Below, in pieces: positions 1-64,000 of a stretch of DNA of 64,000 nucleotides; the stretch's first letter is position 1, and every line of letters starts with the position of its first letter. Position numbers and translations under genes: made by a program. This DNA comes from Wenjunlia tyrosinilytica. GTDB lineage: Bacteria; Actinomycetota; Actinomycetes; Streptomycetales; Streptomycetaceae. Below the pieces are notes generated by a model. The model worked only from the letters and a program-made list of their open reading frames with translations, was not told where the DNA came from and ran no database searches. The stretch spans positions 1-64,000 of the forward strand of contig NZ_BMMS01000012.1 of assembly GCF_014646055.1 (NCBI RefSeq). Reading direction: 5' to 3'.

Positions 1-62
1 ACTGTGGATGGACCAGCCAGCAGCCAGCGGCGCAGTAGCCGCCAATGCCGTCAGGGCGCTGC

Positions 63-368
63 TCACGCTGCCACCCCCGACCGGGGGACGTAGCGCCCAC
101 GCCGAGGCGAGACGCCAAGCGGAAGCGGGGCGGGCAGGAGCTCCGGGGCGTGGGACTCGATGGCCTGAGCGGCCACCTTGGTCACACGGTCGAACAGCGT
201 CGGGTCGTCAGCGAGGATGTCGCGCGCCGCGTCCAGCCGCGCAGCCCGCTCCTCCTCCGTCTCGTCCGGCTCACCAAGCCACAGCTCCGGCGGTGTGCCG
301 AGCGCAAGTTCTAGGAACTCGGATTCGTCTCTGGCTTCGTGGCCAGCTACGAAGACGCGCATCCGCAT
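63..368 (-). CDS. Small acidic hypothetical protein of the integrated element
   Basis: Encodes about 101 residues. The start is set at the ATG at 368 because GAGGAG lies 5-6 bases upstream; a longer reading to 479 adds residues with no ribosome binding site. The middle is rich in Glu and Asp (EPDETEEERAARLDAARDI) and looks helical. No known domain or catalytic motif is visible. It is divergent from the GntR gene at 611, and the two share an upstream region with three CTAGCA motifs, so they may be co-regulated. I do not recognise the family. Small genes of this kind are common beside GntR repressors in actinomycete integrative elements (general knowledge, not a match I checked). Confidence 0.6.
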   Translation of the reverse strand: MRMRVFVAGHEARDESEFLELALGTPPELWLGEPDETEEERAARLDAARDILADDPTLFDRVTKVAAQAIESHAPELLPAPLPLGVSPRRGRYVPRSGVAA

Positions 369-527
369 GCGGGTCTCCTCAAGTAGTTGTCGTGGCAGGC
401 GGGGCGACGGGCTGTCCTTGGCCGGGAGTGCCGCCACCCCAGTTGGGGCGTTCGATGACGCAGGCCAGGCAGGACTCACATCGGAATCCAGCCCGTGAGA
501 GCCTGGCGTCCATCGGCACTTACTGTT

Positions 528-602
528 CTAGCATGACTGATACAACTAGCACAATAGGTCGTGTCAGCAGTGCCGGTTGAACTGGTGATGAGGCAGCTAG
601 CA
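528..602. promoter_or_regulatory. Divergent promoter region with three CTAGCA motifs
   Basis: CTAGCA occurs at 528-533, 546-551 and 597-602, between the small minus-strand gene and the GntR gene. The first two copies start 18 bp apart, close to two turns of the helix. The last one sits just before the GntR start. KorSA-type GntR repressors of actinomycete elements bind their own promoters, so these are plausible operator half-sites. This is inferred from position and repetition only. Confidence 0.4.
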
Positions 603-610
603 TCGGCCGT

Positions 611-976
611 ATGACGCCTACTGCTGATGCCACGCGCCGCGTGAACGAGAAGATCGCGGACGATCTCCAGAAGGACATCAAGGCGGGCAAGTACGAGCCC
701 GGGACGAAGCTGCCAGCCGTACGGACCATCGCCGAGCGCTTCGGCGTGGCCCCTGGTACCGCAACGAAGGCACTTCAGCTACTCGTGCAGCGGGGTACCG
801 TCCGTCCCGACTCGACTCGCGGCTACTTCGTATGCGAACCGCAGGAGAAGCAGGCCGCGAACGAGCTGAGCCCAGAGTTCACCGCGATCATGCAGGAGAT
901 CGAAGCGATCCGCGCTCATCTGACTCGCCTTGATGACCGCCTCCAGCAACTCGAGGAGGCGCAGCGGTCGGATTGA
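611..976 (+). CDS. GntR-family transcriptional regulator, short (KorSA-like)
   Basis: Encodes 121 residues. Residues about 10-75 form a GntR winged helix (IADDLQKDIKAGKYEPGTKL, then AERFGVAPGTATKALQLLVQ and a wing ending in RGYFV). The C-terminal 40 residues are a short probable coiled coil (AHLTRLDDRLQQLEEAQ) rather than a ligand-binding domain. Short GntR proteins of this shape include KorSA-like repressors of pSAM2-type integrative elements, where they silence replication and transfer genes. The location next to an att scar fits that role. Regulation is probably autogenous through the CTAGCA sites upstream. The family call is strong; the element role is inferred. Confidence 0.85.
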   Translation: MTPTADATRRVNEKIADDLQKDIKAGKYEPGTKLPAVRTIAERFGVAPGTATKALQLLVQRGTVRPDSTRGYFVCEPQEKQAANELSPEFTAIMQEIEAIRAHLTRLDDRLQQLEEAQRSD

Positions 977-1082
977 CAGACTCCGCGAGTCTCTGCGCCC
1001 GACGCGCCAGATCGAGCGCTTCCGCAGAGAGCTGTTCAAGAGCCACCATCACCCTCAGCCGCTCACGAGCCGTCAGAGCCAC
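888..1082 (-). CDS. Possible small protein convergent with GntR
   Basis: Encodes about 64 residues starting at a GTG. GGGAGG lies seven bases upstream, which is a very good ribosome binding site and the main reason for the call. The first 40 residues are strongly helical (ERLRVMVALEQLSAEALDLA); the tail is low complexity. It overlaps the 3' end of the GntR gene by 89 bases in the opposite direction. If real, transcription would be antisense to the GntR mRNA end. No family is recognised. The alternative is a chance ORF antisense to a high-G+C gene. Confidence 0.4.
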   Translation of the reverse strand: MALTARERLRVMVALEQLSAEALDLARRAQRLAESVNPTAAPPRVAGGGHQGESDERGSLRSPA

Positions 1083-1210
1083 GTCAGTACCTCCCCGTTG
1101 TCGATTCAAGGCGTCTCGCATCGGACGTTCACGACGCTATGGCGCACCCACTGGACGACCCCGGAAAATCCTTCCGGGGTCTCTTCGCGAACCGAGGTGA
1201 GGCTGAAGTC

Positions 1211-2434
1211 ATGCGAGGAATGACACAGCATCTGACGACCGGCGAGCGCGTCGCTTGGTACCGCCACCGCCGCGGCCTGTCCCAAGAAGTGCTTGCCGGA
1301 CTGGTGGGCCGTACCGCCGACTGGCTGGGCAAAGCCGAGAACAACCGCATCGAACTCGACCGACTGTCAGTGATCCGGGCACTCGCCCACGCACTGGACG
1401 TCTCCATGGGCGACCTGATCGGGGAGCCGACCCTCGTGGAGTGGTCCAAGGAAAGCGGTCGCGGTACGCTCCCCGCCCTGCGCGAAGCGCTCATGGACTA
1501 CAGGCTCCTCACCCCGCTCATCGGCGCGCCGGCCGACGGCGAGCCACCCGCGCTCGACGCGCTGCGATCCGACGTGGGCGAGGTATGGGACGCCTACCAG
1601 GGATCACGGTATGGGTTCGCGGCGCGACAACTCCCGCTGCTACTCGCGGACGCCTTGCTTGCCGTACGAGCGCACTCGGGAACCGAGCGGGAGGAATCAA
1701 ACTCACTGCTGGCACTGACGTACCAGGGCGCCGCTATGGTGCTCGGCAAGCTCGGAGAGAACGAGCTGGCGTGGATCGCGGCGGATCGTGGACTTGCCGC
1801 CGCGCAGCAGAGCGGCAACAACGTGATCACGGGATCGCTGTTCCGATCCGTCACGCACTGCCTGCTGTCCACGGGTCGCTTTGAGACCGCCGTCCAGCTC
1901 GTGAATGATGCCGCGGGCTTCCTGGAGCCCGGCCTCAATGACGCGACTCCGGCCTACCTGTCCGTGTACGGCACGCTCTTCCTCACCGGTTCCATGGCGG
2001 CGGCAAGAGCGGAGGACCGGGCCACCACCCAAGCCTTCCTGCAAGAAGCCAGCACGATGGCGGCTCGCCTGGGCTCCGATGCGAACCACATGTGGACAGC
2101 CTTCGGGCCGACCAACGTCGCCATCCACCGCGTAGCCACCGCCGGCGAACTCGGCGATATGCAGGTTGCCGCAGAACTGGGTCCGACGGTGGACACCAGC
2201 GCCCTACCAGTGGAGCGGCGGGTCCGACACAACCTGGAGGTTGCCCGGGCCCTCAGCGCCTGGAACCGCACAGATGACGCGCTCGCCATGGTCCTGCAAG
2301 CCGAGCGGATCGCGCCTGAGCAGGTCCGGCACCACTACATGAGCCGCGAACTCGTCCTCGGATGGGTCCGTGGCACCCGGGGTCGGCCGACGCAGTCCGT
2401 TGCGGACCTGGCCGACAGGCTTCGTGTGGTGTGA
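1211..2434 (+). CDS. XRE-family HTH regulator with helical-repeat (TPR-like) domain
   Basis: Encodes about 407 residues. The ATG at 1211 follows GAGGTGAGG with suitable spacing. Residues about 8-75 are a classic HTH_XRE domain (ERVAWYRHRRGLSQEVLAGL, then an ALDVSMGDLIGEP end). The remaining 300 residues are Ala/Leu-rich helical hairpins resembling TPRs, as in many Streptomyces signalling regulators that sense a peptide or protein partner. The Nudix gene follows with almost no gap, so the two are very likely co-transcribed and functionally linked. XRE-TPR plus Nudix pairs are frequent in Streptomyces genomes and mobile elements. The ligand is unknown. Confidence 0.85.
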   Translation: MRGMTQHLTTGERVAWYRHRRGLSQEVLAGLVGRTADWLGKAENNRIELDRLSVIRALAHALDVSMGDLIGEPTLVEWSKESGRGTLPALREALMDYRLLTPLIGAPADGEPPALDALRSDVGEVWDAYQGSRYGFAARQLPLLLADALLAVRAHSGTEREESNSLLALTYQGAAMVLGKLGENELAWIAADRGLAAAQQSGNNVITGSLFRSVTHCLLSTGRFETAVQLVNDAAGFLEPGLNDATPAYLSVYGTLFLTGSMAAARAEDRATTQAFLQEASTMAARLGSDANHMWTAFGPTNVAIHRVATAGELGDMQVAAELGPTVDTSALPVERRVRHNLEVARALSAWNRTDDALAMVLQAERIAPEQVRHHYMSRELVLGWVRGTRGRPTQSVADLADRLRVV

Positions 2435-2452
2435 GTGGTTAGGCTCAGTCGC

Positions 2453-2932
2453 GTGAGCGAGAACGAGCACGAGGCAAAGATGGCGCACCCAAGGATGGCC
2501 TCGGGTGCGCTGTTCTTCGATGATCAAGACCGGGTACTACTACTTGAGCCGACGTATAAGGACTACCGGGAAATCCCGGGCGGCTACGTCGAGACGGGCG
2601 AGTCCCCGCTCCAAGCATGCGTGCGGGAGGTCCAAGAAGAGCTGGGCATCGCGCCGACTATCGGCCGCCTGCTCGCAGTGGACTGGGCGCCCCATCCGGC
2701 AGAGGGTGACAAAGTCCTGTACATCTTCGACGGAGGCACCCTGACCGAGGAACTAGAGGGACAGATCCGGTTGCAGGCAACCGAGGTCCGGGCTTACGGC
2801 TACCACTCTCTAGACGCGGTGGACACCCTCACGATCCCCCGACTGGCGCGCCGCATCAGAGCTGCGGCAACTGCCCGCAGTGAAGGCCGGGTCACCTACT
2901 TGGAGCACGGCCAAGAAGCGGAAGCACGATAG
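2453..2932 (+). CDS. Nudix hydrolase
   Basis: Encodes about 159 residues from the GTG at 2453; a GTG at 2435 and an ATG at 2480 are alternatives. The full Nudix box is present (G-x5-E-x7-REVQEELGI), so the metal-dependent nucleoside-diphosphate hydrolase fold should be active. The substrate cannot be told from sequence. It lies immediately downstream of the XRE gene and is probably co-expressed with it. In pSAM2, the immunity protein Pif carries a Nudix motif and blocks redundant transfer of the element, so an element-associated role is possible here. That link is analogy, not homology that I have shown. Confidence 0.85.
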   Translation: MSENEHEAKMAHPRMASGALFFDDQDRVLLLEPTYKDYREIPGGYVETGESPLQACVREVQEELGIAPTIGRLLAVDWAPHPAEGDKVLYIFDGGTLTEELEGQIRLQATEVRAYGYHSLDAVDTLTIPRLARRIRAAATARSEGRVTYLEHGQEAEAR

Positions 2933-2969
2933 CCAAGAGGGCCAGGAGCCATACCTGTCGCAGCCGTCC

Positions 2970-3043
2970 GACTGTCCGGTTAAGCCCTTGACCTGCGGAA
3001 ACGGAGCGGACAGGGTGGAGTATTGCTGTCCGGACTGTCCGGT
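2970..3043. repeat. Direct and inverted repeats downstream of the Nudix gene
   Basis: GACTGTCCGGT occurs twice in direct orientation, at 2970-2980 and 3033-3043. CGGACAG at 3007-3013 is complementary to CTGTCCG at 3026-3032 and could form a hairpin with a 12-base loop. The repeated core may be a protein-binding site or terminator structure of the element. There is no T-run after the hairpin. Confidence 0.45.
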
Positions 3044-3066
3044 CACACACAAAGAGAGGGCACACC

Positions 3067-3338
3067 TTGCACCGCATTGGTGGTGACGTCACTACGAGAG
3101 GCGCAACTGTTGGCATTAGAAAGACGAAGGGCGGACGAATTGAGCTGTACATCGATTAGGACCGCCCCCAGGCACTCGGGTACGGCACGTCCGTGGTGAG
3201 CGCCACACTCTCGCACCCGAGAAGGCGCGTGAGTTCATGGCCAAGCTGGTGAGCGCGACCCCCTGGCTTCAGTTCGCTTTGGTCATGGAAAGGGTTGACC
3301 AGTTGCTCACCGAAGGCGCTGGGTCGGATGATTGGTGA
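3067..3338 (+). pseudogene. Broken small gene of the element
   Basis: A TTG at 3067 follows AGAGAGGG at normal spacing and opens a frame that reads TKGGRIELYID, then hits TAG at 3157. The same frame continues plausibly (DRPQALGYGTSVV) to about 3210. After a shift of frame, coding-like text resumes from 3213 (APEKAREFMAKLVSATPWL) and ends at TGA 3336-3338. Read together this looks like one protein of about 90 residues inactivated by a nonsense codon and a frameshift. The family is not recognised. Decay of accessory genes is common in integrated elements. Confidence 0.45.
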
Positions 3339-3454
3339 CGGCAGGTCGGCGCCACGTTTACGTCGGGTGTCCTTGGCGGCGTCTGCCCTGAGTGACGTCG
3401 CACGGGCAGACAATGATGAGAGAGGCTTCGAGGTGCCGTTACTGACCTATCCGA

Positions 3455-4585
3455 CTAGTGGGCATCAACAAAGATCTCGTCAATCGGACGGCAGCTAACC
3501 GGGCTTTCTACGACCAAGCGGCGACCCGCACCCACTTCAATCCGCCCTTCTACGATCACGACCCTTTGAGAGTGATGCCAGGTCAACGCTTCCTGATATT
3601 CAGAAAAAGGCAAACGGACACGGATTTCGGAACGTCGACCCTTCCTTATCGTTGACACCCAAATGAAACCAAAGGGCTCATCGGTTACGTGCCTAAGTTC
3701 GACAATATCCCCAGAGAACGTTGACCTGGTATCAATCCGCCCCTTCTTAAGCTTCTTCGCCGCTTCCTCAATTCGGCCGACAGCTTCACTCTCGATCACC
3801 ACCGACGTGGGCATCGCACCTGGCGCCGGAAGGGATTCCGCCCAGTCGAATTGTGTTTCAAACTCACCCACCGCAGGCTCCGCAAGAATACTCGCCAGAG
3901 CGGAGCAAAATTCCCTACTGACGCCGCGTTCTACAACGGCATGCAACTCGGACATCGATGGCGAATTCTCGGGCTGGACGATAATCTCTCTGACCGCCTG
4001 GATGGACTGGGCCAGGGTGCGCGTAACCCGCCGCTCAAACGGCTCAGGGGCCGAGGTGAATAGTTCGAGATTCGGCAAGTCCGCCGCATGGGGCGTTCGC
4101 TCATCCGGTGCAGAGAGGGGAACGAGTAGAGGGATGACAAATGACCCGTCTAGTGTGTGATCCATGCGAGCACTTCGCAGAACTTCGTCTCCTCGGCGAG
4201 CATAATTGCCACCGATCTCGCCACGCTCTCTCCATGCCGTAGTTCCTGAGGCACGGAGCAGCTTCCGGGCTGATCCGATTACCGTGGAGGCGGCTTCGAA
4301 CGGGATGGTGTCTGTGATTCGGTAGTCATTCGCGGCACGGAGGAAAGTAACATCCATGAGGTGATATCGAATACGGCTCGCCAGTTTACTTTCCGGGCAC
4401 TGCTCATAAGCGGCAAGGCGGGCGACGATACCCTTAACGATTTCTCTATCGCCTATCGTCGAATTCGGGACGCCAATCCGGATCCCATTCCGAACCCATA
4501 GCGTGCCTGCGACACCAGGCGCCCGCCGTTCCCACCCAGAGTATTCCATGTAAGAGCGAATCTGAGGCAGGGTGGGAACTCGCAT
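3455..4585 (-). CDS. Unknown 376-residue protein, partner of the DUF4365-like nuclease
   Basis: The ATG at 4585 lies about a dozen bases past the stop of the upstream nuclease-like gene; an upstream GTG at 4621 would instead give a 25-base overlap. The two genes are clearly one operon. The N-terminal and middle parts hold a distinctive region (FLRAANDYRITDTIPF, then GGNYARRGDEVLRSARMDHT, then a strand VIPLLVPL). The last 80 residues are beta-rich (VSTIRKGRRSEIRVRLPFSE, then RVVIVEGRIEVGAGRRLVVE) and could be an OB-like or small barrel domain. No signal peptide or membrane segment is visible. Base composition is much lower in G+C than the host. No function is recognised; a defence role is inferred from context. 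Confidence 0.7.
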   Translation of the reverse strand: MRVPTLPQIRSYMEYSGWERRAPGVAGTLWVRNGIRIGVPNSTIGDREIVKGIVARLAAYEQCPESKLASRIRYHLMDVTFLRAANDYRITDTIPFEAASTVIGSARKLLRASGTTAWRERGEIGGNYARRGDEVLRSARMDHTLDGSFVIPLLVPLSAPDERTPHAADLPNLELFTSAPEPFERRVTRTLAQSIQAVREIIVQPENSPSMSELHAVVERGVSREFCSALASILAEPAVGEFETQFDWAESLPAPGAMPTSVVIESEAVGRIEEAAKKLKKGRIDTRSTFSGDIVELRHVTDEPFGFIWVSTIRKGRRSEIRVRLPFSEYQEALTWHHSQRVVIVEGRIEVGAGRRLVVESPVSCRPIDEIFVDAH

Positions 4586-4596
4586 TGCATTCTGGA

Positions 4597-5130
4597 CTAC
4601 ACCACTGCCGGAAAGAAGCACGACTCAACCTCCTTCGCCCACACGTAAAGGGAATCGATCGTAAGTCGCTGTGTCTTGGGAATGTGGATACTCCCCCCTT
4701 CTTCTAGCTGATTAACTCGCACCCAAAAGGCAGCAGCTTTGTGATTGGTGCCGGACGCGTGGTGGTCAATCCAGTGGGGACGCTCGTCGTAGTCCAATAT
4801 GACCAAGACGAAATACACAGGAACCCCGCTTTCCTTCCATCGTTCCCGCCAATGTAATTCAGAATGCCAAGAGGCGCTACTGCCAGCAATCTTGAAACGC
4901 GATGAACACTTTACTTGGATTCGCGCGGACGCAACGGCGAAATCCACGGTCCCGTCTACTGCCAGCACGTCTTCGTCAGGCGGGGTCTCCGTGAATCCAA
5001 CCCCGGCTTGACTGATTATGGAACGTACGTACGACACACCGAATCGCCCCTTGGCGCCATTGTCGGTGAGAGTAGCAATCGAAACTTCATCCGATTCACC
5101 GCGCGGAATGGACATGGTCATGGCGTCCAT
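4597..5130 (-). CDS. DUF4365-like protein, candidate PD-(D/E)XK nuclease
   Basis: Encodes 177 residues; later in-frame ATGs (residues 4 and 6) are possible starts. After a helical start (KGRFGVSYVRSIISQAGVGF) comes the pattern of a restriction-endonuclease-like core: Asp63 in VDF, then Gln72 and Lys74 in IQVKCSSR. This matches the D...QxK arrangement of DUF4365 and related nucleases. The gene leads a two-gene operon with the unknown protein downstream. Two sampled 60-base lines count 33 and 29 G+C, against 43 in a host line, so the pair is foreign even within the element. It is likely a DNA-cleaving effector, but the assignment rests on motif spacing alone. Confidence 0.6.
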   Translation of the reverse strand: MDAMTMSIPRGESDEVSIATLTDNGAKGRFGVSYVRSIISQAGVGFTETPPDEDVLAVDGTVDFAVASARIQVKCSSRFKIAGSSASWHSELHWRERWKESGVPVYFVLVILDYDERPHWIDHHASGTNHKAAAFWVRVNQLEEGGSIHIPKTQRLTIDSLYVWAKEVESCFFPAVV

Positions 5131-5586
5131 AGTGAATGGGACCTACCTCACATGTCAGCCATTCGTGCAGACTCGGCCAACTTCTTACCCCACCGACTCC
5201 AGGGTCAAGGCGAGATTGAGTGAAGGGTGGGGCTGGCGTGAGAGTTGTCCTATATGCCCGAAGGACGTTCCTGTGCGGCGGGGCCTGCCCAGACAAGTTC
5301 CATCGGGAGATGTCCCAGTTGCTGGATCTACGGAATCGGTCGGACAACCCAAGCTCAGGTGGCCGGTCCCGGAGGAGCTGCAACACCCCCGAGTGTTGCA
5401 GCCCGTCGGCAACGCCCCCCTCTGACGGATGCCTGGCGCCGACGGCTGGGCTCCATCGTCACGCTGTCGGCGCCCACGGCCTACCGCTAGGTTCCGCCTG
5501 TCGAATACGGGTCGAACTACAGCAGCGGAATCGCAGTAATGGTGGGAAACACACAGGTCAGCGGGTCAGCCCCGTCGATCCCCGCG
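5131..5586. other. Non-coding element end with two inverted repeats
   Basis: I see no convincing gene here. A perfect 10-bp inverted repeat (GCTGCAACAC, 6-base loop, GTGTTGCAGC) spans 5377-5402. A second one, GGCGCCGAC at 5435-5443 with GTCGGCGCC at 5466-5474, has a 22-base spacer. Both lie within 250 bp of the att scar and could be terminators of inward transcription or arm sites for a tyrosine recombinase. Confidence 0.5.
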
Positions 5587-5633
5587 GGCGCCTTCTAAGC
5601 GCTTGGCCGCAGGTTCGAGTCCTGCCGGGGGCA
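5587..5633 (+). other. 3' half of tRNA-Arg(UCU): probable att site of the element
   Basis: The sequence folds as the 3' part of a tRNA. The anticodon stem is GGCGC with GCGCT, the loop is CTTCTAA (anticodon TCT), the variable loop has 5 bases, the T arm is GCAGG-TTCGAGT-CCTGC, the 3' acceptor strand is CGGGGGC, and the discriminator is A5633. Neither a matching GCCCCCG acceptor strand nor a D arm is present upstream, so this is not a functional gene. A 3' half left with its own terminator is the usual footprint of a tyrosine-recombinase element inserted in a tRNA gene, with the intact copy at the other end (left of the window). Confidence 0.8.
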
Positions 5634-5641
5634 CTCCCGTA

Positions 5642-5667
5642 GGCCCTCCCTCGGGGAGGGCCTTTTT
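5642..5667 (+). terminator. Rho-independent terminator of the split tRNA-Arg
   Basis: GGCCCTCCC (5642-5650) pairs with GGGAGGGCC (5654-5662) across a 3-base loop and is followed by five T. It lies eight bases after the tRNA 3' fragment and marks original chromosomal sequence. Confidence 0.85.
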
Positions 5668-5862
5668 GCTCGTCAGAGCATGTGCCTGCGCACGCTGAAA
5701 GGCGCCGGACCTCGCCTGCGGATCGCGGGAGGGTCCGGTGCCGCGCCGTACGGCTGTCACCGGGGTTTCGCGGGTGGATGCGGTGGCTGCGGTGGATACG
5801 CGGTGGCGCTTCCGGGCGCGCGCATCCTGAGCCACGCGCCCCAGGCCCATCCCTTCTCCGGG

Positions 5863-7302
5863 CTACCGCCAGGCGCGGACCAGCTCTTCAGGCCCCCAGT
5901 GGGCCGCAAGAGGCAGACCGCCGGCCACACCGCTGCGGGACACCGCGACCAGCGGGGTATCCGGCCCGGCGCCGGGCACCGCCGGCACGTCCCGCGCCAG
6001 GGCGTCGTATTCGCGCCGGCCGAACGGCTGGGACTCCAGCCACTTGATGGAGCCGACGAAGTGCACCGCGCCCGCCACGGGTTCGCGGTCGGCGCCGACC
6101 AGGTCGATCTCAGGGTTGTTCTGCCGGTTCCACCAGCCGCCGACCGCCTCCGTCCGAGGCCATTGCCCGTCCGGCAGCAGCCGCAGCAGCGACTCCCGGA
6201 TGACCGGCTCGACCGCGCGTCCCCGCCAGGTCGTCCACGAGCGCTCAACGCGCTCCAAGGCCAGATCCCCCCGACCGCGCTCGATGAGCGGGAGTCCCCG
6301 CTGCAGGAAGGCCAGCCAGAACCGGAGATAGGAGTCTGCGATGCGGTAGCGCTTGTTCTTGGTGTCTGCCTTTCCGGACAGTGGCAGGTCGGCCGCGAGG
6401 ACCCGCTTGGCCTGCAGGGTGCTCAGCAGCGGGGACAGCGTGCCCGAGGGCAGCGCCCCCGCGCCCCCGGCCTGTGCGGCGATGGTGGAGAAGGTCCGCT
6501 CGCCGCTGCCCACCGCCTCCAGCACCGCCCGGGAGTGCGAGGCCTCGGGGAACTCCCCCAGCAGCGACAGTTCGCCCGCCACCAGGAGCGGGGAGAGCGG
6601 ATTCGCCACCGCTTCGCGCAGGAAGTCGCCGCGGCTCATTCCGGGCCTCCAGGATTGGACGATCTCCGGGAAGCCTCCGGTGATCAGAAGAGCATCCATC
6701 GCGTCTGCCGCATCCAGCCCGGTCATCGTCTGCACATCACCCAGATGCAGCGGTCGCACGGTCATCGTCGCCGCCCGCCCGAAGAACGGACGGCGGTGGG
6801 ACTGCAGCGCCTCCATGACCGACATGTCACTGCCGACCAGGATGAGCAGGACCGGCTTGGCGGACAGGTGGCGGTCCCAGACCGTCTGCAGCGCTCCCTC
6901 GAACTCCGCGTCCTGTTCCACCAGCCACGGCACCTCGTCGATCACCGCGATACTCGCGGCATCGTCCGGCACAGCGACGGCCAGCGAGCGCAGCGCCTGA
7001 TTCCAGTCCGCGGCCCGCAGCCCGGCCACCAGCTCCGCCCCGGGCAGGGAGGCCTGCGTGAGCGCCGCGGTGAAGTCCGCCCGCTCGGCCGCGGCGTGGC
7101 GGCCCCGAGTCGCCTGGAAGACCACATAGGGAACTCCGGACCGGTCGCAGAACTCCTGGACCAGGCGGGACTTCCCCACTCGGCGCCGCCCCGTCATGAT
7201 CACGGCCCGCCCGCGTGTGGCACCTGCGCCCTCGATCACGAGGCCCAGCTGTAGAGCCAGCAGATCCAGGTCGGCCGCCCTGCCCTTGAATTCCATCGGC
7301 AA
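5863..7302 (-). CDS. AAA ATPase of the archaeal-type ATPase/DUF234 class
   Basis: Encodes 479 residues starting MPMEFKGR. A Walker A motif (GRRRVGKS) sits near residue 40 and a Walker B motif (IAVIDEVPWL) near residue 120. A winged-helix-like middle (PSGTLSPLLSTLQAKRVLA) and a C-terminal domain typical of DUF234 (YRIADSYLRFWLAF, later an NPEIDLVGADR nuclease-like strand) follow. These proteins are widespread stand-alone ATPases of unknown job; some carry a degenerate PD-(D/E)XK domain, which the NPEIDLV stretch may represent. It is the first gene outside the att scar and is transcribed toward it. A duplicated motif directly upstream probably controls it. The family call is good; function is unknown. 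Confidence 0.85.
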   Translation of the reverse strand: MPMEFKGRAADLDLLALQLGLVIEGAGATRGRAVIMTGRRRVGKSRLVQEFCDRSGVPYVVFQATRGRHAAAERADFTAALTQASLPGAELVAGLRAADWNQALRSLAVAVPDDAASIAVIDEVPWLVEQDAEFEGALQTVWDRHLSAKPVLLILVGSDMSVMEALQSHRRPFFGRAATMTVRPLHLGDVQTMTGLDAADAMDALLITGGFPEIVQSWRPGMSRGDFLREAVANPLSPLLVAGELSLLGEFPEASHSRAVLEAVGSGERTFSTIAAQAGGAGALPSGTLSPLLSTLQAKRVLAADLPLSGKADTKNKRYRIADSYLRFWLAFLQRGLPLIERGRGDLALERVERSWTTWRGRAVEPVIRESLLRLLPDGQWPRTEAVGGWWNRQNNPEIDLVGADREPVAGAVHFVGSIKWLESQPFGRREYDALARDVPAVPGAGPDTPLVAVSRSGVAGGLPLAAHWGPEELVRAWR

Positions 7303-7329
7303 TCCACCCTGGAGAGAAACATAGGTTCG

Positions 7330-7358
7330 ATCTTACGTAGATTGAATCTTACTTAGAT
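7330..7358 (-). promoter_or_regulatory. Duplicated 13-bp operator upstream of the ATPase gene
   Basis: ATCTTACGTAGAT (7330-7342) and ATCTTACTTAGAT (7346-7358) are direct repeats differing by one base, 16 bp apart. Each is close to palindromic. The A+T content is extreme for this DNA. They lie 28 bases upstream of the ATPase start, where a promoter and its operator would be. Confidence 0.6.
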
Positions 7359-7378
7359 GCTACCTTGCTTTCCCCCGG

Positions 7379-7429
<51 letters not shown>

Positions 7430-7510
7430 AGCTTTCCTTCCTGGACTGCCGCATGCCATCGGCTGCCGGGGCGCTCGTCTGTCCCGCATCGCAGCGCCAA
7501 GCGCGGCCCG

Positions 7511-8704
7511 TCACCGCTCAGCGGCTTTTTCGTAGAGAGTGACCACGCAGGCCCCGCCGAGGCCGATGTTGTGCTGGAGTGCCGTCTTCGCGCCCTCGAC
7601 CTGGCGGGCCTCGGCTTGGCCGCGTAGCTGCCACACGAGTTCCGCGCACTGGGCGAGGCCGGTCGCTCCCAGGGGATGTCCCTTGGAGAGCAGACCACCG
7701 GAGGGATTCACGACGACCCTTCCCCCATAGGTGTTGTCGCCGTCGAGGACGAACTTCTCGCCCGCGCCCTCCGGGGTGAGGCCGAGCGCCTCGTAGCTGA
7801 GCAGCTCATTGACGGTGAAGCAGTCGTGGAGCTCGACCACGTCGATGTCCTCGGGGCCGTAGCCGCTCGCCTCGTACACCTGCTGGGCCGCTTCCCGTGT
7901 CATCTCGTAGCCCACCACTCGCCTCATGTCCCCGGAGTCGAAGGTGCCCGGGGAATCACTGGTCATGGCCTGGGCGCGGATCACGACCGGGGAGGCGACG
8001 GCGTGCCGCCGGGCGAAGTCGTCGCTGCACAGCACCGCCGCGGCGGCCCCGCAAGTGGGTGGGCAGCACTGCAGGCGGGTCAGCGGCCCGTAGACGCGCG
8101 GCGAGGCGAGGACCTCCGCCTCGGTCACAGGGGTGCGGAAGACCGCGTACGGATTGGCCGCCGCATGGCGACGCGCCTTCACCGCGATCTTGGCGAAGGT
8201 GGCGGGATCGGTGCCGTGCACGGCGGTGTGGGCGACCCCGGCGCCACCGAACAACTGGGCCGCGACCGGGGCCCGTTCGTCGAACCCCTGGAGTTCGGTC
8301 ATCCGGTCGAGGAAGCGCCGCAGGGGGTCCGGACGGTCGTCCCACACGCCGGCCAGCGCGCCGGGGCGCATCTGCTCGAAGCCGACGGCCAGTACACAGT
8401 CGGCGGCGCCCGAGGCGACGGCCTGCCGTGCGAGCCAGAGGGCCGAGGAGCCGGTGGCGCAGTTGTTGTTCACGTTCACGACGGGTATCCCGGAAAGCCC
8501 AAGGGAGTACAGCCCCGCCTGACCCGCCGTCGAATCACCGTAGACGTATCCCGCACAGGCCTGCTGGACACATTCGTAGGACAGCCCGGCGTCGTCGAGA
8601 GCAGCCCTCGCGGCGCGTTCGGCCATCACCGGATAGGTCTCGCCGGTGCCCGGCTTGGTGAACGGGATCATGCCGACCCCGGCTATACGCACCTTCTCCA
8701 CCAT
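7511..8704 (-). CDS. SCP2-type thiolase / lipid-transfer protein
   Basis: Encodes 397 residues from the ATG at 8704, eight bases after the stop of the acyl-CoA ligase gene; readings that extend to 9625 run through that gene and are discarded. Thiolase landmarks are the nucleophile region NNNCATGSSAL, the VELHDCFTVNE segment and NPSGGLLSKGHPLGATGLAQ near the end. This pattern belongs to the SCP-x/lipid-transfer thiolases, which cleave 3-ketoacyl-CoAs of bulky or branched chains or act without cleavage, rather than the FadA type. It is the last gene of a four-gene operon. The substrate is unknown. Confidence 0.88.
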   Translation of the reverse strand: MVEKVRIAGVGMIPFTKPGTGETYPVMAERAARAALDDAGLSYECVQQACAGYVYGDSTAGQAGLYSLGLSGIPVVNVNNNCATGSSALWLARQAVASGAADCVLAVGFEQMRPGALAGVWDDRPDPLRRFLDRMTELQGFDERAPVAAQLFGGAGVAHTAVHGTDPATFAKIAVKARRHAAANPYAVFRTPVTEAEVLASPRVYGPLTRLQCCPPTCGAAAAVLCSDDFARRHAVASPVVIRAQAMTSDSPGTFDSGDMRRVVGYEMTREAAQQVYEASGYGPEDIDVVELHDCFTVNELLSYEALGLTPEGAGEKFVLDGDNTYGGRVVVNPSGGLLSKGHPLGATGLAQCAELVWQLRGQAEARQVEGAKTALQHNIGLGGACVVTLYEKAAER

Positions 8705-8712
8705 GAGGACTC

Positions 8713-10461
8713 CTACGGGTGGCCGCGGGAGGCATCCCGCAGCAGACGGGATCTGACCTCTGTCTTGACGACCTTGCCGAGCTTCGAACGGGGAAGGTCG
8801 GGCCATACTTCGACCTGCTTGGGCGCCTTGACGCTCCCGATGCGGGCCTTCACGAAAGCACGCATGCCGTCGTCGGTGACGTTCTCGCCGGGATGGAGTT
8901 CCAGGACCGCCACGACCCGCTCGCCCCATGTGTCGTCGGGCAGTCCCACGACCGCGCAGTCCCGTACCGCGGGGTGCTCCATCACCGCCTGCTCCACCTG
9001 TGTGGAGTAGACGTTGAAGCCACCGCTGATGATCATGTCCTTCGCGCGGTCGACGATGAAAAGGTAGTTGTCGGCGTCGAGGTAGCCGATGTCCCCGGTG
9101 TGGTGCCAGCCGTGACGGGACGTCTCCTCGGTGGCCGACGGGTCCTTGTAGTAGCCCGCCATCACCAGGGAGCCGCGGACGACGATCTCCCCGTGCTCGC
9201 CGGGCGGCAGCAGCCTTCCCTCGCCGTCCATGATGGCGACCTGGACCAGGGGGGAGGGCCGTCCCGCCGAGGAGAAGCGCTCGACGGCGAGTGAGCCGTC
9301 GGGGTGGAAATGGTCCCCCGGGGCCATGGTCGAGATCATCATGGGGGCCTCGGACTGGCCGAAGAGCTGCGCCATCACCGGGCCGATCCGGTGGATCGCC
9401 TCTTCCAACCGGGCGGCCGACATGGGCGCCGCGCCGTACCAGAGGCACCGCAGGGAGCTCAGGTCCGCGCCGTCCAGGCCCGGGTGGCCGAGCAGCATGT
9501 AGATCAGGGTCGGAGGAAGGAATGTGTGGGTGACCCGGTGCCGCTCGACGAGTGAGAGGTACCGGGTCAGGTCGGGGGTGGGCATGATGACGATCTCGCC
9601 GCCCAGTGTCATGACGGGGAAGCACAGCACCCCGGCGGCATGGGTGAGCGGAGCCAGGGCCAGGTAGACGGGACGGCTGCCGAACGGGTAGCTCATGAGC
9701 GTCAGCGCCGTCATCGTCTCGATGTTCCGGTCGGTCAGCATCACCCCTTTGGGCCGGCCGGTGGTGCCGCCGGTACCGACCAGCATGACGGTGTCGCCGA
9801 CGGTCGCGAGGGATTCCGAGCGCCCCAGGAGTTCGGAGGTCCCCGGAGGTTCAGAGGTCCCCAGGGGTTGAGGGGTCCCCAGGGGTTGAGGGGTCCCCAC
9901 GGATTCAGGGATCCCCAGGGGTTGAGGGGTCCCCACGGGTTCGGAGGTCCCCCGGGATTCAGGGGTCCCCACGGATTCAGGGGTCCCCACGGGTTCCGGC
10001 TGCCACGGCTCGGCGGACACGCCGTCCAGCCACTGGTCGAAGGAGACGGCGAAGCCCGGTGTCCCGTCCAGGCAGACCAGGGTGGTCAGTTTGGGCAGGT
10101 CCGGAAGGATCTTGGCGACGAGGGGCGCGTAGGCCTCCTGGAAGACGAGGCAGACGCAGTCGAAGAGGTCCAGCAGTTCCCGGTTCTCGGCGGCCTCGTT
10201 GCGCGGGTTGACCGGACACCACACCGCGCCCGCCCGCGAGATGCCGAACACGCACGAGAAGGCGGTCGGGTCGTTCGCCGAAAGTACGGCCACCTTCTCC
10301 CCGGGGCGCACTCCCGACCGTTCCAGCCCTCGTGCCACCCGCCAGGAGAGCGCTTGGACCTCGCCGTAGGTGAGTGTGTGGTCCCCGGTCGTCAGACAAG
10401 GGGATCCGGGGCCCAGGGACGCACCCTTGTCGAGGTAGTCGGTCAGACGCACGGGCGCCAT
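8713..10461 (-). CDS. Acyl-CoA ligase (AMP-dependent synthetase) with hexapeptide-repeat insert
   Basis: Encodes about 582 residues from the ATG at 10461, with a TTG two codons earlier as the alternative; neither has a good ribosome binding site. Family motifs are the P-loop LVGTGGTTGRPKG, YGAAPMS, HTGDIGYLDADNYLFIVDR and the terminal PRSKLGKVVK lysine region. It activates a carboxylic acid to its acyl-CoA, feeding the downstream thiolase. Between the N-terminal domain and the P-loop, residues about 156-218 are an array of six-residue units such as PVGTPE and PLGTPQ, absent from normal ligases. The insert may be a flexible surface loop. The substrate is not predictable. Confidence 0.9.
   Translation of the reverse strand: MAPVRLTDYLDKGASLGPGSPCLTTGDHTLTYGEVQALSWRVARGLERSGVRPGEKVAVLSANDPTAFSCVFGISRAGAVWCPVNPRNEAAENRELLDLFDCVCLVFQEAYAPLVAKILPDLPKLTTLVCLDGTPGFAVSFDQWLDGVSAEPWQPEPVGTPESVGTPESRGTSEPVGTPQPLGIPESVGTPQPLGTPQPLGTSEPPGTSELLGRSESLATVGDTVMLVGTGGTTGRPKGVMLTDRNIETMTALTLMSYPFGSRPVYLALAPLTHAAGVLCFPVMTLGGEIVIMPTPDLTRYLSLVERHRVTHTFLPPTLIYMLLGHPGLDGADLSSLRCLWYGAAPMSAARLEEAIHRIGPVMAQLFGQSEAPMMISTMAPGDHFHPDGSLAVERFSSAGRPSPLVQVAIMDGEGRLLPPGEHGEIVVRGSLVMAGYYKDPSATEETSRHGWHHTGDIGYLDADNYLFIVDRAKDMIISGGFNVYSTQVEQAVMEHPAVRDCAVVGLPDDTWGERVVAVLELHPGENVTDDGMRAFVKARIGSVKAPKQVEVWPDLPRSKLGKVVKTEVRSRLLRDASRGHP
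9808..9996 (-). repeat. 18-bp in-frame tandem repeat inside the acyl-CoA ligase gene
   Basis: About ten to eleven units of 18 bp, each encoding a hexapeptide of the form (E/Q)(P/S)xG(T/I)(P/S). Units diverge slightly, so the array is not recent duplication alone. The reading frame is kept throughout. Confidence 0.9.
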
Positions 10462-10536
10462 CCTCAAACGTCGAAGTGTCGCGGCTCGGCGAGCGAACGG
10501 GGCTCGGGGCCTCGGTGGCGCCGGGCCCCGTATCGG

Positions 10537-11658
10537 TCAGCTGTTGACGGTGAGCACCGGGTCGAGGACGAGTCCGAAGCTCTTGAGTACCCCGAGCAGT
10601 TCACGGTGGCCGAAGGCCTGGCACGCCGAGGCGAGGCCGACGCGCCTGGGTGCCTGCTGGAGGAGCGAGTACGCGGCGTAGGCCTGTAGCAGCCCGGTCT
10701 GCTTGTAGTTGCTGTTGCCGTGGATCACACAGTGCGCGCGCCCCAAGGGGCCGGAGGCGTGGACGGAGTCCACCGAGGTGTTGATCCTGGGGTTCTCCCT
10801 CGGCGGCATGCCGGCCTGAACCGAGGCGGCCACCTCGGCCAGGGCGTCGTCCTGCTGGTCGGCCGGGAGGGTCTTGATCTGCGACTCGACCATCTTCACC
10901 GTCTCGACCACGCCCTGCATGACCGCACGGTCCATGACGCCGCCGAGCACCTTGCAGTTCGCCACGCGCGGGTCGTTCTTGAACCACACCGGGTGGCAGG
11001 TGCCGCCCCACGGCAGGGCCAGTGCCGTTTCATGCTGCCCCGGGACGGCGACCTCGACGGCGGTCAGCGGGTCCCACTTCTTGTACTGGTTCTGTTCCAG
11101 GTAGTGCCAGTCGGCCTTCAGGATGGTGAAGATCGTCTGCGTCGAGGCGTAGGTCGGGAACCCCTTCCAGAGCACCAGCATGTCGAGCGTGTCCAGGCCC
11201 GGTGTCTCCAGGCAGATGTTGGCCGCGATCTCCCCCGTGGTGTACATCTGGGCGATGCCGGGGGAGAGCAGGAGCCCCTTCTCCGCGTACCGATCGCCCC
11301 ACCGCGCCTGAGCGTCCAGGACCCAGTCCTGTTCCCCGGTGGTGTCCAGGTAGTGGCAGTCGGCGGCGAGGGCGGCCTCGACCACCTCGGGCCCGTACTT
11401 GATGAACGGGCCGACCATGTTGCTGACCACCTTGGCGCCGCGGAAGAGCTCGGTCAGCGGTCCTACCGCGTGCTCGACCTCGATGACCTCGTGGTCCACG
11501 GTCTCGATGCCGGGAACCTTGTCCAGGACAGCCTGGATGCGCGCCTTGTCACGCCCGGCGGCGATGAAGGGAACGTTGTACTCCCGGAGGTACTCGCAGA
11601 CGAGGCGGCCGGTGTAGCCGGAGGCTCCGTAGACGACGACGGGCTTGTCATTGCTCAT
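10537..11658 (-). CDS. Saccharopine dehydrogenase-like NAD(P)-binding protein
   Basis: Encodes 373 residues from the ATG at 11658, with GGAAAGG about ten bases upstream. The start VVVYGASGYTGRLVCEYL is a Rossmann GxxGxxG site as in saccharopine dehydrogenase-like and trans-acting enoyl reductase proteins. NMVGPFIKYGPEVVEAAL and CHYLDTTGEQ are typical of this family. It is probably a reductase on an acyl or ketone substrate in the same pathway as its operon neighbours. It is the second gene of the operon, following the SDR by about 60 bases. Lysine metabolism is unlikely given the context. Confidence 0.85.
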   Translation of the reverse strand: MSNDKPVVVYGASGYTGRLVCEYLREYNVPFIAAGRDKARIQAVLDKVPGIETVDHEVIEVEHAVGPLTELFRGAKVVSNMVGPFIKYGPEVVEAALAADCHYLDTTGEQDWVLDAQARWGDRYAEKGLLLSPGIAQMYTTGEIAANICLETPGLDTLDMLVLWKGFPTYASTQTIFTILKADWHYLEQNQYKKWDPLTAVEVAVPGQHETALALPWGGTCHPVWFKNDPRVANCKVLGGVMDRAVMQGVVETVKMVESQIKTLPADQQDDALAEVAASVQAGMPPRENPRINTSVDSVHASGPLGRAHCVIHGNSNYKQTGLLQAYAAYSLLQQAPRRVGLASACQAFGHRELLGVLKSFGLVLDPVLTVNS

Positions 11659-11719
11659 GTTCGGTCGGCCTTTCCGAAGGTCCGGTGCGAGGGGTGCGGC
11701 GGTGGAACGGGTGGGCCCG

Positions 11720-12523
11720 TCACATGCCCATGCCGCCGTCGACGGGCAGGCCGGCACCGGTGATGAAGCGGGCGCCGTCGGAGGCGAGGAAGACCACGGC
11801 GTCAGCCATGTCGGCGGCCTCTCCGAGCCGGCCGAGCGGGGTGAGGCCGATGACGTCGCCGACGGCCGCCTCGGCGCTCGGCCAGAGGCCGAGGGCCACC
11901 ATGTCCTCGGCGAGCCTCGCGCCCATCTCGGTGGGTACCAGCCCGGGGTGGACGCAGTTGACGCGTACGCCGTAGCCGAGCTTTCCGGATTCCAGCGCGG
12001 CCACCCGGGTGAGCCGGTCCACCGCCGATTTGGTGGCGGAATAGCCCGCGATGCCGGGGAACGGGATGGTCGCCGCGACAGACGCGATGTTGACGACCGC
12101 GCCCCCGCCCCCCGCCGGGCCGCCGGGCCGCATCGCGCGGAAGGCGTGCTTGGTGCCGAGGGCCACGCCGAGGACGTTGACCTCCAGCATCCTGCGTACA
12201 TCGGCGGGGTCGAGGTCGACGACCAGGCCGGAGATCTCGACCCCGGCGTTGTTGACGACGATGTCCAGGCCGCCCAGCTCGTCGATGGTTCGGGCGACCG
12301 CCGACTCCCAGCTCGCGTCCTCGGTCACGTCGAGGGGGACGAACGCGGCTGTGGCGCCGGCCTCCCGGAGTGACTCGGCCGTCGCCTTGCCCAGGTCCTC
12401 CCGGATGTCGCCTATGGCGACGGCGGCACCGGCCCTGGCCAGCGCCTCGGCCATCCCCGCGCCCAGTCCTCGGGCTCCGCCCGTCACCAGGGCCCTGCGT
12501 CCGGCCAGGTCGAACACACTCAT
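11720..12523 (-). CDS. Short-chain dehydrogenase/reductase
   Basis: Encodes 267 residues from the ATG at 12523 with GAGGAGA upstream. It has the classical SDR layout: TGGARGLG cofactor site, NNAG at about residue 90, a Ser in NIASVAA, the catalytic YSATK, and a DGGMGM C-terminus close to the FabG/BkdC group. It likely oxidises a hydroxyacyl or alcohol group. It is the first gene of the minus-strand operon SDR - saccharopine-like - ligase - thiolase. Its promoter lies in the 220-bp gap shared with the divergent TetR gene, which carries a long inverted repeat. Confidence 0.9.
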   Translation of the reverse strand: MSVFDLAGRRALVTGGARGLGAGMAEALARAGAAVAIGDIREDLGKATAESLREAGATAAFVPLDVTEDASWESAVARTIDELGGLDIVVNNAGVEISGLVVDLDPADVRRMLEVNVLGVALGTKHAFRAMRPGGPAGGGGAVVNIASVAATIPFPGIAGYSATKSAVDRLTRVAALESGKLGYGVRVNCVHPGLVPTEMGARLAEDMVALGLWPSAEAAVGDVIGLTPLGRLGEAADMADAVVFLASDGARFITGAGLPVDGGMGM

Positions 12524-12619
12524 GGCACATCTCCTCGTTGAGACGACTGTGTGCCCCGCCGCGCGCTCAGCCGTGACAAGACCCGGACCGCGGGAGGTGA
12601 CGACAGCTTCGAGCACTTC

Positions 12620-12655
12620 TTGACAGTCGTCAAGAGTTTCTTGGACGACTGTCAA
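12620..12655. promoter_or_regulatory. 12-bp inverted repeat: probable TetR operator
   Basis: TTGACAGTCGTC (12620-12631) and GACGACTGTCAA (12644-12655) form a perfect inverted repeat with a 12-base spacer, between the divergent SDR and TetR genes. The left arm is itself palindromic (TTGAC-AGTC-GTCAA), so two regulator dimers could bind. The left arm includes TTGACA, a -35-like hexamer. Confidence 0.7.
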
Positions 12656-12743
12656 GATTTCCTCCATGGATTCGCGGCGAGGCACGCTAGCCTGGTCGGG
12701 GACCCGCACGGCAGCGGGCGGGACGGCTTGACGGAGAGGCGCT

Positions 12744-13379
12744 GTGGCCCAGGTCGAAGGCAAGAACCGGGACCGGATCTCCCGGCGGCAGGTCGACAAG
12801 TTCGCCGAGCGGCGGGCGCAGCTCGCGGCGTCCGCGCTGCAGACCCTGGCCGAGCTGGGCTACGCCCGTACGAGCCTGCGGGAGATCGCGCAGAACTCCG
12901 AGTTCTCCCACGGCGTTCTGCACTACTACTTCCGTGACAAGGTGGAGCTGATCACTTACTGCGTGCGGCAGTACAAGGCGGACTGCGTCACCCGCTACGA
13001 CCGGATCGTCGTCAGCGCCGACTCGGCGGATGAGCTGGGACGGAGCTTCGGCGAGGCCATGGCCGCAACGCTGCGCGACGACGCACCTATGCACCGGCTC
13101 TGGTACGACCTGCGGAACCAGGGCCTGTTCGAGGAGTCGTTCCGTGCCGATGTACTCGACATCGACCAGAGTCTCGAGCGGATGATCTGGCGCGTCGTCA
13201 GTCACTACGCGGAACTGTCAGGATCACCTCCCACGGTCTCCTCGGGGATCGCCTATGCGGTCTTTGACGGGCTCTTCCAACAGGCGCTGCTCAGATACCT
13301 GACCGGCCGCGAGGAATCCGTCGACGAGTTGCGGAGCAACACGGAACAGCTTATGGGACAGCTGGTTAGCCGCCGGTGA
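12744..13379 (+). CDS. TetR-family regulator of the acyl-CoA operon
   Basis: Encodes 211 residues from a GTG with GGAGAGG just upstream. The N-terminal HTH is clear (RTSLREIAQNSEFSHGVLHY, then YFRDKVELI). The C-terminal ligand domain resembles TetR_C of acyl-CoA-responsive repressors only generally. It is divergent from the SDR-led operon with a perfect inverted repeat between them. It most likely represses that operon until an acyl-CoA intermediate binds. A stem-loop follows the stop codon at 13387-13406. Confidence 0.9.
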   Translation: MAQVEGKNRDRISRRQVDKFAERRAQLAASALQTLAELGYARTSLREIAQNSEFSHGVLHYYFRDKVELITYCVRQYKADCVTRYDRIVVSADSADELGRSFGEAMAATLRDDAPMHRLWYDLRNQGLFEESFRADVLDIDQSLERMIWRVVSHYAELSGSPPTVSSGIAYAVFDGLFQQALLRYLTGREESVDELRSNTEQLMGQLVSRR

Positions 13380-13386
13380 GTGCCGA

Positions 13387-13406
13387 GGCCCTCCTCGGGA
13401 GGGTCC
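13387..13406 (+). terminator. Stem-loop after the TetR gene
   Basis: GGCCCTCC pairs with GGAGGGTC (one G-T pair) across a TCG loop, starting eight bases after the stop. There is no strong T-run, as is usual for Streptomyces terminators. Confidence 0.5.
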
Positions 13407-13509
13407 CCTTCGCATGGGAACTCGGGGGGAGCCGGGGGCTTGTGCCTGGTGGGAGGCCGTTGCGAGTTCGGGAGGGGGAACGGTCCCCGCGCCACCCGCA
13501 GTCCCCGTG

Positions 13510-13890
13510 CGTCCCACGGTCGGCTGCCCGCTGCCTGACGCGGCTGTTGCCGTCGGGTCGTCGGCTCGTCGGCTCGTCGGGCGGCGGCACGCTCGCGCAG
13601 GGCAAGCCACAGCATGGCGCCGGAGATGGGCTGGGCCAGTGCCGGTGATCCGAGAATCGATTGATCAACAGAGCGGTGGCCGCCGGCGCGTCCCACAACG
13701 CGGGCAGCACGGTCGCCAACTCGCCACCCGCGCCTCCCGGCGCCGCCGGCGCCCGCTGGAGCATCCGTCGGCGTTCGGATCCGCCCACCGCGTAGGCGCG
13801 GGCGGTCGGTTCGGCCGAGTCGATCTCCTGGGGCGCGGCCACATCGGCCACACGTCGGGCCCATTCGCCCACCAGTCGGTCCGCGGTCAT
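13510..13890 (-). pseudogene. Frameshifted hypothetical gene remnant
   Basis: An ATG at 13890 with GGGGGA upstream opens a plausible protein of about 77 residues (TADRLVGEWARRVADVAAPQ up to DAPAATALLIN). At about 13660 the frame loses coding character. Coding-like text appears in another frame (LAQPISGAMLWLALRERAAA) down to about 13510. I infer a gene broken by a frameshift. The family is not recognised. Confidence 0.4.
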
Positions 13891-13921
13891 GGGTCCCCCG
13901 ATCCCACAGGGTCGTCGTCCG

Positions 13922-14380
13922 TCACCAGGTGACGGTGAACTTCCGGGTGCCGTCGCCCGTGGTGCCGCTCAGGGTCAGCGAGACATCACCGCTGCCGACG
14001 CTGCCCTCGAGCGGGGGTCCCCTCCCCCATGCTGAACACGAACGGCGAGTACATCCCGCAGTTCACCAGCGGCTTCGGCAGGAAGAGCAGATTGAGCGCG
14101 GCCCCCTGGCTGGTGGCCGCGTCGGTCAGCTTCCCGGAGATCCCGCCCGACCCGTCCGCGGAGAAGGACCAGTAGTCGATGGCGACCGGCTCACCGTCCG
14201 TGGTGTCCGTGCCGCGCTGAGCGGAGGTGACTGCGAAGGCCCCGTTGGCGCCCTGGTTGTCGGCCGCCCAGGACAGATGGAACGGGCTCCTCTCCCCATC
14301 CAGGGGATCGCCGATGATCAGCGTCCCGGGCAGGTCGTACGACGCCCGTGTGGCAGCGCAACCAGGGGGTGCGGCACCGG
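13922..14380 (-). pseudogene. Remnant of a secreted or surface hypothetical protein
   Basis: The minus strand reads a protein fragment from about 14380 (SYDLPGTLIIGDPLDGERSP, later VNCGMYSPFVFSM). It then changes frame near 14020 and ends FTVTW with TGA at 13924-13922. No start codon with context exists upstream, so the 5' end is missing too. The break coincides with a run GGGGGAGGGGACCCCC, a short purine/pyrimidine sequence of the type often seen in Streptomyces intergenic repeats, which may have inserted. No domain is recognised. Confidence 0.5.
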
Positions 14381-14427
14381 AGCGGAAGTCATCGGCCGAT
14401 CGCGGACTTCGTATCCGTTCCGTGACC

Positions 14428-14789
14428 GGGTGAGCACAGCGTGGCTGGAGGCCGCGAAGGGCGGGGCGGCCAAAGGGGCGGTTGTACCGGTGGTGGGCGC
14501 GGCGACCGCGGCCCCGTACTCCCTGCTGGTCCCCGTCTTCGGCATGTCCTCGGCCTGGCTCCTCCAGGCCGAACGCATCACCCCGACCTCGGGCTGCGCG
14601 GCGGTCCTCTTGATCACCGGAACAGCGACGACGGCCCTGCGGCTGCAGGGAAGGCTGCCGGGAAGAACGAGCGGTGCGCCGGGTCCGCAGCCGGCCGACG
14701 TACCTGTCCCCGAGCCGGTCACGGAGGCCGCTCGGGTGCCGGGGGCGGAAGCCGGTCTCCCGGCGGTCCCGGGCCGCACGGGCAGATAG
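14428..14789 (+). pseudogene. C-terminal fragment of an EamA-type transporter
   Basis: The frame reads TAAPYSLLVPVFGMSSAWLL, then a second membrane segment (CAAVLLITGTATTALRLQG), and ends at 14789. This is the last helix pair of EamA/DMT-superfamily metabolite exporters, whose full length is near 300 residues. The first eight helices are absent, and the sequence upstream belongs to another broken gene on the opposite strand. It should be non-functional. Confidence 0.6.
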
Positions 14790-14968
14790 CCCAAAGCGGC
14801 CGGGGCGCCGGGGCGCCGACCGCTCCTGGGGCCTTCACGCCGCCTTCCGCCGCCGCTCCAGGCACCGTTTCCAAGCGCAGGAACGGGCCGGTCCTGGACG
14901 GCGCGTGCGCGGCGCGGCGTTATCCGGTGGCGGACTCGGGCGTCGGCGTGCCTATCCTTGCCCCTGTA

Positions 14969-17900
14969 ATGGGTACCCCGCTTGTGAGAAGCTCCCTCGC
15001 CGACCTGCAGTCACGCCTGTCCGACCTGATGCTGCGCGACCAGCGCCGCCTTCAGCGCCGGATCGACGGCATACGCAAGATCCGTGACCCCGAGGGGCAG
15101 CGGGCCGCCGCCGCCAAGATCGCCGCCGCCGTGGACGAGGCCGAGCTGCGGCTCGAGCGGCGCCGGGCAGGCGTACCCGAGGTGAAGTACCCGCAGGCCC
15201 TGCCGGTCAGCCAGAAGAAGGACGAGATCCTCGCGGCCGTCCGCGACCACCAAGTCGTGATCGTCGCGGGCGAGACCGGCTCCGGCAAGACCACGCAGCT
15301 GCCGAAGATCTGCCTGGAACTCGGCCGCGGCGTCAGCGGCCTGATCGGCCACACCCAGCCCCGCCGCATCGCCGCCCGCACGGTCGCCGAGCGTGTCGCG
15401 GAGGAGCTCGGCACGCCGCTCGGCCGGGCCGTCGGCTGGAAGGTCCGCTTCACCGACCAGGTCGGGGACGACACCCTCGTCAAGGTCATGACCGACGGTA
15501 TCCTCCTCGCCGAGCTCCAGAACGACCGCAACCTCAGCCAGTACGACACCCTGATCATCGATGAGGCGCACGAGCGCAGTCTCAACGTCGACTTCATCCT
15601 CGGCTACCTCAAGCAGCTCCTGCCCCGCCGCCCCGATCTGAAGGTCGTCATCACCTCGGCGACCATCGACCCGGAGCGCTTCTCCCGCCACTTCGACGAC
15701 GCGCCCGTCATCGAGGTCTCCGGCCGCACCTACCCCGTCGAGGTCCGCTACCGGCCGCTGCTCGCCGAGGACGCCGACGAGGACGGGGACGGCGACGACG
15801 CCCGCGACCAGATCCAGGCGATCTGCGAAGCCGTGGACGAGCTGTGCGAGCAGGGCCCCGGCGACATCCTGGTCTTCCTCTCCGGTGAGCGGGAGATCCG
15901 CGACACCGCCGACGCGCTGAGCAAGCACGCTCCCCTACACGCCCGCGGCCGCAGCACCGAGATCCTCCCCCTGTACGCGCGGCTGTCCGCCGCCGAGCAG
16001 CACCGCGTCTTCCAGCGCCACACCGGGCGGCGCGTGGTGCTGGCCACCAACGTCGCCGAGACCTCGTTGACCGTCCCCGGCATCAAGTACGTGGTCGACC
16101 CCGGCACCGCCCGGATCTCCCGCTACAGCCACCGGCTCAAGGTGCAGCGGCTGCCCATCGAGGCGATCTCCCAGGCGAGCGCGAATCAGCGCAAGGGCCG
16201 CTGCGGCCGTGTCTCCGAGGGCATCTGCATCCGCCTGTACTCCGAGGAGGACTTCCTCGGACGCCCCGAGTTCACCGACCCGGAGATCCTGCGCACCAAC
16301 CTGGCCTCCGTCATCCTCCAGATGACCGCGATCGGCCTCGGCGACATCGCGGCCTTCCCGTTCGTCGAGCCCCCGGACCGCCGCAATATCAAGGACGGCG
16401 TCCAGCTCCTCGAGGAGCTCGGCGCGATCGACCCCGAGCAGAAGGACGTCCGCAAGCGGCTGACCCCGCTGGGCCGCAACCTCGCCCAGCTGCCGGTCGA
16501 CCCGCGGCTGGCCCGGATGGTCATCGAGGCCGAGAAGAACGGGTGCCTGCGCGAGGTCATGGTGATCGTCGCGGCGCTGTCGATCCAGGACCCGCGCGAG
16601 CGGCCCGCCGACAAACAGCAGGCGGCCGACGAGAAGCACCGCAGGTTCACCGCCGCCAGCGACGGCGAGAGCTCGGACTTCCTGGCCTACCTCAACCTCT
16701 GGCAGTACCTGCGCGAACAGCAGAAGGAGCTGTCCTCCAACCAGTTCCGCAAGCTGTGCAAGGCGGAGTTCCTCAACTTCCTCCGGGTGCGCGAGTGGCA
16801 GGACATCTACAGCCAGCTGCGCACCACGGCCAAGAACCTCGGCATGGCGCTCAACGACGCGGCGCCGCCCGACCCCCAGCGCATCCACCAGTCGCTGCTG
16901 GCCGGACTGCTCTCGCACATCGGGCTGATGGACCCGGACAAGCGCGAGTACATCGGGGCGCGGGGCGCGCGCTTCGCCGTCTTCCCGGGCTCGTCGCTGT
17001 TCAAGAAGCCCCCGCGCTGGGTGATGGCCGCGGAACTCGTGGAGACCTCCCGGCTGTGGGGCCGTATCGCCGCGCGCATCGAGCCCGAGTGGGCCGAGTC
17101 GCTCGGCCGGCACCTGATCAAGCGCAACTACAGCGAGCCGCACTGGGAGAAGGACCGCGGCGCCGTCATGGCGTTCGAGAAGGTGACGCTCTACGGGGTG
17201 CCGATCGTCGCCGCCAGGAAGGTCTCCTACGGGCGTGTCGACCCCGAGCTCTCCCGTGAGCTGTTCATCCGGCATGCCCTGGTGCAGGGCGAGTGGCGCA
17301 CCCACCACAAGTTCTTCCATGAGAACCGGGCCCTGCTCGAGGAGGTGGAGGACCTCGAGCACCGGGCCCGCCGCCGCGACATCCTCGTGGACGACGAGAC
17401 CCTCTTCGACTTCTACGACCAGCGCGTCGGCCGGGAGGTCGTCTCCGCCCGCCACTTCGACAGCTGGTGGAAGAAGACCCGGCACAGCGAGCCCGACCTG
17501 CTGAGCTTTGAGAAGTCGATGCTCATCAACGAGCAGGCGGGCGGCGTCTGCGAGGCCGACTACCCGGACTTCTGGCAGCAGGGCGAGCTGCGGCTGCGGT
17601 TGTCCTACCAGTTCGAGCCGGGCACCGAGGCGGACGGCGTCACCGTGCACATCCCGCTCCCGGTGCTCAACCAGGTGACGGGTGAGGGCTTCGACTGGCA
17701 GATCCCGGGGCTGCGCGAGGACCTGGCGACCGCGCTCATCCGCTCGCTGCCCAAGGCGATCCGGCGCAACTTCGTCCCCGCCCCCGACGTCGCCAGGGAG
17801 GCGCTGGCCCGCCTCGCCGTGCGCGAGGAGCCGCTGACCGAGGCGCTCGCCCGTGAGCTGCACCGGATACGCGGTGTGGTGATCCCTCCCGAGGCCTGGG

Positions 17901-18919
17901 ATCTGGAACGGGTTCCGGACCATCTGCGGATCACCTTCCGCGTGGTCGACGGCAAGCACCACAAGGTGGCCGAGGACAAGGACCTGGGCGCGCTGAAGTT
18001 CAAGCTCAGACCGAAGACCCGGGCCGCGATGTCCGCGGCCGGGTCGGGCATCGAGCGCAAGGGGCTGACCACCTGGACGTTCGGCACCCTGCCGCGCACC
18101 TTCGAGGACAAGCGCGACGGGCACGCCGTCAAGGGCTACCCGGCGCTGGTGGACGAGGGCGAGACGGCGGCCATCAGGCTGTTCGAGACCGAGGAGGAAC
18201 AGCAGCGGGCCATGTGGGCGGGCACCCGCCGCCTCCTGCTGCTCTGCGCCAACTCGCCGGTGAAGTCGATTCAGGGCCGGCTGGGCACCCAGGCGAAACT
18301 GGCCCTCAGCCACAGCCCGCACAACAGCACCGCGGACCTGTTCGACGACTGCGTCTCCTGCGCGGTCGACAAGCTGATGGACGACTTCGGCGGCCCCGCC
18401 TGGGACGAGGAGGGCTTCGCCAAGCTGCGTGACCATGTGCGGGCGGAGCTGTACGGCACGGCGGCCGACGCGGTGGTGAAGGTCGCCAACGTCCTCGCGG
18501 TCGCGCACCGCGTGGAGCGGCGGCTCAAGGGTTCTACCAGCCTGGCGCTCGTTCCGGCCCTCACCGACATCAAGGCGCAGCTGGAAGGGCTGGTTCACCG
18601 GGGCTTCGCCACGGGGGTGGGCCTGCGGCGGCTTCCGGACGTGCTGCGCTATCTCAAGGCCGTCGAGCACCGTTTGGAGCGGCTGCCGAACGCGCCCCAG
18701 CGCGACCGGGAGCTGATGCTCAAGGTCGAGCAGATGCGGCACGAGTACCAGCGGCTCGTGGACGCGCTGCCTTCCGGCACCCCGCCCGGACCGGAACTGG
18801 AGCGCATCCGCTGGATGATCGAGGAGCTGAGGGTCAGCTACTTCGCCCAGGGGCTCGGCACGCCGTACCCGGTCTCGGACAAGCGGATCGTCAAGGCGAT
18901 CGACCAGCTGCCCGGTTGA
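14969..18919 (+). CDS. hrpA: ATP-dependent RNA helicase HrpA
   Basis: Encodes 1316 residues from the ATG at 14969. A GTG twelve bases on is an alternative, and there is little ribosome binding signal, so a leaderless mRNA is possible. DEAH-box motifs are motif I GETGSGKTTQ near residue 101, motif II DEAH near 198, SAT, and motif VI region NQRKGRCGR. The winged-helix/ratchet and OB regions of the DHX family follow, then the long HrpA-specific C-terminal half (DUF3418). Length matches full HrpA. It acts on RNA, in E. coli in stalled-ribosome rescue and mRNA processing. It stands alone, with decayed genes upstream. Confidence 0.95.
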   Translation: MGTPLVRSSLADLQSRLSDLMLRDQRRLQRRIDGIRKIRDPEGQRAAAAKIAAAVDEAELRLERRRAGVPEVKYPQALPVSQKKDEILAAVRDHQVVIVAGETGSGKTTQLPKICLELGRGVSGLIGHTQPRRIAARTVAERVAEELGTPLGRAVGWKVRFTDQVGDDTLVKVMTDGILLAELQNDRNLSQYDTLIIDEAHERSLNVDFILGYLKQLLPRRPDLKVVITSATIDPERFSRHFDDAPVIEVSGRTYPVEVRYRPLLAEDADEDGDGDDARDQIQAICEAVDELCEQGPGDILVFLSGEREIRDTADALSKHAPLHARGRSTEILPLYARLSAAEQHRVFQRHTGRRVVLATNVAETSLTVPGIKYVVDPGTARISRYSHRLKVQRLPIEAISQASANQRKGRCGRVSEGICIRLYSEEDFLGRPEFTDPEILRTNLASVILQMTAIGLGDIAAFPFVEPPDRRNIKDGVQLLEELGAIDPEQKDVRKRLTPLGRNLAQLPVDPRLARMVIEAEKNGCLREVMVIVAALSIQDPRERPADKQQAADEKHRRFTAASDGESSDFLAYLNLWQYLREQQKELSSNQFRKLCKAEFLNFLRVREWQDIYSQLRTTAKNLGMALNDAAPPDPQRIHQSLLAGLLSHIGLMDPDKREYIGARGARFAVFPGSSLFKKPPRWVMAAELVETSRLWGRIAARIEPEWAESLGRHLIKRNYSEPHWEKDRGAVMAFEKVTLYGVPIVAARKVSYGRVDPELSRELFIRHALVQGEWRTHHKFFHENRALLEEVEDLEHRARRRDILVDDETLFDFYDQRVGREVVSARHFDSWWKKTRHSEPDLLSFEKSMLINEQAGGVCEADYPDFWQQGELRLRLSYQFEPGTEADGVTVHIPLPVLNQVTGEGFDWQIPGLREDLATALIRSLPKAIRRNFVPAPDVAREALARLAVREEPLTEALARELHRIRGVVIPPEAWDLERVPDHLRITFRVVDGKHHKVAEDKDLGALKFKLRPKTRAAMSAAGSGIERKGLTTWTFGTLPRTFEDKRDGHAVKGYPALVDEGETAAIRLFETEEEQQRAMWAGTRRLLLLCANSPVKSIQGRLGTQAKLALSHSPHNSTADLFDDCVSCAVDKLMDDFGGPAWDEEGFAKLRDHVRAELYGTAADAVVKVANVLAVAHRVERRLKGSTSLALVPALTDIKAQLEGLVHRGFATGVGLRRLPDVLRYLKAVEHRLERLPNAPQRDRELMLKVEQMRHEYQRLVDALPSGTPPGPELERIRWMIEELRVSYFAQGLGTPYPVSDKRIVKAIDQLPG

Positions 18920-19252
18920 CACCCCGTATGGCGTGAGCGGCCGGTGGATCACCGGGCGTACAACGACGCACCCGGTGGTTCGAAGCACGGACGGCGGCAC
19001 ACCAAAGGGGGGCCCGGCGTGCGCGCGTTCTACCCATTCGCCGCCGTTTGTCACTATTACGCGGGCACCGCGTCACAAGCCTGGCACAGCAAGCGGCGTA
19101 GATCGATTCCGCTTCGTGGCAGCGGCAGGCTGGCTTTCCGACAGCGGCGGTCCCCCGCGCTTCGGTTGAAGGCGGCCCGGGCCGTCCTCGCGTCGCAGCC
19201 CCGCGACGGCAACCCCGGCCGTCTCTGCGGCGCCCGCTGGGAGGTGGATGAG
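18920..19252. other. Gene-free interval
   Basis: This interval of about 330 bp lies between hrpA and the small HTH gene. I see no coding frame with a ribosome binding site and no notable repeat. Confidence 0.5.
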
Positions 19253-19459
19253 ATGACCGACCGGACCCTGTGGTCGTACGCCGAGATCGCCGCCCATATC
19301 CGGGTGCGCACCGACACGGTGCGCTCGTACAAGAAGCTCGGGCATCTGCCCGCGCCCGACCTGGTCGAGGGCGGAAAACCGTACTGGTACGCCGACACCA
19401 TCCGGGTGTGGAGCGCCCGACGACCGGGCAACAGGGGCCGGAGCGATCCCGCCAGGTGA
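19253..19459 (+). CDS. Small MerR/excisionase-like helix-turn-helix protein
   Basis: Encodes 68 residues from the ATG at 19253, eight bases after GGGAGG; longer readings in the same frame lack a start signal. Almost the whole protein is a winged HTH (WSYAEIAAHIRVRTDTVRSY, then KLGHLPAPDL and a wing around KPYWYADTI), like the DNA-binding part of MerR proteins and AlpA/Xis-type factors. No ligand domain is present. It is probably a small DNA-binding regulator; the target is unknown. Confidence 0.7.
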   Translation: MTDRTLWSYAEIAAHIRVRTDTVRSYKKLGHLPAPDLVEGGKPYWYADTIRVWSARRPGNRGRSDPAR

Positions 19460-19505
19460 CCCTCCGCCGACCTGGGGGTGTTTCGATGGCGAGGGGTGTC
19501 CGGGG

Positions 19506-20456
19506 TCAGGGGCTGTCGGCGGCGTGGAGGAGCCGCTCGGCCATGGCGTCGAACATCGCGCCGAAGACATAGGCGTCACCGCCGGGCCCCACCGGCTTGG
19601 CGCTGGTGACCCCGGTCTGCACCCCTTTGCCGGTGGCGGCGTCGAACCCGGTGTACCAGGGGCCGCCGCTGGCCCCCGGAGTGAAGTAGCAGGGCTTGAC
19701 GTAGTGCTGCCGGGGATTGTTGACGTAGGGCGACGCCAGGGCCGCGCCCGAGCAGTACTGCACGGACTCGCCGTCGAAGGGCGGGTCGGCCGGGTAGCCG
19801 AGGACAACGGTCTCGCGGTGCGGGCTCGGTGTGAACGAGGCGGGGCGCGCCCCCACGACATCGGCGACATGGCCCCGGTCGGAGGCGGCGAGCCGGACGA
19901 AGGCGTAGTCCTCGTCGGGGTCCTCGTCCTCCATCCAGGCCGCCGAGACCGCCGCCCGCCTCGCCGGGAACTCCCCGTACGGGGCGCGGCCGCCCTCGTA
20001 GCCGGGGACGAAGACCATCCGCTCCGACCAGCCGCCGCTCTCGGCCAGATGGACGCAGTGCGCGGCGGTCGCGACGACGTCCTCGCTGCCGGACTCCACG
20101 ACGGCGGCGGTGCAGGAGGCCGGCCGGCCGCCGGAGACCACGAGGAACAGCTGCCCGGTGGTCCTGACGGCCTGCTTGCCGCCCGGCCACGGCTTGCCGT
20201 CGGCATGGGGCGGAGGCGCGGCGGCACGGCCCGCCGCCGTGTACTCCTCCACCGGCCTGGCCGCACGCATCCTCTCCGGCGTCCAGTAGGCATGTGCCCG
20301 CCGCTGGGCCGACTCGGACTCCTCCGCCGAGTGCCGCACCACCCCCGCGGCGGGCTCTGCCGGTTGGGCCCCGGTCGGGATCGCGGCGGACAGCAGCGCA
20401 CTGCCGACGGTGGTGGCGAGGAGCACGGCCCGGGTGGCGGAGAGGATCGTTCCCAT
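19506..20456 (-). CDS. Secreted trypsin-like serine peptidase
   Basis: Encodes about 316 residues from the ATG at 20456. An N-terminal signal peptide (AVLLATTVGSALLSAAIPTG) is visible. The chymotrypsin triad can be seen: His in ATAAHC, Asp in DEDYAFVRL, and Ser in GASGGPW. A propeptide-like region separates the signal from the protease domain. It is probably exported and cleaves extracellular protein. It is similar to the V8/trypsin-like peptidases common in Streptomyces. It is monocistronic; its neighbours are unrelated. Confidence 0.88.
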   Translation of the reverse strand: MGTILSATRAVLLATTVGSALLSAAIPTGAQPAEPAAGVVRHSAEESESAQRRAHAYWTPERMRAARPVEEYTAAGRAAAPPPHADGKPWPGGKQAVRTTGQLFLVVSGGRPASCTAAVVESGSEDVVATAAHCVHLAESGGWSERMVFVPGYEGGRAPYGEFPARRAAVSAAWMEDEDPDEDYAFVRLAASDRGHVADVVGARPASFTPSPHRETVVLGYPADPPFDGESVQYCSGAALASPYVNNPRQHYVKPCYFTPGASGGPWYTGFDAATGKGVQTGVTSAKPVGPGGDAYVFGAMFDAMAERLLHAADSP

Positions 20457-20659
20457 GCCGGTGAACCTAGGCGCACCGCCCGTCAGCGGCCCGTCGGACT
20501 GGTGCACTTGGCGCAAGCCCTCGTCCCACCCCTATCAGGCACGGGTGCGGAGCCGCGCCGCAGCCGAGCGGCGCACGTCTCGCACGGTGAGCTTGCGGCG
20601 GGCCGCCCCGCCGGGAGCCCAGGTCCCCATCGGAGCTCCGGGCTGCCCGCCGCGCCCGG

Positions 20660-22990
20660 TCACGTGGTCCGGGCCAACTCGGGCTCGGGGGCGTCCACCT
20701 CCGGTGCCGCCGGAGGCGGTGCGCCGCCCTCGCTGATGCCGAATCTGTCGTGCAGCCGCCGCAGCGGCGCCGGTGCCCACCATGTGGCCCTGCCGGTCAG
20801 GCGCATCACCGCCGGGACCAGCAGACCCCGCACCACCATGGCGTCCATCAGCACGGCCAGCGCCACTCCGAGGCCGAGCATCTTGGTGTTGGCCACCCGT
20901 GATGTGCCGATCGCCACGAGGACGACGGCCAGGATCACGGCGGCCGCGGTTATCAGCCCTCCGGTGCGCTGCACTCCGAAGACCACCGCTCGCTCGTGGT
21001 CGCCGGTGTGCTCGTACTCCTCCTTGATCCGCGACAGGAGGAACACGCCGTAGTCCATGGACAGCCCGAAGGCCAGGCAGAACATCAGCACCGGCAGCGA
21101 GGTCTCGATGGTGCCCGTGGCGGTGAAGTCCAGCGGCCCCGACAGATGTCCCTCCTGGAAGACCCACACCACGGCGCCGAACATCGCCGTGAGGCTGAGC
21201 GCATTGAGCACGACCGCCTGGATGGGTATGAGCACACTGCCGGTGAGGAGGAAGACCAGTACCAGCGTCGTCACCGCGATCATCGCCAGGGCGTAGGGCA
21301 GCCGGTCGCCGATGGCCTGCTTGCTGTCGACGATGGTGGCCGCCGAACCCGTGACGGAGGTCTGGAAGGGCGCGTGCTCGGCACGCACGGCGTCCACCAC
21401 CTTCTGCGTGGAGGTGTCGAACGCCTCCCCCTTCGGGAGCACGGTCAGATAGGCGGCGCCGCCGGATGCCCGCCCGGCGTCGCCCGGTCCCGGCTCACCC
21501 GCGCGGGTGCCCTGGACGAAGGTGCCCGCCGGGCTCTCCACGCGCAGCACATCGCGCAGCTCCGACAGCCTCTTGGCGTACTCCGGCATGCCCTTGCCGA
21601 CCGCTCCCCGGGCGAGCACCTCGATGGCGTTGTCCGGGCTGCCGGGGAAGTCCTCGCGGATGTGCTGCTGGACGATGTGGGACTGCGCGGTGGAGGGAAG
21701 CTGGCGGTCGTCGGCGCTGCCGAACTGCACACCCAGGAAGGGCACTCCCAGCACCACCAGGCCGACGGTGGTGGCGATGGCGAACAGCGGGGCCCGGCGC
21801 ATCACCGTGCGCGCCAGGCGGGCATAGCCCGTGCCCTGCTCGCGCTCGGGCCGGTCCTTGCGGCGCCCGCGCACCAGCTTGCGCAGGTCCCAGGCGTTGA
21901 CCCGGTCGCCGAGCAGGTAGAGCAGGGCGGGCAGCAGGATCAGCGCCGCCGAGGCCGCGAGCAGCACCACGGCTATGCCCGCGTAGGCGAACGAGCGCAG
22001 GAAGTACTGCGGGAAGACCAGCATCGCGGCGAGCGAGACGGCGACCGTGAGGGCGGAGAAGAGAACCGTGCGCCCGGCCGTGCGCAGCGTGGCGGCCACG
22101 GCTTCGCGCGGGCCCGGCGCTCCCGGCAGCTCCTCGCGGAACCGCCGCACGATGAACAGGGCGTAGTCGATGGCGAGGCCCAGACCCAGGGCGGTGGTGA
22201 GATTCTGCGCGAAGACTGAGACATCGGTGAAGGTGGTCAGCCCGCGCAGGATGGCATTGGTGCCCAGGATGGCGACGATGCCGACGCCGAGGGGCAGCAG
22301 GGCGGCGACGGCGCTGCCGAAGACCATCACCAGGAGCACCAGGGTGATCGGCAGGGCTATGGCCTCGGCGGCCACCAGGTCGTCCTGGATGGTCTGCTGC
22401 ATCTCATGGCGCACGGCGGTGATACCGCCGAAGGAGACATCGAGTCTGCCGTGCTTGCCCTCGTAGGTGTGCTGGATGCGCTCCAGGACCTTGCCCGCCT
22501 CGTTGTCATCCCCCTCGACGCGGGCGGCGATCAGTGCCTGGCCGCCGTCCTTGGCGCGCAGAGCGGGCGCCTTGGTGTCCCAGTAGGAGGTGACGCCGAC
22601 GACGGACTTCTCCGTGGCGAGCCGGTGCGCCAGTTCCTTGCCCTCGCCCGCCGCTGCCGGGGAGTCCGCTCCCCCGTCGGCTCGGACGAGCAGGACGACA
22701 TTGGGCCGGGCGGAGGGGAACAGCTTGTCGAGCTCGGCCGACGCGTACGCCGACTCGGAGTCGGGGGCCTCCCAGCCGCCGCTCTTCATGTGATCGGCGA
22801 CTCCGCTGCCCGCGACGACGGCGAAGACGACGAACAGCAGCGCCAGCAACAGGCTCAGCCGCGGTTTGGCGGTGGCCGCACGGCTCCACCCGCGGATCGG
22901 CTCGGGGACCGGCCTCTCGACCGCCTCCGGGACCGGTCGGCGGCGGTCCGCGCCACCGTCCCCGTCACGGTCGTGGTTGACATCGGGCAT
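20660..22990 (-). CDS. MmpL/RND-family membrane transporter
   Basis: Encodes 776 residues from the ATG at 22990, with AGGGGA about ten bases upstream. The layout is that of MMPL proteins. A cytosolic N-terminus and one membrane helix (LSLLLALLFVVFAVVAGSGV) precede a large extracellular loop, then five helices starting AIALPITLVLLVMVFGSAVA. A second loop and a second helix block follow. FGLSMDYGVFLL and LGLGLAIDYALFIVRRF carry the conserved Asp of the proton relay in both halves. It likely exports lipids or other hydrophobic compounds using proton motive force. The divergent TetR gene at 23185 probably represses it. Confidence 0.92.
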   Translation of the reverse strand: MPDVNHDRDGDGGADRRRPVPEAVERPVPEPIRGWSRAATAKPRLSLLLALLFVVFAVVAGSGVADHMKSGGWEAPDSESAYASAELDKLFPSARPNVVLLVRADGGADSPAAAGEGKELAHRLATEKSVVGVTSYWDTKAPALRAKDGGQALIAARVEGDDNEAGKVLERIQHTYEGKHGRLDVSFGGITAVRHEMQQTIQDDLVAAEAIALPITLVLLVMVFGSAVAALLPLGVGIVAILGTNAILRGLTTFTDVSVFAQNLTTALGLGLAIDYALFIVRRFREELPGAPGPREAVAATLRTAGRTVLFSALTVAVSLAAMLVFPQYFLRSFAYAGIAVVLLAASAALILLPALLYLLGDRVNAWDLRKLVRGRRKDRPEREQGTGYARLARTVMRRAPLFAIATTVGLVVLGVPFLGVQFGSADDRQLPSTAQSHIVQQHIREDFPGSPDNAIEVLARGAVGKGMPEYAKRLSELRDVLRVESPAGTFVQGTRAGEPGPGDAGRASGGAAYLTVLPKGEAFDTSTQKVVDAVRAEHAPFQTSVTGSAATIVDSKQAIGDRLPYALAMIAVTTLVLVFLLTGSVLIPIQAVVLNALSLTAMFGAVVWVFQEGHLSGPLDFTATGTIETSLPVLMFCLAFGLSMDYGVFLLSRIKEEYEHTGDHERAVVFGVQRTGGLITAAAVILAVVLVAIGTSRVANTKMLGLGVALAVLMDAMVVRGLLVPAVMRLTGRATWWAPAPLRRLHDRFGISEGGAPPPAAPEVDAPEPELARTT

Positions 22991-23113
22991 CGTTCGGTGT
23001 CCCCTCCCCGTTGGAACCTGTGACGGTTGCCGGTCGGTCTGTCGCGCTGGTCAGCGCTTCAGGGCAGGCGTCATCGGTTCGCCGTTGCCATAGACTGGCA
23101 AACACGAGCTGCC

Positions 23114-23138
23114 GCTCGCATTTCCCAAGAATGCGAGC
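23114..23138. promoter_or_regulatory. Inverted repeat between MmpL and TetR genes
   Basis: GCTCGCATT (23114-23122) and AATGCGAGC (23130-23138) form a perfect 9-bp inverted repeat with a 7-base spacer. A related half-site GCGCTCGCGTT follows. Its position between divergent genes marks it as the probable TetR operator. Confidence 0.65.
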
Positions 23139-23184
23139 GGGCGCTCGCGTTTGTCAACAGTGATCCGGCAGGTTGGGGATACGC

Positions 23185-23865
23185 GTGAGCGAAGCACGGT
23201 CGGGCGGCGACAAACCACGCCGTCGGCAGGCCCGGGGTGAGCGGCGGATCGCACAGCTCCTCGACGCCGCGGCGAATGTGTTCTGCAGCGTCGGGTACCG
23301 GGCGGCCAGCACCAACGCCATCGCCCGCGAGGCCGGGGTCTCCCCCGGCACGCTGTACCAGTTCTTTCCCAACAAGGAGGCGATCGGCGACGCTCTCTCG
23401 CAGCGCCTGGTGATCGAGATGCGCAATGTGCACGGCACCGCGCTCTCGCTCGACCACTCAGCTCTGGGCCTGCGCGAACTGCTCGACCGGGTGATCGATC
23501 CGCTCGTCGACTTCAACCTGGAGAACCCGGTCTGCTTCGCCCTCTTCCACGGTCCTGACATGCCGCAGCGCTTCGACGAGGAGCACGACCTGCTCGAGAA
23601 GGCGATCCTCGACCAGGTGAAGACGATATTCGCCGGCCGCGCGCCGCAACTGGAGCGGAGCGCACTCGACCGGACCGCCGACATCTGCTGGCACACCTTC
23701 AAGGGCGTGCTCCAGGCGATGTTCGAGAAGGAGGACGAGGCGGAGCGGCACGCACTGGTCCCGGAGCTGAAGAAGCTGCTGTACGGCTATCTGGAGCCCA
23801 TCATGGGTGAGGACGCCCCCGCACTGCGCCCGCAAGCGGTGCGCGGCACGGCGGGCCGGGCCTGA
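23185..23865 (+). CDS. TetR-family regulator of the MmpL transporter
   Basis: Encodes about 226 residues. The GTG at 23185 is preferred over a TTG at 23173 because GGGGA sits just upstream of it. The N-terminal HTH (STNAIAREAGVSPGTLYQFF) is canonical, with an AcrR-like C-terminal domain. It is divergent from the transporter gene with an inverted repeat in the shared gap. It presumably senses the exported compound. Confidence 0.9.
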   Translation: MSEARSGGDKPRRRQARGERRIAQLLDAAANVFCSVGYRAASTNAIAREAGVSPGTLYQFFPNKEAIGDALSQRLVIEMRNVHGTALSLDHSALGLRELLDRVIDPLVDFNLENPVCFALFHGPDMPQRFDEEHDLLEKAILDQVKTIFAGRAPQLERSALDRTADICWHTFKGVLQAMFEKEDEAERHALVPELKKLLYGYLEPIMGEDAPALRPQAVRGTAGRA

Positions 23866-24018
23866 CGGACCCGGCGACCGGGCCGACGTCCTCGGACACG
23901 CCCGGACACGCCCGGCGCCATCAGAGCGGCCCGTCAGCGCCCTCGTCCCCTCAGCGACCTCGTCCCGTCAGCGTCCTCATCCCGTCAGCGTCCTCATCCT
24001 GTCAGCGCCCTCGTCCCG

Positions 24019-24879
24019 TCACGACGCCCGGCCCGTCCTCGCCGAGGGCCCGGCCTCGGGCCGAGGTTCGGGCCCAGATCCAGATCCAGATCCAGATCCA
24101 GATATGGATACAGAGCCAGAGCCAGAGCCAGAGCCGGGCCCACCGGGCGAGGGCGTGGAAGGCACAACGGCGGGACCCACCGGCCCCGGTCTGGCCGGCG
24201 GCCCCAGGGCCGCGGGGACCGTGGGCAGACGGTGATCGCCGACCGCCACCGGCCGTTTGCGGTCGCGGCGCCTGGCCGCCCACTGGGCGACCGCGCCGAT
24301 CGTGGCCACGGCGGCGGAGACGCCGATGCCGAGTCCGACGGCGTAGAAGGAGTTCGAGGTCACCCGGCCGCCGAAGTAGCCCAGGCCCACGGAGTAACTC
24401 GCCCAGACGCCCTCGGCGATGAGCGCCCCGAACAGATACCGGCGGGCGGGGAAGCGGATGACGCCCGCGGCGAGGCCGCCGAAGACACGGCCGCTGGGCA
24501 GGAATCGCATACCGATGACGAACGGGACGCCATGCCGCTCTATCCGCAGGGCCGCCCATTCCATCAGTGCCCGGCGGCGCGGCCGGCGGTAGACACGGCT
24601 GAGCACGCTGTTGCTCATGGCGGCGCCGCCGCGGTGGATCAGCATGTCGCCGAGGACCGCGCTCATGGCGACCACGGCGAGTACGGCGAGGATGTTGAGA
24701 TCTCCGCGAGCGGCCAGGACGCCGCCGGTGACCAGGATCGCGGAGTTGGGTATCAGCGGGGGCGCCGTGGTGACGCCGAGGATGCCGTACGCCAGAAGAG
24801 CGTTGCCGCCGAGGTGGGTCGCCAACGGCTCGGTGAAGTCGAACGCCGACAGCTCGGACAGCGTCGAGAGCCAGCCCAC
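24019..24879 (-). CDS. DedA-family (VTT domain) membrane protein with Ser-Gly-rich tail
   Basis: Encodes about 286 residues. The GTG at 24879 is chosen because AAGGAGG lies six bases upstream. The VTT/SNARE-associated domain covers about residues 10-200. It includes the re-entrant region PLIPNSAILVTGGVLA and the conserved FLPSGRVFGGLAAGVIRFP, with several membrane helices. DedA proteins are linked to lipid scrambling and proton-dependent membrane homeostasis. The last 60 residues are low complexity (Ser-Gly and Pro-rich), encoded by hexamer repeats, and probably disordered in the cytosol. Transcription is divergent from the copper chaperone gene. Confidence 0.85.
   Translation of the reverse strand: MGWLSTLSELSAFDFTEPLATHLGGNALLAYGILGVTTAPPLIPNSAILVTGGVLAARGDLNILAVLAVVAMSAVLGDMLIHRGGAAMSNSVLSRVYRRPRRRALMEWAALRIERHGVPFVIGMRFLPSGRVFGGLAAGVIRFPARRYLFGALIAEGVWASYSVGLGYFGGRVTSNSFYAVGLGIGVSAAVATIGAVAQWAARRRDRKRPVAVGDHRLPTVPAALGPPARPGPVGPAVVPSTPSPGGPGSGSGSGSVSISGSGSGSGSGPEPRPEAGPSARTGRAS
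24075..24136. repeat. Hexanucleotide repeats CAGATC and CAGAGC
   Basis: About five CAGATC-type units followed by four CAGAGC units encode the Ser-Gly-rich C-terminal tail of the DedA protein on the minus strand. Confidence 0.85.
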
Positions 24880-25006
24880 GCCCGCCTCCTTCCGCCCCTG
24901 CGGTCCCGTGTCTCCCCCGGACCTCCGCCACGCCGCTGAGGTCACGCTGTCAGGTGAAAAATCAGCACGTCAATCGCATTACGGCCGAGCGGGGGGCGTC
25001 GGGGGA

Positions 25007-25049
25007 CATCCCCTACTGGGGGATGACACCGAAGACCTCCCATGGAGGT
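25007..25049. promoter_or_regulatory. Two inverted repeats in the DedA-copZ intergenic region
   Basis: CATCCCC (25007-25013) pairs with GGGGATG (25019-25025), and ACCTCC (25035-25040) pairs with GGAGGT (25044-25049). They may be operators or weak terminators; their purpose is not known. Confidence 0.4.
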
Positions 25050-25146
25050 ATGCCATCAAGAACACCTAAGACGCCGGTCGCATTCCGCTGGAACGGCACC
25101 CACGGCCGCGAAGATCGGCGCGCCGAGCCGGCATCCTCCGACGGAC

Positions 25147-25163
25147 ATACCCCCCAGGGGTAT
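25147..25163. promoter_or_regulatory. CsoR-type copper operator
   Basis: ATACCCC-CCA-GGGGTAT is a 7-bp inverted repeat with G tracts, the known shape of CsoR-family operators. It lies about 95 bases upstream of the copper chaperone start, with a TATAGA hexamer adjoining. CsoR would be released by Cu(I). Confidence 0.7.
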
Positions 25164-25255
25164 AGAGTGAGGGGGTATCCGTACAACCGGACAGTCATAA
25201 CCTGCCATCGCCGGACATTCGCACGAGACACTCGCACGAGACATTCGGAGGACCC

Positions 25256-25495
25256 ATGAACAGCTCCACCGCCGCCACCGGGACCCACACGGCCGTCTAC
25301 TCCGTCTCCGGCATGACCTGCGGACACTGCGAGAAGGCGGTCGGCGAGGAGATCGCCGCCCTGCCCGCGGTGACCTCCGTCGAGGCCGACGCCAAGAGCG
25401 GAAGGGTGACGGTGACCGCCACCGCACCCCTGGACGAGGACGCCGTCCGCGCCGCCGTCGACGAGGCCGGTTATGAGTTGGTCGGACGCGCCTGA
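25256..25495 (+). CDS. copZ: Heavy-metal-associated domain protein, copper chaperone CopZ
   Basis: Encodes 79 residues, one HMA domain. The metal site is SGMTCGHC (CxxC) after the first strand, and the domain ends in AGYELVG. The size and the single domain match CopZ chaperones, which carry Cu(I) to P-type ATPases. GGAGG lies a few bases before the ATG. The upstream CsoR-like operator supports copper induction. No copA or csoR gene is adjacent, so the partners must lie elsewhere. Confidence 0.92.
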   Translation: MNSSTAATGTHTAVYSVSGMTCGHCEKAVGEEIAALPAVTSVEADAKSGRVTVTATAPLDEDAVRAAVDEAGYELVGRA

Positions 25496-25600
25496 GCTCC
25501 GGTTCCGGACACGCGGGGCGAAAAACGCTCAGGCCCGCAGATGCCCGGGCCGGGACACGCTCGGACACGCTCAGGGCGCAGACGCAGGCCCGCAGACGCA

Positions 25601-25620
25601 GGCCCGGACGCATCCGGGCC
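25601..25620 (+). terminator. Stem-loop downstream of copZ
   Basis: GGCCCGGA pairs with TCCGGGCC across a CGCA loop. It lies between the convergent copZ and SDR genes and could serve both. Confidence 0.55.
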
Positions 25621-25659
25621 CCGTCGCGTTCAAGCCCGGACACGCTCGGGCAGGCGGCA

Positions 25660-26403
25660 TCACCGCCCGAGCAGTTCGCCGCCGTTGCAGTTGAGGATCT
25701 CACCGGTGATGAAGCCCGCGTCCGGCGAGGCGAGGAAGAACACGGCCGCCGCCACGTCCGCGGGACGGCCGACCCGCCCGACGAGGGTGCGCCCCGCGCG
25801 GCGGGTCAGCTCGGCGTCGTCGAGCCGGTCCCCCCAAAAGCCCGTGCCCTCGATCGTTCCGGGCGCCACCACGTTCGCGGTCACCCCGCGGGAGCCGAGC
25901 TGGGCGGCCAGGGAGTGGTTCCAGGCGTGCAGGGCGGACTTGGAGGCCCCGTAGGAGTCCCCGCCGCGCAGCGCCGCCACCGAGGAGACGGTGACGACAC
26001 GGCCCCGCTCGGGGGTGAGCCGGTCGCGGACGGAGTCGGTGAGCAGGACGGCGGTCAGCACATTGCGCTCGAAGTCGCCGCGCCAGCGGGCCAGCACGGC
26101 GTGCGGCCCCCCGCTGAGGACGGGCTCGCGGCTGCCGGCGCTGTTGACCAGGACATCGATCGTCCGGGGCAGCGAGGCGAGGGAGGCCTCCACCGCGTCC
26201 GGGTCGGCGAGGTCGCACACGACGGGGACCACATCGGGACCACCGGGCGCCCTCAGCTCCTCGGCCGTGGCCCGGAGCACGTCACGGCGGCGGCCGACGA
26301 TGACCACCCGGTCACCCGCCTCGGCGAACTTCCGAGCGACCGCGCGCCCGATGCCCGTGCCTCCGCCCGCCACCACGACGCTGCGGCCAGCCGCCTCGCT
26401 CAT
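25660..26403 (-). CDS. Short-chain dehydrogenase/reductase
   Basis: Encodes about 247 residues from the ATG at 26403 with GAGGTG upstream; longer readings have no start signal. SDR motifs are AGGGTGIG at the cofactor site, NSAG, SSVAAL and the catalytic YGASK. The end ITGEILNCNGGELLGR is typical of the FabG-like group, with Asn-Gly in place of the usual DGG. It is a monocistronic oxidoreductase of unknown substrate. A long structured intergenic region lies upstream. Confidence 0.88.
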   Translation of the reverse strand: MSEAAGRSVVVAGGGTGIGRAVARKFAEAGDRVVIVGRRRDVLRATAEELRAPGGPDVVPVVCDLADPDAVEASLASLPRTIDVLVNSAGSREPVLSGGPHAVLARWRGDFERNVLTAVLLTDSVRDRLTPERGRVVTVSSVAALRGGDSYGASKSALHAWNHSLAAQLGSRGVTANVVAPGTIEGTGFWGDRLDDAELTRRAGRTLVGRVGRPADVAAAVFFLASPDAGFITGEILNCNGGELLGR

Positions 26404-26658
26404 CGCACCTCGCACGCTCTTCGTACAATCAACACCCATGCCGGACAACGCCGTTCGCGCCCGGGGGCAGACCACGCTACGCGATACGAATCCGCTGCTC
26501 GCACGGGCCCCGACCGACAACATAAGAGACGCAGATCACACCTCTCGGAACGTAACCCCTCGGCCGGTACGGTGGTCTTAGCAGGTGCAGGCACGCCGCG
26601 CGCCCGGCGCCGACGGCACCGCCTGCCACCGGAACCCCGGCGGATCCGGTGAGGTGGC

Positions 26659-26870
26659 GTGGACTGTCTTGGGGGACGGTCCACACTCGCAAACGCCGGG
26701 GCGGAGTGACCAGGGAGCTTGAGCGGCCCTCCTGGAAGGCTCCCGTCCCGGCGACGCGGAGGAGGGCCGCTGGTCCTCGGAAACGCCCGGCACGGACCCG
26801 TGGGGGGATCCGTATCCGGGGCTTGAAAGCGCCCCGCACCGGACCCGTGGGGGGATCCGGTGCGGGGCGC
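26659..26870. other. Cluster of strong hairpins and a 20-bp direct repeat between SDR and citrate synthase genes
   Basis: The following structures were seen: GTGGACTGTC (26659-26668) with GACGGTCCAC (26675-26684); AGCGGCCCTCCT (26722-26733) with AGGAGGGCCGCT (26761-26772); and a 15-bp perfect stem at 26829-26843 with 26856-26870. A 20-base sequence (CGGACCCGTGGGGGGATCCG) occurs at 26794-26813 and 26840-26859. The last hairpin is well placed as the citrate synthase terminator. The remainder could be an additional terminator, a small RNA, or a repeat element. No coding frame fits. Confidence 0.6.
26829..26870 (-). terminator. Terminator of the citrate synthase gene
   Basis: A perfect 15-bp stem (GCGCCCCGCACCGGA with its complement) with a 12-base loop lies about 80 bases past the citrate synthase stop on the minus strand, followed there by TTTC. 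Confidence 0.7.
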
Positions 26871-26882
26871 CTCGTTTGTACG

Positions 26883-26938
26883 GCTGTTCCGTTACCGCTG
26901 TTCCGTTACCGCTGTTCCGTTAAGGCTGTTCCGTTAAG
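26883..26938. repeat. Four 14-bp tandem repeats at the 3' end of citrate synthase
   Basis: The unit GCTGTTCCGTTACC is present four times head to tail (the last two end AAG rather than ACC), stopping 12 bases before the citrate synthase stop codon. It lies in the 3' untranslated region. Confidence 0.85.
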
Positions 26939-26950
26939 GCTGTGCGGCGG

Positions 26951-28240
26951 TCAGCGGGCCTCGACGGGAACGTATTCCCGCAGTTCGACGCCGGTGTAGA
27001 CCTGGCGCGGACGGCCGATACGGCTGCCGGGCTCCTTGATCATCTCGTGCCAGTGGGCGATCCAGCCGGGCAGGCGGCCGAGCGCGAACAGCACCGTGAA
27101 CATCGTGGTCGGGAAGCCCATGGCCCGGTAGATCAGGCCGGTGTAGAAGTCCACGTTCGGGTAGAGCTTGCGCTCGACGAAGTAGCTGTCGGCCAGCGCG
27201 TGCTCCTCGAGCTTGAGCGCGATGTCCAGCAGTTCGTCGGACTTGCCCAGCGCCGAGAGGACATCGTGCGCGGCGGCCTTGATGATCTGCGCACGCGGGT
27301 CGAAGCTCTTGTAGACGCGGTGGCCGAAGCCCATGAGCTTGACGCCGTCCTCCTTGTCCTTCACCTTGCGGATGAAGGAGTCGACGTCGCCGCCGTCGCG
27401 CTTGATGCCCTCGAGCATCTCCAGCACCGCCTGGTTGGCGCCGCCGTGCAGCGGGCCCCACAGCGCGTTGATACCGGCGGAGATGGACGCGAACAGGTTG
27501 GCCTGGCTGGAGCCGACGAGGCGGACGGTGGAGGTCGAGCAGTTCTGCTCGTGGTCCGCGTGCAGGATGAGGAGCTTGTCCAGCGCGTTGACCACGACCG
27601 GGTCGAGTTCGTAGTCCTGGGCCGGCACGGAGAACGTCATCCGGAGGAAGTTCTCGACGTAGCCGAGGTCGTTGCGGGGGTAGACGATCGGGTGGCCCAT
27701 GGCCTTCTTGTAGGCGTACGCGGCGATCGTCGGAAGCTTGGCGAGAAGGCGCACCGTGGAGATGTGCCGCTGCTCCTCGGAGAACGGGTTGTGGCTGTCC
27801 TGGTAGAAGGTGGACAGGGCGCTCACCACGGAGGAGAGCATCGCCATCGGGTGCGCGTCGCGCGGGAACCCGTCGTAGAAACGTTTGACGTCCTCGTGCA
27901 GAAGGGTGTGCTGGGTGATCTCGTTCTGGAAGACCGCCAGCTCGTCCACCGTGGGCAGTTCGCCGTTGATCAGCAGGTAGGCCGTCTCCAGGAAGCTGCC
28001 GCGCTCGGCGACCTGCTCGATCGGGTAGCCCCGGTAGCGCAGTATGCCCTGTTCGCCGTCGAGGTAGGTGATGGCGGACTTGTAGGCCGCGGTATTACCG
28101 AAGCCGCTGTCCAGCGTGACCAGACCGGTGTCCGCCCGGAGCCTGCCGATGTCGAAGCCCTTGTCACCGACCGTGCTCCCGACCACCGGATAGCTCTGCT
28201 CGCTGTCCCCGTACCGCAGTACTACAGAGTTGTCGCTCAC
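26951..28240 (-). CDS. gltA: Citrate synthase
   Basis: Encodes 429 residues. The GTG at 28240 is chosen (SDNSVVLRYGD start) because GAGGG precedes it at normal distance; this matches the Streptomyces CitA start as I remember it. Type I citrate synthase motifs are HADHEQNCSTSTVRLVGS, GPLHGGANQAVLEML, the active-site MGFGHRVYKSFDPRA, and YTGLIYRAMGFP near the catalytic Asp. It condenses oxaloacetate with acetyl-CoA at entry to the TCA cycle. It is monocistronic, with a strong terminator and four 14-bp repeats in the 3' region. Confidence 0.97.
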   Translation of the reverse strand: MSDNSVVLRYGDSEQSYPVVGSTVGDKGFDIGRLRADTGLVTLDSGFGNTAAYKSAITYLDGEQGILRYRGYPIEQVAERGSFLETAYLLINGELPTVDELAVFQNEITQHTLLHEDVKRFYDGFPRDAHPMAMLSSVVSALSTFYQDSHNPFSEEQRHISTVRLLAKLPTIAAYAYKKAMGHPIVYPRNDLGYVENFLRMTFSVPAQDYELDPVVVNALDKLLILHADHEQNCSTSTVRLVGSSQANLFASISAGINALWGPLHGGANQAVLEMLEGIKRDGGDVDSFIRKVKDKEDGVKLMGFGHRVYKSFDPRAQIIKAAAHDVLSALGKSDELLDIALKLEEHALADSYFVERKLYPNVDFYTGLIYRAMGFPTTMFTVLFALGRLPGWIAHWHEMIKEPGSRIGRPRQVYTGVELREYVPVEAR

Positions 28241-28390
28241 GTCATCCCTCACCGACGATTTGCCTCTTCTTCGAGGTGCCCTGACTGCTTACTACCTTCC
28301 CCCATTTGGCGCCGAAGCGTGCACCCGGGGTCGCCGGAGGGGCCTTACGATGGCACCCAGTGCCCCCGAGGCCGTGCACGGCCGAGCCAT

Positions 28391-30652
28391 TCACCGGACC
28401 TGGACCGCACGGGCCGCGCAGAGCCGGTGATCCAATGCCGTACAGCGTCTACCTGCGGATACCGTCCTGACGGCCTGGCCGAGGGCCTTGCGCGATCCCA
28501 CGAGCACTACCAGACGTTTCGCCCGTGTTACAGCGGTATACAGCAGATTCCGCTGAAGCATCATCCACGCTCCCGTCGTGATCGGAATCACTACTGCCGG
28601 ATACTCGCTGCCCTGCGAGCGGTGGATCGTCACGGCATAGGCGTGCGCCAGCTCGTCCAGCTCATCGAAGTCGTACGGCACCTCCTCGTCCTCGTCCGTG
28701 CGCACGGTGAGCCGCTGGTTCTCCGTGTCGAGCGCGGTGACGACGCCCACCGTCCCGTTGAAGACGCCGTTCTCGCCCTTCTCGTAGTTGTTGCGGATCT
28801 GGGTGACCTTGTCGCCGACCCGGAAGGTCCGGCCGCCGAAGCGCCGCTCCGGCAGGTCCGGCCGGGCAGGCGTGACCGCCTGCTGCAACAGCCCGTTCAA
28901 CGCGCCGGCACCCGCCGGGCCCCGGTGCATGGGCGTGAGCACCTGCACATCGCGGCGCGGGTCGAGCCCGAACTTCGCCGGAACCCTGCGTGCCGCTACA
29001 TCCACGGTAAGCCGACCGGCCTCCTCGGTGTCGTCCTCGACGAAGAGGAAGAAGTCCCGCATGCCGTCGGTGACCGGCTGGAGCCCGGCATTGATGCGGT
29101 GGGCGTTGGTCACCACCCCCGACTGCTGGGCCTGTCGGAAGATCTTGGTGAGACGCACGGAGGGCACCGGGCTGCCCTCGGCGAGCAGGTCGCGCAGCAC
29201 CTCCCCAGCCCCCACGCTCGGCAGCTGGTCGACATCGCCCACGAAGAGCAGGTGGGCCCCCGGCGGCACGGCCTTCACCAGCTTGTTCGCCAGGAGGAGG
29301 TCCAGCATGGACGCCTCGTCCACGACGACCAGATCGGCGTCCAGCGGCCGATCCCGGTCGTAGGCGGCGTCCCCGCCCGGCCGCAGCTCCAGGAGGCGGT
29401 GGACCGTGGAGGCCTCGCAGCCGGTGAGCTCGGCCAGCCGCTTGGCGGCCCGGCCGGTGGGCGCGGCGAGCAGCACCTTGGCCTTCTTGGCACGGGCCAG
29501 GGTGATTACGGAGCGGACGGTGAACGACTTCCCGCAGCCGGGTCCTCCGGTGAGCACGGCGGCCTTCTCCGTCAGCGCCAGCCGGACCGCCGCCTCCTGC
29601 TCCGGGGCCAGATCCGCCCCGGTCTGCTCCCGCAGCCAGGCCAGCGCCCTGTCCCAGTCCACGTCGGCGAAGCCCGGCATCCGGTCCTTCTCGGCGTGCA
29701 GCAACCGCTGGAGCTGGGCCGCGAGCGAGATCTCGGCGCGGTGGAACGGGACCAGGTACACCGCCTTGACCGGCTGCCCGTCGTGATCGGGGACGTCCTC
29801 GCGGACCACGCCCTCCTCGGCGACCAGCTCGGCCAGGCACTCGATGACGAGCCCGGTGTCCACCTGGAGGAGCTTGACCGAGTCGGCGATCAGCTTCTCC
29901 TCGGGCAGATAGCAGTGCCCGCTGTCGGTGGACTGCGACAGCGCGTACTGCAGTCCCGCCTTCACCCGCTGAGGGCTGTCGTGGGGTATGCCGACGGCCT
30001 GGGCGATCTTGTCCGCCGTGAGGAAGCCGATGCCCCACACATCGGCGGCCAGGCGGTACGGCTCGTCCTTCACCACCGAGACCGATGAGTCGCCGTACTT
30101 CTTGTAGACACGAACGGCGAGGGAGGTGGAGACCCCCACGCCCTGGAGGAAGACCATCACCTCCTTGATCGCCTTCTGCTCCTCCCACGCGGCGGCGATC
30201 ATCTTCGTCCGCTTCGGGCCCAGGCCCGGCACCTCGATCAGGCGCTTCGGCCGCTGCTCGATGACGTCGAGCGTCTCGGTGCCGAAGTGGGCGACGATCC
30301 GCTCGGCGATCACCGGGCCGATGCCCTTGATCAGCCCCGAGCCCAGATAGCGCCTGATGCCCTGCACCGTCGCGGGGAGCATCGTCTCGTAGTGCTCGAC
30401 GGCGAACTGTTTGCCGTACTGCGGGTGCGAGCCCCACCGGCCGTGCATCTTCAGGGACTCGCCGGGCTGGGCTCCGAGCAGCGCCCCGACGACCGTCAGC
30501 AGGTTGTCCGCGCCGCGGCCGGTGTCCACGCGGGCGACGGTGTAGCCGGTCTCCTCATTCGCATACGTGATCCGCTCGAGCACGCCCTCGACGACGGCGA
30601 AGCGGGGCCCCGCGCCGGTGTCCGCGGCCCCGCGCGGCTGCCCAGCCCCCAT
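28391..30652 (-). CDS. recD2: RecD2-like ATP-dependent DNA helicase
   Basis: Encodes about 753 residues from the ATG at 30652, about nine bases after AGGGGG. The N-terminal OB-like and helix-hairpin-helix regions (GSGLIKGIGPVIAERIVAHF, then IEVPGLGPKRTKMIAAAW) precede the SF1B motor. Walker A is LTGGPGCGKSFT, Walker B is VVVDEASMLD, then FVGDVDQLPSVGAGEVL. The C-terminal UvrD-like part has AVTIHRSQGSEY and LLYTAVTRAKRLV. It is the RecD2 type, not part of RecBCD. It is a 5'-3' helicase thought to act in DNA repair and fork maintenance, and is a monocistronic housekeeping gene. Confidence 0.93.
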   Translation of the reverse strand: MGAGQPRGAADTGAGPRFAVVEGVLERITYANEETGYTVARVDTGRGADNLLTVVGALLGAQPGESLKMHGRWGSHPQYGKQFAVEHYETMLPATVQGIRRYLGSGLIKGIGPVIAERIVAHFGTETLDVIEQRPKRLIEVPGLGPKRTKMIAAAWEEQKAIKEVMVFLQGVGVSTSLAVRVYKKYGDSSVSVVKDEPYRLAADVWGIGFLTADKIAQAVGIPHDSPQRVKAGLQYALSQSTDSGHCYLPEEKLIADSVKLLQVDTGLVIECLAELVAEEGVVREDVPDHDGQPVKAVYLVPFHRAEISLAAQLQRLLHAEKDRMPGFADVDWDRALAWLREQTGADLAPEQEAAVRLALTEKAAVLTGGPGCGKSFTVRSVITLARAKKAKVLLAAPTGRAAKRLAELTGCEASTVHRLLELRPGGDAAYDRDRPLDADLVVVDEASMLDLLLANKLVKAVPPGAHLLFVGDVDQLPSVGAGEVLRDLLAEGSPVPSVRLTKIFRQAQQSGVVTNAHRINAGLQPVTDGMRDFFLFVEDDTEEAGRLTVDVAARRVPAKFGLDPRRDVQVLTPMHRGPAGAGALNGLLQQAVTPARPDLPERRFGGRTFRVGDKVTQIRNNYEKGENGVFNGTVGVVTALDTENQRLTVRTDEDEEVPYDFDELDELAHAYAVTIHRSQGSEYPAVVIPITTGAWMMLQRNLLYTAVTRAKRLVVLVGSRKALGQAVRTVSAGRRCTALDHRLCAARAVQVR

Positions 30653-30872
30653 GGCCGCGCCCCCTGTCCTCCGTGGAAAGTCCGAGTGGGGACCGACGTT
30701 ACCGCCGAGGGCGGACAGCACGTCAGGCCCTGTGGAAAACCCCTTCCGGGTCGGAGCCTCGGGAGCCCGCGGATGCCCCGCGGTCCCTTCACGCACGGGC
30801 GCTGCGGACAGCGCGCCTAAGAAGCTGAGTGATCCCCTTCCCAGGCCCTGACGGCAGGTCTAGATTCCCCGC

Positions 30873-31661
30873 ATGAAGCTAGCGTTCTCCACGCTCGGCG
30901 TCCCCGGACTCGCCCTGGACGCGGTGTTGAAGCTCGCCAACGACAACGGGTTCCAGGGCGTCGAGCTGCGCGCCAGGGAAGGGGAGCCGGTCACCGCGGC
31001 CCTCGACGCGTCCGAACGGGCGAAGGTGGTCGAGCAGTTCGCCGCCGCCGAGCTCGTTCCCCTGACCATCGCCGCCTACAGCCGAGTGGCCGCTCCGGGG
31101 GACGACGAGCCGGTGCTGGAGGACGTTCGCGCGCACGTACGGCTGGCGGCGGACCTCGGCGCCTCCTACGTCCGGGTATTCCCCGGCGGCGGCGAGCTTC
31201 TGCGCGAGCAGGCCGACAACAACGCCGCCCGCCGCCTCGCCGCGGTGGCGCCGTTCGCCGCCGAGCACGGGGTGCGCGTGCTCCTGGAGACCCATGACTC
31301 GCACAGCCGCGCCGCCGACGCGGCCCGGGTGCTGGCGAGGGTCGGCTACGAGGGCGCCGGCATCATCTGGGACCTGATGCACACCTGGCGCGGCGGCGAG
31401 CAGCCCGCGGACTCCTTCGCGGCCTGCGCCCCGTACCTCGGCTATGTGCAGGTCAAGGACATCGCCAGCTACGAGGACACCACCCCGCTCGCGCTCGGCG
31501 ACGGGGTGCTGCCGATCGGCGAGTGCGTGGACGCGCTGGCCTCGGGCGGCTACCAGGGCTGGCTGTGCTGGGAGTACGAGGCCGCCTGGTATCCGCACGC
31601 GGCCCCGTACCCGCCGCTGCTCGGCGAGGCGGCCCAGTACCTGCGCGAACTCACCATGTGA
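30873..31661 (+). CDS. Sugar phosphate isomerase/epimerase-like TIM-barrel protein
   Basis: Encodes 262 residues of the AP endonuclease 2/xylose isomerase-like barrel family. The usual landmarks are NGFQGVELR near the start, ASYVRVFPGG, VRVLLETHDSH (metal-ligand Glu and His), GIIWDLMHTWRGGE (Asp, His) and a C-terminal GWLCWEYE (Glu). These fit a divalent-metal isomerase or epimerase on a small sugar or keto-sugar. No operon partner. The substrate is unknown. Confidence 0.85.
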   Translation: MKLAFSTLGVPGLALDAVLKLANDNGFQGVELRAREGEPVTAALDASERAKVVEQFAAAELVPLTIAAYSRVAAPGDDEPVLEDVRAHVRLAADLGASYVRVFPGGGELLREQADNNAARRLAAVAPFAAEHGVRVLLETHDSHSRAADAARVLARVGYEGAGIIWDLMHTWRGGEQPADSFAACAPYLGYVQVKDIASYEDTTPLALGDGVLPIGECVDALASGGYQGWLCWEYEAAWYPHAAPYPPLLGEAAQYLRELTM

Positions 31662-31731
31662 GGCCCCCGGGGCGGCCCACCCGGACTCCTCCCCCGCCGG
31701 ATTCCTCCCCCGCCGGTCTCGTTCCCGCCCG

Positions 31732-32676
31732 CTACGGGGCGAACGAGTCCGCGAGATACCGGGCGGCCTGCTGTGCGCCGTAGCTCTGAACCGGGCCGAA
31801 GTACCACGACGGGTCGAACCCACGCCCGTAGTCGAGCCTCCACGTCACCCGGGTCTGCCCCGGCGTGAGCGGCTGCCAGGTCACCTCCGCGCCCCGGAGG
31901 TCCGACCATTCGTCCAGTGCGGTGTCCTCGACAACGCGGAAGAGCACCCGGCGCGCGGTGTGGTCCTCGACCCGCAAGCGAAGGGCCCGAGGTCCCCGCT
32001 GCACCCCGAGTCCCAACGGGCTGTGCGGGCTGAACTCCACGGTCCGCAGGTCGCCGACCGCGAGCCCGCCCCCGCGCTCGACCACCGGCCGGGGAAAGCC
32101 CAGGCGGAGCACGGCAGGCCGTCGAGCCGAGAAGTGCGGCGGCACGGCGAGCGCCTGCTCCACCTGCTCGGGGGTGCCGTTCACGGTGTGGGAGACCACG
32201 ACGGCGGTGCTGCGGGGCAGGGTGTAGGCGAATCCCTCCAGGCCCAGCGCCACCAGCAGGAGCACGGTCACGACCCGCCCCCGCCGACTCCCGCAGGCGA
32301 CGGCGAACCCCACCGCCACCAGGTAGAACAGCGGCGCGGCGAGGAGGAGCGAGACCACGCCCACGTTGAACAGGGGACCCGCGACCACGAGTCCGAAGGT
32401 GACCGCCACCGCGGCCGTCCACGCCGATCCGGCGACGGGTCCGACGAGGACGACCGCGGCCGCCATCAGCGCGGGCAGCCCCAGGAAGAACAGCGTGGTC
32501 CGCTCCAGGCCGAACGCGTGCAGGAAGCGGTAGCCCCCGGCGGCGCAGACGAGCGCCCCGAGCACGGCGGCCAGGCGCCGGGGGCCCATGCCGCTCCTGC
32601 GCGTGGCGAACAACGGCGGCGGAAGGTTCGCCGGCTCCGGATACGGATGCTGACGCGACCGCATGTGCTCGAGCAT
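31732..32676 (-). CDS. Membrane protein with C-terminal SRPBCC-like domain
   Basis: Encodes about 314 residues from the ATG at 32676, six bases after AGGGGA. Residues about 35-155 hold four to five membrane segments (RRLAAVLGALVCAAGGYRFL; LGLPALMAAAVVLVGPVAG; VVTVLLLVALGLEGFAY). The C-terminal half (SHTVNGTPEQVEQAL, later GAEVTWQPLTPGQTRVTWRL) resembles a polyketide-cyclase/SRPBCC fold. Its function is unknown; a lipid- or ligand-sensing membrane protein is one possibility. It is divergent from the lipoprotein gene at 32906. Confidence 0.75.
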   Translation of the reverse strand: MLEHMRSRQHPYPEPANLPPPLFATRRSGMGPRRLAAVLGALVCAAGGYRFLHAFGLERTTLFFLGLPALMAAAVVLVGPVAGSAWTAAVAVTFGLVVAGPLFNVGVVSLLLAAPLFYLVAVGFAVACGSRRGRVVTVLLLVALGLEGFAYTLPRSTAVVVSHTVNGTPEQVEQALAVPPHFSARRPAVLRLGFPRPVVERGGGLAVGDLRTVEFSPHSPLGLGVQRGPRALRLRVEDHTARRVLFRVVEDTALDEWSDLRGAEVTWQPLTPGQTRVTWRLDYGRGFDPSWYFGPVQSYGAQQAARYLADSFAP

Positions 32677-32905
32677 GAGCCGTCCCCTTCGACGGGCCGT
32701 TCCATGGGTTGTTCGAGGCGCGGCGGCTCCGAAGGACAATTCTTTCGAAATCGCTGCGTCCGATGCGTTGAACCGTATGCCGAACCGGGCGTGGAGCGTG
32801 CGAACGCCATGGCTCCATCCGAAGGATGGAGGGGTGACGACCTACTGCCTGTCCCGATTCCCCGCGCCGGTGGAACCCTTCCGGGCCCACTCACGTCGGA
32901 TCGGC

Positions 32906-33841
32906 ATGCGACGACGAAATGCAACCACCGTCTGGACGGCCCTGCTCGTGGCGGTCGCCGCCGCCGCGGTCTCGTGCGGCAACGAGCCGGCCCCTGCCGG
33001 CAAGGGGTCCGGGGCCCAGGGATCGCAGGACTCCTCGGCCGGAGCCGGGTCCTCATCAGGCCCGTCCGGGCGCATCGACTCACGGCTGGTCTACTTCGCC
33101 AAGGACCTGGGCGTGCCGCACGACCTTCACACGGTCGTGCGTACCGAGAAGGAGCGCGCCCTGCTGCCCGGGTGGTTCGCGGGCGCCCGCGTTGACGCGA
33201 AGGCGGAGCGGGAGATCGAGGCGAAGACGATGGGCACCGACCTCAAGCGCAACGCCCTGGTGGCCTACGTCACCACCACCGGCTGCAGCCAGGCGGGCAG
33301 CACACAGCTCCTCGCCGACGGCGACCGGCTGAGCGTCCGCCTCGTCGACCGCCCCAAGCCCCCGTCGGAGTGCCTGCGGCCCTACAAGGCCGTGAGCGTG
33401 TTCGAGGTCCCGCTCGCCAAGCTGCCCAAGCACCCCGTCTTCGGGTCGGAGAGGGACAAGCCCGACCCGGCGAGCCCTGGTGAGCTGGCGGCGTTCACCC
33501 GTCTGGACAAGGCCTCCGCGGCCGGACCGGAGAAGAAGGCCGAGGTCACGGAGCCCGGTGCGCTCAAGGACTTCCTGAGCGCACTGCCCTCGGGCACGGA
33601 CAAGAAGGTGCGAAGCCAGCTCGCCAAGGCCGGCCCCGAAGAGCCGGGCGAGCGGCGGTTCGCCTTCACGCTCACCGGCTGCAAGGCGAAGGGCGCGGAT
33701 CTGGCGGTCTCGCGCAAGGGGCTCGCGGCGTCGCCGAGCGGCGGGGAGAATGTGCGCTGCCTGCGCGCCGAGCGGTATGTGGCGGTCTTCTCGCTGCCCC
33801 GGCCGCTGGTGCCGGAGCAGCCCCTCGGCCCCAAGTTCTGA
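32906..33841 (+). CDS. Secreted lipoprotein of unknown function
   Basis: Encodes about 311 residues starting MRRRNATT. The signal ends in a lipobox-like AVSC, predicting lipid attachment at that Cys. A Gly/Ser-rich linker follows, then the mature domain with four Cys that could form two disulphides (TTTGCSQ, PPSECLR, LTGCKAK, NVRCLRAE). The two halves of the mature part look alike, each with a Gly-Cys and a later Cys, so it may be an internal duplication. No known domain recognised. Longer upstream readings lack a signal peptide. Confidence 0.75.
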   Translation: MRRRNATTVWTALLVAVAAAAVSCGNEPAPAGKGSGAQGSQDSSAGAGSSSGPSGRIDSRLVYFAKDLGVPHDLHTVVRTEKERALLPGWFAGARVDAKAEREIEAKTMGTDLKRNALVAYVTTTGCSQAGSTQLLADGDRLSVRLVDRPKPPSECLRPYKAVSVFEVPLAKLPKHPVFGSERDKPDPASPGELAAFTRLDKASAAGPEKKAEVTEPGALKDFLSALPSGTDKKVRSQLAKAGPEEPGERRFAFTLTGCKAKGADLAVSRKGLAASPSGGENVRCLRAERYVAVFSLPRPLVPEQPLGPKF

Positions 33842-33934
33842 CACGGGAAGTGCTGACACGGGGACGGCGTGGCGGTGGGCCGGGAAGCCGGCCCGGCCCA
33901 CCGCCACGCCCTTCGGGGACCGCTCCTTCGAGGT

Positions 33935-35980
33935 CTACTTCAGATCGATCTGGAACGCCTTGTCCGAGCCGTCCGGCTGCCCGCCGTTGTTGTCCGCGTT
34001 GGTCGTGGTCAGCCAGAGCGAGCTCTTGCCGGGCACCTTCTCCACGGTGCGCAGCCGCCCGTAGGCGTTGACGTAGTACGCGGTCGGGGTGCCCGCCGTC
34101 GTTCCGCTGACCGGGATGCGCCACAGCCGCTGGCCGCGCAGCGCCGCCATGTACAGCGCGCCGTCGGAGTAGGCCAGGCCGCTTGGGGAGGCCTGGGAGA
34201 CCGCCCACTGCTTCTTCGGGTTGGTCATCCCGGAGGTGGAGCAGTTGCCCTCACAGATGGGCCAGCCGTAGTTCTTGCCGGGCTCGATGAGGTTGAGCTC
34301 GTCGTACTTGCTGTTGCCGAACTCGGCGGACCACAGGCGTCCCTGCGGGTCCCAGGCGAGGCCCTGCGGATTGCGGTGGCCGTAGGAGTAGACGTAGTTC
34401 CCGAACGGGTTGCCGGGGGCCGGCTTGCCGTCGGCGGTCATCCGCAGGATCTTGCCGTTGAGCGAGTTCTTGTCCTGGGCGAGGTTCGGCGTCTGGGCCT
34501 CTCCGACGGTGGCGTAGAGGTAGCCGTCGGGGCCGAACTTCAGCCGCCCGCCGTTGTGGAAGGTGCTCTTCTTGATGCCGGTGAGGAGCACCTTGTAGCC
34601 GCCGAGCGCGGAGCCGTCGTACGTCATCCGCACGATCCGGTTGTCGCTGGAGGAGGTGTGGTAGAGGTAGATGAAGTGGTCATCGGCCCAGTTGGGCGAC
34701 ACCGCGATGCCCAGCAGGCCTCCCTCGCCGTTGGTGGTCACGACGTTGGGCACCTTTCCGACCTGGGTCCTGGTGCCGGACTGCGTGAGTTTGAAGAGCT
34801 TGAACGAGTCCCGTTCGGTGATCAGCGCGGAGCCGTCCGGGAGCCAGCCGAGCCCCCAGGGGATCGACCAGCCGCTGGAGATCGTTTTGATGCTGGAGGG
34901 GACCTTGTCGCCGCTGGAGTCGGGCAGGGTCTTGGCGGTGACCTGGTTGCTGGGGTCGGACACATTGCCCGCCGCGTCCTTGGCCCGCACGGTCAGCTGG
35001 TAGGAGCTGTCGGCGGCGAGGCCGGTGACGGTCGCCGAGGTTCCCTTGGCGTCGGGCAGGATCACGGTGGTGCCGTTGTAGACGTCGTAGCCGGTCACAC
35101 CGACGTCGTCCGTCGAGGCGTTCCACTTCAGCGAGGCGGTGCTGGAGGTGGTGCCGGTGACGGCAAGGCCGGTGGGCGCCGTGGGCTTGGTCGTGTCGCT
35201 GCTCGGCGGGGTGGTGACCGGGAGCATGGTGCTGGCCTGCGAGACATTCCCGGCGGCGTCGCGGGCGAAGACCGTGAAGCGGTACTGCGTGTTGGCCTTC
35301 AGGCCGGTCACGTTCTTGCTGGTGGACGTGCCCGCGGCCTCGGCGATCTTGTTGCCGTCGTGGTAGATGTCGTAGGCGGCGACGCCGACGTTGTCGGTGG
35401 CGGCGTCCCACGCGAGAGCGACGCTGGTGGCGGTGGACCCGGTGGAGCGCAGGTTCTGCGGGGCGGTGGGCGCCTGGGTGTCGCCGCCCGAGCCGCCGTA
35501 GACCTGGAACTCCTGGAGTGAGTAGCCCATCGTCGGGCGGCACCGCGCGCTGCCGGTCATCCGGACGTAGCGGGCGCTGCCGGAGACGGTGAGGTCGTCG
35601 GTCCCGCCGTCCCCCGTGGTGGTCGAGTAGACGCTCTTCCAGGTGCTGTTGTCGGTGGAGAACTCCACCTTGTAGCTGGTGGCGCAGGACAGGTCCCAGA
35701 CGAGCTTGACCTCGCTGATGGAGTTGGCGGCGCCCAGGTCGACCTTGATCCACTGGGGGTCGACATTGCGCACGCTGGCCCAGCGGGTGGTGGTGCTGCC
35801 GTCCACCGCGTTCTTGGCCGCGTAGTCGGCTCCCCCCTCCGAGGACGCGGTCGTCGGCTTGCCCTGGCTCAGCAAGGCGGGCGCTGCGTTGCCCGTCCCG
35901 GCCACCGTGACGAGGAGCCCTCCGGCGAGAGTCGCCACGGCTCCTGTGGCCATCAGGACTTCGAGTCTTCGGTTCGGCAT
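33935..35980 (-). CDS. Secreted PQQ-type sugar dehydrogenase with discoidin and two FN3 domains
   Basis: Encodes about 681 residues from the ATG at 35980 with GGAGGAC upstream. The order is a signal peptide to about residue 33; an F5/8-type C (discoidin, carbohydrate-binding) domain (about 36-165, WIKVDLGAANSISEVKLVWD); two fibronectin type III domains (about 175-265 and 270-360, both with AYDIY/GYDVY and RDAAGNVS-like strands); then a soluble aldose dehydrogenase beta-propeller (PWGLGWLPDGSALITERD, GEGGLLGIAVSP, HNGGRLKFGPDGYLYATVG, YGHRNPQGLAWDP). It likely oxidises extracellular sugars using PQQ. Export and modular binding domains suggest polymer-derived substrates. Confidence 0.92.
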   Translation of the reverse strand: MPNRRLEVLMATGAVATLAGGLLVTVAGTGNAAPALLSQGKPTTASSEGGADYAAKNAVDGSTTTRWASVRNVDPQWIKVDLGAANSISEVKLVWDLSCATSYKVEFSTDNSTWKSVYSTTTGDGGTDDLTVSGSARYVRMTGSARCRPTMGYSLQEFQVYGGSGGDTQAPTAPQNLRSTGSTATSVALAWDAATDNVGVAAYDIYHDGNKIAEAAGTSTSKNVTGLKANTQYRFTVFARDAAGNVSQASTMLPVTTPPSSDTTKPTAPTGLAVTGTTSSTASLKWNASTDDVGVTGYDVYNGTTVILPDAKGTSATVTGLAADSSYQLTVRAKDAAGNVSDPSNQVTAKTLPDSSGDKVPSSIKTISSGWSIPWGLGWLPDGSALITERDSFKLFKLTQSGTRTQVGKVPNVVTTNGEGGLLGIAVSPNWADDHFIYLYHTSSSDNRIVRMTYDGSALGGYKVLLTGIKKSTFHNGGRLKFGPDGYLYATVGEAQTPNLAQDKNSLNGKILRMTADGKPAPGNPFGNYVYSYGHRNPQGLAWDPQGRLWSAEFGNSKYDELNLIEPGKNYGWPICEGNCSTSGMTNPKKQWAVSQASPSGLAYSDGALYMAALRGQRLWRIPVSGTTAGTPTAYYVNAYGRLRTVEKVPGKSSLWLTTTNADNNGGQPDGSDKAFQIDLK

Positions 35981-36050
35981 CGCGTGTCCTCCGCAGTGAT
36001 CCAGGCAGGAATGATCCAGGCATGACAAGTTCTGCTCGAACCGCGGCGGA

Positions 36051-36062
36051 TGGTCCGAACCA
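36051..36062. promoter_or_regulatory. DasR-like (dre) half-conserved site
   Basis: TGGTCCGAACCA matches the DasR consensus TGGTCTAGACCA at 9 of 12 positions, with both outer arms intact. It lies about 70 bases upstream of the sugar dehydrogenase start and 345 upstream of the GH3 gene. This is weak but contextually attractive. Confidence 0.35.
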
Positions 36063-36112
36063 AGCATTGGAACCGTAAGGAGTCCTTCCTAATGCGGTCA
36101 AGAGGTCGGATC

Positions 36113-36129
36113 ACTTCATGACGTGAAGT
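36113..36129. promoter_or_regulatory. Short inverted repeat ACTTCA-TGACG-TGAAGT
   Basis: A 6-bp inverted repeat with a 5-base spacer lies in the divergent promoter region of the sugar dehydrogenase and GH3 genes. It is a possible operator. Confidence 0.4.
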
Positions 36130-36313
36130 TGGGCCTCCCCCGCGGATCGCGGCCAGCGGCCGACGGGCGGGCCTGCGCGAGTGCCCGGCGGGTCGCGGTG
36201 GGCAGAGCTGATCGGGCGACACATCGGGCCACGGGCATGCGCGGAGCATTGACCGGCAATAACTTTCGCACGAATCTGACTCTCTGGAACTTTCCTTCAG
36301 GAACCATCCGGGC

Positions 36314-36361
36314 GTTCCACCGAAGGCTCCACCGAACGCTCCACCGAACGCTCCACCGAAC
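36314..36361 (+). repeat. Four 12-bp tandem repeats in the GH3 5' region
   Basis: GCTCCACCGAAC and close variants are repeated four times head to tail, ending 45 bases before the GH3 start codon. They probably lie in the untranslated leader. Confidence 0.8.
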
Positions 36362-36406
36362 GTCCCTCCCGAATGCGCGAACTCCTCCTGACCGGAAGGA
36401 GCACCA

Positions 36407-38227
36407 GTGCACAACACCTCGCCATGTAGCGGCCCTTCCCGCCGTTCGGTCCTCACCGCCACGGCGGCGCTCTCGGCTGCGACGGCCGCCGGCGCCGGCC
36501 CCGCCTTCGCCGCGGCCGGCGGCCACCGCGCGAAGGCCGCCGCGCTCGTGCGCCGTATGAGCCTCGAGGAGAAGGTCGGCCAGCTCTTCGTGATGCGGGT
36601 CTACGGCGCCTCGGCCACCCGTCCGGCCCCCGAGGACGTGGCCGCCAATCAGCAGGAGATCGGCGTGGCCGACGCCGCCGAGCTGATCGCCAAGTACCAC
36701 GTCGGCGGCATCATCTACTTCGCCTGGGCGCACAACACCCATGACCCCCACCAGATCGCCGACCTGTCCAACGGCATCCAGAAGGCGGGCCTGACCGGCC
36801 GCACCCCCATCCCGTTGCTGATCTCCACCGACCAGGAACAGGGCGCGGTGGCCCGTATCGGCTCACCCGCCACCCTCTTCCCCGGAGGAATGGCCCTCGG
36901 CGCGGCCGGGAGCACCGGTGCCGCCAGGTCCGCGGCTCTGGTGGCGGGCAGCGAGCTGGCCGCGATGGGCGTCAACCAGAACTACGCCCCGGTCGCCGAC
37001 GTCAACGTCAACCCGGCCAACCCGGTCATCAACGTACGGTCCTTCGGCGCGGACCCCAAGGCCGTCGCCTCGCTCGTGGGTGCCCAGGTGGACGGCTACC
37101 AGCGCGCGGGTCTGGCCTCCACCGCCAAGCACTTCCCCGGCCACGGCGACACCGGCACCGACAGCCACTACGACCTGCCGGTCATCAACCACTCCCTGGA
37201 GGAGTGGAACCGTGTGGACGCGCCCCCGTTCCGGGCGGCGGTCGCGCACCGCATCGACAGCATCATGACCGCGCACATCCTCGTTCCCGCGCTGGATCCC
37301 TCCGGGGACCCGGCGACGCTGTCCGGGCCGATCCTCACCGGGGTGCTGCGCCGGCAGCTCGGCTACAACGGGGTCGTGGTCACCGACTCGCTCGGCATGG
37401 CGGGGGTGCGGCAGAAGTACGGGGACGACCGCGTTCCGGTGCTCGCCCTCAAGGCCGGGGCGGACCAGCTGCTGAACCCGCCCGACCTGGACGTCGCCTG
37501 GAACGCGGTCCTGGCGGCGGTCCGGAGCGGCGAGCTGACCGAACGGCGCCTCGACATCTCGCTGACGCGCATCCTGGAGCTGAAGCTGCGCAAGGGCCTG
37601 TTCACCCACCCCTATGTCACCCACCGGGGTGTGGACCGGACGGTGGGCATCCGGGCCCATCTCGCGGCGGCCGACCGGATCACCGAGCGGACCACCACCC
37701 TGCTGCGCAACGACGGCGGGCTGCTGCCCCTGACCGCCGCCCGCCCCCGGATCCTCGTCGTCGGCGCCGACCCGGCGGCTCCCTCGGGCACCGGGGGCCC
37801 GCCGACGGCCGTGGTCGCGGCAGCGCTGGGCGAGCTGGGGCACTCGGCGTCCGCGGTGTCCACGGGCATCGCTCCCGGCCAGGCGCAGATCGACCGGGCG
37901 GTGGCCGCCGCCGCTTCCGCCGACGCCGTCGTGGTCCTCACCTACAACGTCACCGCCGCGTCCACGCAGCGCGGACTGGTCCAGGCGCTGCTGGACACCG
38001 GGAAGCCGGTTGCGCAGATCGCCGTCCGCAATCCCTACGACATCGCCCAGCTGCCCGGGATCAAGGCAGCCCTGGCCACGTACTCATGGACGGATGTCGC
38101 CCTGCGGGCGGCCGCGCGGGCGCTGACCGGCAGGGTCTCCCCCACGGGCAGGCTGCCGGTCGCCGTGCCCAGGGCCGACGACCCGGCGAAGGCGCTCTAC
38201 CCGATCGGATACGGGCTCACCTACTGA
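36407..38227 (+). CDS. Tat-exported GH3 beta-N-acetylhexosaminidase (NagZ-like)
   Basis: Encodes 606 residues from a GTG six bases after GGAAGGAG. The N-terminus has a twin-arginine signal (SRRSVLTATAALSAATAAGA). The GH3 catalytic domain includes STDQEQGAVARI and KHFPGHGDTGTDSH at about residues 241-254, the NagZ-specific loop whose His/Asp serve as acid/base. The nucleophile region is VVVTDSLGMAGV. A second GH3 C-terminal domain follows (RPRILVVGADP to the end). It releases GlcNAc from chitin- or peptidoglycan-derived oligosaccharides outside the cell. GlcNAc is the DasR signal in Streptomyces. Confidence 0.93.
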   Translation: MHNTSPCSGPSRRSVLTATAALSAATAAGAGPAFAAAGGHRAKAAALVRRMSLEEKVGQLFVMRVYGASATRPAPEDVAANQQEIGVADAAELIAKYHVGGIIYFAWAHNTHDPHQIADLSNGIQKAGLTGRTPIPLLISTDQEQGAVARIGSPATLFPGGMALGAAGSTGAARSAALVAGSELAAMGVNQNYAPVADVNVNPANPVINVRSFGADPKAVASLVGAQVDGYQRAGLASTAKHFPGHGDTGTDSHYDLPVINHSLEEWNRVDAPPFRAAVAHRIDSIMTAHILVPALDPSGDPATLSGPILTGVLRRQLGYNGVVVTDSLGMAGVRQKYGDDRVPVLALKAGADQLLNPPDLDVAWNAVLAAVRSGELTERRLDISLTRILELKLRKGLFTHPYVTHRGVDRTVGIRAHLAAADRITERTTTLLRNDGGLLPLTAARPRILVVGADPAAPSGTGGPPTAVVAAALGELGHSASAVSTGIAPGQAQIDRAVAAAASADAVVVLTYNVTAASTQRGLVQALLDTGKPVAQIAVRNPYDIAQLPGIKAALATYSWTDVALRAAARALTGRVSPTGRLPVAVPRADDPAKALYPIGYGLTY

Positions 38228-38252
38228 ACACCGAGTCCGGCCCAGCGCTCCA

Positions 38253-38279
38253 CGGGCTCAACGGGCTCAACGGGCTCAA
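38253..38279. repeat. Three 9-bp tandem repeats
   Basis: CGGGCTCAA is repeated three times in the short gap between the convergent GH3 and ABC transporter genes. Confidence 0.8.
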
Positions 38280-38333
38280 CGGGATGACCGCCGACCTCTA
38301 TGGCGGGCCGGGGCGAGAGGACGGCGCGGGCGC

Positions 38334-41300
38334 TCAGGCGACCGCCGCCTCCTCGACCTCGCCGGTGAAGGTCCGCCACAGCTCGGCGTAGCGGCCCTCG
38401 GCCTCGAGGAGTTCGGCGTGCGTGCCGTCCTCCACGACCCGTCCCCGGTCCAGCACCACGACCCGGTCCGCTCGGGCTGCCGTGGTGAGCCGGTGCGCGA
38501 CCACGAGGGTGGTGCGGCGCCCGGCGAGCCGCTCGGTGGCCCGGTTGACCAGTGCCTCGGTGGCCAGGTCGAGGGCCGCGGTCGCCTCGTCGAGCAGGAG
38601 CAGGTCGGGGTCGACCAGTTCGGCGCGGGCCAGTGCGATGAGCTGGCGCTGACCGGCCGACAGATTGCGTCCGCGTTCGGCCACGCGGTGCAGATAGCCG
38701 CCCTCCAGCGTGGCGATCATCTCGTGCGCGCCGACCGCGCGGGCCGCCGCCTCCACCTCGTGGTCGGCGGCGTCGGGACGGCCGTAGGCGATGGCGTCGC
38801 GCACCGTTCCGGGGAAGAGGAACGGCTCCTGCGGCACGACGCCCAGGCGGCGCCGGTAGCCCGTCAGGTCGTACTCGCGCAGGTCGGTGCCGTCCACCAG
38901 GACCGCGCCCGACGTCACGTCGTAGAACCTGGCCACCAGCTTGACCAGCGTCGACTTGCCCGCGCCGGTCTCACCGACGAAGGCCACGGTCTGCCCGGCG
39001 GGGATGCGCAGCGAGATCCCGGCCATGGCCTCCTGCTCGGCCTCGCCGCCCTCGGCACCCTCGGCACCCTCGGCACCCTCGCCGGAGATGTTGTAGCTGA
39101 AGTGCACGTCGTCGAACTCGACCTCGCCGCGCAGCTTCTCCACCCGACGGGGCTCTGCGGGCAGCGGGGTCGCCGTCCGCAGCCGCAGCAGGCCGCGGAC
39201 CCGGCCCAGCGAGACGGAGGCCTGCTGGTATCCGTCGAAGATCTGGGAGAGCTGCTGGACGGGGGCGAAGAACAGGTCGATGTAGAGCAGGTACGCCACC
39301 AGCGCACCCGCCGTCAGGGTGCCGTCACTGACCCGCCCGGCGCCGACGATGAGCACCAGGGCCGCGGCGACGGACGCCAGGAACTGCACGAAGGGGAAGT
39401 ACACCGAGATGTAGCGCTGACCGCGTACCCGGGCCTGGCGGTACTGAGCGCTGTCGGCGGCGAACACCTCGGCGCCGCGCCGCTCACCGCGGAACGCCTG
39501 GACGACCCGCAGACCGGCCACATGCTCCTGAAGGCTCGCGTTGACCGTGCTGACCTTCTCCCGGGCCTGCTCGTACGCCCGTACCGCGCCCCTGCGGAAG
39601 TAGTACGTGCTCACCGCGAGCACCGGGAGCGCGGCGAAGACGATCAGAGCCAGTTCGACATCGAGAACGAGCAGCGCGACCAGGACGCCGAAGAAGGTGA
39701 AGAGGCTGACGACGGCGGTGACGAGTCCGGTCTGGAGGAAGGTGCTGAGCGCGTCCACGTCGGTCGTCATCCGGGTCATGATCCGGCCGGTGAGCTCGCG
39801 CTCGTAGTAGTCGAGGCCGAGCCGCTGGAGTTGGGCGAAGATCTTGACGCGCAGGGAGTACAGGATCCGCTCACCGGTGCGCCCGGTCATCCGGATCTCC
39901 CCGGCCTGCGCGGCCCACTGGGCGACGACGATCACGAGCCCGGCGAACGAGGCCGCCCACACCGCGCTCAGCGCGACCTGCTGCACACCCTGGTCGATGC
40001 CGTAGCGGATCAGGATCGGCAGCACCAGCCCGGCGAGCGCGTCGACGGCCACGAGCAGGAAGCTGATGGCCAGCGGTGCGCGGAAGCCGCGCAGAAGGGC
40101 CCGGAGGTTGAAGTCGGGGTCGGCGGCGCGGGCGGCCCGCTCGTCCACCTTGGGGGTGTCGGTGGCGGGCGGCAGTGCGGAGACCTTGGCGAGCAGGTCG
40201 GGGGTGGCGGGCATCCCGGCCATGCCGGCGGCCATGCCCCCGCCGTGCCGACCGACAGCGGGCACGGCGGCGGCCGGGGTCCTGGCCTCACCGTCGCCCT
40301 TGGCGGCCGGGGCGGGCTCGTCCTCGTCGCGGCGCCACAATTGGGGGGTGATGCCCTGTGGGATTCGGGCCCGGACGCCCCGGTGGTCGTCGAGGTGCCC
40401 GTCGACGGACACTTTGGTGCGGCCGTCTGCATCGCCGTCGATGTGCCCGTTCACATGCCCGTCGGCGTGCCCGTCGATGCGGCCGTCGGCATGTCCGTCG
40501 ATGTGCCCGTTGACATGCCCGTTCACATGTCCGTTCACATGTCCGTTCCGGGCCGCCAGGGCGGCGGGGTCCTTCTCGCGTACCTCCCCGGCGAGGGCGT
40601 CCGGGTCCGTGAGCAGCGCCCGGTACAGCGGACATCGCTCCTCGAGCTCGCCGTGGGTCCCGATGTCGACCAGCCGCCCGGCGTCGAGCACGGCTATCCG
40701 GTCGGCGAGCAGCAGGGTCGAGCGGCGGTGGGCGATCAGCAGCGTGGTGCGGCCGACCATGACCTCGCGCAGCGCGTCGTGGATCTCGGCCTCCACCTGG
40801 GCGTCCACGGCCGAGGTGGCGTCGTCCAGCAGGAGGAGCCTGGGGTCGGTGAGGATGGCGCGGGCCAGGGCGATGCGCTGGCGCTGACCGCCGGACAGCG
40901 TCAGGCCCTGCTCACCGACGACGGTGTCGTAGCCGTCGGGCAGTTCGCGGATGAACTCGTCGGCCTGCGCCGCCCGGGTCGCGGCGAGCATCTGCTCCTC
41001 GGACGCGTCCGGCTGACCGTAGAGGATGTTGAAGCGCACGGTGTCGGAGAACAGGAAGCTGTCCTCGGGCACCATGCCGATCGCGGCCCTCAGCGACTCG
41101 GTGGTCAGTTCGCGCACGTCGTGGCCGCCCACCCGCACCGTGCCGGAGGCGGCGTCGTAGAAGCGGGGCAGCAGGAGCGAGACCGTGGACTTGCCCGATC
41201 CGGAGGTCCCGACGACGGCGAGGGTCCGGCCCTGTTCGATGCGCAGGCTCAGGTCGCTGAGGACCGGGCGCTTCTCGTCGTATCCGAAGGTGACGTGCTC

Positions 41301-42332
41301 GAACTCCACGGTCGCGGGGGCGTCGGCGGGCAGCGCGTGGGCGTCGGCCTTGTCCTTGATCAGCGGCTCGGTGTCGATGAGCTCGAAAACGCGCTCCACA
41401 CCAGCGCGGGCCTGCTGGCCCACGGTGAGGAACATCGTGAGCATGCGCACGGGCCCCGTGAGCTGCGCCAGGTAGGTGGAGAAGGCGACGAAGGTGCCCA
41501 GGGTGACCTGGCCGTGCGTGGCCATCCAGCCGCCCAGCGCCAGCATGCCCACCTGGCCGAGGGAGGGGACGGCCTGGAGGGCGGGGGTGTAGCGGCTGTT
41601 GAGCTTGACGGTGCGCAGGCGGGCGGCGAACAGCTTGCGGCTGACCCGTCGCAGCTTGGCCATCTCCTGCTCCTCCTGCCCGAAGCCTTTGACGACGCGG
41701 ACTCCGGTGACCGAGCCGTCCACGATCCCGGCGACGGCGGCGGCCTGCCCCTGCGCGTACCAGGTGGCCGGGAAGAGCCGGGTGCGGCTGCGCACCGCCA
41801 GGAACCACAGGGCGGGGGCGACGGCGAGGGCCACGAGCGTCAGCAGGGGCGAGAGCACGAGCATGACGACGAGCGAGAGGCCGAACAGGAGCATGTTGCC
41901 GATCATCATCGGCAGCATGAACAGCATCCCCTGGATGAGCTGGAGGTCCGAGGTGGCCCGTCCGATGACCTGACCGGTGTCGAGTTCATCCTGACGGGCG
42001 CCGTCCAGCCGGGTCAGCGAGCGGAACATCTCATTGCGCAGGTCGTGCTGGACGTCGAGCGCGAGCCGCCCGCCGTAGAAGCGCCGCACATAGGTGAGCC
42101 CGTAGACGACGAGGGCCGCGATGACCAGGACGGCGGCCCAGGGGCCCAGCGGCCGGGTGTGGGAGACGATGACGTCGTCGATGATCAGCCGGGGCACGAG
42201 CGGAACGAGCGCGGTGACGGCCATCCCGGCGAGCGAGGCCCCGAACGCGAGCAGGACATTGCGCCGGTAACGCCAGCAGTAGCGCGCGAGCCTGCGCAGC
42301 CAGCCCTGCCCCTGTTCAGCCCGACCTGACAC
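38334..42332 (-). CDS. Fused heterodimer-type ABC exporter (TMD-NBD-TMD-NBD)
   Basis: Encodes 1332 residues from the GTG at 42332 (AAGGTGG upstream); the longer frame to 43379 runs antisense to the TPP enzyme and is rejected. TMD1 covers about 20-310. NBD1 has Walker A GTSGSGKST near 374, LSGGQ, and Walker B LLLLDDATSAVD with Asp where the catalytic Glu belongs. TMD2 covers about 730-1000. NBD2 has GETGAGKST near 1120, LSAGQ, and canonical LLLLDEATAALD. One degenerate and one competent ATP site is the asymmetry of LmrCD/TM287-288 exporters, here on one chain. A 44-residue linker (596-639) is made of eleven NGHV-like tetrapeptides. It is probably a drug or lipid exporter. Confidence 0.92.
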   Translation of the reverse strand: MSGRAEQGQGWLRRLARYCWRYRRNVLLAFGASLAGMAVTALVPLVPRLIIDDVIVSHTRPLGPWAAVLVIAALVVYGLTYVRRFYGGRLALDVQHDLRNEMFRSLTRLDGARQDELDTGQVIGRATSDLQLIQGMLFMLPMMIGNMLLFGLSLVVMLVLSPLLTLVALAVAPALWFLAVRSRTRLFPATWYAQGQAAAVAGIVDGSVTGVRVVKGFGQEEQEMAKLRRVSRKLFAARLRTVKLNSRYTPALQAVPSLGQVGMLALGGWMATHGQVTLGTFVAFSTYLAQLTGPVRMLTMFLTVGQQARAGVERVFELIDTEPLIKDKADAHALPADAPATVEFEHVTFGYDEKRPVLSDLSLRIEQGRTLAVVGTSGSGKSTVSLLLPRFYDAASGTVRVGGHDVRELTTESLRAAIGMVPEDSFLFSDTVRFNILYGQPDASEEQMLAATRAAQADEFIRELPDGYDTVVGEQGLTLSGGQRQRIALARAILTDPRLLLLDDATSAVDAQVEAEIHDALREVMVGRTTLLIAHRRSTLLLADRIAVLDAGRLVDIGTHGELEERCPLYRALLTDPDALAGEVREKDPAALAARNGHVNGHVNGHVNGHIDGHADGRIDGHADGHVNGHIDGDADGRTKVSVDGHLDDHRGVRARIPQGITPQLWRRDEDEPAPAAKGDGEARTPAAAVPAVGRHGGGMAAGMAGMPATPDLLAKVSALPPATDTPKVDERAARAADPDFNLRALLRGFRAPLAISFLLVAVDALAGLVLPILIRYGIDQGVQQVALSAVWAASFAGLVIVVAQWAAQAGEIRMTGRTGERILYSLRVKIFAQLQRLGLDYYERELTGRIMTRMTTDVDALSTFLQTGLVTAVVSLFTFFGVLVALLVLDVELALIVFAALPVLAVSTYYFRRGAVRAYEQAREKVSTVNASLQEHVAGLRVVQAFRGERRGAEVFAADSAQYRQARVRGQRYISVYFPFVQFLASVAAALVLIVGAGRVSDGTLTAGALVAYLLYIDLFFAPVQQLSQIFDGYQQASVSLGRVRGLLRLRTATPLPAEPRRVEKLRGEVEFDDVHFSYNISGEGAEGAEGAEGGEAEQEAMAGISLRIPAGQTVAFVGETGAGKSTLVKLVARFYDVTSGAVLVDGTDLREYDLTGYRRRLGVVPQEPFLFPGTVRDAIAYGRPDAADHEVEAAARAVGAHEMIATLEGGYLHRVAERGRNLSAGQRQLIALARAELVDPDLLLLDEATAALDLATEALVNRATERLAGRRTTLVVAHRLTTAARADRVVVLDRGRVVEDGTHAELLEAEGRYAELWRTFTGEVEEAAVA
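40416..40547 (-). repeat. 12-bp coding repeats for an NGHV/DGHA tetrapeptide linker
   Basis: Eleven in-frame 12-bp units encode tetrapeptides of the form (N/D)G(H/R/D)(V/I/A/T) between the two halves of the ABC exporter. Nine units keep His at position three or a near variant, giving a His/Asp/Asn-rich flexible linker. Confidence 0.92.
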
Positions 42333-42361
42333 CCGTTCCACCTTTTCCAAGGGAAATGTAC

Positions 42362-42374
42362 TTAGCCATACTAA
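42362..42374. promoter_or_regulatory. A+T-rich palindrome upstream of the ABC exporter
   Basis: TTAG-CCATA-CTAA is an inverted repeat within a strikingly A+T-rich stretch about 30 bases upstream of the exporter start. It is a likely promoter/operator of the MarR or TetR kind. No regulator gene is adjacent. Confidence 0.5.
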
Positions 42375-42376
42375 TG

Positions 42377-42414
42377 AAAAAAATCCCGTCCACCGGATGA
42401 ACCGGTGGACGGGA
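42377..42414 (-). terminator. Rho-independent terminator of the TPP-enzyme operon
   Basis: On the minus strand a 13-bp perfect stem (42402-42414 with 42384-42396, loop 42397-42401) is followed by seven T (42383-42377). This is a textbook intrinsic terminator. Confidence 0.92.
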
Positions 42415-42499
42415 CTTCTGATTCCCTGGCCAATGATTCCCAGTCCGCCTCGAACGGCCCTCGGGCCGGCTCGGACGGTGCCGCGGCTGTGCGCCCGCG

Positions 42500-44143
42500 C
42501 TACTCCCCGTGGTCGCCGTGGTCGCCGTGGTCGCCGTGGGTGGGAGCGAACATCCGCAGGAGGGCCGGAAGCACCACGACATTCGGGCCGGGGGCCGCCA
42601 GGGCCTTGGCCAGGTCGGCCTCCAGGTCCTCCACGGTGGTCCGCACGGCCGGGACGCCGAACGACTCCGCCAGCTTCACGAAGTCGGGGCGGGCCAGCTC
42701 CGTCGCCGTCGCCTGGCCGAAGGCGTCGTTCATGTACTCGCGCAGGATGCCGTAGCCGCCGTCGTCGACGATCAGCCAGGTGACCTTGAGATCCAGCTGG
42801 CGGGCGGTGGCCAGCTCGGCGATCGAGTACATGGCGCCGCCGTCGCCCGACACGGCGAGCACCGGCTTCGACCGGTCGGCCGCGGCGGCACCGAGCGCCG
42901 CCGGGTAGCCGTAGCCGAGGCCGCCGGCGCCCTGGGCGGAGTGCATGGTGTTCGGCTCGCGGGCGTCGAACGCCGACCAGGCCCAGTAGGCGAGGATCGT
43001 CATGTCCCAGCAGCTGACCGCGTCGTCCGGCAGGGCCGCGCGGACGGAGGCGAGCACCCGCTGCTCGAGGCCGAGGTCCTGGGAGCCGATGCGCTCGGCG
43101 ACCTTGGACAGCACCTCGGACACGGCCTTCGCGGCCGTCTCGTCGGGGCGTTCGCCGACCGCCTCCAGCAGCGCCTCCAGGGCCGGGCGCGCGTCGGCGT
43201 GCAGGGCGAGCGCCGGGACATTGGACTCGAGCTTGCCCAGGTCCGCCTCGATCTGGATCACCCGGCCGCGGGGGCGGAAGGTGTGGTAGTTCGAGGACAG
43301 CTCGCCGAGACCGGAGCCGACCACGAGGAGCACATCGGCCTCCTCCAAGAAGTCGGTGGTGTGCCGGTCCTCGATCCACGACTGGAGCGAGAGCGGGTGC
43401 TCCCAGGGGAACGCGCCCTTGCCGCCGAAGGTGGTGGCCACGGCCGCGTTGGCCTTCTCGGCGAGCGCCAGGAGCTCGGGGGCGGCTCCCGCGCGCACCA
43501 CGCCTCCGCCCGCGAGGATCGCGGGGCGCTGGGCACCGGAGAGCAGCCTGGCCGCCTCCTCGACCAGCTCGGGGCGGGGCAGCGGGGGGCGCGGCGAGGC
43601 GGACAGCGCCGTCACCGGCGGCACGGTCGTCTCGGCCAGCAGGACGTCCTGCGGGATCTCCACCCAGGTGGGGCCGTAGGGCGCGGTGAGGGCCGACTCC
43701 CAGGCCGCGGCGATCGCCGAGGGGATCTGGGAGGCCGAACGGACGGTGTGCACGGACTTCACGACGTCCCGGAAGGAGGCCTTCTGGTCGGTCAGCTCGT
43801 GCAGATAGCCCTTGCGGCCTCCGCCGAGCCCCGCGGTAGGGACCTGGCTGCTGATGCCCAGGACGGGCGCCGACGCGGCGGCGGCCTCCTGGAGCGCTGC
43901 CAGGGTCATGAGCGCACCGGGGCCGGTGGACACCAGCAGGGGCGTGACCGTCCCGGTGACCCGGGCGAAGGCGTCGGCGGCGAAGCCCGCGTTGTTCTCC
44001 ACCCGCAGGCCCACGTACTCCAGGCCGGAGCGGCGCAGCGCGTCGAAGGTGCCGAGGGCGTGCTGTCCCGGCAGGCCGAAGACCGTGGTCGCGCCCAGGG
44101 CGGCCAGGGACTCGGTGACCAGGTCTCCCCCGTTGCGCGTCAC
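42500..44143 (-). CDS. Thiamine pyrophosphate-dependent decarboxylase/synthase-like enzyme
   Basis: Encodes 547 residues from a GTG that overlaps the agmatinase-family stop by four bases (GTGA), so the two are translationally coupled. TPP enzyme domains appear in order. The N-terminal Pyr domain has the catalytic Glu in [16 protein letters not shown]. The central domain has [13 protein letters not shown]. The C-terminal PP domain has the GDG...N-type site [20 protein letters not shown] with [12 protein letters not shown]. It resembles acetolactate synthase-like decarboxylases. With a guanidino hydrolase next to it, a 2-ketoarginine decarboxylase (AruI-like) role is attractive. The C-terminus ends in three GDH repeats. 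Confidence 0.88.
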
Positions 44144-45108
44144 TTCCCGGCCTCGCGGGCGGCGGCGATCCGGCGGGACATGATGGTGGTCAGCTCGTAG
44201 GCGGTGTGCGACGCGGCGACCGAGGTGATCTCGGCGTGGTCGTAGGCCGGGGCCACCTCGACGAGGTCGGCGGAGACCAGGTTGCACGAGGACAGACCGC
44301 GCAGGATCTCCAGCAGTTCGCGGGAGGTCAGGCCGCCCGCCTCGGGCGTGCCCGTGCCGGGGGCGTGCGCCGGGTCGAGCACGTCGATGTCGATGGAGAT
44401 GTACAGCGGGCGGTCGCCGATGCGCCCGCGCAGCTGGTCGGCCACCTCGTCGACACCGCGCCGCATGACGTCGGCGGAGGTGACGATGCCGAAGCCCATC
44501 TTCTCGTCGTCGTCGAGGTCCTTCTTCCCGTAGAGCGGGCCGCGGGTGCCGACGTGGGACAGCGCCTCGGTGTCGAGCAGACCCTCCTCGACGGCCCGGC
44601 GGAACGGGGTGCCGTGGGTGTACTCGGCGCCGAAGTAGGTGTCCCAGGTGTCGAGGTGGGCGTCGAAGTGCAGCAGGGCCACGGGGCCGTGCTTGCGGAC
44701 GACCGACCGCAGGAGCGGCAGGGCGATGGTGTGGTCGCCGCCGAGGGTCATCAGGCGGGCGCCGGTGTCGAGCAGGTCGTCGGCGGCGGCCTGGACGGTC
44801 TCGACGGCCTCGTTGATGTCGAACGGGTTGGCGGCGATGTCACCGGCGTCCGCGACCTGGGCGAGGGCGAACGGGGAGGCGTCCTGCGCCGGGTTGTACG
44901 GGCGCAGGAGCCGGGAGGCCTCACGGATGGCGTTGCCGCCGAAGCGGGCGCCGGGACGGTACGAGACACCGGAGTCGAAGGGGACGCCGACGACGGCGAT
45001 GTCGGCGGTCCCTACCTCGTCCAGGCGCGGCAGCCGGGCGAACGTGGCCGCTCCCGCGTACCGCGGTGTGCGGGACGAGTCGATGGGGCCGCGGGGCTCG
45101 GTGCTCAT
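44140..45108 (-). CDS. speB: Agmatinase/guanidinobutyrase family (ureohydrolase)
   Basis: Encodes 322 residues from the ATG at 45108. The dinuclear manganese site is complete: [15 protein letters not shown] and [19 protein letters not shown]. These enzymes hydrolyse a guanidino group to urea and an amine; members act on agmatine, 4-guanidinobutyrate or 3-guanidinopropionate, and the sequence alone does not say which. It is the second gene of the symporter - ureohydrolase - TPP enzyme operon. That context favours a guanidino acid over agmatine. Confidence 0.9.
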
Positions 45109-45157
45109 GAGTGGATGCCCTTCCGATGATGCTTTCTGATGACAAGTGGGGATTGTG

Positions 45158-46624
45158 TCAGGCGTTCGCCGGGACCGGCGGCACGTCGCTCTCCTCCGCC
45201 GCGGGACCGCGGCCCGCGAGCCGCTCGCGCCAGGCGCTCAGGACGGCGGCGTCCGTGGGCTTGGTGGCCAGGCTGATGACCGCGTAGGCGGCGAGGCCGG
45301 CGAGCAGGCCGTAGTAGATGGGCTCGTTCGCCAGGATGCCCTTGGTCGCCATGAGGACGACGACCGTGCCGCCGCCGACCGCGATGGAGGCCAGGGCGCC
45401 GGGGGCGGTGCCGCGCTTCCACAGCAGTCCGCCGAGGATGGGGACGAGCAGGCCGCCGACGAGAAGGTTGTAGGCCACGGTGAGCGCCTCGACCACGTTG
45501 TTCAGCGCGATCGCGATGGAGATCACGCCGACACCCATGATCAGGATGAAGGCGCGGTTGCCGCGGACCTCGTCGTGGTCGGTGCCCTCGCGCCTGATGC
45601 CGCGCAGACGGGACCAGATGTCGTTGTTGGCCACGGTGGCGCAGGCGATCAGCGCGCCGGAGGAGGTCGACATCACCGCGGACAGCGCCGCGGCGAGGAC
45701 CAGGCCCTTCACACCGATGGGCAGGGCGTCCTTCACGACGGTGGCGAAGGCGTCGTCCGCGCTGCCGAGCTTGGGGTAGAGGACCTTCGCGGCGGTGCCG
45801 ATGACGGCACCGGCGATCGCGTACACCAGGCAGTAGATGCCGGAGACGGTGCCGCCGAGGCGGGCGACCTTGTCGCTGCGGGCGGTGAAGACGCGCTGCC
45901 AGATGTCCTGGCCGATCAGCATGCCGAAGGTGTAGATCAGCACGTAGGTGAAGATCGTCTCCGTGCCGATGTTCATCGGGGAGAAGTAGCCGTGGGGGAG
46001 CTTGTCCTTCATCTCGCCGAAGCCGCCGGCCTTGACCACGGCGATGGGCAGCAGGAGGAGCAGGACACCGACGGTCTTGACGACGAACTGCACCATGTCG
46101 GTCAGGGTGATCGACCACATGCCGCCGAGCGTGGAGTAGCACACGACGATGGCGCCGCCGAGGATGATCGCCACGGTCCGGTCGAGGCCGAACAGCACGT
46201 CGAAGATGGTCGCGTAGGCGATGGTCGAGGTGACGGCGAGCATGAGGGTGTAGGCCCACATGACGATGCCGGAGATGACCGCCGACGAGCCGCCGTAGCG
46301 CAGGTCGAGCATCTGGGAGACGGTGTAGACCTTCAGGCGGGCGATGCGGGCGGAGAAGAAGATGCTCAGCGCCAGCAGGCCGAGGCCGATGGTGAGGACC
46401 ATCCAGGCGCCCGAGAGACCGTACTTGTAGCCGAGCCCGACGCCTCCGATGGTGGAGGCGCCGCCGAGGACGATCGCGGCCATGGTGCCGGAGTACATCC
46501 ATGGGCCGAGGCGGCGGCCGGCCACGAGGAAGTCGCTCTTGGAGCGGGCGCGGCGCATGCCCCACCAGCCCATGGCGAGCATGCCGGCCAGGTACACGAC
46601 GATGACGGCGTAGTCGACGGCCAT
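45158..46624 (-). CDS. Sodium:solute symporter (SSS family)
   Basis: Encodes 488 residues from the ATG at 46624 with GGAGG five bases upstream. About thirteen membrane helices; family signatures are [20 protein letters not shown] near the start, [16 protein letters not shown], and the helix-8 region [20 protein letters not shown]. It imports an organic solute with sodium. It is the first gene of a three-gene operon with the ureohydrolase and TPP enzyme, so the solute is likely a guanidino compound or amino acid. It is divergent from the PucR regulator. Confidence 0.92.
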
Positions 46625-46765
46625 CCGGGCCTCCGCGATGTGAGGGAGCGGTTCGGGGGAGGGTGGTGCTGTGGGGGACTGCTCTGGGGAAGTGACCGCC
46701 GCGGTGAGGGGGCAGCGCGTCGGAGTTGACTCTAGGTGGCCACAAAGGGGCGGAGAAGTGTACGT

Positions 46766-46797
46766 TTCATCCATCCTCACTATGCGATCAGGATGAA
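46766..46797. promoter_or_regulatory. Nested inverted repeats in the symporter-pucR gap
   Basis: TTCATCC (46766-46772) with GGATGAA (46791-46797), overlapping an inner ATCCT/AGGAT pair (46773-46777, 46790-46794). They sit just before the PucR start and about 140 bases upstream of the symporter. This is the probable regulator site. Confidence 0.55.
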
Positions 46798-46805
46798 CCA
46801 TCCAT

Positions 46806-48308
46806 ATGAACGAGCCCCCGCTCTCACCGTCCGCGACCCTCGCCGTGCCGCTGACCTGGCTGCTGGCCCGAGAGGATCTCGGTCTGCGGCAGGTGGCGGG
46901 GACGCCCGCCGAGGACACCTCCATCGCCTGGGTGCACACCAGCGAGATGGACGACCCCGTGCCCTATCTGCTGGGCGGGGAGCTCCTGCTGACCGCCGGG
47001 GTGCACTTCCCCGCGACCGGTGACCGGCACGAATACCTCGACCGCTATGTCGCGCGGGCCGTGGAGGCCGGGGCGGCGGCGCTCGGCTTCGGTGTCGCGC
47101 CCGTCCACGACACCGTGCCCCCCGAGCTGGTGGCCGCCTGCGACATGCACGGGCTGCCGCTGCTCGAGGTCCCGCCCCCGACCTCGTTCGTGGCCGTCGG
47201 ACGGGCGGTGTGGCTGGCGATCTCCGAGGCCAGGACCCGGGAGCTGCGCCGGATGAGCGAGGCGCAGCAGGGGCTGGCCACGGCGGCGGCCCGGCGCGAC
47301 CCCGTTCCGGCGGTGCTGCGCCAGCTCGCGCACGCGCTGACGGCCTGGGTGGTGCTCTTCGACCGGGAGGGGCGGGAGCTGCACTCGGCCGGTGTGCGTC
47401 CCTCGGATCCCGTTCCCGCCCGGCTGGCCTCTTTGGCGGCGCGGCTGCACGGCGGCCGGCCCCTGTCCACCGCCGCCGACCACACGGGCGACCAGCATCT
47501 GACCGCGCACGCCCTGGCCGAGACCGGGCTGGTGCTCGGCCTGGCGGCGGGGCACCAGGACGCGGTGGACCGGTCGGTGTCCGGAGTCGCGGCGGTCCTG
47601 CTGTCGCTGCTGACCGGGTCCCGGCACAGCCTGTCCGCATCGGGGTCGGCGGCGGCGCTGGTGCGCCTTCTGCTCGGTGCCCGCCCCGAGGACGCGGCAC
47701 CACTGCTCGGTGAGGGCCCCTGGGCCGTCGTGCGCGGCCGACGGCGCGGGCGGACGACGGAGGCCCCGGAGCTGGCGGCGGCGACGCTGGGCACCGCGCT
47801 CGGCACCCCGTTCGTGGACGTCGAGGGCGAGGAGCTACGGGCACTCCTGCCCGGGGACGCGGCCGTCGCCGAGCAGCCCGGGTGGACGCTCGGCGTCAGC
47901 GCGCCCGCGCCCGCCGCGGATCTGACCGTCGCCGAGGGTCAGGCGGAACGGGCTCTGCGGCGGGCCCTGGCCAACCGGGCGGCCGTCGCCCGCCACCGCC
48001 CCCAGGACTCGGGGATGGCCTCGCTGGTCGCCCCGGGAGAGGCCGCCGTGCTCGCCCGCGCCCGGCTGTCCCCTCTGGCGGACGCCCCGGAGCTGGCGGA
48101 GACCCTGCGCGCCTGGCTCTCACTGCACGGCAGCTGGGACCGCACCGCGGTGGCCCTGGAGGTGCACCGCAACACCGTCCGCCAGCGCATCGCCCGGGTC
48201 GAATCCCTGCTGGACGCCGACCTCGCCGACGCCGACACCCGGATGGAGCTGTGGTTCGCGCTGCGGTTTCTGCCGGCGAACCCTGGGCCCGGACATGGCG
48301 GGAAGTGA
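46806..48308 (+). CDS. PucR-family transcriptional regulator
   Basis: Encodes 500 residues. The N-terminal PucR domain (ARAVEAGAAALGFGVAPVHD, then DMHGLPLLEVPPPTSFVAVG) is followed by a GGDEF-related middle region and the C-terminal PucR HTH (LSLHGSWDRTAVALEVHRNT, then VRQRIARVESLL). PucR/CdaR activators respond to purine breakdown products or other nitrogenous metabolites. It is divergent from the symporter - ureohydrolase - TPP operon, with inverted repeats between, so it very likely controls nitrogen-compound use there. The ATG at 46806 has little ribosome binding signal. Confidence 0.9.
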   Translation: MNEPPLSPSATLAVPLTWLLAREDLGLRQVAGTPAEDTSIAWVHTSEMDDPVPYLLGGELLLTAGVHFPATGDRHEYLDRYVARAVEAGAAALGFGVAPVHDTVPPELVAACDMHGLPLLEVPPPTSFVAVGRAVWLAISEARTRELRRMSEAQQGLATAAARRDPVPAVLRQLAHALTAWVVLFDREGRELHSAGVRPSDPVPARLASLAARLHGGRPLSTAADHTGDQHLTAHALAETGLVLGLAAGHQDAVDRSVSGVAAVLLSLLTGSRHSLSASGSAAALVRLLLGARPEDAAPLLGEGPWAVVRGRRRGRTTEAPELAAATLGTALGTPFVDVEGEELRALLPGDAAVAEQPGWTLGVSAPAPAADLTVAEGQAERALRRALANRAAVARHRPQDSGMASLVAPGEAAVLARARLSPLADAPELAETLRAWLSLHGSWDRTAVALEVHRNTVRQRIARVESLLDADLADADTRMELWFALRFLPANPGPGHGGK

Positions 48309-48376
48309 CGGGCGCCACCCCGCCGATCACCGGCCTCCCGTCCCACGGCCACGGGTGGACGTTGGACAATGCCCGC

Positions 48377-49180
48377 ATGGCCAAGTCGAAAGTCCGTAAC
48401 GCCACGCCCGCCCGTGACGAGCTCGTCGCCCATCTCGTCCGGTCCCGCATAGCCGGAGACGTGGCGACCCCGCGCGACAACAACCTCGCCCACTACCGCG
48501 AACTGGCGGAGGGCAACCGGCACTTCTGGCTCGGCCTCGAACTCGGCGACCGCTGGACCGACGAGAGGGCGGTCCTGGAGGTGATGGCGCAGCGCTGCGG
48601 CGTCGTCGCCGACCCCAACCATGTGTCCGGCCAGGACACCATCAACGCCGAGCTGACGGTGGACGCCCTCGAACGTGTGGCCGTTCGGCTGCGCAAGGCC
48701 ATCGCGGGCGAGCAGCGGGTGCTCTTCGCTACCGGCCACCCTGCGGGAATGCTGCCCGTCCACCAGGCGGTGGCCCGCTCCCTGCGGCTGGTGGGCTGCC
48801 GGCTCGTCACCCCGGCCGAGGGACTGTACGCGGACAACGGGGATGTACGGCTGATCGGTGGCGTCTCCGCCCTGCACCGGGGCGGCAACCTGCTGCACAC
48901 CCACTCCCCCGACCCGATGACCGCGATCCTGGACGCCCTGGAGCGCGACGACCTGCCGATGCCCGACCTGGTCTTCGCCGACCACGGCTGGGCCGGCTGC
49001 GCGGCACAGCGGGGCATCGACACCATCGGCTTCGCCGACTGCAACGATCCCGCCCTCTTCGTCGGCGAGGCGGAAGGCACGATCGCCGTAACCGTCCCCC
49101 TGGACGACAACGTCCCCCCGCACCTGTACGACCCGATGACGGAGTACCTGCTGGAGATGGCGGGCCTTTTCGACGACTGA
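48377..49180 (+). CDS. Conserved actinobacterial protein, phosphatase-like
   Basis: Encodes about 267 residues from the ATG at 48377. Readings that start further upstream are antisense-style overlaps with the pucR end. Recognisable conserved stretches are NLAHYRELAEGNRHFWLGLE, VLFATGHPAGMLPVHQAVAR and LVFADHGWAGCAAQRGIDTI. Relatives are, as I recall, annotated simply as phosphatase. The GHPAG and ADHGW segments could form a phosphate/metal site, but I cannot confirm a catalytic scheme. It ends in a long inverted repeat that may terminate transcription. Confidence 0.65.
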   Translation: MAKSKVRNATPARDELVAHLVRSRIAGDVATPRDNNLAHYRELAEGNRHFWLGLELGDRWTDERAVLEVMAQRCGVVADPNHVSGQDTINAELTVDALERVAVRLRKAIAGEQRVLFATGHPAGMLPVHQAVARSLRLVGCRLVTPAEGLYADNGDVRLIGGVSALHRGGNLLHTHSPDPMTAILDALERDDLPMPDLVFADHGWAGCAAQRGIDTIGFADCNDPALFVGEAEGTIAVTVPLDDNVPPHLYDPMTEYLLEMAGLFDD

Positions 49181-49197
49181 CCAGCGAGGATCTCCTC

Positions 49198-49232
49198 GGC
49201 TGACCGACCGGTCGACGGTCGGTCGGTCAGCC
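49198..49232 (+). terminator. 13-bp stem-loop within GGTC-rich repeats
   Basis: GGCTGACCGACCG (49198-49210) pairs with CGGTCGGTCAGCC (49220-49232). The stem is followed to about 49299 by degenerate GGTC, GTCAGCCG and GGGT repeats. It lies between the convergent phosphatase-like and Uma2 genes. Confidence 0.6.
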
Positions 49233-49302
49233 GGGTCGGTCGGTCAGCCGGTCAGCCGGGTGGGTCGGGTGGGTCGGGTGGGTTGGTCGGTCGGTCGAGG
49301 TG

Positions 49303-49887
49303 TCAGAGGCGTTCGATCTCGGTCAGGTCGATGTCGATCGTGAAGGGCACGGTGAGCTTGAGCCGCTCGTGGAAGATGCCGGTGCCGATGTAAGCACCGG
49401 TCGCCGGGTCGAGTTCATAGACGTAGACCACCGGCAGCCTGCCCTCGCCCTTCTCCACCCGCCAGTAGTGCTGGATCCCGGCGGCCGCGTACTTGCGGGG
49501 CTTGGCGTCCCGGTCCCGCTCCTCCGACTCCGGCGAGACCACCTCGACGACGAGGACGACGTCCTCGGCCAGGTAACCGGTCTCGTCGGCGGCTTCACTC
49601 ACCGCTTCGGCGCGGACCACCGAGACGTCGGGCTCGGGTCGGTTTCTCTTCCCGAGCGTGACACTCATCTCCCGTCGGACACGCAGTGTCTCCGGCACCT
49701 GGGTCCGCAGCCTGCTTTCCAGCAGGAACATCGCCAGCGTATGGAAACTCTTCCGCGGACTCACGAAGACAAGACTCCCGTCGATCAGCTCCGTGTGCGG
49801 AGGCAGGTCCGGGAGCCGATCCAGGTCGTCGGCCGTGTAACCGCCACTCGGCGGAATGAGCCAATCGGGCAGCGGGGCCGCGGTCAT
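49303..49887 (-). CDS. Uma2-family putative endonuclease (DUF820)
   Basis: Encodes about 194 residues from the ATG at 49887, just after GGGAGGAACG. The Uma2 fold is shown by the start YTADDLDRLPDLPPHTELID, the PD site RPEPDVSVVRA, and VVEVVSPESEERDRDAKPRK (Glu...Lys) with AAAGIQHYWRVEKGEGRL. These proteins have a PD-(D/E)XK nuclease fold. They are found in large numbers in cyanobacteria and Streptomyces, and their cellular role is unsettled. It is monocistronic. Confidence 0.88.
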   Translation of the reverse strand: MTAAPLPDWLIPPSGGYTADDLDRLPDLPPHTELIDGSLVFVSPRKSFHTLAMFLLESRLRTQVPETLRVRREMSVTLGKRNRPEPDVSVVRAEAVSEAADETGYLAEDVVLVVEVVSPESEERDRDAKPRKYAAAGIQHYWRVEKGEGRLPVVYVYELDPATGAYIGTGIFHERLKLTVPFTIDIDLTEIERL

Positions 49888-49952
49888 CGTTCCTCCCATG
49901 GGCGGGATTTTCGTCGTCTTGTTCAGGCTACCCAGTGCGAATGCCGGTGCGG

Positions 49953-50591
49953 TCACTCGAAAGGGTGATCATGACGGCTGGGTTGACCGTCCGCTGCCGC
50001 GCCGAAGGCGCCCAGGGCGAGTCTGTGCAGGAGGAACGCCATGGCCGTGCGGCCCGGGGCCGGCGTGGAGCGGGGCGCCGAGGTGCTGTGCGGGGTGGAG
50101 TTGATCAGGCCGAAGACGGCGTGCACACAGGCGCGGGCCTCCGGTTCGGCCAGGCCGGGATAGACCTCGCGCACCACCTCGACCCACAGCTCCACATACT
50201 GCCGCTGGAGCTGGCGCACCAGCTTGCGGTCGGACTCGCGCAGGCGGTCCAGCTCGCGGTCGTGCAAAGTGATCAGCGGGCGGTCGTCCAGCGCGAAGTC
50301 GATGTGCCCGCGGACCAGCGATTCCAGGGCGGAGTGCGCGTCCTCCGCCTCGGCCTTGCGCCGCTTGCCCTCGGCCAGCAGCCGTCCGCTGATGCCGACG
50401 AGCAGCTCCGCCAGCATCGCGTCCTTGCCGGCGAAGTGCCGGTACAGGCCGGGGCCGCTGATGCCGACCGCGGCCCCGATCTCGTCCACGCCCACACCGT
50501 GGAAGCCGCGCGAGGCGAACAGCCGGGCGGCCTCCCGCAGGATCTGGTCCCGCCGGGACCCGGCGCTCTTGTCTGTCGTGGAACTGGGCAC
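49953..50591 (-). CDS. TetR-family repressor of the acyl-CoA carboxylase operon
   Basis: Encodes 212 residues from the GTG at 50591. The HTH is clear (FHGVGVDEIGAAVGISGPGL, then YRHFAGKDAMLAEL). The C-terminal domain resembles the TetR_C33-type group often found beside acyl-CoA metabolism genes. It is divergent from the carboxylase operon, with a nearly perfect 16-bp inverted repeat between them. It likely senses an acyl-CoA from leucine or branched fatty acid breakdown. Confidence 0.9.
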   Translation of the reverse strand: MPSSTTDKSAGSRRDQILREAARLFASRGFHGVGVDEIGAAVGISGPGLYRHFAGKDAMLAELLVGISGRLLAEGKRRKAEAEDAHSALESLVRGHIDFALDDRPLITLHDRELDRLRESDRKLVRQLQRQYVELWVEVVREVYPGLAEPEARACVHAVFGLINSTPHSTSAPRSTPAPGRTAMAFLLHRLALGAFGAAADGQPSRHDHPFE

Positions 50592-50612
50592 CCGGCCATT
50601 CTAGACAGGGGC

Positions 50613-50656
50613 GTTAGTGCTCGTTAACCTGGTGGCAATAGTTAACGACCACTAAC
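50613..50656. promoter_or_regulatory. Paired 16-bp operator of the TetR repressor
   Basis: GTTAGTGCTCGTTAAC (50613-50628) and GTTAACGACCACTAAC (50641-50656) are reverse complements at 15 of 16 positions, 12 bases apart. Each arm also has palindromic GTTA...TAAC ends, so two dimers may bind across the divergent promoters. Confidence 0.8.
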
Positions 50657-50736
50657 GTGACCACCAGGACGAACGGCACCGGCAGGTCGGCACCCGGGCC
50701 TCGGGTCCGGATCCGGAGCAAAGGAGCTTCGAGACG

Positions 50737-52398
50737 ATGGGACAGCAGGCGGGCATCGCCCCAGGAGACGTCGGCGCTCCCATACTGACCAGCGCGCTCG
50801 ACCCCGGCTCGGACGTCTACCGGAGCAATGCCGGAGCGCACTCCCGGCTGGCCGCCGAGCTCGGCGAGAAGCTGGCCGCGGCCCGGCTCGGCGGGGGCGA
50901 GCGGGCCCGTGCCCGGCACACCGCCCGGGGCAAGCTCCTGCCCCGCGACCGGGTCGACACCCTCCTCGACCCCGGCTCGCCGTTCCTGGAGATCGCCCCG
51001 CTGGCGGCCGACGGGCTGTACGACGGCCAGGCGCCCGCCGCGGGCGTCATCGCGGGGATCGGGCGCGTGCGCGGCCGCGAGGTCGTCGTCGTGGCCAACG
51101 ACGCCACGGTCAAGGGCGGCACCTACTACCCGATGACCGTGAAGAAGCACCTGCGGGCCCAGGAGATCGCGCTGGAGAACCGCCTGCCGTGCGTGTACCT
51201 GGTGGACTCCGGCGGCGCCTTCCTGCCCAAGCAGGACGAGGTCTTCCCCGACCGCGAGCACTTCGGCCGGATCTTCTACAACCAGGCGACGATGTCCGCG
51301 CGCGGCATCCCGCAGATCGCCGCCGTCCTCGGCTCCTGCACCGCGGGTGGCGCGTATGTGCCCGCCATGAGCGACGAGGCCGTCATCGTGCGCAACCAGG
51401 GCACGATCTTCCTCGGCGGCCCGCCGCTGGTGAAGGCCGCCACCGGTGAGGTCGTCACCGCGGAGGAGCTCGGCGGCGGCGAGGTGCACTCGCGCACCTC
51501 CGGCGTCACCGACCACCTCGCGGAGAACGACGCGCACGCCCTGCGGATCGTGCGCGACATCGTCTCCACGCTCGCGCCCCGCACCCCCCGGCCGTGGCGC
51601 GTGGTGCCGGTCGAGGAGCCCTCGGTCGACCCGGCGGGTCTGTACGGAGCGGTGCCGGTGGACCCGCGCACGCCGTACGACGTCCGCGAGGTCGTCGCCC
51701 GGGTCGTGGACGGTTCCCGCTTCGCGGAGTTCAAGGCCGAGTACGGGCAGACGCTCGTGACCGGCTTCGCCCACATCCACGGGCACCCGGTGGGGATCGT
51801 CGCGAACAACGGCATCCTGTTCTCCGAGTCCGCCCAGAAGGGCGCCCACTTCATCGAGCTGTGCGACCAGCGCGCCATCCCGCTGCTGTTCCTGCAGAAC
51901 ATCTCGGGCTTCATGGTCGGCCGCCAGTACGAGGCCGGCGGCATCGCCAAGCACGGCGCCAAGATGGTCATGGCCGTGGCCTGCACCCGCGTGCCGAAGC
52001 TCACCGTGGTCGTCGGCGGCTCCTACGGCGCGGGCAACTACTCGATGTGCGGCCGGGCCTACTCCCCCCGCTTCCTGTGGATGTGGCCCAACGCCAAGAT
52101 CTCCGTCATGGGCGGCGAGCAGGCCGCCTCCGTCCTTGCCACCGTCAAGCGCGACCAGATCGAGGCGCAGGGCGAGAGCTGGCCGACCGAGGACGAGGAA
52201 GCGTTCAAGTCCCCCATCCGCGCGCAGTACGAGACGCAGGGCAACGCCTACTACGCCACGGCCCGGCTGTGGGACGACGGCGTGATCGACCCGATGGACA
52301 CCCGCACCGTGCTCGGCCTCGCCCTGACCGCGTGCGCCAACGCGCCGCTGCCGCACCGCGATCCCTCCGCGCCCGGCTACGGCGTCTTCCGGATGTGA
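50737..52398 (+). CDS. mccB: Acyl-CoA carboxylase beta subunit (methylcrotonyl-CoA type)
   Basis: Encodes 553 residues from the ATG at 50737, after AAAGGAGC. It has two crotonase-like carboxyltransferase domains: the first with [20 protein letters not shown] and [20 protein letters not shown], the second with [20 protein letters not shown] and [20 protein letters not shown]. These segments are characteristic of methylcrotonyl-CoA carboxylase more than propionyl-CoA carboxylase. It transfers CO2 from biotin to 3-methylcrotonyl-CoA in leucine breakdown. It is the first of four genes with biotin carboxylase, HMG-CoA lyase and acyl-CoA dehydrogenase. Confidence 0.92.
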
Positions 52399-52451
52399 GG
52401 GGTGTGAGGGGTGTGACGGCTGTGGGCGCTGCGACAGGGAGAGGCACGACG

Positions 52452-54605
52452 ATGTTCGACACCGTCCTGGTGGCCAACCGAGGCGAGATCGCGGTCCGGG
52501 TCATCCGCACCCTGCGCCGCCTGGGAGTGCGCTCCGTCGCCGTGTTCAGCGACGCCGACGCCGATGCCCGCCATGTGCGCGAGGCCGACACCGCCGTGCG
52601 CCTCGGCCCGGCGGCGGCGTCGGAGAGCTATCTGTCCGTCGAGCGGCTGCTGGAGGCGGCCCGCCGCACGGGCGCGCAGGCGGTCCACCCCGGCTATGGA
52701 TTCCTCGCGGAGAACGCCGCGTTCGCCCGCGCCTGCGCCTCGGCGGGCCTGGTCTTCATCGGCCCGCCCGCCGACGCCATCGAGCTGATGGGCGACAAGA
52801 TCCGGGCCAAGGAGACCGTGCAGGCGGCGGGCGTGCCCGTCGTCCCCGGCAGCAGCGGCTCCGGGCTCACCGACGCCCAACTGATCGAGGCCGCCCGCGG
52901 GATCGGCGCACCCGTGCTGCTGAAACCGTCCGCGGGCGGCGGTGGCAAGGGCATGCGGCTGGTGCGGGACCCGGCCGCGCTCGCCGACGAGATCGCGGCC
53001 GCCCGCCGGGAGGCCCGCGGCTCCTTCGGCGACGACACCCTGCTGCTGGAGCGGTGGATCGACCGGCCCCGGCACATCGAGATCCAGGTGCTGGCCGACG
53101 GGCACGGGCACGCGGTCCACCTCGGCGAGCGCGAGTGCAGCCTCCAGCGCCGCCATCAGAAGGTCATCGAGGAGGCCCCCTCGGTGCTGCTCGACGAGGC
53201 GACCCGCGAGGCCATGGGTTCGGCCGCGGTGCGGGCCGCCAAGTCGTGCGGCTACGCGGGCGCGGGCACGGTGGAGTTCATCGTCCCCGGCGACGACCCG
53301 GCCCATTACTACTTCATGGAGATGAACACCCGGCTCCAGGTGGAGCACCCGGTCACCGAGTACGTCACCGGCCTCGACCTGGTGGAGTGGCAGTTGCGGG
53401 TGGCGGCGGGCGAGCGGCTGGGCCTTCAGCAGGAGGAGATCCGGCTCACCGGCCACAGCGTCGAGGCGCGCGTCTGCGCCGAGGACCCCGCCCGGGGCTT
53501 CCTGCCCTCCGGGGGCACGGTGCTGGCCCTGCGCGAGCCGCGGGGCATGGACGTGCGGACCGACTCCGGGCTCGCCGAGGGCACCGAGGTCGGCAGCACG
53601 TACGACCCCATGCTCTCCAAGGTCATCGTCCACGGTCCCGACCGGCCCACCGCGCTGCGGCGGCTGCGGGCGGCGCTCGCCGAGACCGTCGTGCTCGGCG
53701 TCGCCACCAACGCCGGCTTCCTGCGCAGGCTGCTGGCCCACCCCGACGTGGCCGCGGGCGACCTCGACACGGGCCTGGTGGAGCGGGAGGTGGACTCCCT
53801 GGTGGACTCCGGCATCCCCGACGAGGTCTACGGCGCCGCTGCCCTGGCCCGCCAGCTCGCGCTCGAGCCCGCCACCGAACCGTCCGGCGCCGCGTGGGTC
53901 GATCCGTTCGGCGTTCCCGACGGCTGGCGCATCGGGGAGAGGGCCTGGACGGTGCACCGGCTCAAGGCCCCCGGTGGCGAGCCCGTGGAGGTACGGGTGC
54001 GCGGCCGGGCCGCGGGCGCCGAGGTCGCCGTCGGCGAAGCCGCGCCCGTGGCGGCCCGGCTGGAGCGGGGCAGCGAAGGGCGGCTGCATCTGACGTGGGA
54101 CGGCGTCACCCACACCTTCCACCACGCCGGGGACTGGCTGGGGCGGGACGGCGACAGCTGGGCGCTGCACCCGCACGACCCGGTGGAGGCCGCGCTGCTC
54201 GGCGGGGCCGCCGCCGGGGGTGACGCGCTCACCGCCCCCATGCCCGGCACGGTGACGGTGGTGAAGGCCGCCGTCGGCGACGAGGTGACGGCGGGTCAGG
54301 GCCTGCTGGTCGTGGAGGCGATGAAGATGGAGCACGTCATCTGCGCACCCCACGACGGCACCGTCAGCCGCCTCACCGTGGCCGCGGGCGCCACCGTCGC
54401 CATGGACGAACTCCTCGTGGTCGTCACCCCGCACGGGAGCGACGGGGACGGGGAGGGCACCCCAGGCAAAGACACCGCAGGCAAAGACACCGCAGGCAAG
54501 GGCGCCGCGGGCAAGGGCGCCGCGGGCAAGGGCGCCGCGGGCGCCAAGGACCCGGTGATCGGCGCGAGTCCGACCACCCCCACGAGCGTCGGGGAGGCCC
54601 GGTGA
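52452..54605 (+). CDS. mccA: Acyl-CoA carboxylase alpha subunit with biotin carboxyl carrier domain
   Basis: Encodes 717 residues from the ATG at 52452 (GGGAGAGG upstream). The biotin carboxylase domain (1 to about 450) has [10 protein letters not shown], the ATP-grasp core and [14 protein letters not shown] linker domain follows, then the BCCP domain with the biotinylation motif EAMKMEH near residue 620. Together with the beta subunit it forms the leucine-pathway carboxylase. After the BCCP domain come about 50 extra residues, including six pentapeptides of the TAGKD/AAGKG kind. Normal subunits end soon after BCCP, so this tail is unusual. Confidence 0.93.
54459..54548 (+). repeat. Six 15-bp in-frame repeats in the mccA tail
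   Basis: Six units of 15 bp encode [25 protein letters not shown] and AAGAK, giving a Lys/Gly/Ala-rich C-terminal tail after the biotin domain. Confidence 0.92.
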
Positions 54606-55555
54606 CCACCGCCCTGCCCATGAACGTGCCGATGTCCGGCCTGCCGGAGCGTGTGCGGATCCACGAGGTGGGCCCGCGCGACGGCCTGCAGAACGAGAAG
54701 GGGACCGTCCCCGTCGAGGTCAAGGCCGAGTTCATCGAGCGGCTCGCCGCCGCCGGTCTGACCACGATCGAGGCCACGAGCTTTGTCCACCCCAAGTGGG
54801 TGCCGCAGCTCGCCGACGCCGAGGAGCTGTTCCCCCGCGTGGCCGCCCTGGCCTCGTCCGGGGTGCGGCTGCCCGTCCTCGTTCCCAACGATCGGGGTCT
54901 GGAGCGGGCTCTGGCCCTCGGCGCCACCGAGGTCGCCGTCTTCGGCAGCGCCACCGAGTCGTTCGCCAAGGCCAACCTCAACCGCACGGTGGACGAGGCG
55001 CTCGCGATGTTCGCCCCCGTCGTGGCCAGGGCCAAGGACGCCGGGCTGCGGGTGCGCGGCTACCTGTCCATGTGCTTCGGCGACCCCTGGGAGGGCTCGG
55101 TCCCCGTCGAGCAGGCCGCGGCGGTCGGCCGTCGCCTGCTCGACCTCGGCTGCGACGAGCTCAGCCTCGGCGACACCATCGGCGCCGCCACGCCCGGCCA
55201 TGTCACCGCCCTGCTCGACGCGCTCACCGGCGGCGGCACCCCGCTCCAGCGCGTCGCCGTGCACTTCCACGACACCTACGGGCAGGCGCTGTCCAACACC
55301 CTGGCCGCCCTCCAGCGCGGGGTGACCACCGTGGACGCCTCCGCGGGCGGCCTCGGCGGCTGCCCCTACGCCAAGAGCGCGACCGGCAATCTCGCGACAG
55401 AAGACCTCGTCTGGATGCTGAACGGGCTCGGCATCGACACCGGGGTCGACATCGGCCGCCTCACCGCCACAAGCGTGTGGATGGCCGGGCAGTTGGGCCG
55501 ACCCAGCCCTTCCCGCACCGTCCGTGCCCTCTCCCATCAGGAGCAGCAGTCATGA
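54602..55555 (+). CDS. mvaB: Hydroxymethylglutaryl-CoA lyase
   Basis: Encodes 317 residues from a GTG overlapping the mccA stop by four bases. The DRE-TIM family start [20 protein letters not shown], the substrate/metal strand [13 protein letters not shown] and the catalytic-Cys loop [15 protein letters not shown] are all present. It splits HMG-CoA to acetyl-CoA and acetoacetate, the last step of leucine catabolism, in agreement with the carboxylase genes upstream. The following dehydrogenase gene overlaps its stop (ATGA). Confidence 0.95.
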
Positions 55556-56718
55556 GCATCGACCACCGCCTCGACGGCGAGTACGAGGAACTGCGGCGCA
55601 CCGTGGAGCAGTTCGCCCACGACGTCGTCGCTCCCAAGATCGGCGAGTTCTACGAGCACGACGAGTTCCCCTACGAGATCGTGCGCGAGATGGGCCGCAT
55701 GGGCCTGTTCGGCCTGCCCTTCCCCGAGGAGTGCGGCGGTATGGGCGGCGACTACTTCGCCCTGTGCCTGGCCCTGGAGGAGCTGGCTCGGGTCGACTCC
55801 TCGGTGGCCATCACGCTGGAGGCGGGGGTCTCCCTCGGCGCGATGCCGATCCACCGCTTCGGCACGGAGGAGCAGAAGCGCACCTGGCTGCCGAAGCTGT
55901 GCTCGGGCGAGATGCTGGGCGCTTTCGGCCTCACCGAGCCCGAGTGCGGCTCCGACGCGGGCGGTACCCGGACCACGGCGCGGCTCGACCCGGAGACCGA
56001 CGAGTGGGTGATCAACGGCACCAAGTGCTTCATCACCAACTCCGGCACCGACATCACGGGCCTGGTCACCGTTACCGCCGTGACCGACCGCGCGGAGGAC
56101 GGCCGCCCGGTGATCTCCTCGATCATCGTGCCGTCCGGCACCCCCGGCTTCACGGTGTCGAAGAAGTACTCCAAGGTGGGGTGGAACGCCTCGGACACCC
56201 GTGAGCTGTCGTTCTCCGACTGCCGTGTCCCGGCGGCCAACCTCCTCGGAGAGCTGGGCCGCGGCTATGCGCAGTTCCTGCGCATCCTGGACGAGGGCAG
56301 GATCGCGATCTCCGCGCTGTCCACCGGCCTGGCGCAGGGCTGCGTCGACGAGTCGCTGCGGTACGCCAAGGAGCGGGAGGCGTTCGGGCGGCCGATCGGC
56401 GCCAACCAGGCGATCCAGTTCAAGATCGCCGACATGGAGATGCGCGCGCACACCGCCCGCCTGGCCTGGCGCGACGCCGCTTCCCGGATGCTGCACGGAG
56501 AGCCGTTCAAGAAGGAGGCGGCACTGGCCAAGCTGTACTCCTCGGAGATCGCCGTCACCAGCGCCCGGGAGGCCACCCAGATCCACGGCGGATACGGCTT
56601 CATGAACGAGTACCCGGTCGCCCGTATGTGGCGGGACTCCAAGATCCTCGAGATCGGCGAGGGCACGAGCGAGGTCCAGCGCATGCTGATCGCCCGGGAG
56701 CTGGGTCTTACCGGCTGA
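55552..56718 (+). CDS. acdH: Acyl-CoA dehydrogenase (AcdH-type)
   Basis: Encodes 388 residues; its ATG overlaps the lyase stop. It has the FAD-binding family signatures GAFGLTEPECGSDAGGTRTT and FSDCRVPAANLLGELGRG, and the C-terminal ATQIHGGYGFMNEYPVARMW. The catalytic base appears to be the Glu in EIGEGTSEVQ, the short/medium-chain position rather than the isovaleryl-type position. In the context it should oxidise isovaleryl-CoA or related branched short-chain acyl-CoAs, as known for Streptomyces AcdH. Confidence 0.93.
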   Translation: MSIDHRLDGEYEELRRTVEQFAHDVVAPKIGEFYEHDEFPYEIVREMGRMGLFGLPFPEECGGMGGDYFALCLALEELARVDSSVAITLEAGVSLGAMPIHRFGTEEQKRTWLPKLCSGEMLGAFGLTEPECGSDAGGTRTTARLDPETDEWVINGTKCFITNSGTDITGLVTVTAVTDRAEDGRPVISSIIVPSGTPGFTVSKKYSKVGWNASDTRELSFSDCRVPAANLLGELGRGYAQFLRILDEGRIAISALSTGLAQGCVDESLRYAKEREAFGRPIGANQAIQFKIADMEMRAHTARLAWRDAASRMLHGEPFKKEAALAKLYSSEIAVTSAREATQIHGGYGFMNEYPVARMWRDSKILEIGEGTSEVQRMLIARELGLTG

Positions 56719-56794
56719 GGAAATATCCATCCATCACCACACCCTTCATCCTGAATGGGGCCAAAATGGATGGAGAGGGTGGAGGTGAACCGCT

Positions 56795-57154
56795 GTGATC
56801 AAGGCAAAGAACCTCGACAAGCCGGACGAGCAGCGAGACATGCCCAAGGGCCACATGGATGTGGTGGAGGTCGGAGAGGTGACCTTCGGCAGGGCCACGT
56901 TCGAGCCCGGATGGCGGTGGTCGGAGAGCGTCAAGCCGATCGCCGGCACCGACTCCTGCGAGTTCAGCCACAACGGCTACGTGGAAAAGGGGCATATGCA
57001 CATCCGCATGGACAACGGCGAGGAGGCGGACCTCGGACCGGGTGACGCCTTCGTGGCGACCCCCGGGCACGACGCATGGGTCGTCGGCGACGAGAAGTGC
57101 GTCGTCTACGACTTCGCCGGCCAGTCCGCGGAATACGCCAAGCCGAAGAGCTGA
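56795..57154 (+). CDS. Small cupin-domain protein
   Basis: Encodes 119 residues from a GTG with GGAGGTGA six bases upstream. A single cupin barrel has FEPGWRWSESVKPIAGTDSC, then GYVEKGHMHIRMDNGEEADL and GPGDAFVATPGHDAWVVGDE. Only the GHMHIRM segment offers possible metal-binding His, so it may bind a ligand without being an enzyme. It lies about 75 bases after acdH and could be co-transcribed. Its function is unknown. Confidence 0.85.
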   Translation: MIKAKNLDKPDEQRDMPKGHMDVVEVGEVTFGRATFEPGWRWSESVKPIAGTDSCEFSHNGYVEKGHMHIRMDNGEEADLGPGDAFVATPGHDAWVVGDEKCVVYDFAGQSAEYAKPKS

Positions 57155-57174
57155 CCGACCGAACCGCTGACCCT

Positions 57175-57190
57175 TGCCCGATATCGGGCA
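57175..57190. promoter_or_regulatory. 16-bp perfect palindrome
   Basis: TGCCCGATATCGGGCA is a perfect palindrome with no spacer, 21 bases after the cupin stop and 44 before the next start. It is either a regulator site or a cruciform-type terminator without T-run. Confidence 0.55.
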
Positions 57191-57233
57191 GGATTGTTGC
57201 GATCACGGCGATCGGGCCGCCAGGATCCCTCCT

Positions 57234-57509
57234 GTGCTCGATCGCCGTCCGCTTCACGAAGACCTTCTCGACCACCTGACGCGCACCACCCCGCTGCGTC
57301 GCGGGGAGGCCGCGAAGGTGGTCGCCGACGTGCTGGCGTACTTCGGCGAGTCGGCGGAGGAGTTCGTGCGCAGGCGCCACCGCGAGCTCCAGGCGAAGGG
57401 CCTGCCCAACGCGGAGATCTTCGAGCGCGTGACCGCCGAGCTGCCGCACCGGGCCGTGGCCCCGGCGCAGCTGTCACTGCGGCAACTGCGCCGGATCGTC
57501 TACGGGTGA
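57234..57509 (+). CDS. Conserved hypothetical helical protein
   Basis: Encodes 91 residues from the GTG at 57234 (LDRRPLHEDLLDHLTRTTPL...). Highly charged and helical throughout (VVADVLAYFGESAEEFVRRR, HRELQAKGLPNAEIFERVTA), ending LRQLRRIVYG. No membrane segment or Cys. The codon pattern is convincingly coding. It resembles small conserved proteins that accompany glmS in other Streptomyces, from memory. The palindrome just upstream may regulate it. Function unknown. Confidence 0.7.
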   Translation: MLDRRPLHEDLLDHLTRTTPLRRGEAAKVVADVLAYFGESAEEFVRRRHRELQAKGLPNAEIFERVTAELPHRAVAPAQLSLRQLRRIVYG

Positions 57510-57644
57510 CCTGATGAGCGGGTGCCCCCGGTGGCCGCGCCACACGGCCGTCACCGCACCTCGTGGCGACGCCCACGATCGCCGTACGTCATGACCGGTC
57601 GCGGTCCGTTACACCTGCCGGAATACAGGGAGTTGCATTCATCC

Positions 57645-59459
57645 ATGTGCGGAATCGTCGGATACATCGGGAAGCGTGACGCCGCCCCCCTTCTGCTGGA
57701 GGGCCTGCAGCGCCTGGAGTACCGGGGCTACGACTCGGCGGGTGTCACCGTCGCCGCCCGCAGCGGACTGAAGACGGTCAAGGCGGCCGGCCGGGTCCGC
57801 GACCTCGAGGCGAGGCTCCCCAAGCGGTTCGCGGGTACGGCGGGCATCGCCCACACCCGCTGGGCCACCCACGGCGCCCCCACCGACGACAACGCGCACC
57901 CGCACCTCGACTCCTCCGGCCGGATCGCCGTCGTCCACAACGGCATCATCGACAACGCCGCCGAACTGCGCGCCAAACTCACCGCCGAGGGCGTCGCCTT
58001 CGCCTCCGAGACCGACAGCGAGGTGCTGGTCCACCTCATCGCCCGCGCCGACGACCTGGAGACCCTGGAGGCCCGCGTCCAGCGCGCCCTGTCCTTCGTC
58101 CAGGGCACCTACGGCATCGCCGTCCTGCACGCCGGCTTCCCGGACCGCGTCGTGGCCGCCCGCAATGGCAGCCCGGTCGTCCTCGGTGTCGGCGACCACG
58201 AGATGTTCGTCGCCTCCGACGTGGCCGCGCTGGTGCGCTTCACCCGCCAGGTCGTCACCCTCGACGACGGCGAGATGGCCACGCTGCGGGCCAACGACTA
58301 CCGCACCTACACCACCGAGGCGCTGGCCACCGAGAAGTCGCCCACCACCGTGGAGTGGGACGCCGAGAACTACGACATCGGCGGCCACGACCACTTCATG
58401 CACAAGGAGATCTTCGAGCAGCCCGAGGCGGTCGACCGCGTCCTGCGCGGCCGCATCGACGACCGTTTCGCCACCGTCCACCTCGGCGGGCTCAACCTCG
58501 ACGCCCGTGAGGCCCGCGCGGTGCGGCGGGTGAAGATCCTCGGCTGCGGCTCCGCGTACTACTCGGGTCAGATCGGCGCCCAGTTGATCGAGGAGCTGGC
58601 GCGGATCCCGGCGGACGCCGAGCCCGCGAGCGAGTTCCGCTACCGCAACCCCGTCGTGGACCCCGACACCCTCTACATCGCCGTCAGCCAGTCCGGCGAG
58701 ACCTATGACACCCTCGCCGCCGTCCAGGAGCTCAAGCGCAAGGGCGCCAAGGTCCTCGGCGTGGTGAACGTCGTCGGCAGCGCGGTCGCCCGCGAGGCGG
58801 ACGGCGGGATCTACCTGCACGCCGGTCCCGAGGTGTGCGTGGTGTCCACGAAGTGCTTCACCAACACCGCGGTCGCCTTCGCCCTCCTCGCCCTGCACCT
58901 GGGCCGGGTCAGGGACCTGTCCGTCGCCGACGGCCGCCGCATCCTCGACGGGCTGCGCAAGCTGCCCGCCCAGATCGAGGAGATCCTCCAGCAGGAGGAG
59001 CGCGTCGCCGAGCTGGCGGCCGCCTACGCCCCCGCGCGCAGCATGATGTTCGTGGGCCGGGTGCGCGGCTACCCGGTGGCCCGTGAGGCCGCCCAGAAGC
59101 TCAAGGAGGTCTCCTATGTGCACGCCGAGGCCTACCCGGCCTCCGAGCTCAAGCACGGGCCGCTCGCGCTGATCGAGCCGGACGTGCCGACGGTGGCGGT
59201 GGTCCCCGACGACGAGCTGCTGGAGAAGAACCGCGCCACGCTCGAGGAGATCAAGGCGCGCAGCGGGCGCATCCTGGCCATCGGCCACCAGGAACAGCGG
59301 ACGGCGGACCACACGCTGACCGTGCCGAGGAACGAGCCCGAGCTCGACCCGATCCTGCTGGGGATCCCGCTCCAACTCCTCGCCTACCACGCGGCCGTGC
59401 ACCTGGGCCGGGACGTCGACAAGCCGCGCAACCTCGCCAAGAGCGTCACCGTGGAATAG
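57645..59459 (+). CDS. glmS: Glucosamine-fructose-6-phosphate aminotransferase (isomerizing)
   Basis: Encodes 604 residues. The start MCGIVGYIG makes the second residue the glutaminase nucleophile Cys. The N-terminal GATase domain has IAHTRWATHGAP and VHNGIIDN. Two SIS domains follow (ILGCGSAYYSGQIGAQLIEE; SQSGETYDTLAAVQELKRKG; EAYPASELKHGPLALI), ending KSVTVE. It makes glucosamine-6-phosphate for cell wall synthesis. The nearest GGGAG is 12 bases before the ATG, slightly far. In Streptomyces a second glmS copy is common, and this one sits near adpA. Confidence 0.96.
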   Translation: MCGIVGYIGKRDAAPLLLEGLQRLEYRGYDSAGVTVAARSGLKTVKAAGRVRDLEARLPKRFAGTAGIAHTRWATHGAPTDDNAHPHLDSSGRIAVVHNGIIDNAAELRAKLTAEGVAFASETDSEVLVHLIARADDLETLEARVQRALSFVQGTYGIAVLHAGFPDRVVAARNGSPVVLGVGDHEMFVASDVAALVRFTRQVVTLDDGEMATLRANDYRTYTTEALATEKSPTTVEWDAENYDIGGHDHFMHKEIFEQPEAVDRVLRGRIDDRFATVHLGGLNLDAREARAVRRVKILGCGSAYYSGQIGAQLIEELARIPADAEPASEFRYRNPVVDPDTLYIAVSQSGETYDTLAAVQELKRKGAKVLGVVNVVGSAVAREADGGIYLHAGPEVCVVSTKCFTNTAVAFALLALHLGRVRDLSVADGRRILDGLRKLPAQIEEILQQEERVAELAAAYAPARSMMFVGRVRGYPVAREAAQKLKEVSYVHAEAYPASELKHGPLALIEPDVPTVAVVPDDELLEKNRATLEEIKARSGRILAIGHQEQRTADHTLTVPRNEPELDPILLGIPLQLLAYHAAVHLGRDVDKPRNLAKSVTVE

Positions 59460-59499
59460 ATCTCACGAACAGGCGGCGCGAGCGGGCGGACACCAAGGG

Positions 59500-59570
59500 A
59501 CCGGCGCCCAGGCACTGGTGCCGAGGAGCCGGCGCCGAGGAACTGGCGCCCAGGGACTGGCGCCCGGGAA
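59500..59570. repeat. Degenerate 14-15-bp tandem repeats after glmS
   Basis: Variants of ACTGGCGCCCAGGG are repeated about five times in the gap between glmS and the convergent universal stress protein gene. They contain GGCGCC and could fold into several hairpins. I see no gene between 59460 and 59700. Confidence 0.65.
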
Positions 59571-59700
59571 CCGCGCCGACGGACGGCCGTGAACGGCTCG
59601 GAGGGGCCCTCCAGGGCCCCCTCTCGAGTCGGCGGCGACCCGCGCGCGACCGGAGCCGGAGCGCGTTGTGGTGCGATGAAGGCTGGGGAACCAACAGGAT

Positions 59701-60225
59701 TTAAGGGACCACGATGACGGGACGCTGCGCGCGGCGCGCCAGACGGCCTGCGACGGAGCCGAAGATCTTGCCGATGATGCCCTGCGTGCCGCCCACGACG
59801 ATGGCGTCGGCGGCGTACTCCCGCCCGACCTCTTCGAGCTCGTGGCAGATGTCGCCTCCGCGCTCGACGAGGATCCACGAGACCTCGGTGAGATGGTCGG
59901 CGCAGGCCAGCTCGAGGCCGAGCACCTCGGTGCGGTGGTCGGGGACATCCACGAAGACGGGTGGCTCGCAGCCGGCCCAGACCGTGGCGGGCAGACGATT
60001 GGCGACGTGGACGATCACCAGCCCGGAACCCGATCTTCGGGCCATACCGATCGCGTACGCGAGCGCCCGCTCGCTCGACACGGAACCGTCGAAGCCGACC
60101 ACCACGCCGTGCTGGAACGCGGGGTCGCATGCGGGGCGTGACTGAGGCGCCGCCTCGGCTTCCGACGGAGGGTGGGCGAGGGGCTTCTTGCCCTCTGCGG
60201 GCTCGGGAATCTCGTAACCGGCCAT
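59701..60225 (-). CDS. Universal stress protein
   Basis: Encodes about 174 residues from the ATG at 60225; a TTG 27 bases earlier is less likely. The USP fold starts at VVVGFDGSVSSERALAYAIG. The C-terminal ATP-binding motif is GGTQGIIGKIFGSVAGRLAR, ending PVIVVP. The N-terminal 40 residues are an extra Pro/Glu-rich stretch. Single-domain ATP-binding USPs act in stress and dormancy responses. It is convergent with glmS. Confidence 0.9.
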   Translation of the reverse strand: MAGYEIPEPAEGKKPLAHPPSEAEAAPQSRPACDPAFQHGVVVGFDGSVSSERALAYAIGMARRSGSGLVIVHVANRLPATVWAGCEPPVFVDVPDHRTEVLGLELACADHLTEVSWILVERGGDICHELEEVGREYAADAIVVGGTQGIIGKIFGSVAGRLARRAQRPVIVVP

Positions 60226-60252
60226 CTCTGGTTGCTTCGGCGTCAAGGCCAA

Positions 60253-60836
60253 TGTGTCGGCGGGACTGGAATGTTGAAGATGGAAGGGCTTGGAATAGCC
60301 TTTCGAGACCTCCTACCCACAGGGTACGGCGACGCAACGTCCTGTTACAGGTGCCCACCGTACGAATCTTGCGATTCGCCACCCTTCGCCAGGAGCGGAC
60401 GCATACGCCCGCGTCCATGATCGGACACAAGGCGCACTGCGTGCGCCGCCGCAGTCGGCGTTTCAGGGAGCATGCCGGAGGGACGTCCATTGTGCAATGG
60501 CCCCCTTCCCCGCCCGGACGGAGCACAACCTCGTGACCCGGGGCGCCCGGAGCGCGTTGTGGGAGTGGATCCGCGACCGCGGCTCCCGCTCGCGAGGCCA
60601 CACGACGGACGGAGGGCGCCCTGTCCGGTTACCGGCCCCCTTGGTCCGGACCTCCGGCCCGCCCGCTGCCGGCGGAGCGCCGGGCTCCGCGGGCCCTGCC
60701 GCGTCCGGCGGTCGGCGTCGTCCGTTCCGGAAGCGCAGCTGCGACCGCCTCCGCACGCCGTCGGGCCGCCTCGTCCGCCGCGTCGGCGGCCTCGGTCGCG
60801 GAGGTCGTCCGCTGGGGCGCGTTCAGCTGCGCGCTG
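60253..60836. other. Upstream region of the USP gene; no secure gene
   Basis: This interval carries the USP promoter. A frame stays open from a TGA at about 60536 through 60837 with alanine- and arginine-rich text but has no ATG, GTG or TTG. See the small membrane protein entry. Confidence 0.4.
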
Positions 60837-61097
60837 GTGCCCTTCGTCCTCCTGCTGTGCGGGTCCTCGATCTCCGGTGCGCTGCTCGTCACATGCGGCC
60901 TCGCGGCGGTGACCGCGCTGTGCCGGGCCCTGCTCCTGCGCTCGTCGACGGGGGCTCGAAGTTGGACGGAAACGGCCTCGAGATGGCCGCTTCCGGCAGC
61001 GTTCGCCCGAGGTTCCGGAACGCGCGGGGTCGCAAGGTCGAGTGGAGGGGCGCATCGGGGCGGACACCGGCACACAGGGCGCACGACCCGGCGCTAA
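60837..61097 (+). CDS. Small membrane protein upstream of adpA
   Basis: Encodes 86 residues from the only in-frame usable start (GTG at 60837). Two hydrophobic segments (PFVLLLCGSSISGALLVTCG; LAAVTALCRALLL) are followed by a basic tail ending GAHRGGHRHTGRTTRR. Coding-like sequence continues upstream of this GTG in frame (ASVAEVVRWGAFSCAL), so the true start may be an unusual codon or the gene may be damaged. I recall small His/Gly/Arg-tailed proteins at this place in other Streptomyces. Function unknown. Confidence 0.45.
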   Translation: MPFVLLLCGSSISGALLVTCGLAAVTALCRALLLRSSTGARSWTETASRWPLPAAFARGSGTRGVARSSGGAHRGGHRHTGRTTRR

Positions 61098-61217
61098 ACC
61101 GGTCCGGCGGCTCTGTATCCGGCTTTTTTCGGCCAAGTTGTCGATCTCCGGCAACTATTGGCCGAACACACTCCGAACAGGGGTACCGCCCCTGCCCAGA
61201 ACGCCCTGGAGTGTCTG

Positions 61218-61227
61218 TGGCCCGTAT
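61218..61227 (+). promoter_or_regulatory. Exact match to the AdpA binding consensus
   Basis: TGGCCCGTAT fits the published AdpA consensus TGGCSNGWWY at all ten positions, about 265 bases upstream of adpA. AdpA is known to regulate its own gene, so an autoregulatory site is plausible. Confidence 0.5.
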
Positions 61228-61334
61228 GCAGCACGTGCAAGGGGGCAATGCGCACTTCCCTCGAAGCCCCACGAATGCAACAGTTCGTGATCGAATGCTT
61301 CACGCCACGTGGTCATGTCGACATAGCGGTGAGT

Positions 61335-61349
61335 GGTGAACTTGTCACA
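61335..61349. promoter_or_regulatory. BldD-like palindrome upstream of adpA
   Basis: GGTGA-ACTTG-TCACA has the GTGA...TCAC arms of BldD binding sites. BldD is known to target adpA (bldH) in S. coelicolor. It lies about 145 bases before the start codon. Confidence 0.45.
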
Positions 61350-61492
61350 CCAGCCACATCCGACACAGTAGATTCGATCTTGGGCAACAACGCGGGGGAG
61401 AACATGCAGGACCGGACAGCCAGACGCCGGGCTCCCGAGTAGTGGGCCGACCGGCGCTGGAGGGCGGAACAACCGAGGGGGGCTTTAGGGCC

Positions 61493-62788
61493 ATGAGCCA
61501 GGACTCCATGACCGGTATTGCACCGGATGGTGCGGTTGCGACTCCCCGCCCCGTGACATCAGCGATCGGCGCCGCGGGCCGGAAACTCTCCGCGCGCCGC
61601 CGCCGCGAAGTCGTAGCGGTGATGTTGTTCAGCGGCGGACCGATCTTCGAAAGCTCCATTCCCCTGTCCGTCTTCGGCGTGGACCGCCAGGACGCGGGGG
61701 TGCCCCGCTACCGGCTTTTGGTGTGCGCGGGCGAGGAGGGAGCGCTGCGCACGACGGGCGGCCTGGAGCTGACCGCACCGCACGGACTGGACGCAATCGC
61801 ACGGGCGGGGACGGTCGTCGTCCCCGCCTGGCGCTCCATCTCCCAGGCGCCGCCGGCGGACGCGCTCAACGCGCTGCGGCGCGCGCACGAGGAAGGGGCA
61901 CGGATCATCGGGCTGTGCACGGGCGCTTTCGTGCTGGCGGCCGCGGGGCTGCTCGACGGGCGCCCGGCCACGACGCACTGGATGTACGCGCCCACGCTGG
62001 CCAAGCGCTACCCGACGGTCCATGTGGACCCGCGTGAGCTCTTCGTGGACGACGGGGACGTGCTCACCAGCGCCGGCACGGCGGCGGGAATCGACCTGTG
62101 CCTGCACGTGGTGCGCACCGACCACGGCGCCGACGTCGCCAGCGCGCTGGCCCGCCGCCTGGTCGTGCCACCGCGCAGACCGGGCGCGCAGGACCGCTAC
62201 CTCGACAGGTCTTTACCGGAGGAGATCGGCGGCGACCCGCTCGCGGAGGTCGTGGCGTGGGCGCTCGAGCACATCAACGAACAGTTCGACGTCGAGACCC
62301 TCGCCGCCCGTGCCTACATGAGCCGCCGCACGTTCGACCGGCGGTTCCGGACGCTGACCGGGAGCGCACCTCTGCAGTGGCTGATCACGCAGCGGGTCCT
62401 CCAGGCCCAGCGGCTTCTGGAGACCTCCGACTACTCCGTGGACGAGGTCGCCCAGCGCTGCGGCTTCCGCTCCCCGGTGGCGCTGCGCGGGCACTTCCGC
62501 CGCCAGCTGGGGGCCTCCCCCGCCTCCTACCGTGCCTCGTACCGGGCGCGGCGGGGCCAGGAGGAGGCCGTGGAGGCCGCGGCCGAGCCGAAGCCGCCGA
62601 TGGACATGTACTCGTCCAAGCTGCCGGAACAGCACTCCCGCGCGGACTCTCTCGGGCGGCCGGACGCACAGGAAGGAGGACGGCAGCGGGCACGGGTCGA
62701 GCAGTCTCCGGTCCAGGCGCGCGCGGCGACGGGTCGGCCCACTCGTGGGCCCATAGTGCCTGGACAGCGTGATCGCGCCGTAGGGTGA
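61493..62788 (+). CDS. adpA: AdpA, AraC-family developmental master regulator
   Basis: Encodes 431 residues from the ATG at 61493. A DJ-1/PfpI-like dimerisation domain (about 35-210, VMLFSGGPIFESSIPLSVFG; GLCTGAFVLAAAGLLDG) is followed by an AraC HTH domain (about 250-345, YMSRRTFDRRFRTLTGSAPL; VDEVAQRCGFRSPVALRGHF). Codon 241 is TTA (62213-62215), in the linker between the domains, the conserved position that makes adpA depend on the bldA tRNA. The following gene is ornA, as in other Streptomyces. It controls aerial growth and secondary metabolism. The C-terminal tail is Gln/Arg-rich and disordered. Confidence 0.96.
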   Translation: MSQDSMTGIAPDGAVATPRPVTSAIGAAGRKLSARRRREVVAVMLFSGGPIFESSIPLSVFGVDRQDAGVPRYRLLVCAGEEGALRTTGGLELTAPHGLDAIARAGTVVVPAWRSISQAPPADALNALRRAHEEGARIIGLCTGAFVLAAAGLLDGRPATTHWMYAPTLAKRYPTVHVDPRELFVDDGDVLTSAGTAAGIDLCLHVVRTDHGADVASALARRLVVPPRRPGAQDRYLDRSLPEEIGGDPLAEVVAWALEHINEQFDVETLAARAYMSRRTFDRRFRTLTGSAPLQWLITQRVLQAQRLLETSDYSVDEVAQRCGFRSPVALRGHFRRQLGASPASYRASYRARRGQEEAVEAAAEPKPPMDMYSSKLPEQHSRADSLGRPDAQEGGRQRARVEQSPVQARAATGRPTRGPIVPGQRDRAVG

Positions 62789-62793
62789 GACAC

Positions 62794-63420
62794 ATGAACG
62801 ACCGGATGGTCTGGATCGACTGCGAGATGACGGGGCTGTCCCTGCGTGACGACGCCCTGGTGGAGGTGGCCGCACTGGTCACCGACTCCGAGCTGAACGT
62901 GCTCGGCGAAGGGGTGGACATCGTGATCCGCCCGCCCGCCGAGGCCGTGGAGCAGATGCCGGAAGTGGTGCGCGAGATGCACACCGCTTCCGGCCTGCTC
63001 GACGAGCTCGACCAGGGGCTGACCCTGGCCGAGGCCGAGGAGCGGGTGCTGGCGTACATCCGCGAGCACGTGGCGGAGCCGCGCAAGGCCCCCCTGTGCG
63101 GAAATTCGGTGGCCACCGACCGGGGCTTCCTCGCCCGGGACATGCCCGACCTCGAAGGCCACCTGCACTACCGGCTCGTGGACGTCTCCTCGATCAAGGA
63201 GCTGGCCCGCCGCTGGTACCCGAGGGCGTACTACAACAGCCCCGAGAAGAACGGCAATCACCGGGCGCTGGCGGACATCCGCGAGTCGATCGCGGAGCTG
63301 AAGTACTACCGCGAGGCGGTCTTCGTGCCGCAGCCGGGCCCGGACACGGACACCTCGCGCACGATCGCCGCGAAGTACGTGCTGCCGCCCACCCCGACGG
63401 AGTCCTCGACGGCCTCCTGA
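62794..63420 (+). CDS. ornA: Oligoribonuclease
   Basis: Encodes 208 residues from the ATG at 62794, three bases after GGTGAGA and five after the adpA stop. The DEDDh exonuclease motifs are complete: WIDCEMTGL (Asp, Glu), GNSVATDRGFL (Asp) and NGNHRALADIRESI (His, Asp). It degrades 2-5-mer RNA and linear dinucleotides such as pGpG, so it also affects c-di-GMP turnover. Growth and differentiation defects are known for ornA mutants in Streptomyces. It is probably co-transcribed in part with adpA. Confidence 0.97.
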   Translation: MNDRMVWIDCEMTGLSLRDDALVEVAALVTDSELNVLGEGVDIVIRPPAEAVEQMPEVVREMHTASGLLDELDQGLTLAEAEERVLAYIREHVAEPRKAPLCGNSVATDRGFLARDMPDLEGHLHYRLVDVSSIKELARRWYPRAYYNSPEKNGNHRALADIRESIAELKYYREAVFVPQPGPDTDTSRTIAAKYVLPPTPTESSTAS

Positions 63421-63511
63421 GCGGTCGGCGCGCCGCCCGAAAACGTGGCGGCGAGCACCCCCTCGGACCCTGTACACTTTTTCAGGCCGGTGCGAAACAG
63501 CGCCGGTGATG

Positions 63512-63584
63512 GTGGGTGTAGCTCAGTTGGTAGAGCACCTGGTTGTGGTCCAGGTGGCCGCGGGTTCAAGTCCCGTCACTCACC
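63512..63584 (+). tRNA. tRNA-His (GTG)
   Basis: Complete cloverleaf: acceptor GTGGGTG with CACTCAC (one G-T), D arm GCTC...GAGC, anticodon stem CCTGG/CCAGG with loop TTGTGGT (anticodon GTG at 63545-63547), and T arm GCGGG-TTCAAGT-CCCGT. G63511 at position -1 opposite C73 is the identity element of tRNA-His. CCA is not encoded. Confidence 0.97.
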
Positions 63585-63592
63585 CTTTCAGG

Positions 63593-63627
63593 ATCGGGCC
63601 CGGACGGCATCGCCGTCGGGGCCCGAT
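63593..63627 (+). terminator. Terminator-like hairpin after tRNA-His
   Basis: ATCGGGCCCGGACGGC (63593-63608) pairs with GCCGTCGGGGCCCGAT (63612-63627) at 15 of 16 positions, loop ATC. No T-run. Confidence 0.7.
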
Positions 63628-63834
63628 GCGCGCCGGGGGCTCATGGGCATCCCGGGACCGGTGCGGCTTCCCGCACCCGGCGCCCGGTGAGGATGTTTTG
63701 CCCCGGGAGGGTGGGGCTTCCTACCGTGGGCACGGCGCTGTTCCGCGCCCGCCCCTCGAACCGGTGCTCACGCCACCGGACCCCGGAGGGTGAGGGGGAC
63801 CTCGAGTCCTCGGAACGCCGAACCGATTCCTTCG

Positions 63835-64000
63835 CCCTTCCGTCGGCTACGAGCAGGCGCGCGGCCTGCGGGTGCCGGGCCGGAGCGGCCCGCGGGTGCC
63901 GGGCCGGAGCGGTGACGGGCGGTTCCGGGCCAACGCGAGCAAGACGGTCGATGTGCCCGTGGAGCGCCTGTACACCTCGTTCGAGGACGCGGCCGAGCGT
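63835..64000 (+). CDS. Partial gene: DUF4287 tail and START/SRPBCC-like domain, cut by the window end
   Basis: The frame reads SVGYEQARGLR, the end of the DUF4287 motif, then KTVDVPVERLYTSFEDAAER, the start of an AHSA1/START-like domain. The gene continues beyond the window. No start codon with ribosome binding site is visible upstream, and the expected DUF4287 beginning is missing, so the gene may be 5'-truncated or frameshifted. The segment RVPGRSG is duplicated in tandem with its DNA between the two domains. From 63628 to 63834 I see no gene. Confidence 0.45.

Follow-up and report, generated by a model that had tools for sequence, protein, structure and literature searches.

A predicted small RNA gene of the scr2736 type, with its own promoter, converges on the citrate synthase gene of Wenjunlia tyrosinilytica and its relatives

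The region beside the citrate synthase gene citA of Wenjunlia tyrosinilytica appears to hold an independent small RNA gene, a homologue of scr2736, which would be read from its own promoter towards citA. In its complete form, the reading favoured here also has the RNA controlled by a Crp-family regulator, acting in trans through several loops and sharing a terminator with citA; this whole is given a probability of roughly two in three. Comparison of related loci shows a conserved promoter of apparently single use, a series of hairpins that partly covary, and a place by citA in nearly every locus picked through Rfam. The kind of element is already known and one part of it is catalogued in Rfam; it is the extended anatomy that is set out here. 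The DNA analysed, termed the window, is a stretch of 64,000 nucleotides (contig NZ_BMMS01000012.1, positions 1 to 64,000), and the features discussed are collected in Table 1.

Table 1. Features of the predicted RNA gene and the adjoining citA gene; positions are those of the window.
Feature	Position	Strand	Remarks
Crp-like dyad AGAGACGCAGATCACA	26525-26540	+	half-degenerate form of TGTGA-N6-TCACA
GTAACC, -35-like element	26552-26557	+	
GTCTTA, -10-like element	26575-26580	+	23 nt from GTAACC, start to start
Predicted RNA, ~290 nt	26587-26880	+	start placed by the -10 element and end by the terminator hairpin, both inferred; family conservation, covariation
CCGGCGG-loop hairpin	26627-26651	+	in many relatives a second UUGGGG hairpin takes its place
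UUGGGG-loop hairpin	26659-26684	+	from the fold and the stems of relatives
Long core hairpin	26694-26753	+	folding z -3.36
Apical loop word UUGAGCGGCC	26719-26728	+	in 68 of 70 Rfam-picked loci; missing in L156 and L180
Inverted repeat	26722-26733 / 26760-26771		12 nt, 100%
Part matched by RF02831 (Scr2736)	26784-26843	+	
Direct repeat	26786-26812 / 26833-26859		27 nt, 89%; includes the 20-mer noticed earlier
First CCCGUGGGGGGA-capped hairpin	26793-26812	+	cap 26797-26808
Second CCCGUGGGGGGA-capped hairpin	26829-26870	+	cap 26844-26855; T-rich tail
Inverted repeat	26829-26846 / 26853-26870		18 nt, 94%; terminator-like
14-nt tandem array	26882-26943	none	4.4 copies, 93% matches; spacer between terminator and citA stop
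Citrate synthase gene citA	26951-28252	-	433-aa ORF; convergent neighbour of the predicted RNA

A structured block next to citA

A previous interpretation of this DNA, made without database searches and referred to as the sequence-only reading, had noticed hairpins, a 20-bp direct repeat and a 14-bp array in the block 26659-26938, and had judged this to be more structure than a terminator requires. A repeat search and folding z scores locate all of these where it placed them, and comparison with shuffled sequences bears out the judgement. The plus strand of 26640-26880 has a folding z of -4.17, with none of 200 shuffles folding equally well, and the block 26659-26938 has a z of -3.45. Among 46 blocks of 280 nt sampled through the window, one per 1400 nt and with 30 shuffles each, the block at 26601 has the lowest value, -5.05.

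The limits of the block needed redrawing. The conserved element begins to the left of 26659, its promoter occupying 26525-26580, and does not include the 14-mer array. Conservation, whose absence would have counted against that reading, is found for the promoter, the core and the 3′ module; the array is seen only in its own genome among those compared. Outside the loci of that genome the 14-mer word is found in none of all the loci compared, and the array is missing from the genus's other genome (G001, locus L121). To judge from sequence, the array is not part of the conserved RNA. The proposal of a repeat element holds to the extent that the 20-bp repeat is a hairpin module of the RNA present in duplicate, and fails for a repeat element separate from it.

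The promoter

The Crp consensus is TGTGA-N6-TCACA. The dyad keeps the right half of this consensus, and in most members the left half reads GAGA. In 49 representatives with equal spacing, GAGA (dyad offsets 1-4) stands at 98-100% and conservation drops sharply upstream of it; TCACA and GTAAC stand at 100%, partly because the loci were chosen by these words. A full dyad has been seen in only two relatives (TGTGACACAGGTCACA in L122 and TGTGACCCAGATCACA in L112). Nearly all members have GAGA where the consensus has GTGA, so that the proposal of a Crp-family regulator is a guess based on the shape of the site.

GTCTAA or GTCTTA lies exactly 23 nt from the start of the GTAACC-type box in 44 of 64 tabulated representatives, and six further representatives were scored at 28 instead of 23, an earlier GCAAC having been taken as the box. 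The arrangement is one that we take to resemble ECF-type promoters. The pattern GAGA-N6-TCACA-N11-GTAACC occurs once per genome in 57 of 121 family genomes and never twice; the remaining 64 have no exact match, and the reversed pattern, used as a control, has none in all 121. By coordinates, 40 of the 57 matches coincide with a known copy of the RNA or with citA. The window has one match, and 100 shuffles of it have none. Being single wherever it occurs, the pattern looks like a promoter dedicated to this one gene.

The promoter GTAACC also resembles the half-site of MtrA, as given by the consensus in the accessible part of PMC12323332. The MtrA site that this part of the source reports for SCO2736 lies upstream of the citA coding start, away from the RNA promoter.

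Identity and distribution of the gene

The Rfam family RF02831 (Scr2736) matches the plus strand over model positions 1-64 of 64 and scores 43.6 bits, where its gathering score is 43; this is the single copy in the window's genome. Matches at E<=0.001 are found in 186 of 297 family genomes, 153 of them above the cut-off, and none in 14 control genomes. In the portion of PMC8388888 that was available, scr2736 is among 11 S. coelicolor ncRNAs with confirmed expression, its S. ambofaciens homologue is sRNA #10, and an antisense RNA to gltA2, citrate synthase 2, is listed. Downstream of citA, Streptomyces and related genera share a single conserved unit that is oriented towards that gene. The comparison indicates a conserved gene several times longer than RF02831, with the 64-nt model covering only the 3′ part. 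A limited search of the literature on scr2736/SCO2736, covering main texts and not supplements, found no description of the long form, the promoter or the loop modules.

Seventy loci (30 + 40) were picked by their RF02831 match alone, so that words could be counted without choosing by them. TCACA-N10-12-GTAACC is found in 67 of these (L014 read on the wrong strand). With L014 put on the correct strand, the full promoter pattern is present in 66 and the loop word UUGAGCGGCC in 68; the raw counts were 65 and 67, and the misread L014 was the source of one control match each. Among the promoter misses, L015 has GAAACC for GTAACC and L162 has ATCTAA. The citA gene, whose product shows 79-89% identity to citrate synthases of Streptomyces and Kitasatospora, lies inside the examined stretch (1-3 kb) in 68 of the 70 loci; it is not in the 1-kb stretches of L175 and L180.

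Two of these loci are reduced forms. L156 (G185) has kept a promoter with ATCTAA, one UUGGGG-like hairpin and the 3′ module; its core hairpin and loop word are gone. L180 (G103:C1), the second RF02831 match of its genome, is without promoter, core or citA in 1 kb, and from its sequence is a separate copy of the 3′ module.

Where loci were picked by words, 110 of 127 family loci combine the dyad, a GTAAC-type box and the core word, with L123 added by hand. The 17 that fail are L015, L035, L045, L047, L051, L123, L133-L141, L156 and L180. Two of them (L140 and L141) carry distant paralogues of citrate synthase, L035 and L051 offer merely 112 and 224 nt past citA, and L045 has GTGACCGACGTCAC at the position of the dyad. 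These counts are of loci, some from the same or very close organisms, and the 65 representatives used below were selected via shared 8-mers.

The range of the gene appears wider than that of the Rfam model. Genera missed by RF02831 (e.g. g3, g4, g10, g11 and g14) retain promoter-like boxes and the core word. When 28 family genomes, mostly chosen for a missing or low RF02831 score, were fetched by citA, the unit was beside citA in 21 and not beside it in seven (genera g2, g5 and g15). A word test downstream of citA gave no match in 53 loci outside the family; the same test was positive in 23 of 27 family loci. Class-wide, the core covariance model R1 matches 23 of 296 genomes, all of genus g9. 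Its failure to match the window's own genome and G043 makes it a poor guide to absence in other genomes.

The 5′ hairpins and the core

The core hairpin can be drawn with at least 10 pairs around its loop in 108 of 109 distinct sequences. UUGAGCGGCC is invariant in the 51 sequences of alignment A1, which were themselves selected by TGAGCGGCC, and RNAalifold on this alignment finds just three pairs. Alignment A2 consists of 31 of the 65 representatives, selected for the UUUGAG loop type, and the covariation counts therefore rest on that set. In it, 93.2% of cells in the core are paired, against 90.7% when shuffled. The covariation score of 0.152 exceeds the shuffled value of 0.109 and is reached by none of 500 shuffles; by two further measures the signal is weaker, 32 and 45 of 500 shuffles scoring as high.

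The core loop region AGCGGCCCTCCT (26722-26733) has a perfect 12-nt complement at 26760-26771, which might permit an alternative fold. By eye, this complement is missing in L121, from the other genome of the genus.

To the 5′ side of the core, a word search finds either two UUGGGG loops or, as in the window, a single UUGGGG loop together with the CCGGCGG word. In six of 65 representatives the single UUGGGG loop is present and the CCGGCGG word is missing. The search finds no G-loops in nine of the 65, all from deep genera, and G-loops therefore cannot be required for an ancestral function. The RNA of the window has three G-loops, and 29 of the 65 representatives have at least four.

The 3′ module and the direction of transcription

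In 55 representatives the 3′ module consists of two hairpins with CCC-GUGGG-GGG caps, in which the closing pairs are invariant and the stems vary. The second capped hairpin is the likely terminator of the RNA by its structure. It has T-rich flanks on either strand and, read the other way, may possibly be the terminator of citA too, which would make it the only structural link to citA.

Related modules are found at other places. Downstream of citA, L112 has three tandem copies of the module of capped hairpin and terminator. Of the 25 matches of the cap motif CCCGTGGGGGGA in seven genomes, 15 lie away from the RNA and 10 belong to it, a pair in each of five genomes. L297 (G007:C2:262056), at another genomic location, holds a strong CCCGTGGGGGGA-capped hairpin with AGACGCCCGG ahead of it, as the RNA has.

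The minus strand of 26640-26950 folds well too (z -6.90), as inverted repeats must, and the strand therefore needed other evidence. Standard pairs are more frequent on the plus strand, both in the core (479 of 514, against 400 on the minus strand) and in the 3′ module (1495 of 1533, against 1411), for structures taken from the plus strand. Because such structures favour the plus strand by design, each strand was also folded separately. The consensus fold of the 3′ module is then -52.69 kcal/mol on the plus strand and -36.83 on the minus strand. For the core, all 31 sequences give -9.42 plus and -5.79 minus, and the 25 closer sequences favour the minus strand (-19.22 plus, -23.39 minus). The plus strand is therefore assigned from the promoter, RF02831 and the 3′ module, the core result being mixed.

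The sequence-only reading had thought of a small RNA made from the citA 3′ region. A small RNA is probably what is present. The promoter and RF02831 lie opposite citA and run towards it, and so the RNA is probably not derived from the citA 3′ end.

Possible mode of action

Transcription would start near 26587 and stop near 26880. A Crp-family regulator bound at the dyad 26525-26540 may set the level of the RNA according to carbon status. The RNA would then act in trans, its fixed loops (UUGAGCGGCC, UUGGGG or CCGGCGG, and the two GUGGG caps) being offered to one or more partners, and would work as a multi-site binder rather than as a single-seed antisense RNA. The last hairpin probably forms a two-way terminator common to the RNA and citA. 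Binding of partners through several loops is favoured because there is no second perfect full-loop complement in nine g9 genomes, CsrA was not found in 61 family genomes, and 6C RNA is present irrespective of G-loops. The main rival is pairing through a seed that is shorter or imperfect; an effect confined to cis, at the 3′ end of citA, is less likely.

Could the RNA pair through its apical loop with one conserved mRNA, and so block or open a start site? The retention of UUGAGCGGCC while the surrounding stems change would suggest a pairing seed, and scr5239 of Streptomyces works by pairing (according to the part of PMC8388888 available). There is also a possible start-region site, ATGGCCGCTCAA, at L191 in the own genome. 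Against this, the 12-nt complement GGCCGCTCAAAG is found exactly once, at the RNA itself, in eight of nine g9 genomes, and not at all in the ninth (G043), so these genomes have no other perfect full-loop target; further copies exist in some genomes of other genera. The 10-nt word matches the own genome 22 times and its reversed control 72 times; one of the 22 is the RNA and none is an evident start-site target, a weak negative since gene calls were crude. The g9 counts rule against a full-loop antisense target and leave room for a shorter seed. Single-seed pairing is an explanation to be kept in mind, with odds clearly below even.

A role in cis only is unlikely. In this explanation, a two-way terminator and a convergent transcript would shape the citA 3′ end, or lower citA expression by collision or RNase III. 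The tail-to-tail arrangement in 68 of 70 Rfam-picked loci (citA within 1-3 kb) and the T-rich sequence on both sides of the last hairpin agree with it, as does L156, which has retained promoter and terminator and lost the core. However, no terminator needs a rigid promoter and a conserved loop 100 nt upstream.

A more ambitious form of the multi-loop reading is a modular, Crp-controlled RNA hub by citrate synthase, in which the CCGGCGG hairpin gave way to G-loops within Streptomycetaceae, and up to four or more G-loops titrate C-rich RNA (e.g. 6C) or an RNA-binding protein. This is speculative, and we hold it to be improbable as a whole. If true, such a hub would couple carbon status to development.

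It is a little more doubtful still that the RNA serves specifically as a sponge of 6C RNA, its G-loops kissing CCCCCC loops. The 6C loops of the own genome, with eight and seven C, and the number of G-loops noted above fit such contacts. However, a search of 61 family genomes finds 6C in 60, genera with a G-loop-less RNA included, and the complementarity between the two RNAs is of G against C alone, with nothing longer. Coupling to 6C is unsupported, 6C being present whether or not the RNA has G-loops. A sponge of CsrA in the manner of CsrB/RsmZ, suggested by GGA on the 3′ side of several loops, is most improbable and is unsupported, since a search for CsrA (PF02599) in 61 family genomes, among them that of the window, found none, with E. 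coli, B. subtilis and T. maritima positive as controls; another GGA-binding protein is possible.

The multi-loop RNA is notable for an unusually rigid promoter that is never present twice in 121 genomes, for its fixed loops and for its position by the gene of a central enzyme. Functional characterisation of Streptomyces sRNAs is limited to a few (PMC8388888, in the part available), and loss of citrate synthase blocks development (PMC12323332 and PMC6344877, likewise in part). The extended anatomy provides a testable promoter, start and set of loops.

Other observations were made in the neighbourhood. The region upstream of citA (window 28253-28360; L114, L117, L120, L125 and L128) looks conserved, with GGCAAATGGGGGA..GTCAGGGCACCT and a nearby GGCACT-N-GTGCCA-like repeat, and from sequence is a possible regulatory region of citA. 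At 24074-24132 of the window, a six-base tandem repeat encodes a run of Gly and Ser residues close to the end of an ORF that resembles a membrane protein (24019-24945, minus strand). A small metal-binding ORF (copper chaperone-like, with GMTCGHC) at 25256-25495 adjoins an SDR-like gene upstream of the RNA.

Comparison with known systems

The closest known relative is Scr2736 (RF02831). The whole 64-nt model is matched above its cut-off on the strand opposite citA, and the relatives matched by the model adjoin citA too. The differences are that the score is barely over the cut-off, and that the promoter, the 5′ hairpins and the core hairpin lie outside the model.

The 6C RNA (RF01066) resembles the predicted RNA in being actinobacterial and in having hairpins with homopolymer loops. 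Unlike the G-rich loops of the window RNA, those of 6C are C-loops, and 6C has a gene of its own in this genome; RF01066 has no match in the window at the gathering score, nor in 26400-27000 at E<=1. The CsrB/RsmZ sponges likewise have several hairpins with similar G-containing loops, the difference being that CsrA was not found in the 61 family genomes.

Spot 42 is a Crp-controlled sRNA of enterobacteria. The predicted RNA may resemble it in being under Crp-family control, which here is read from the dyad only, and in its link to central carbon metabolism.
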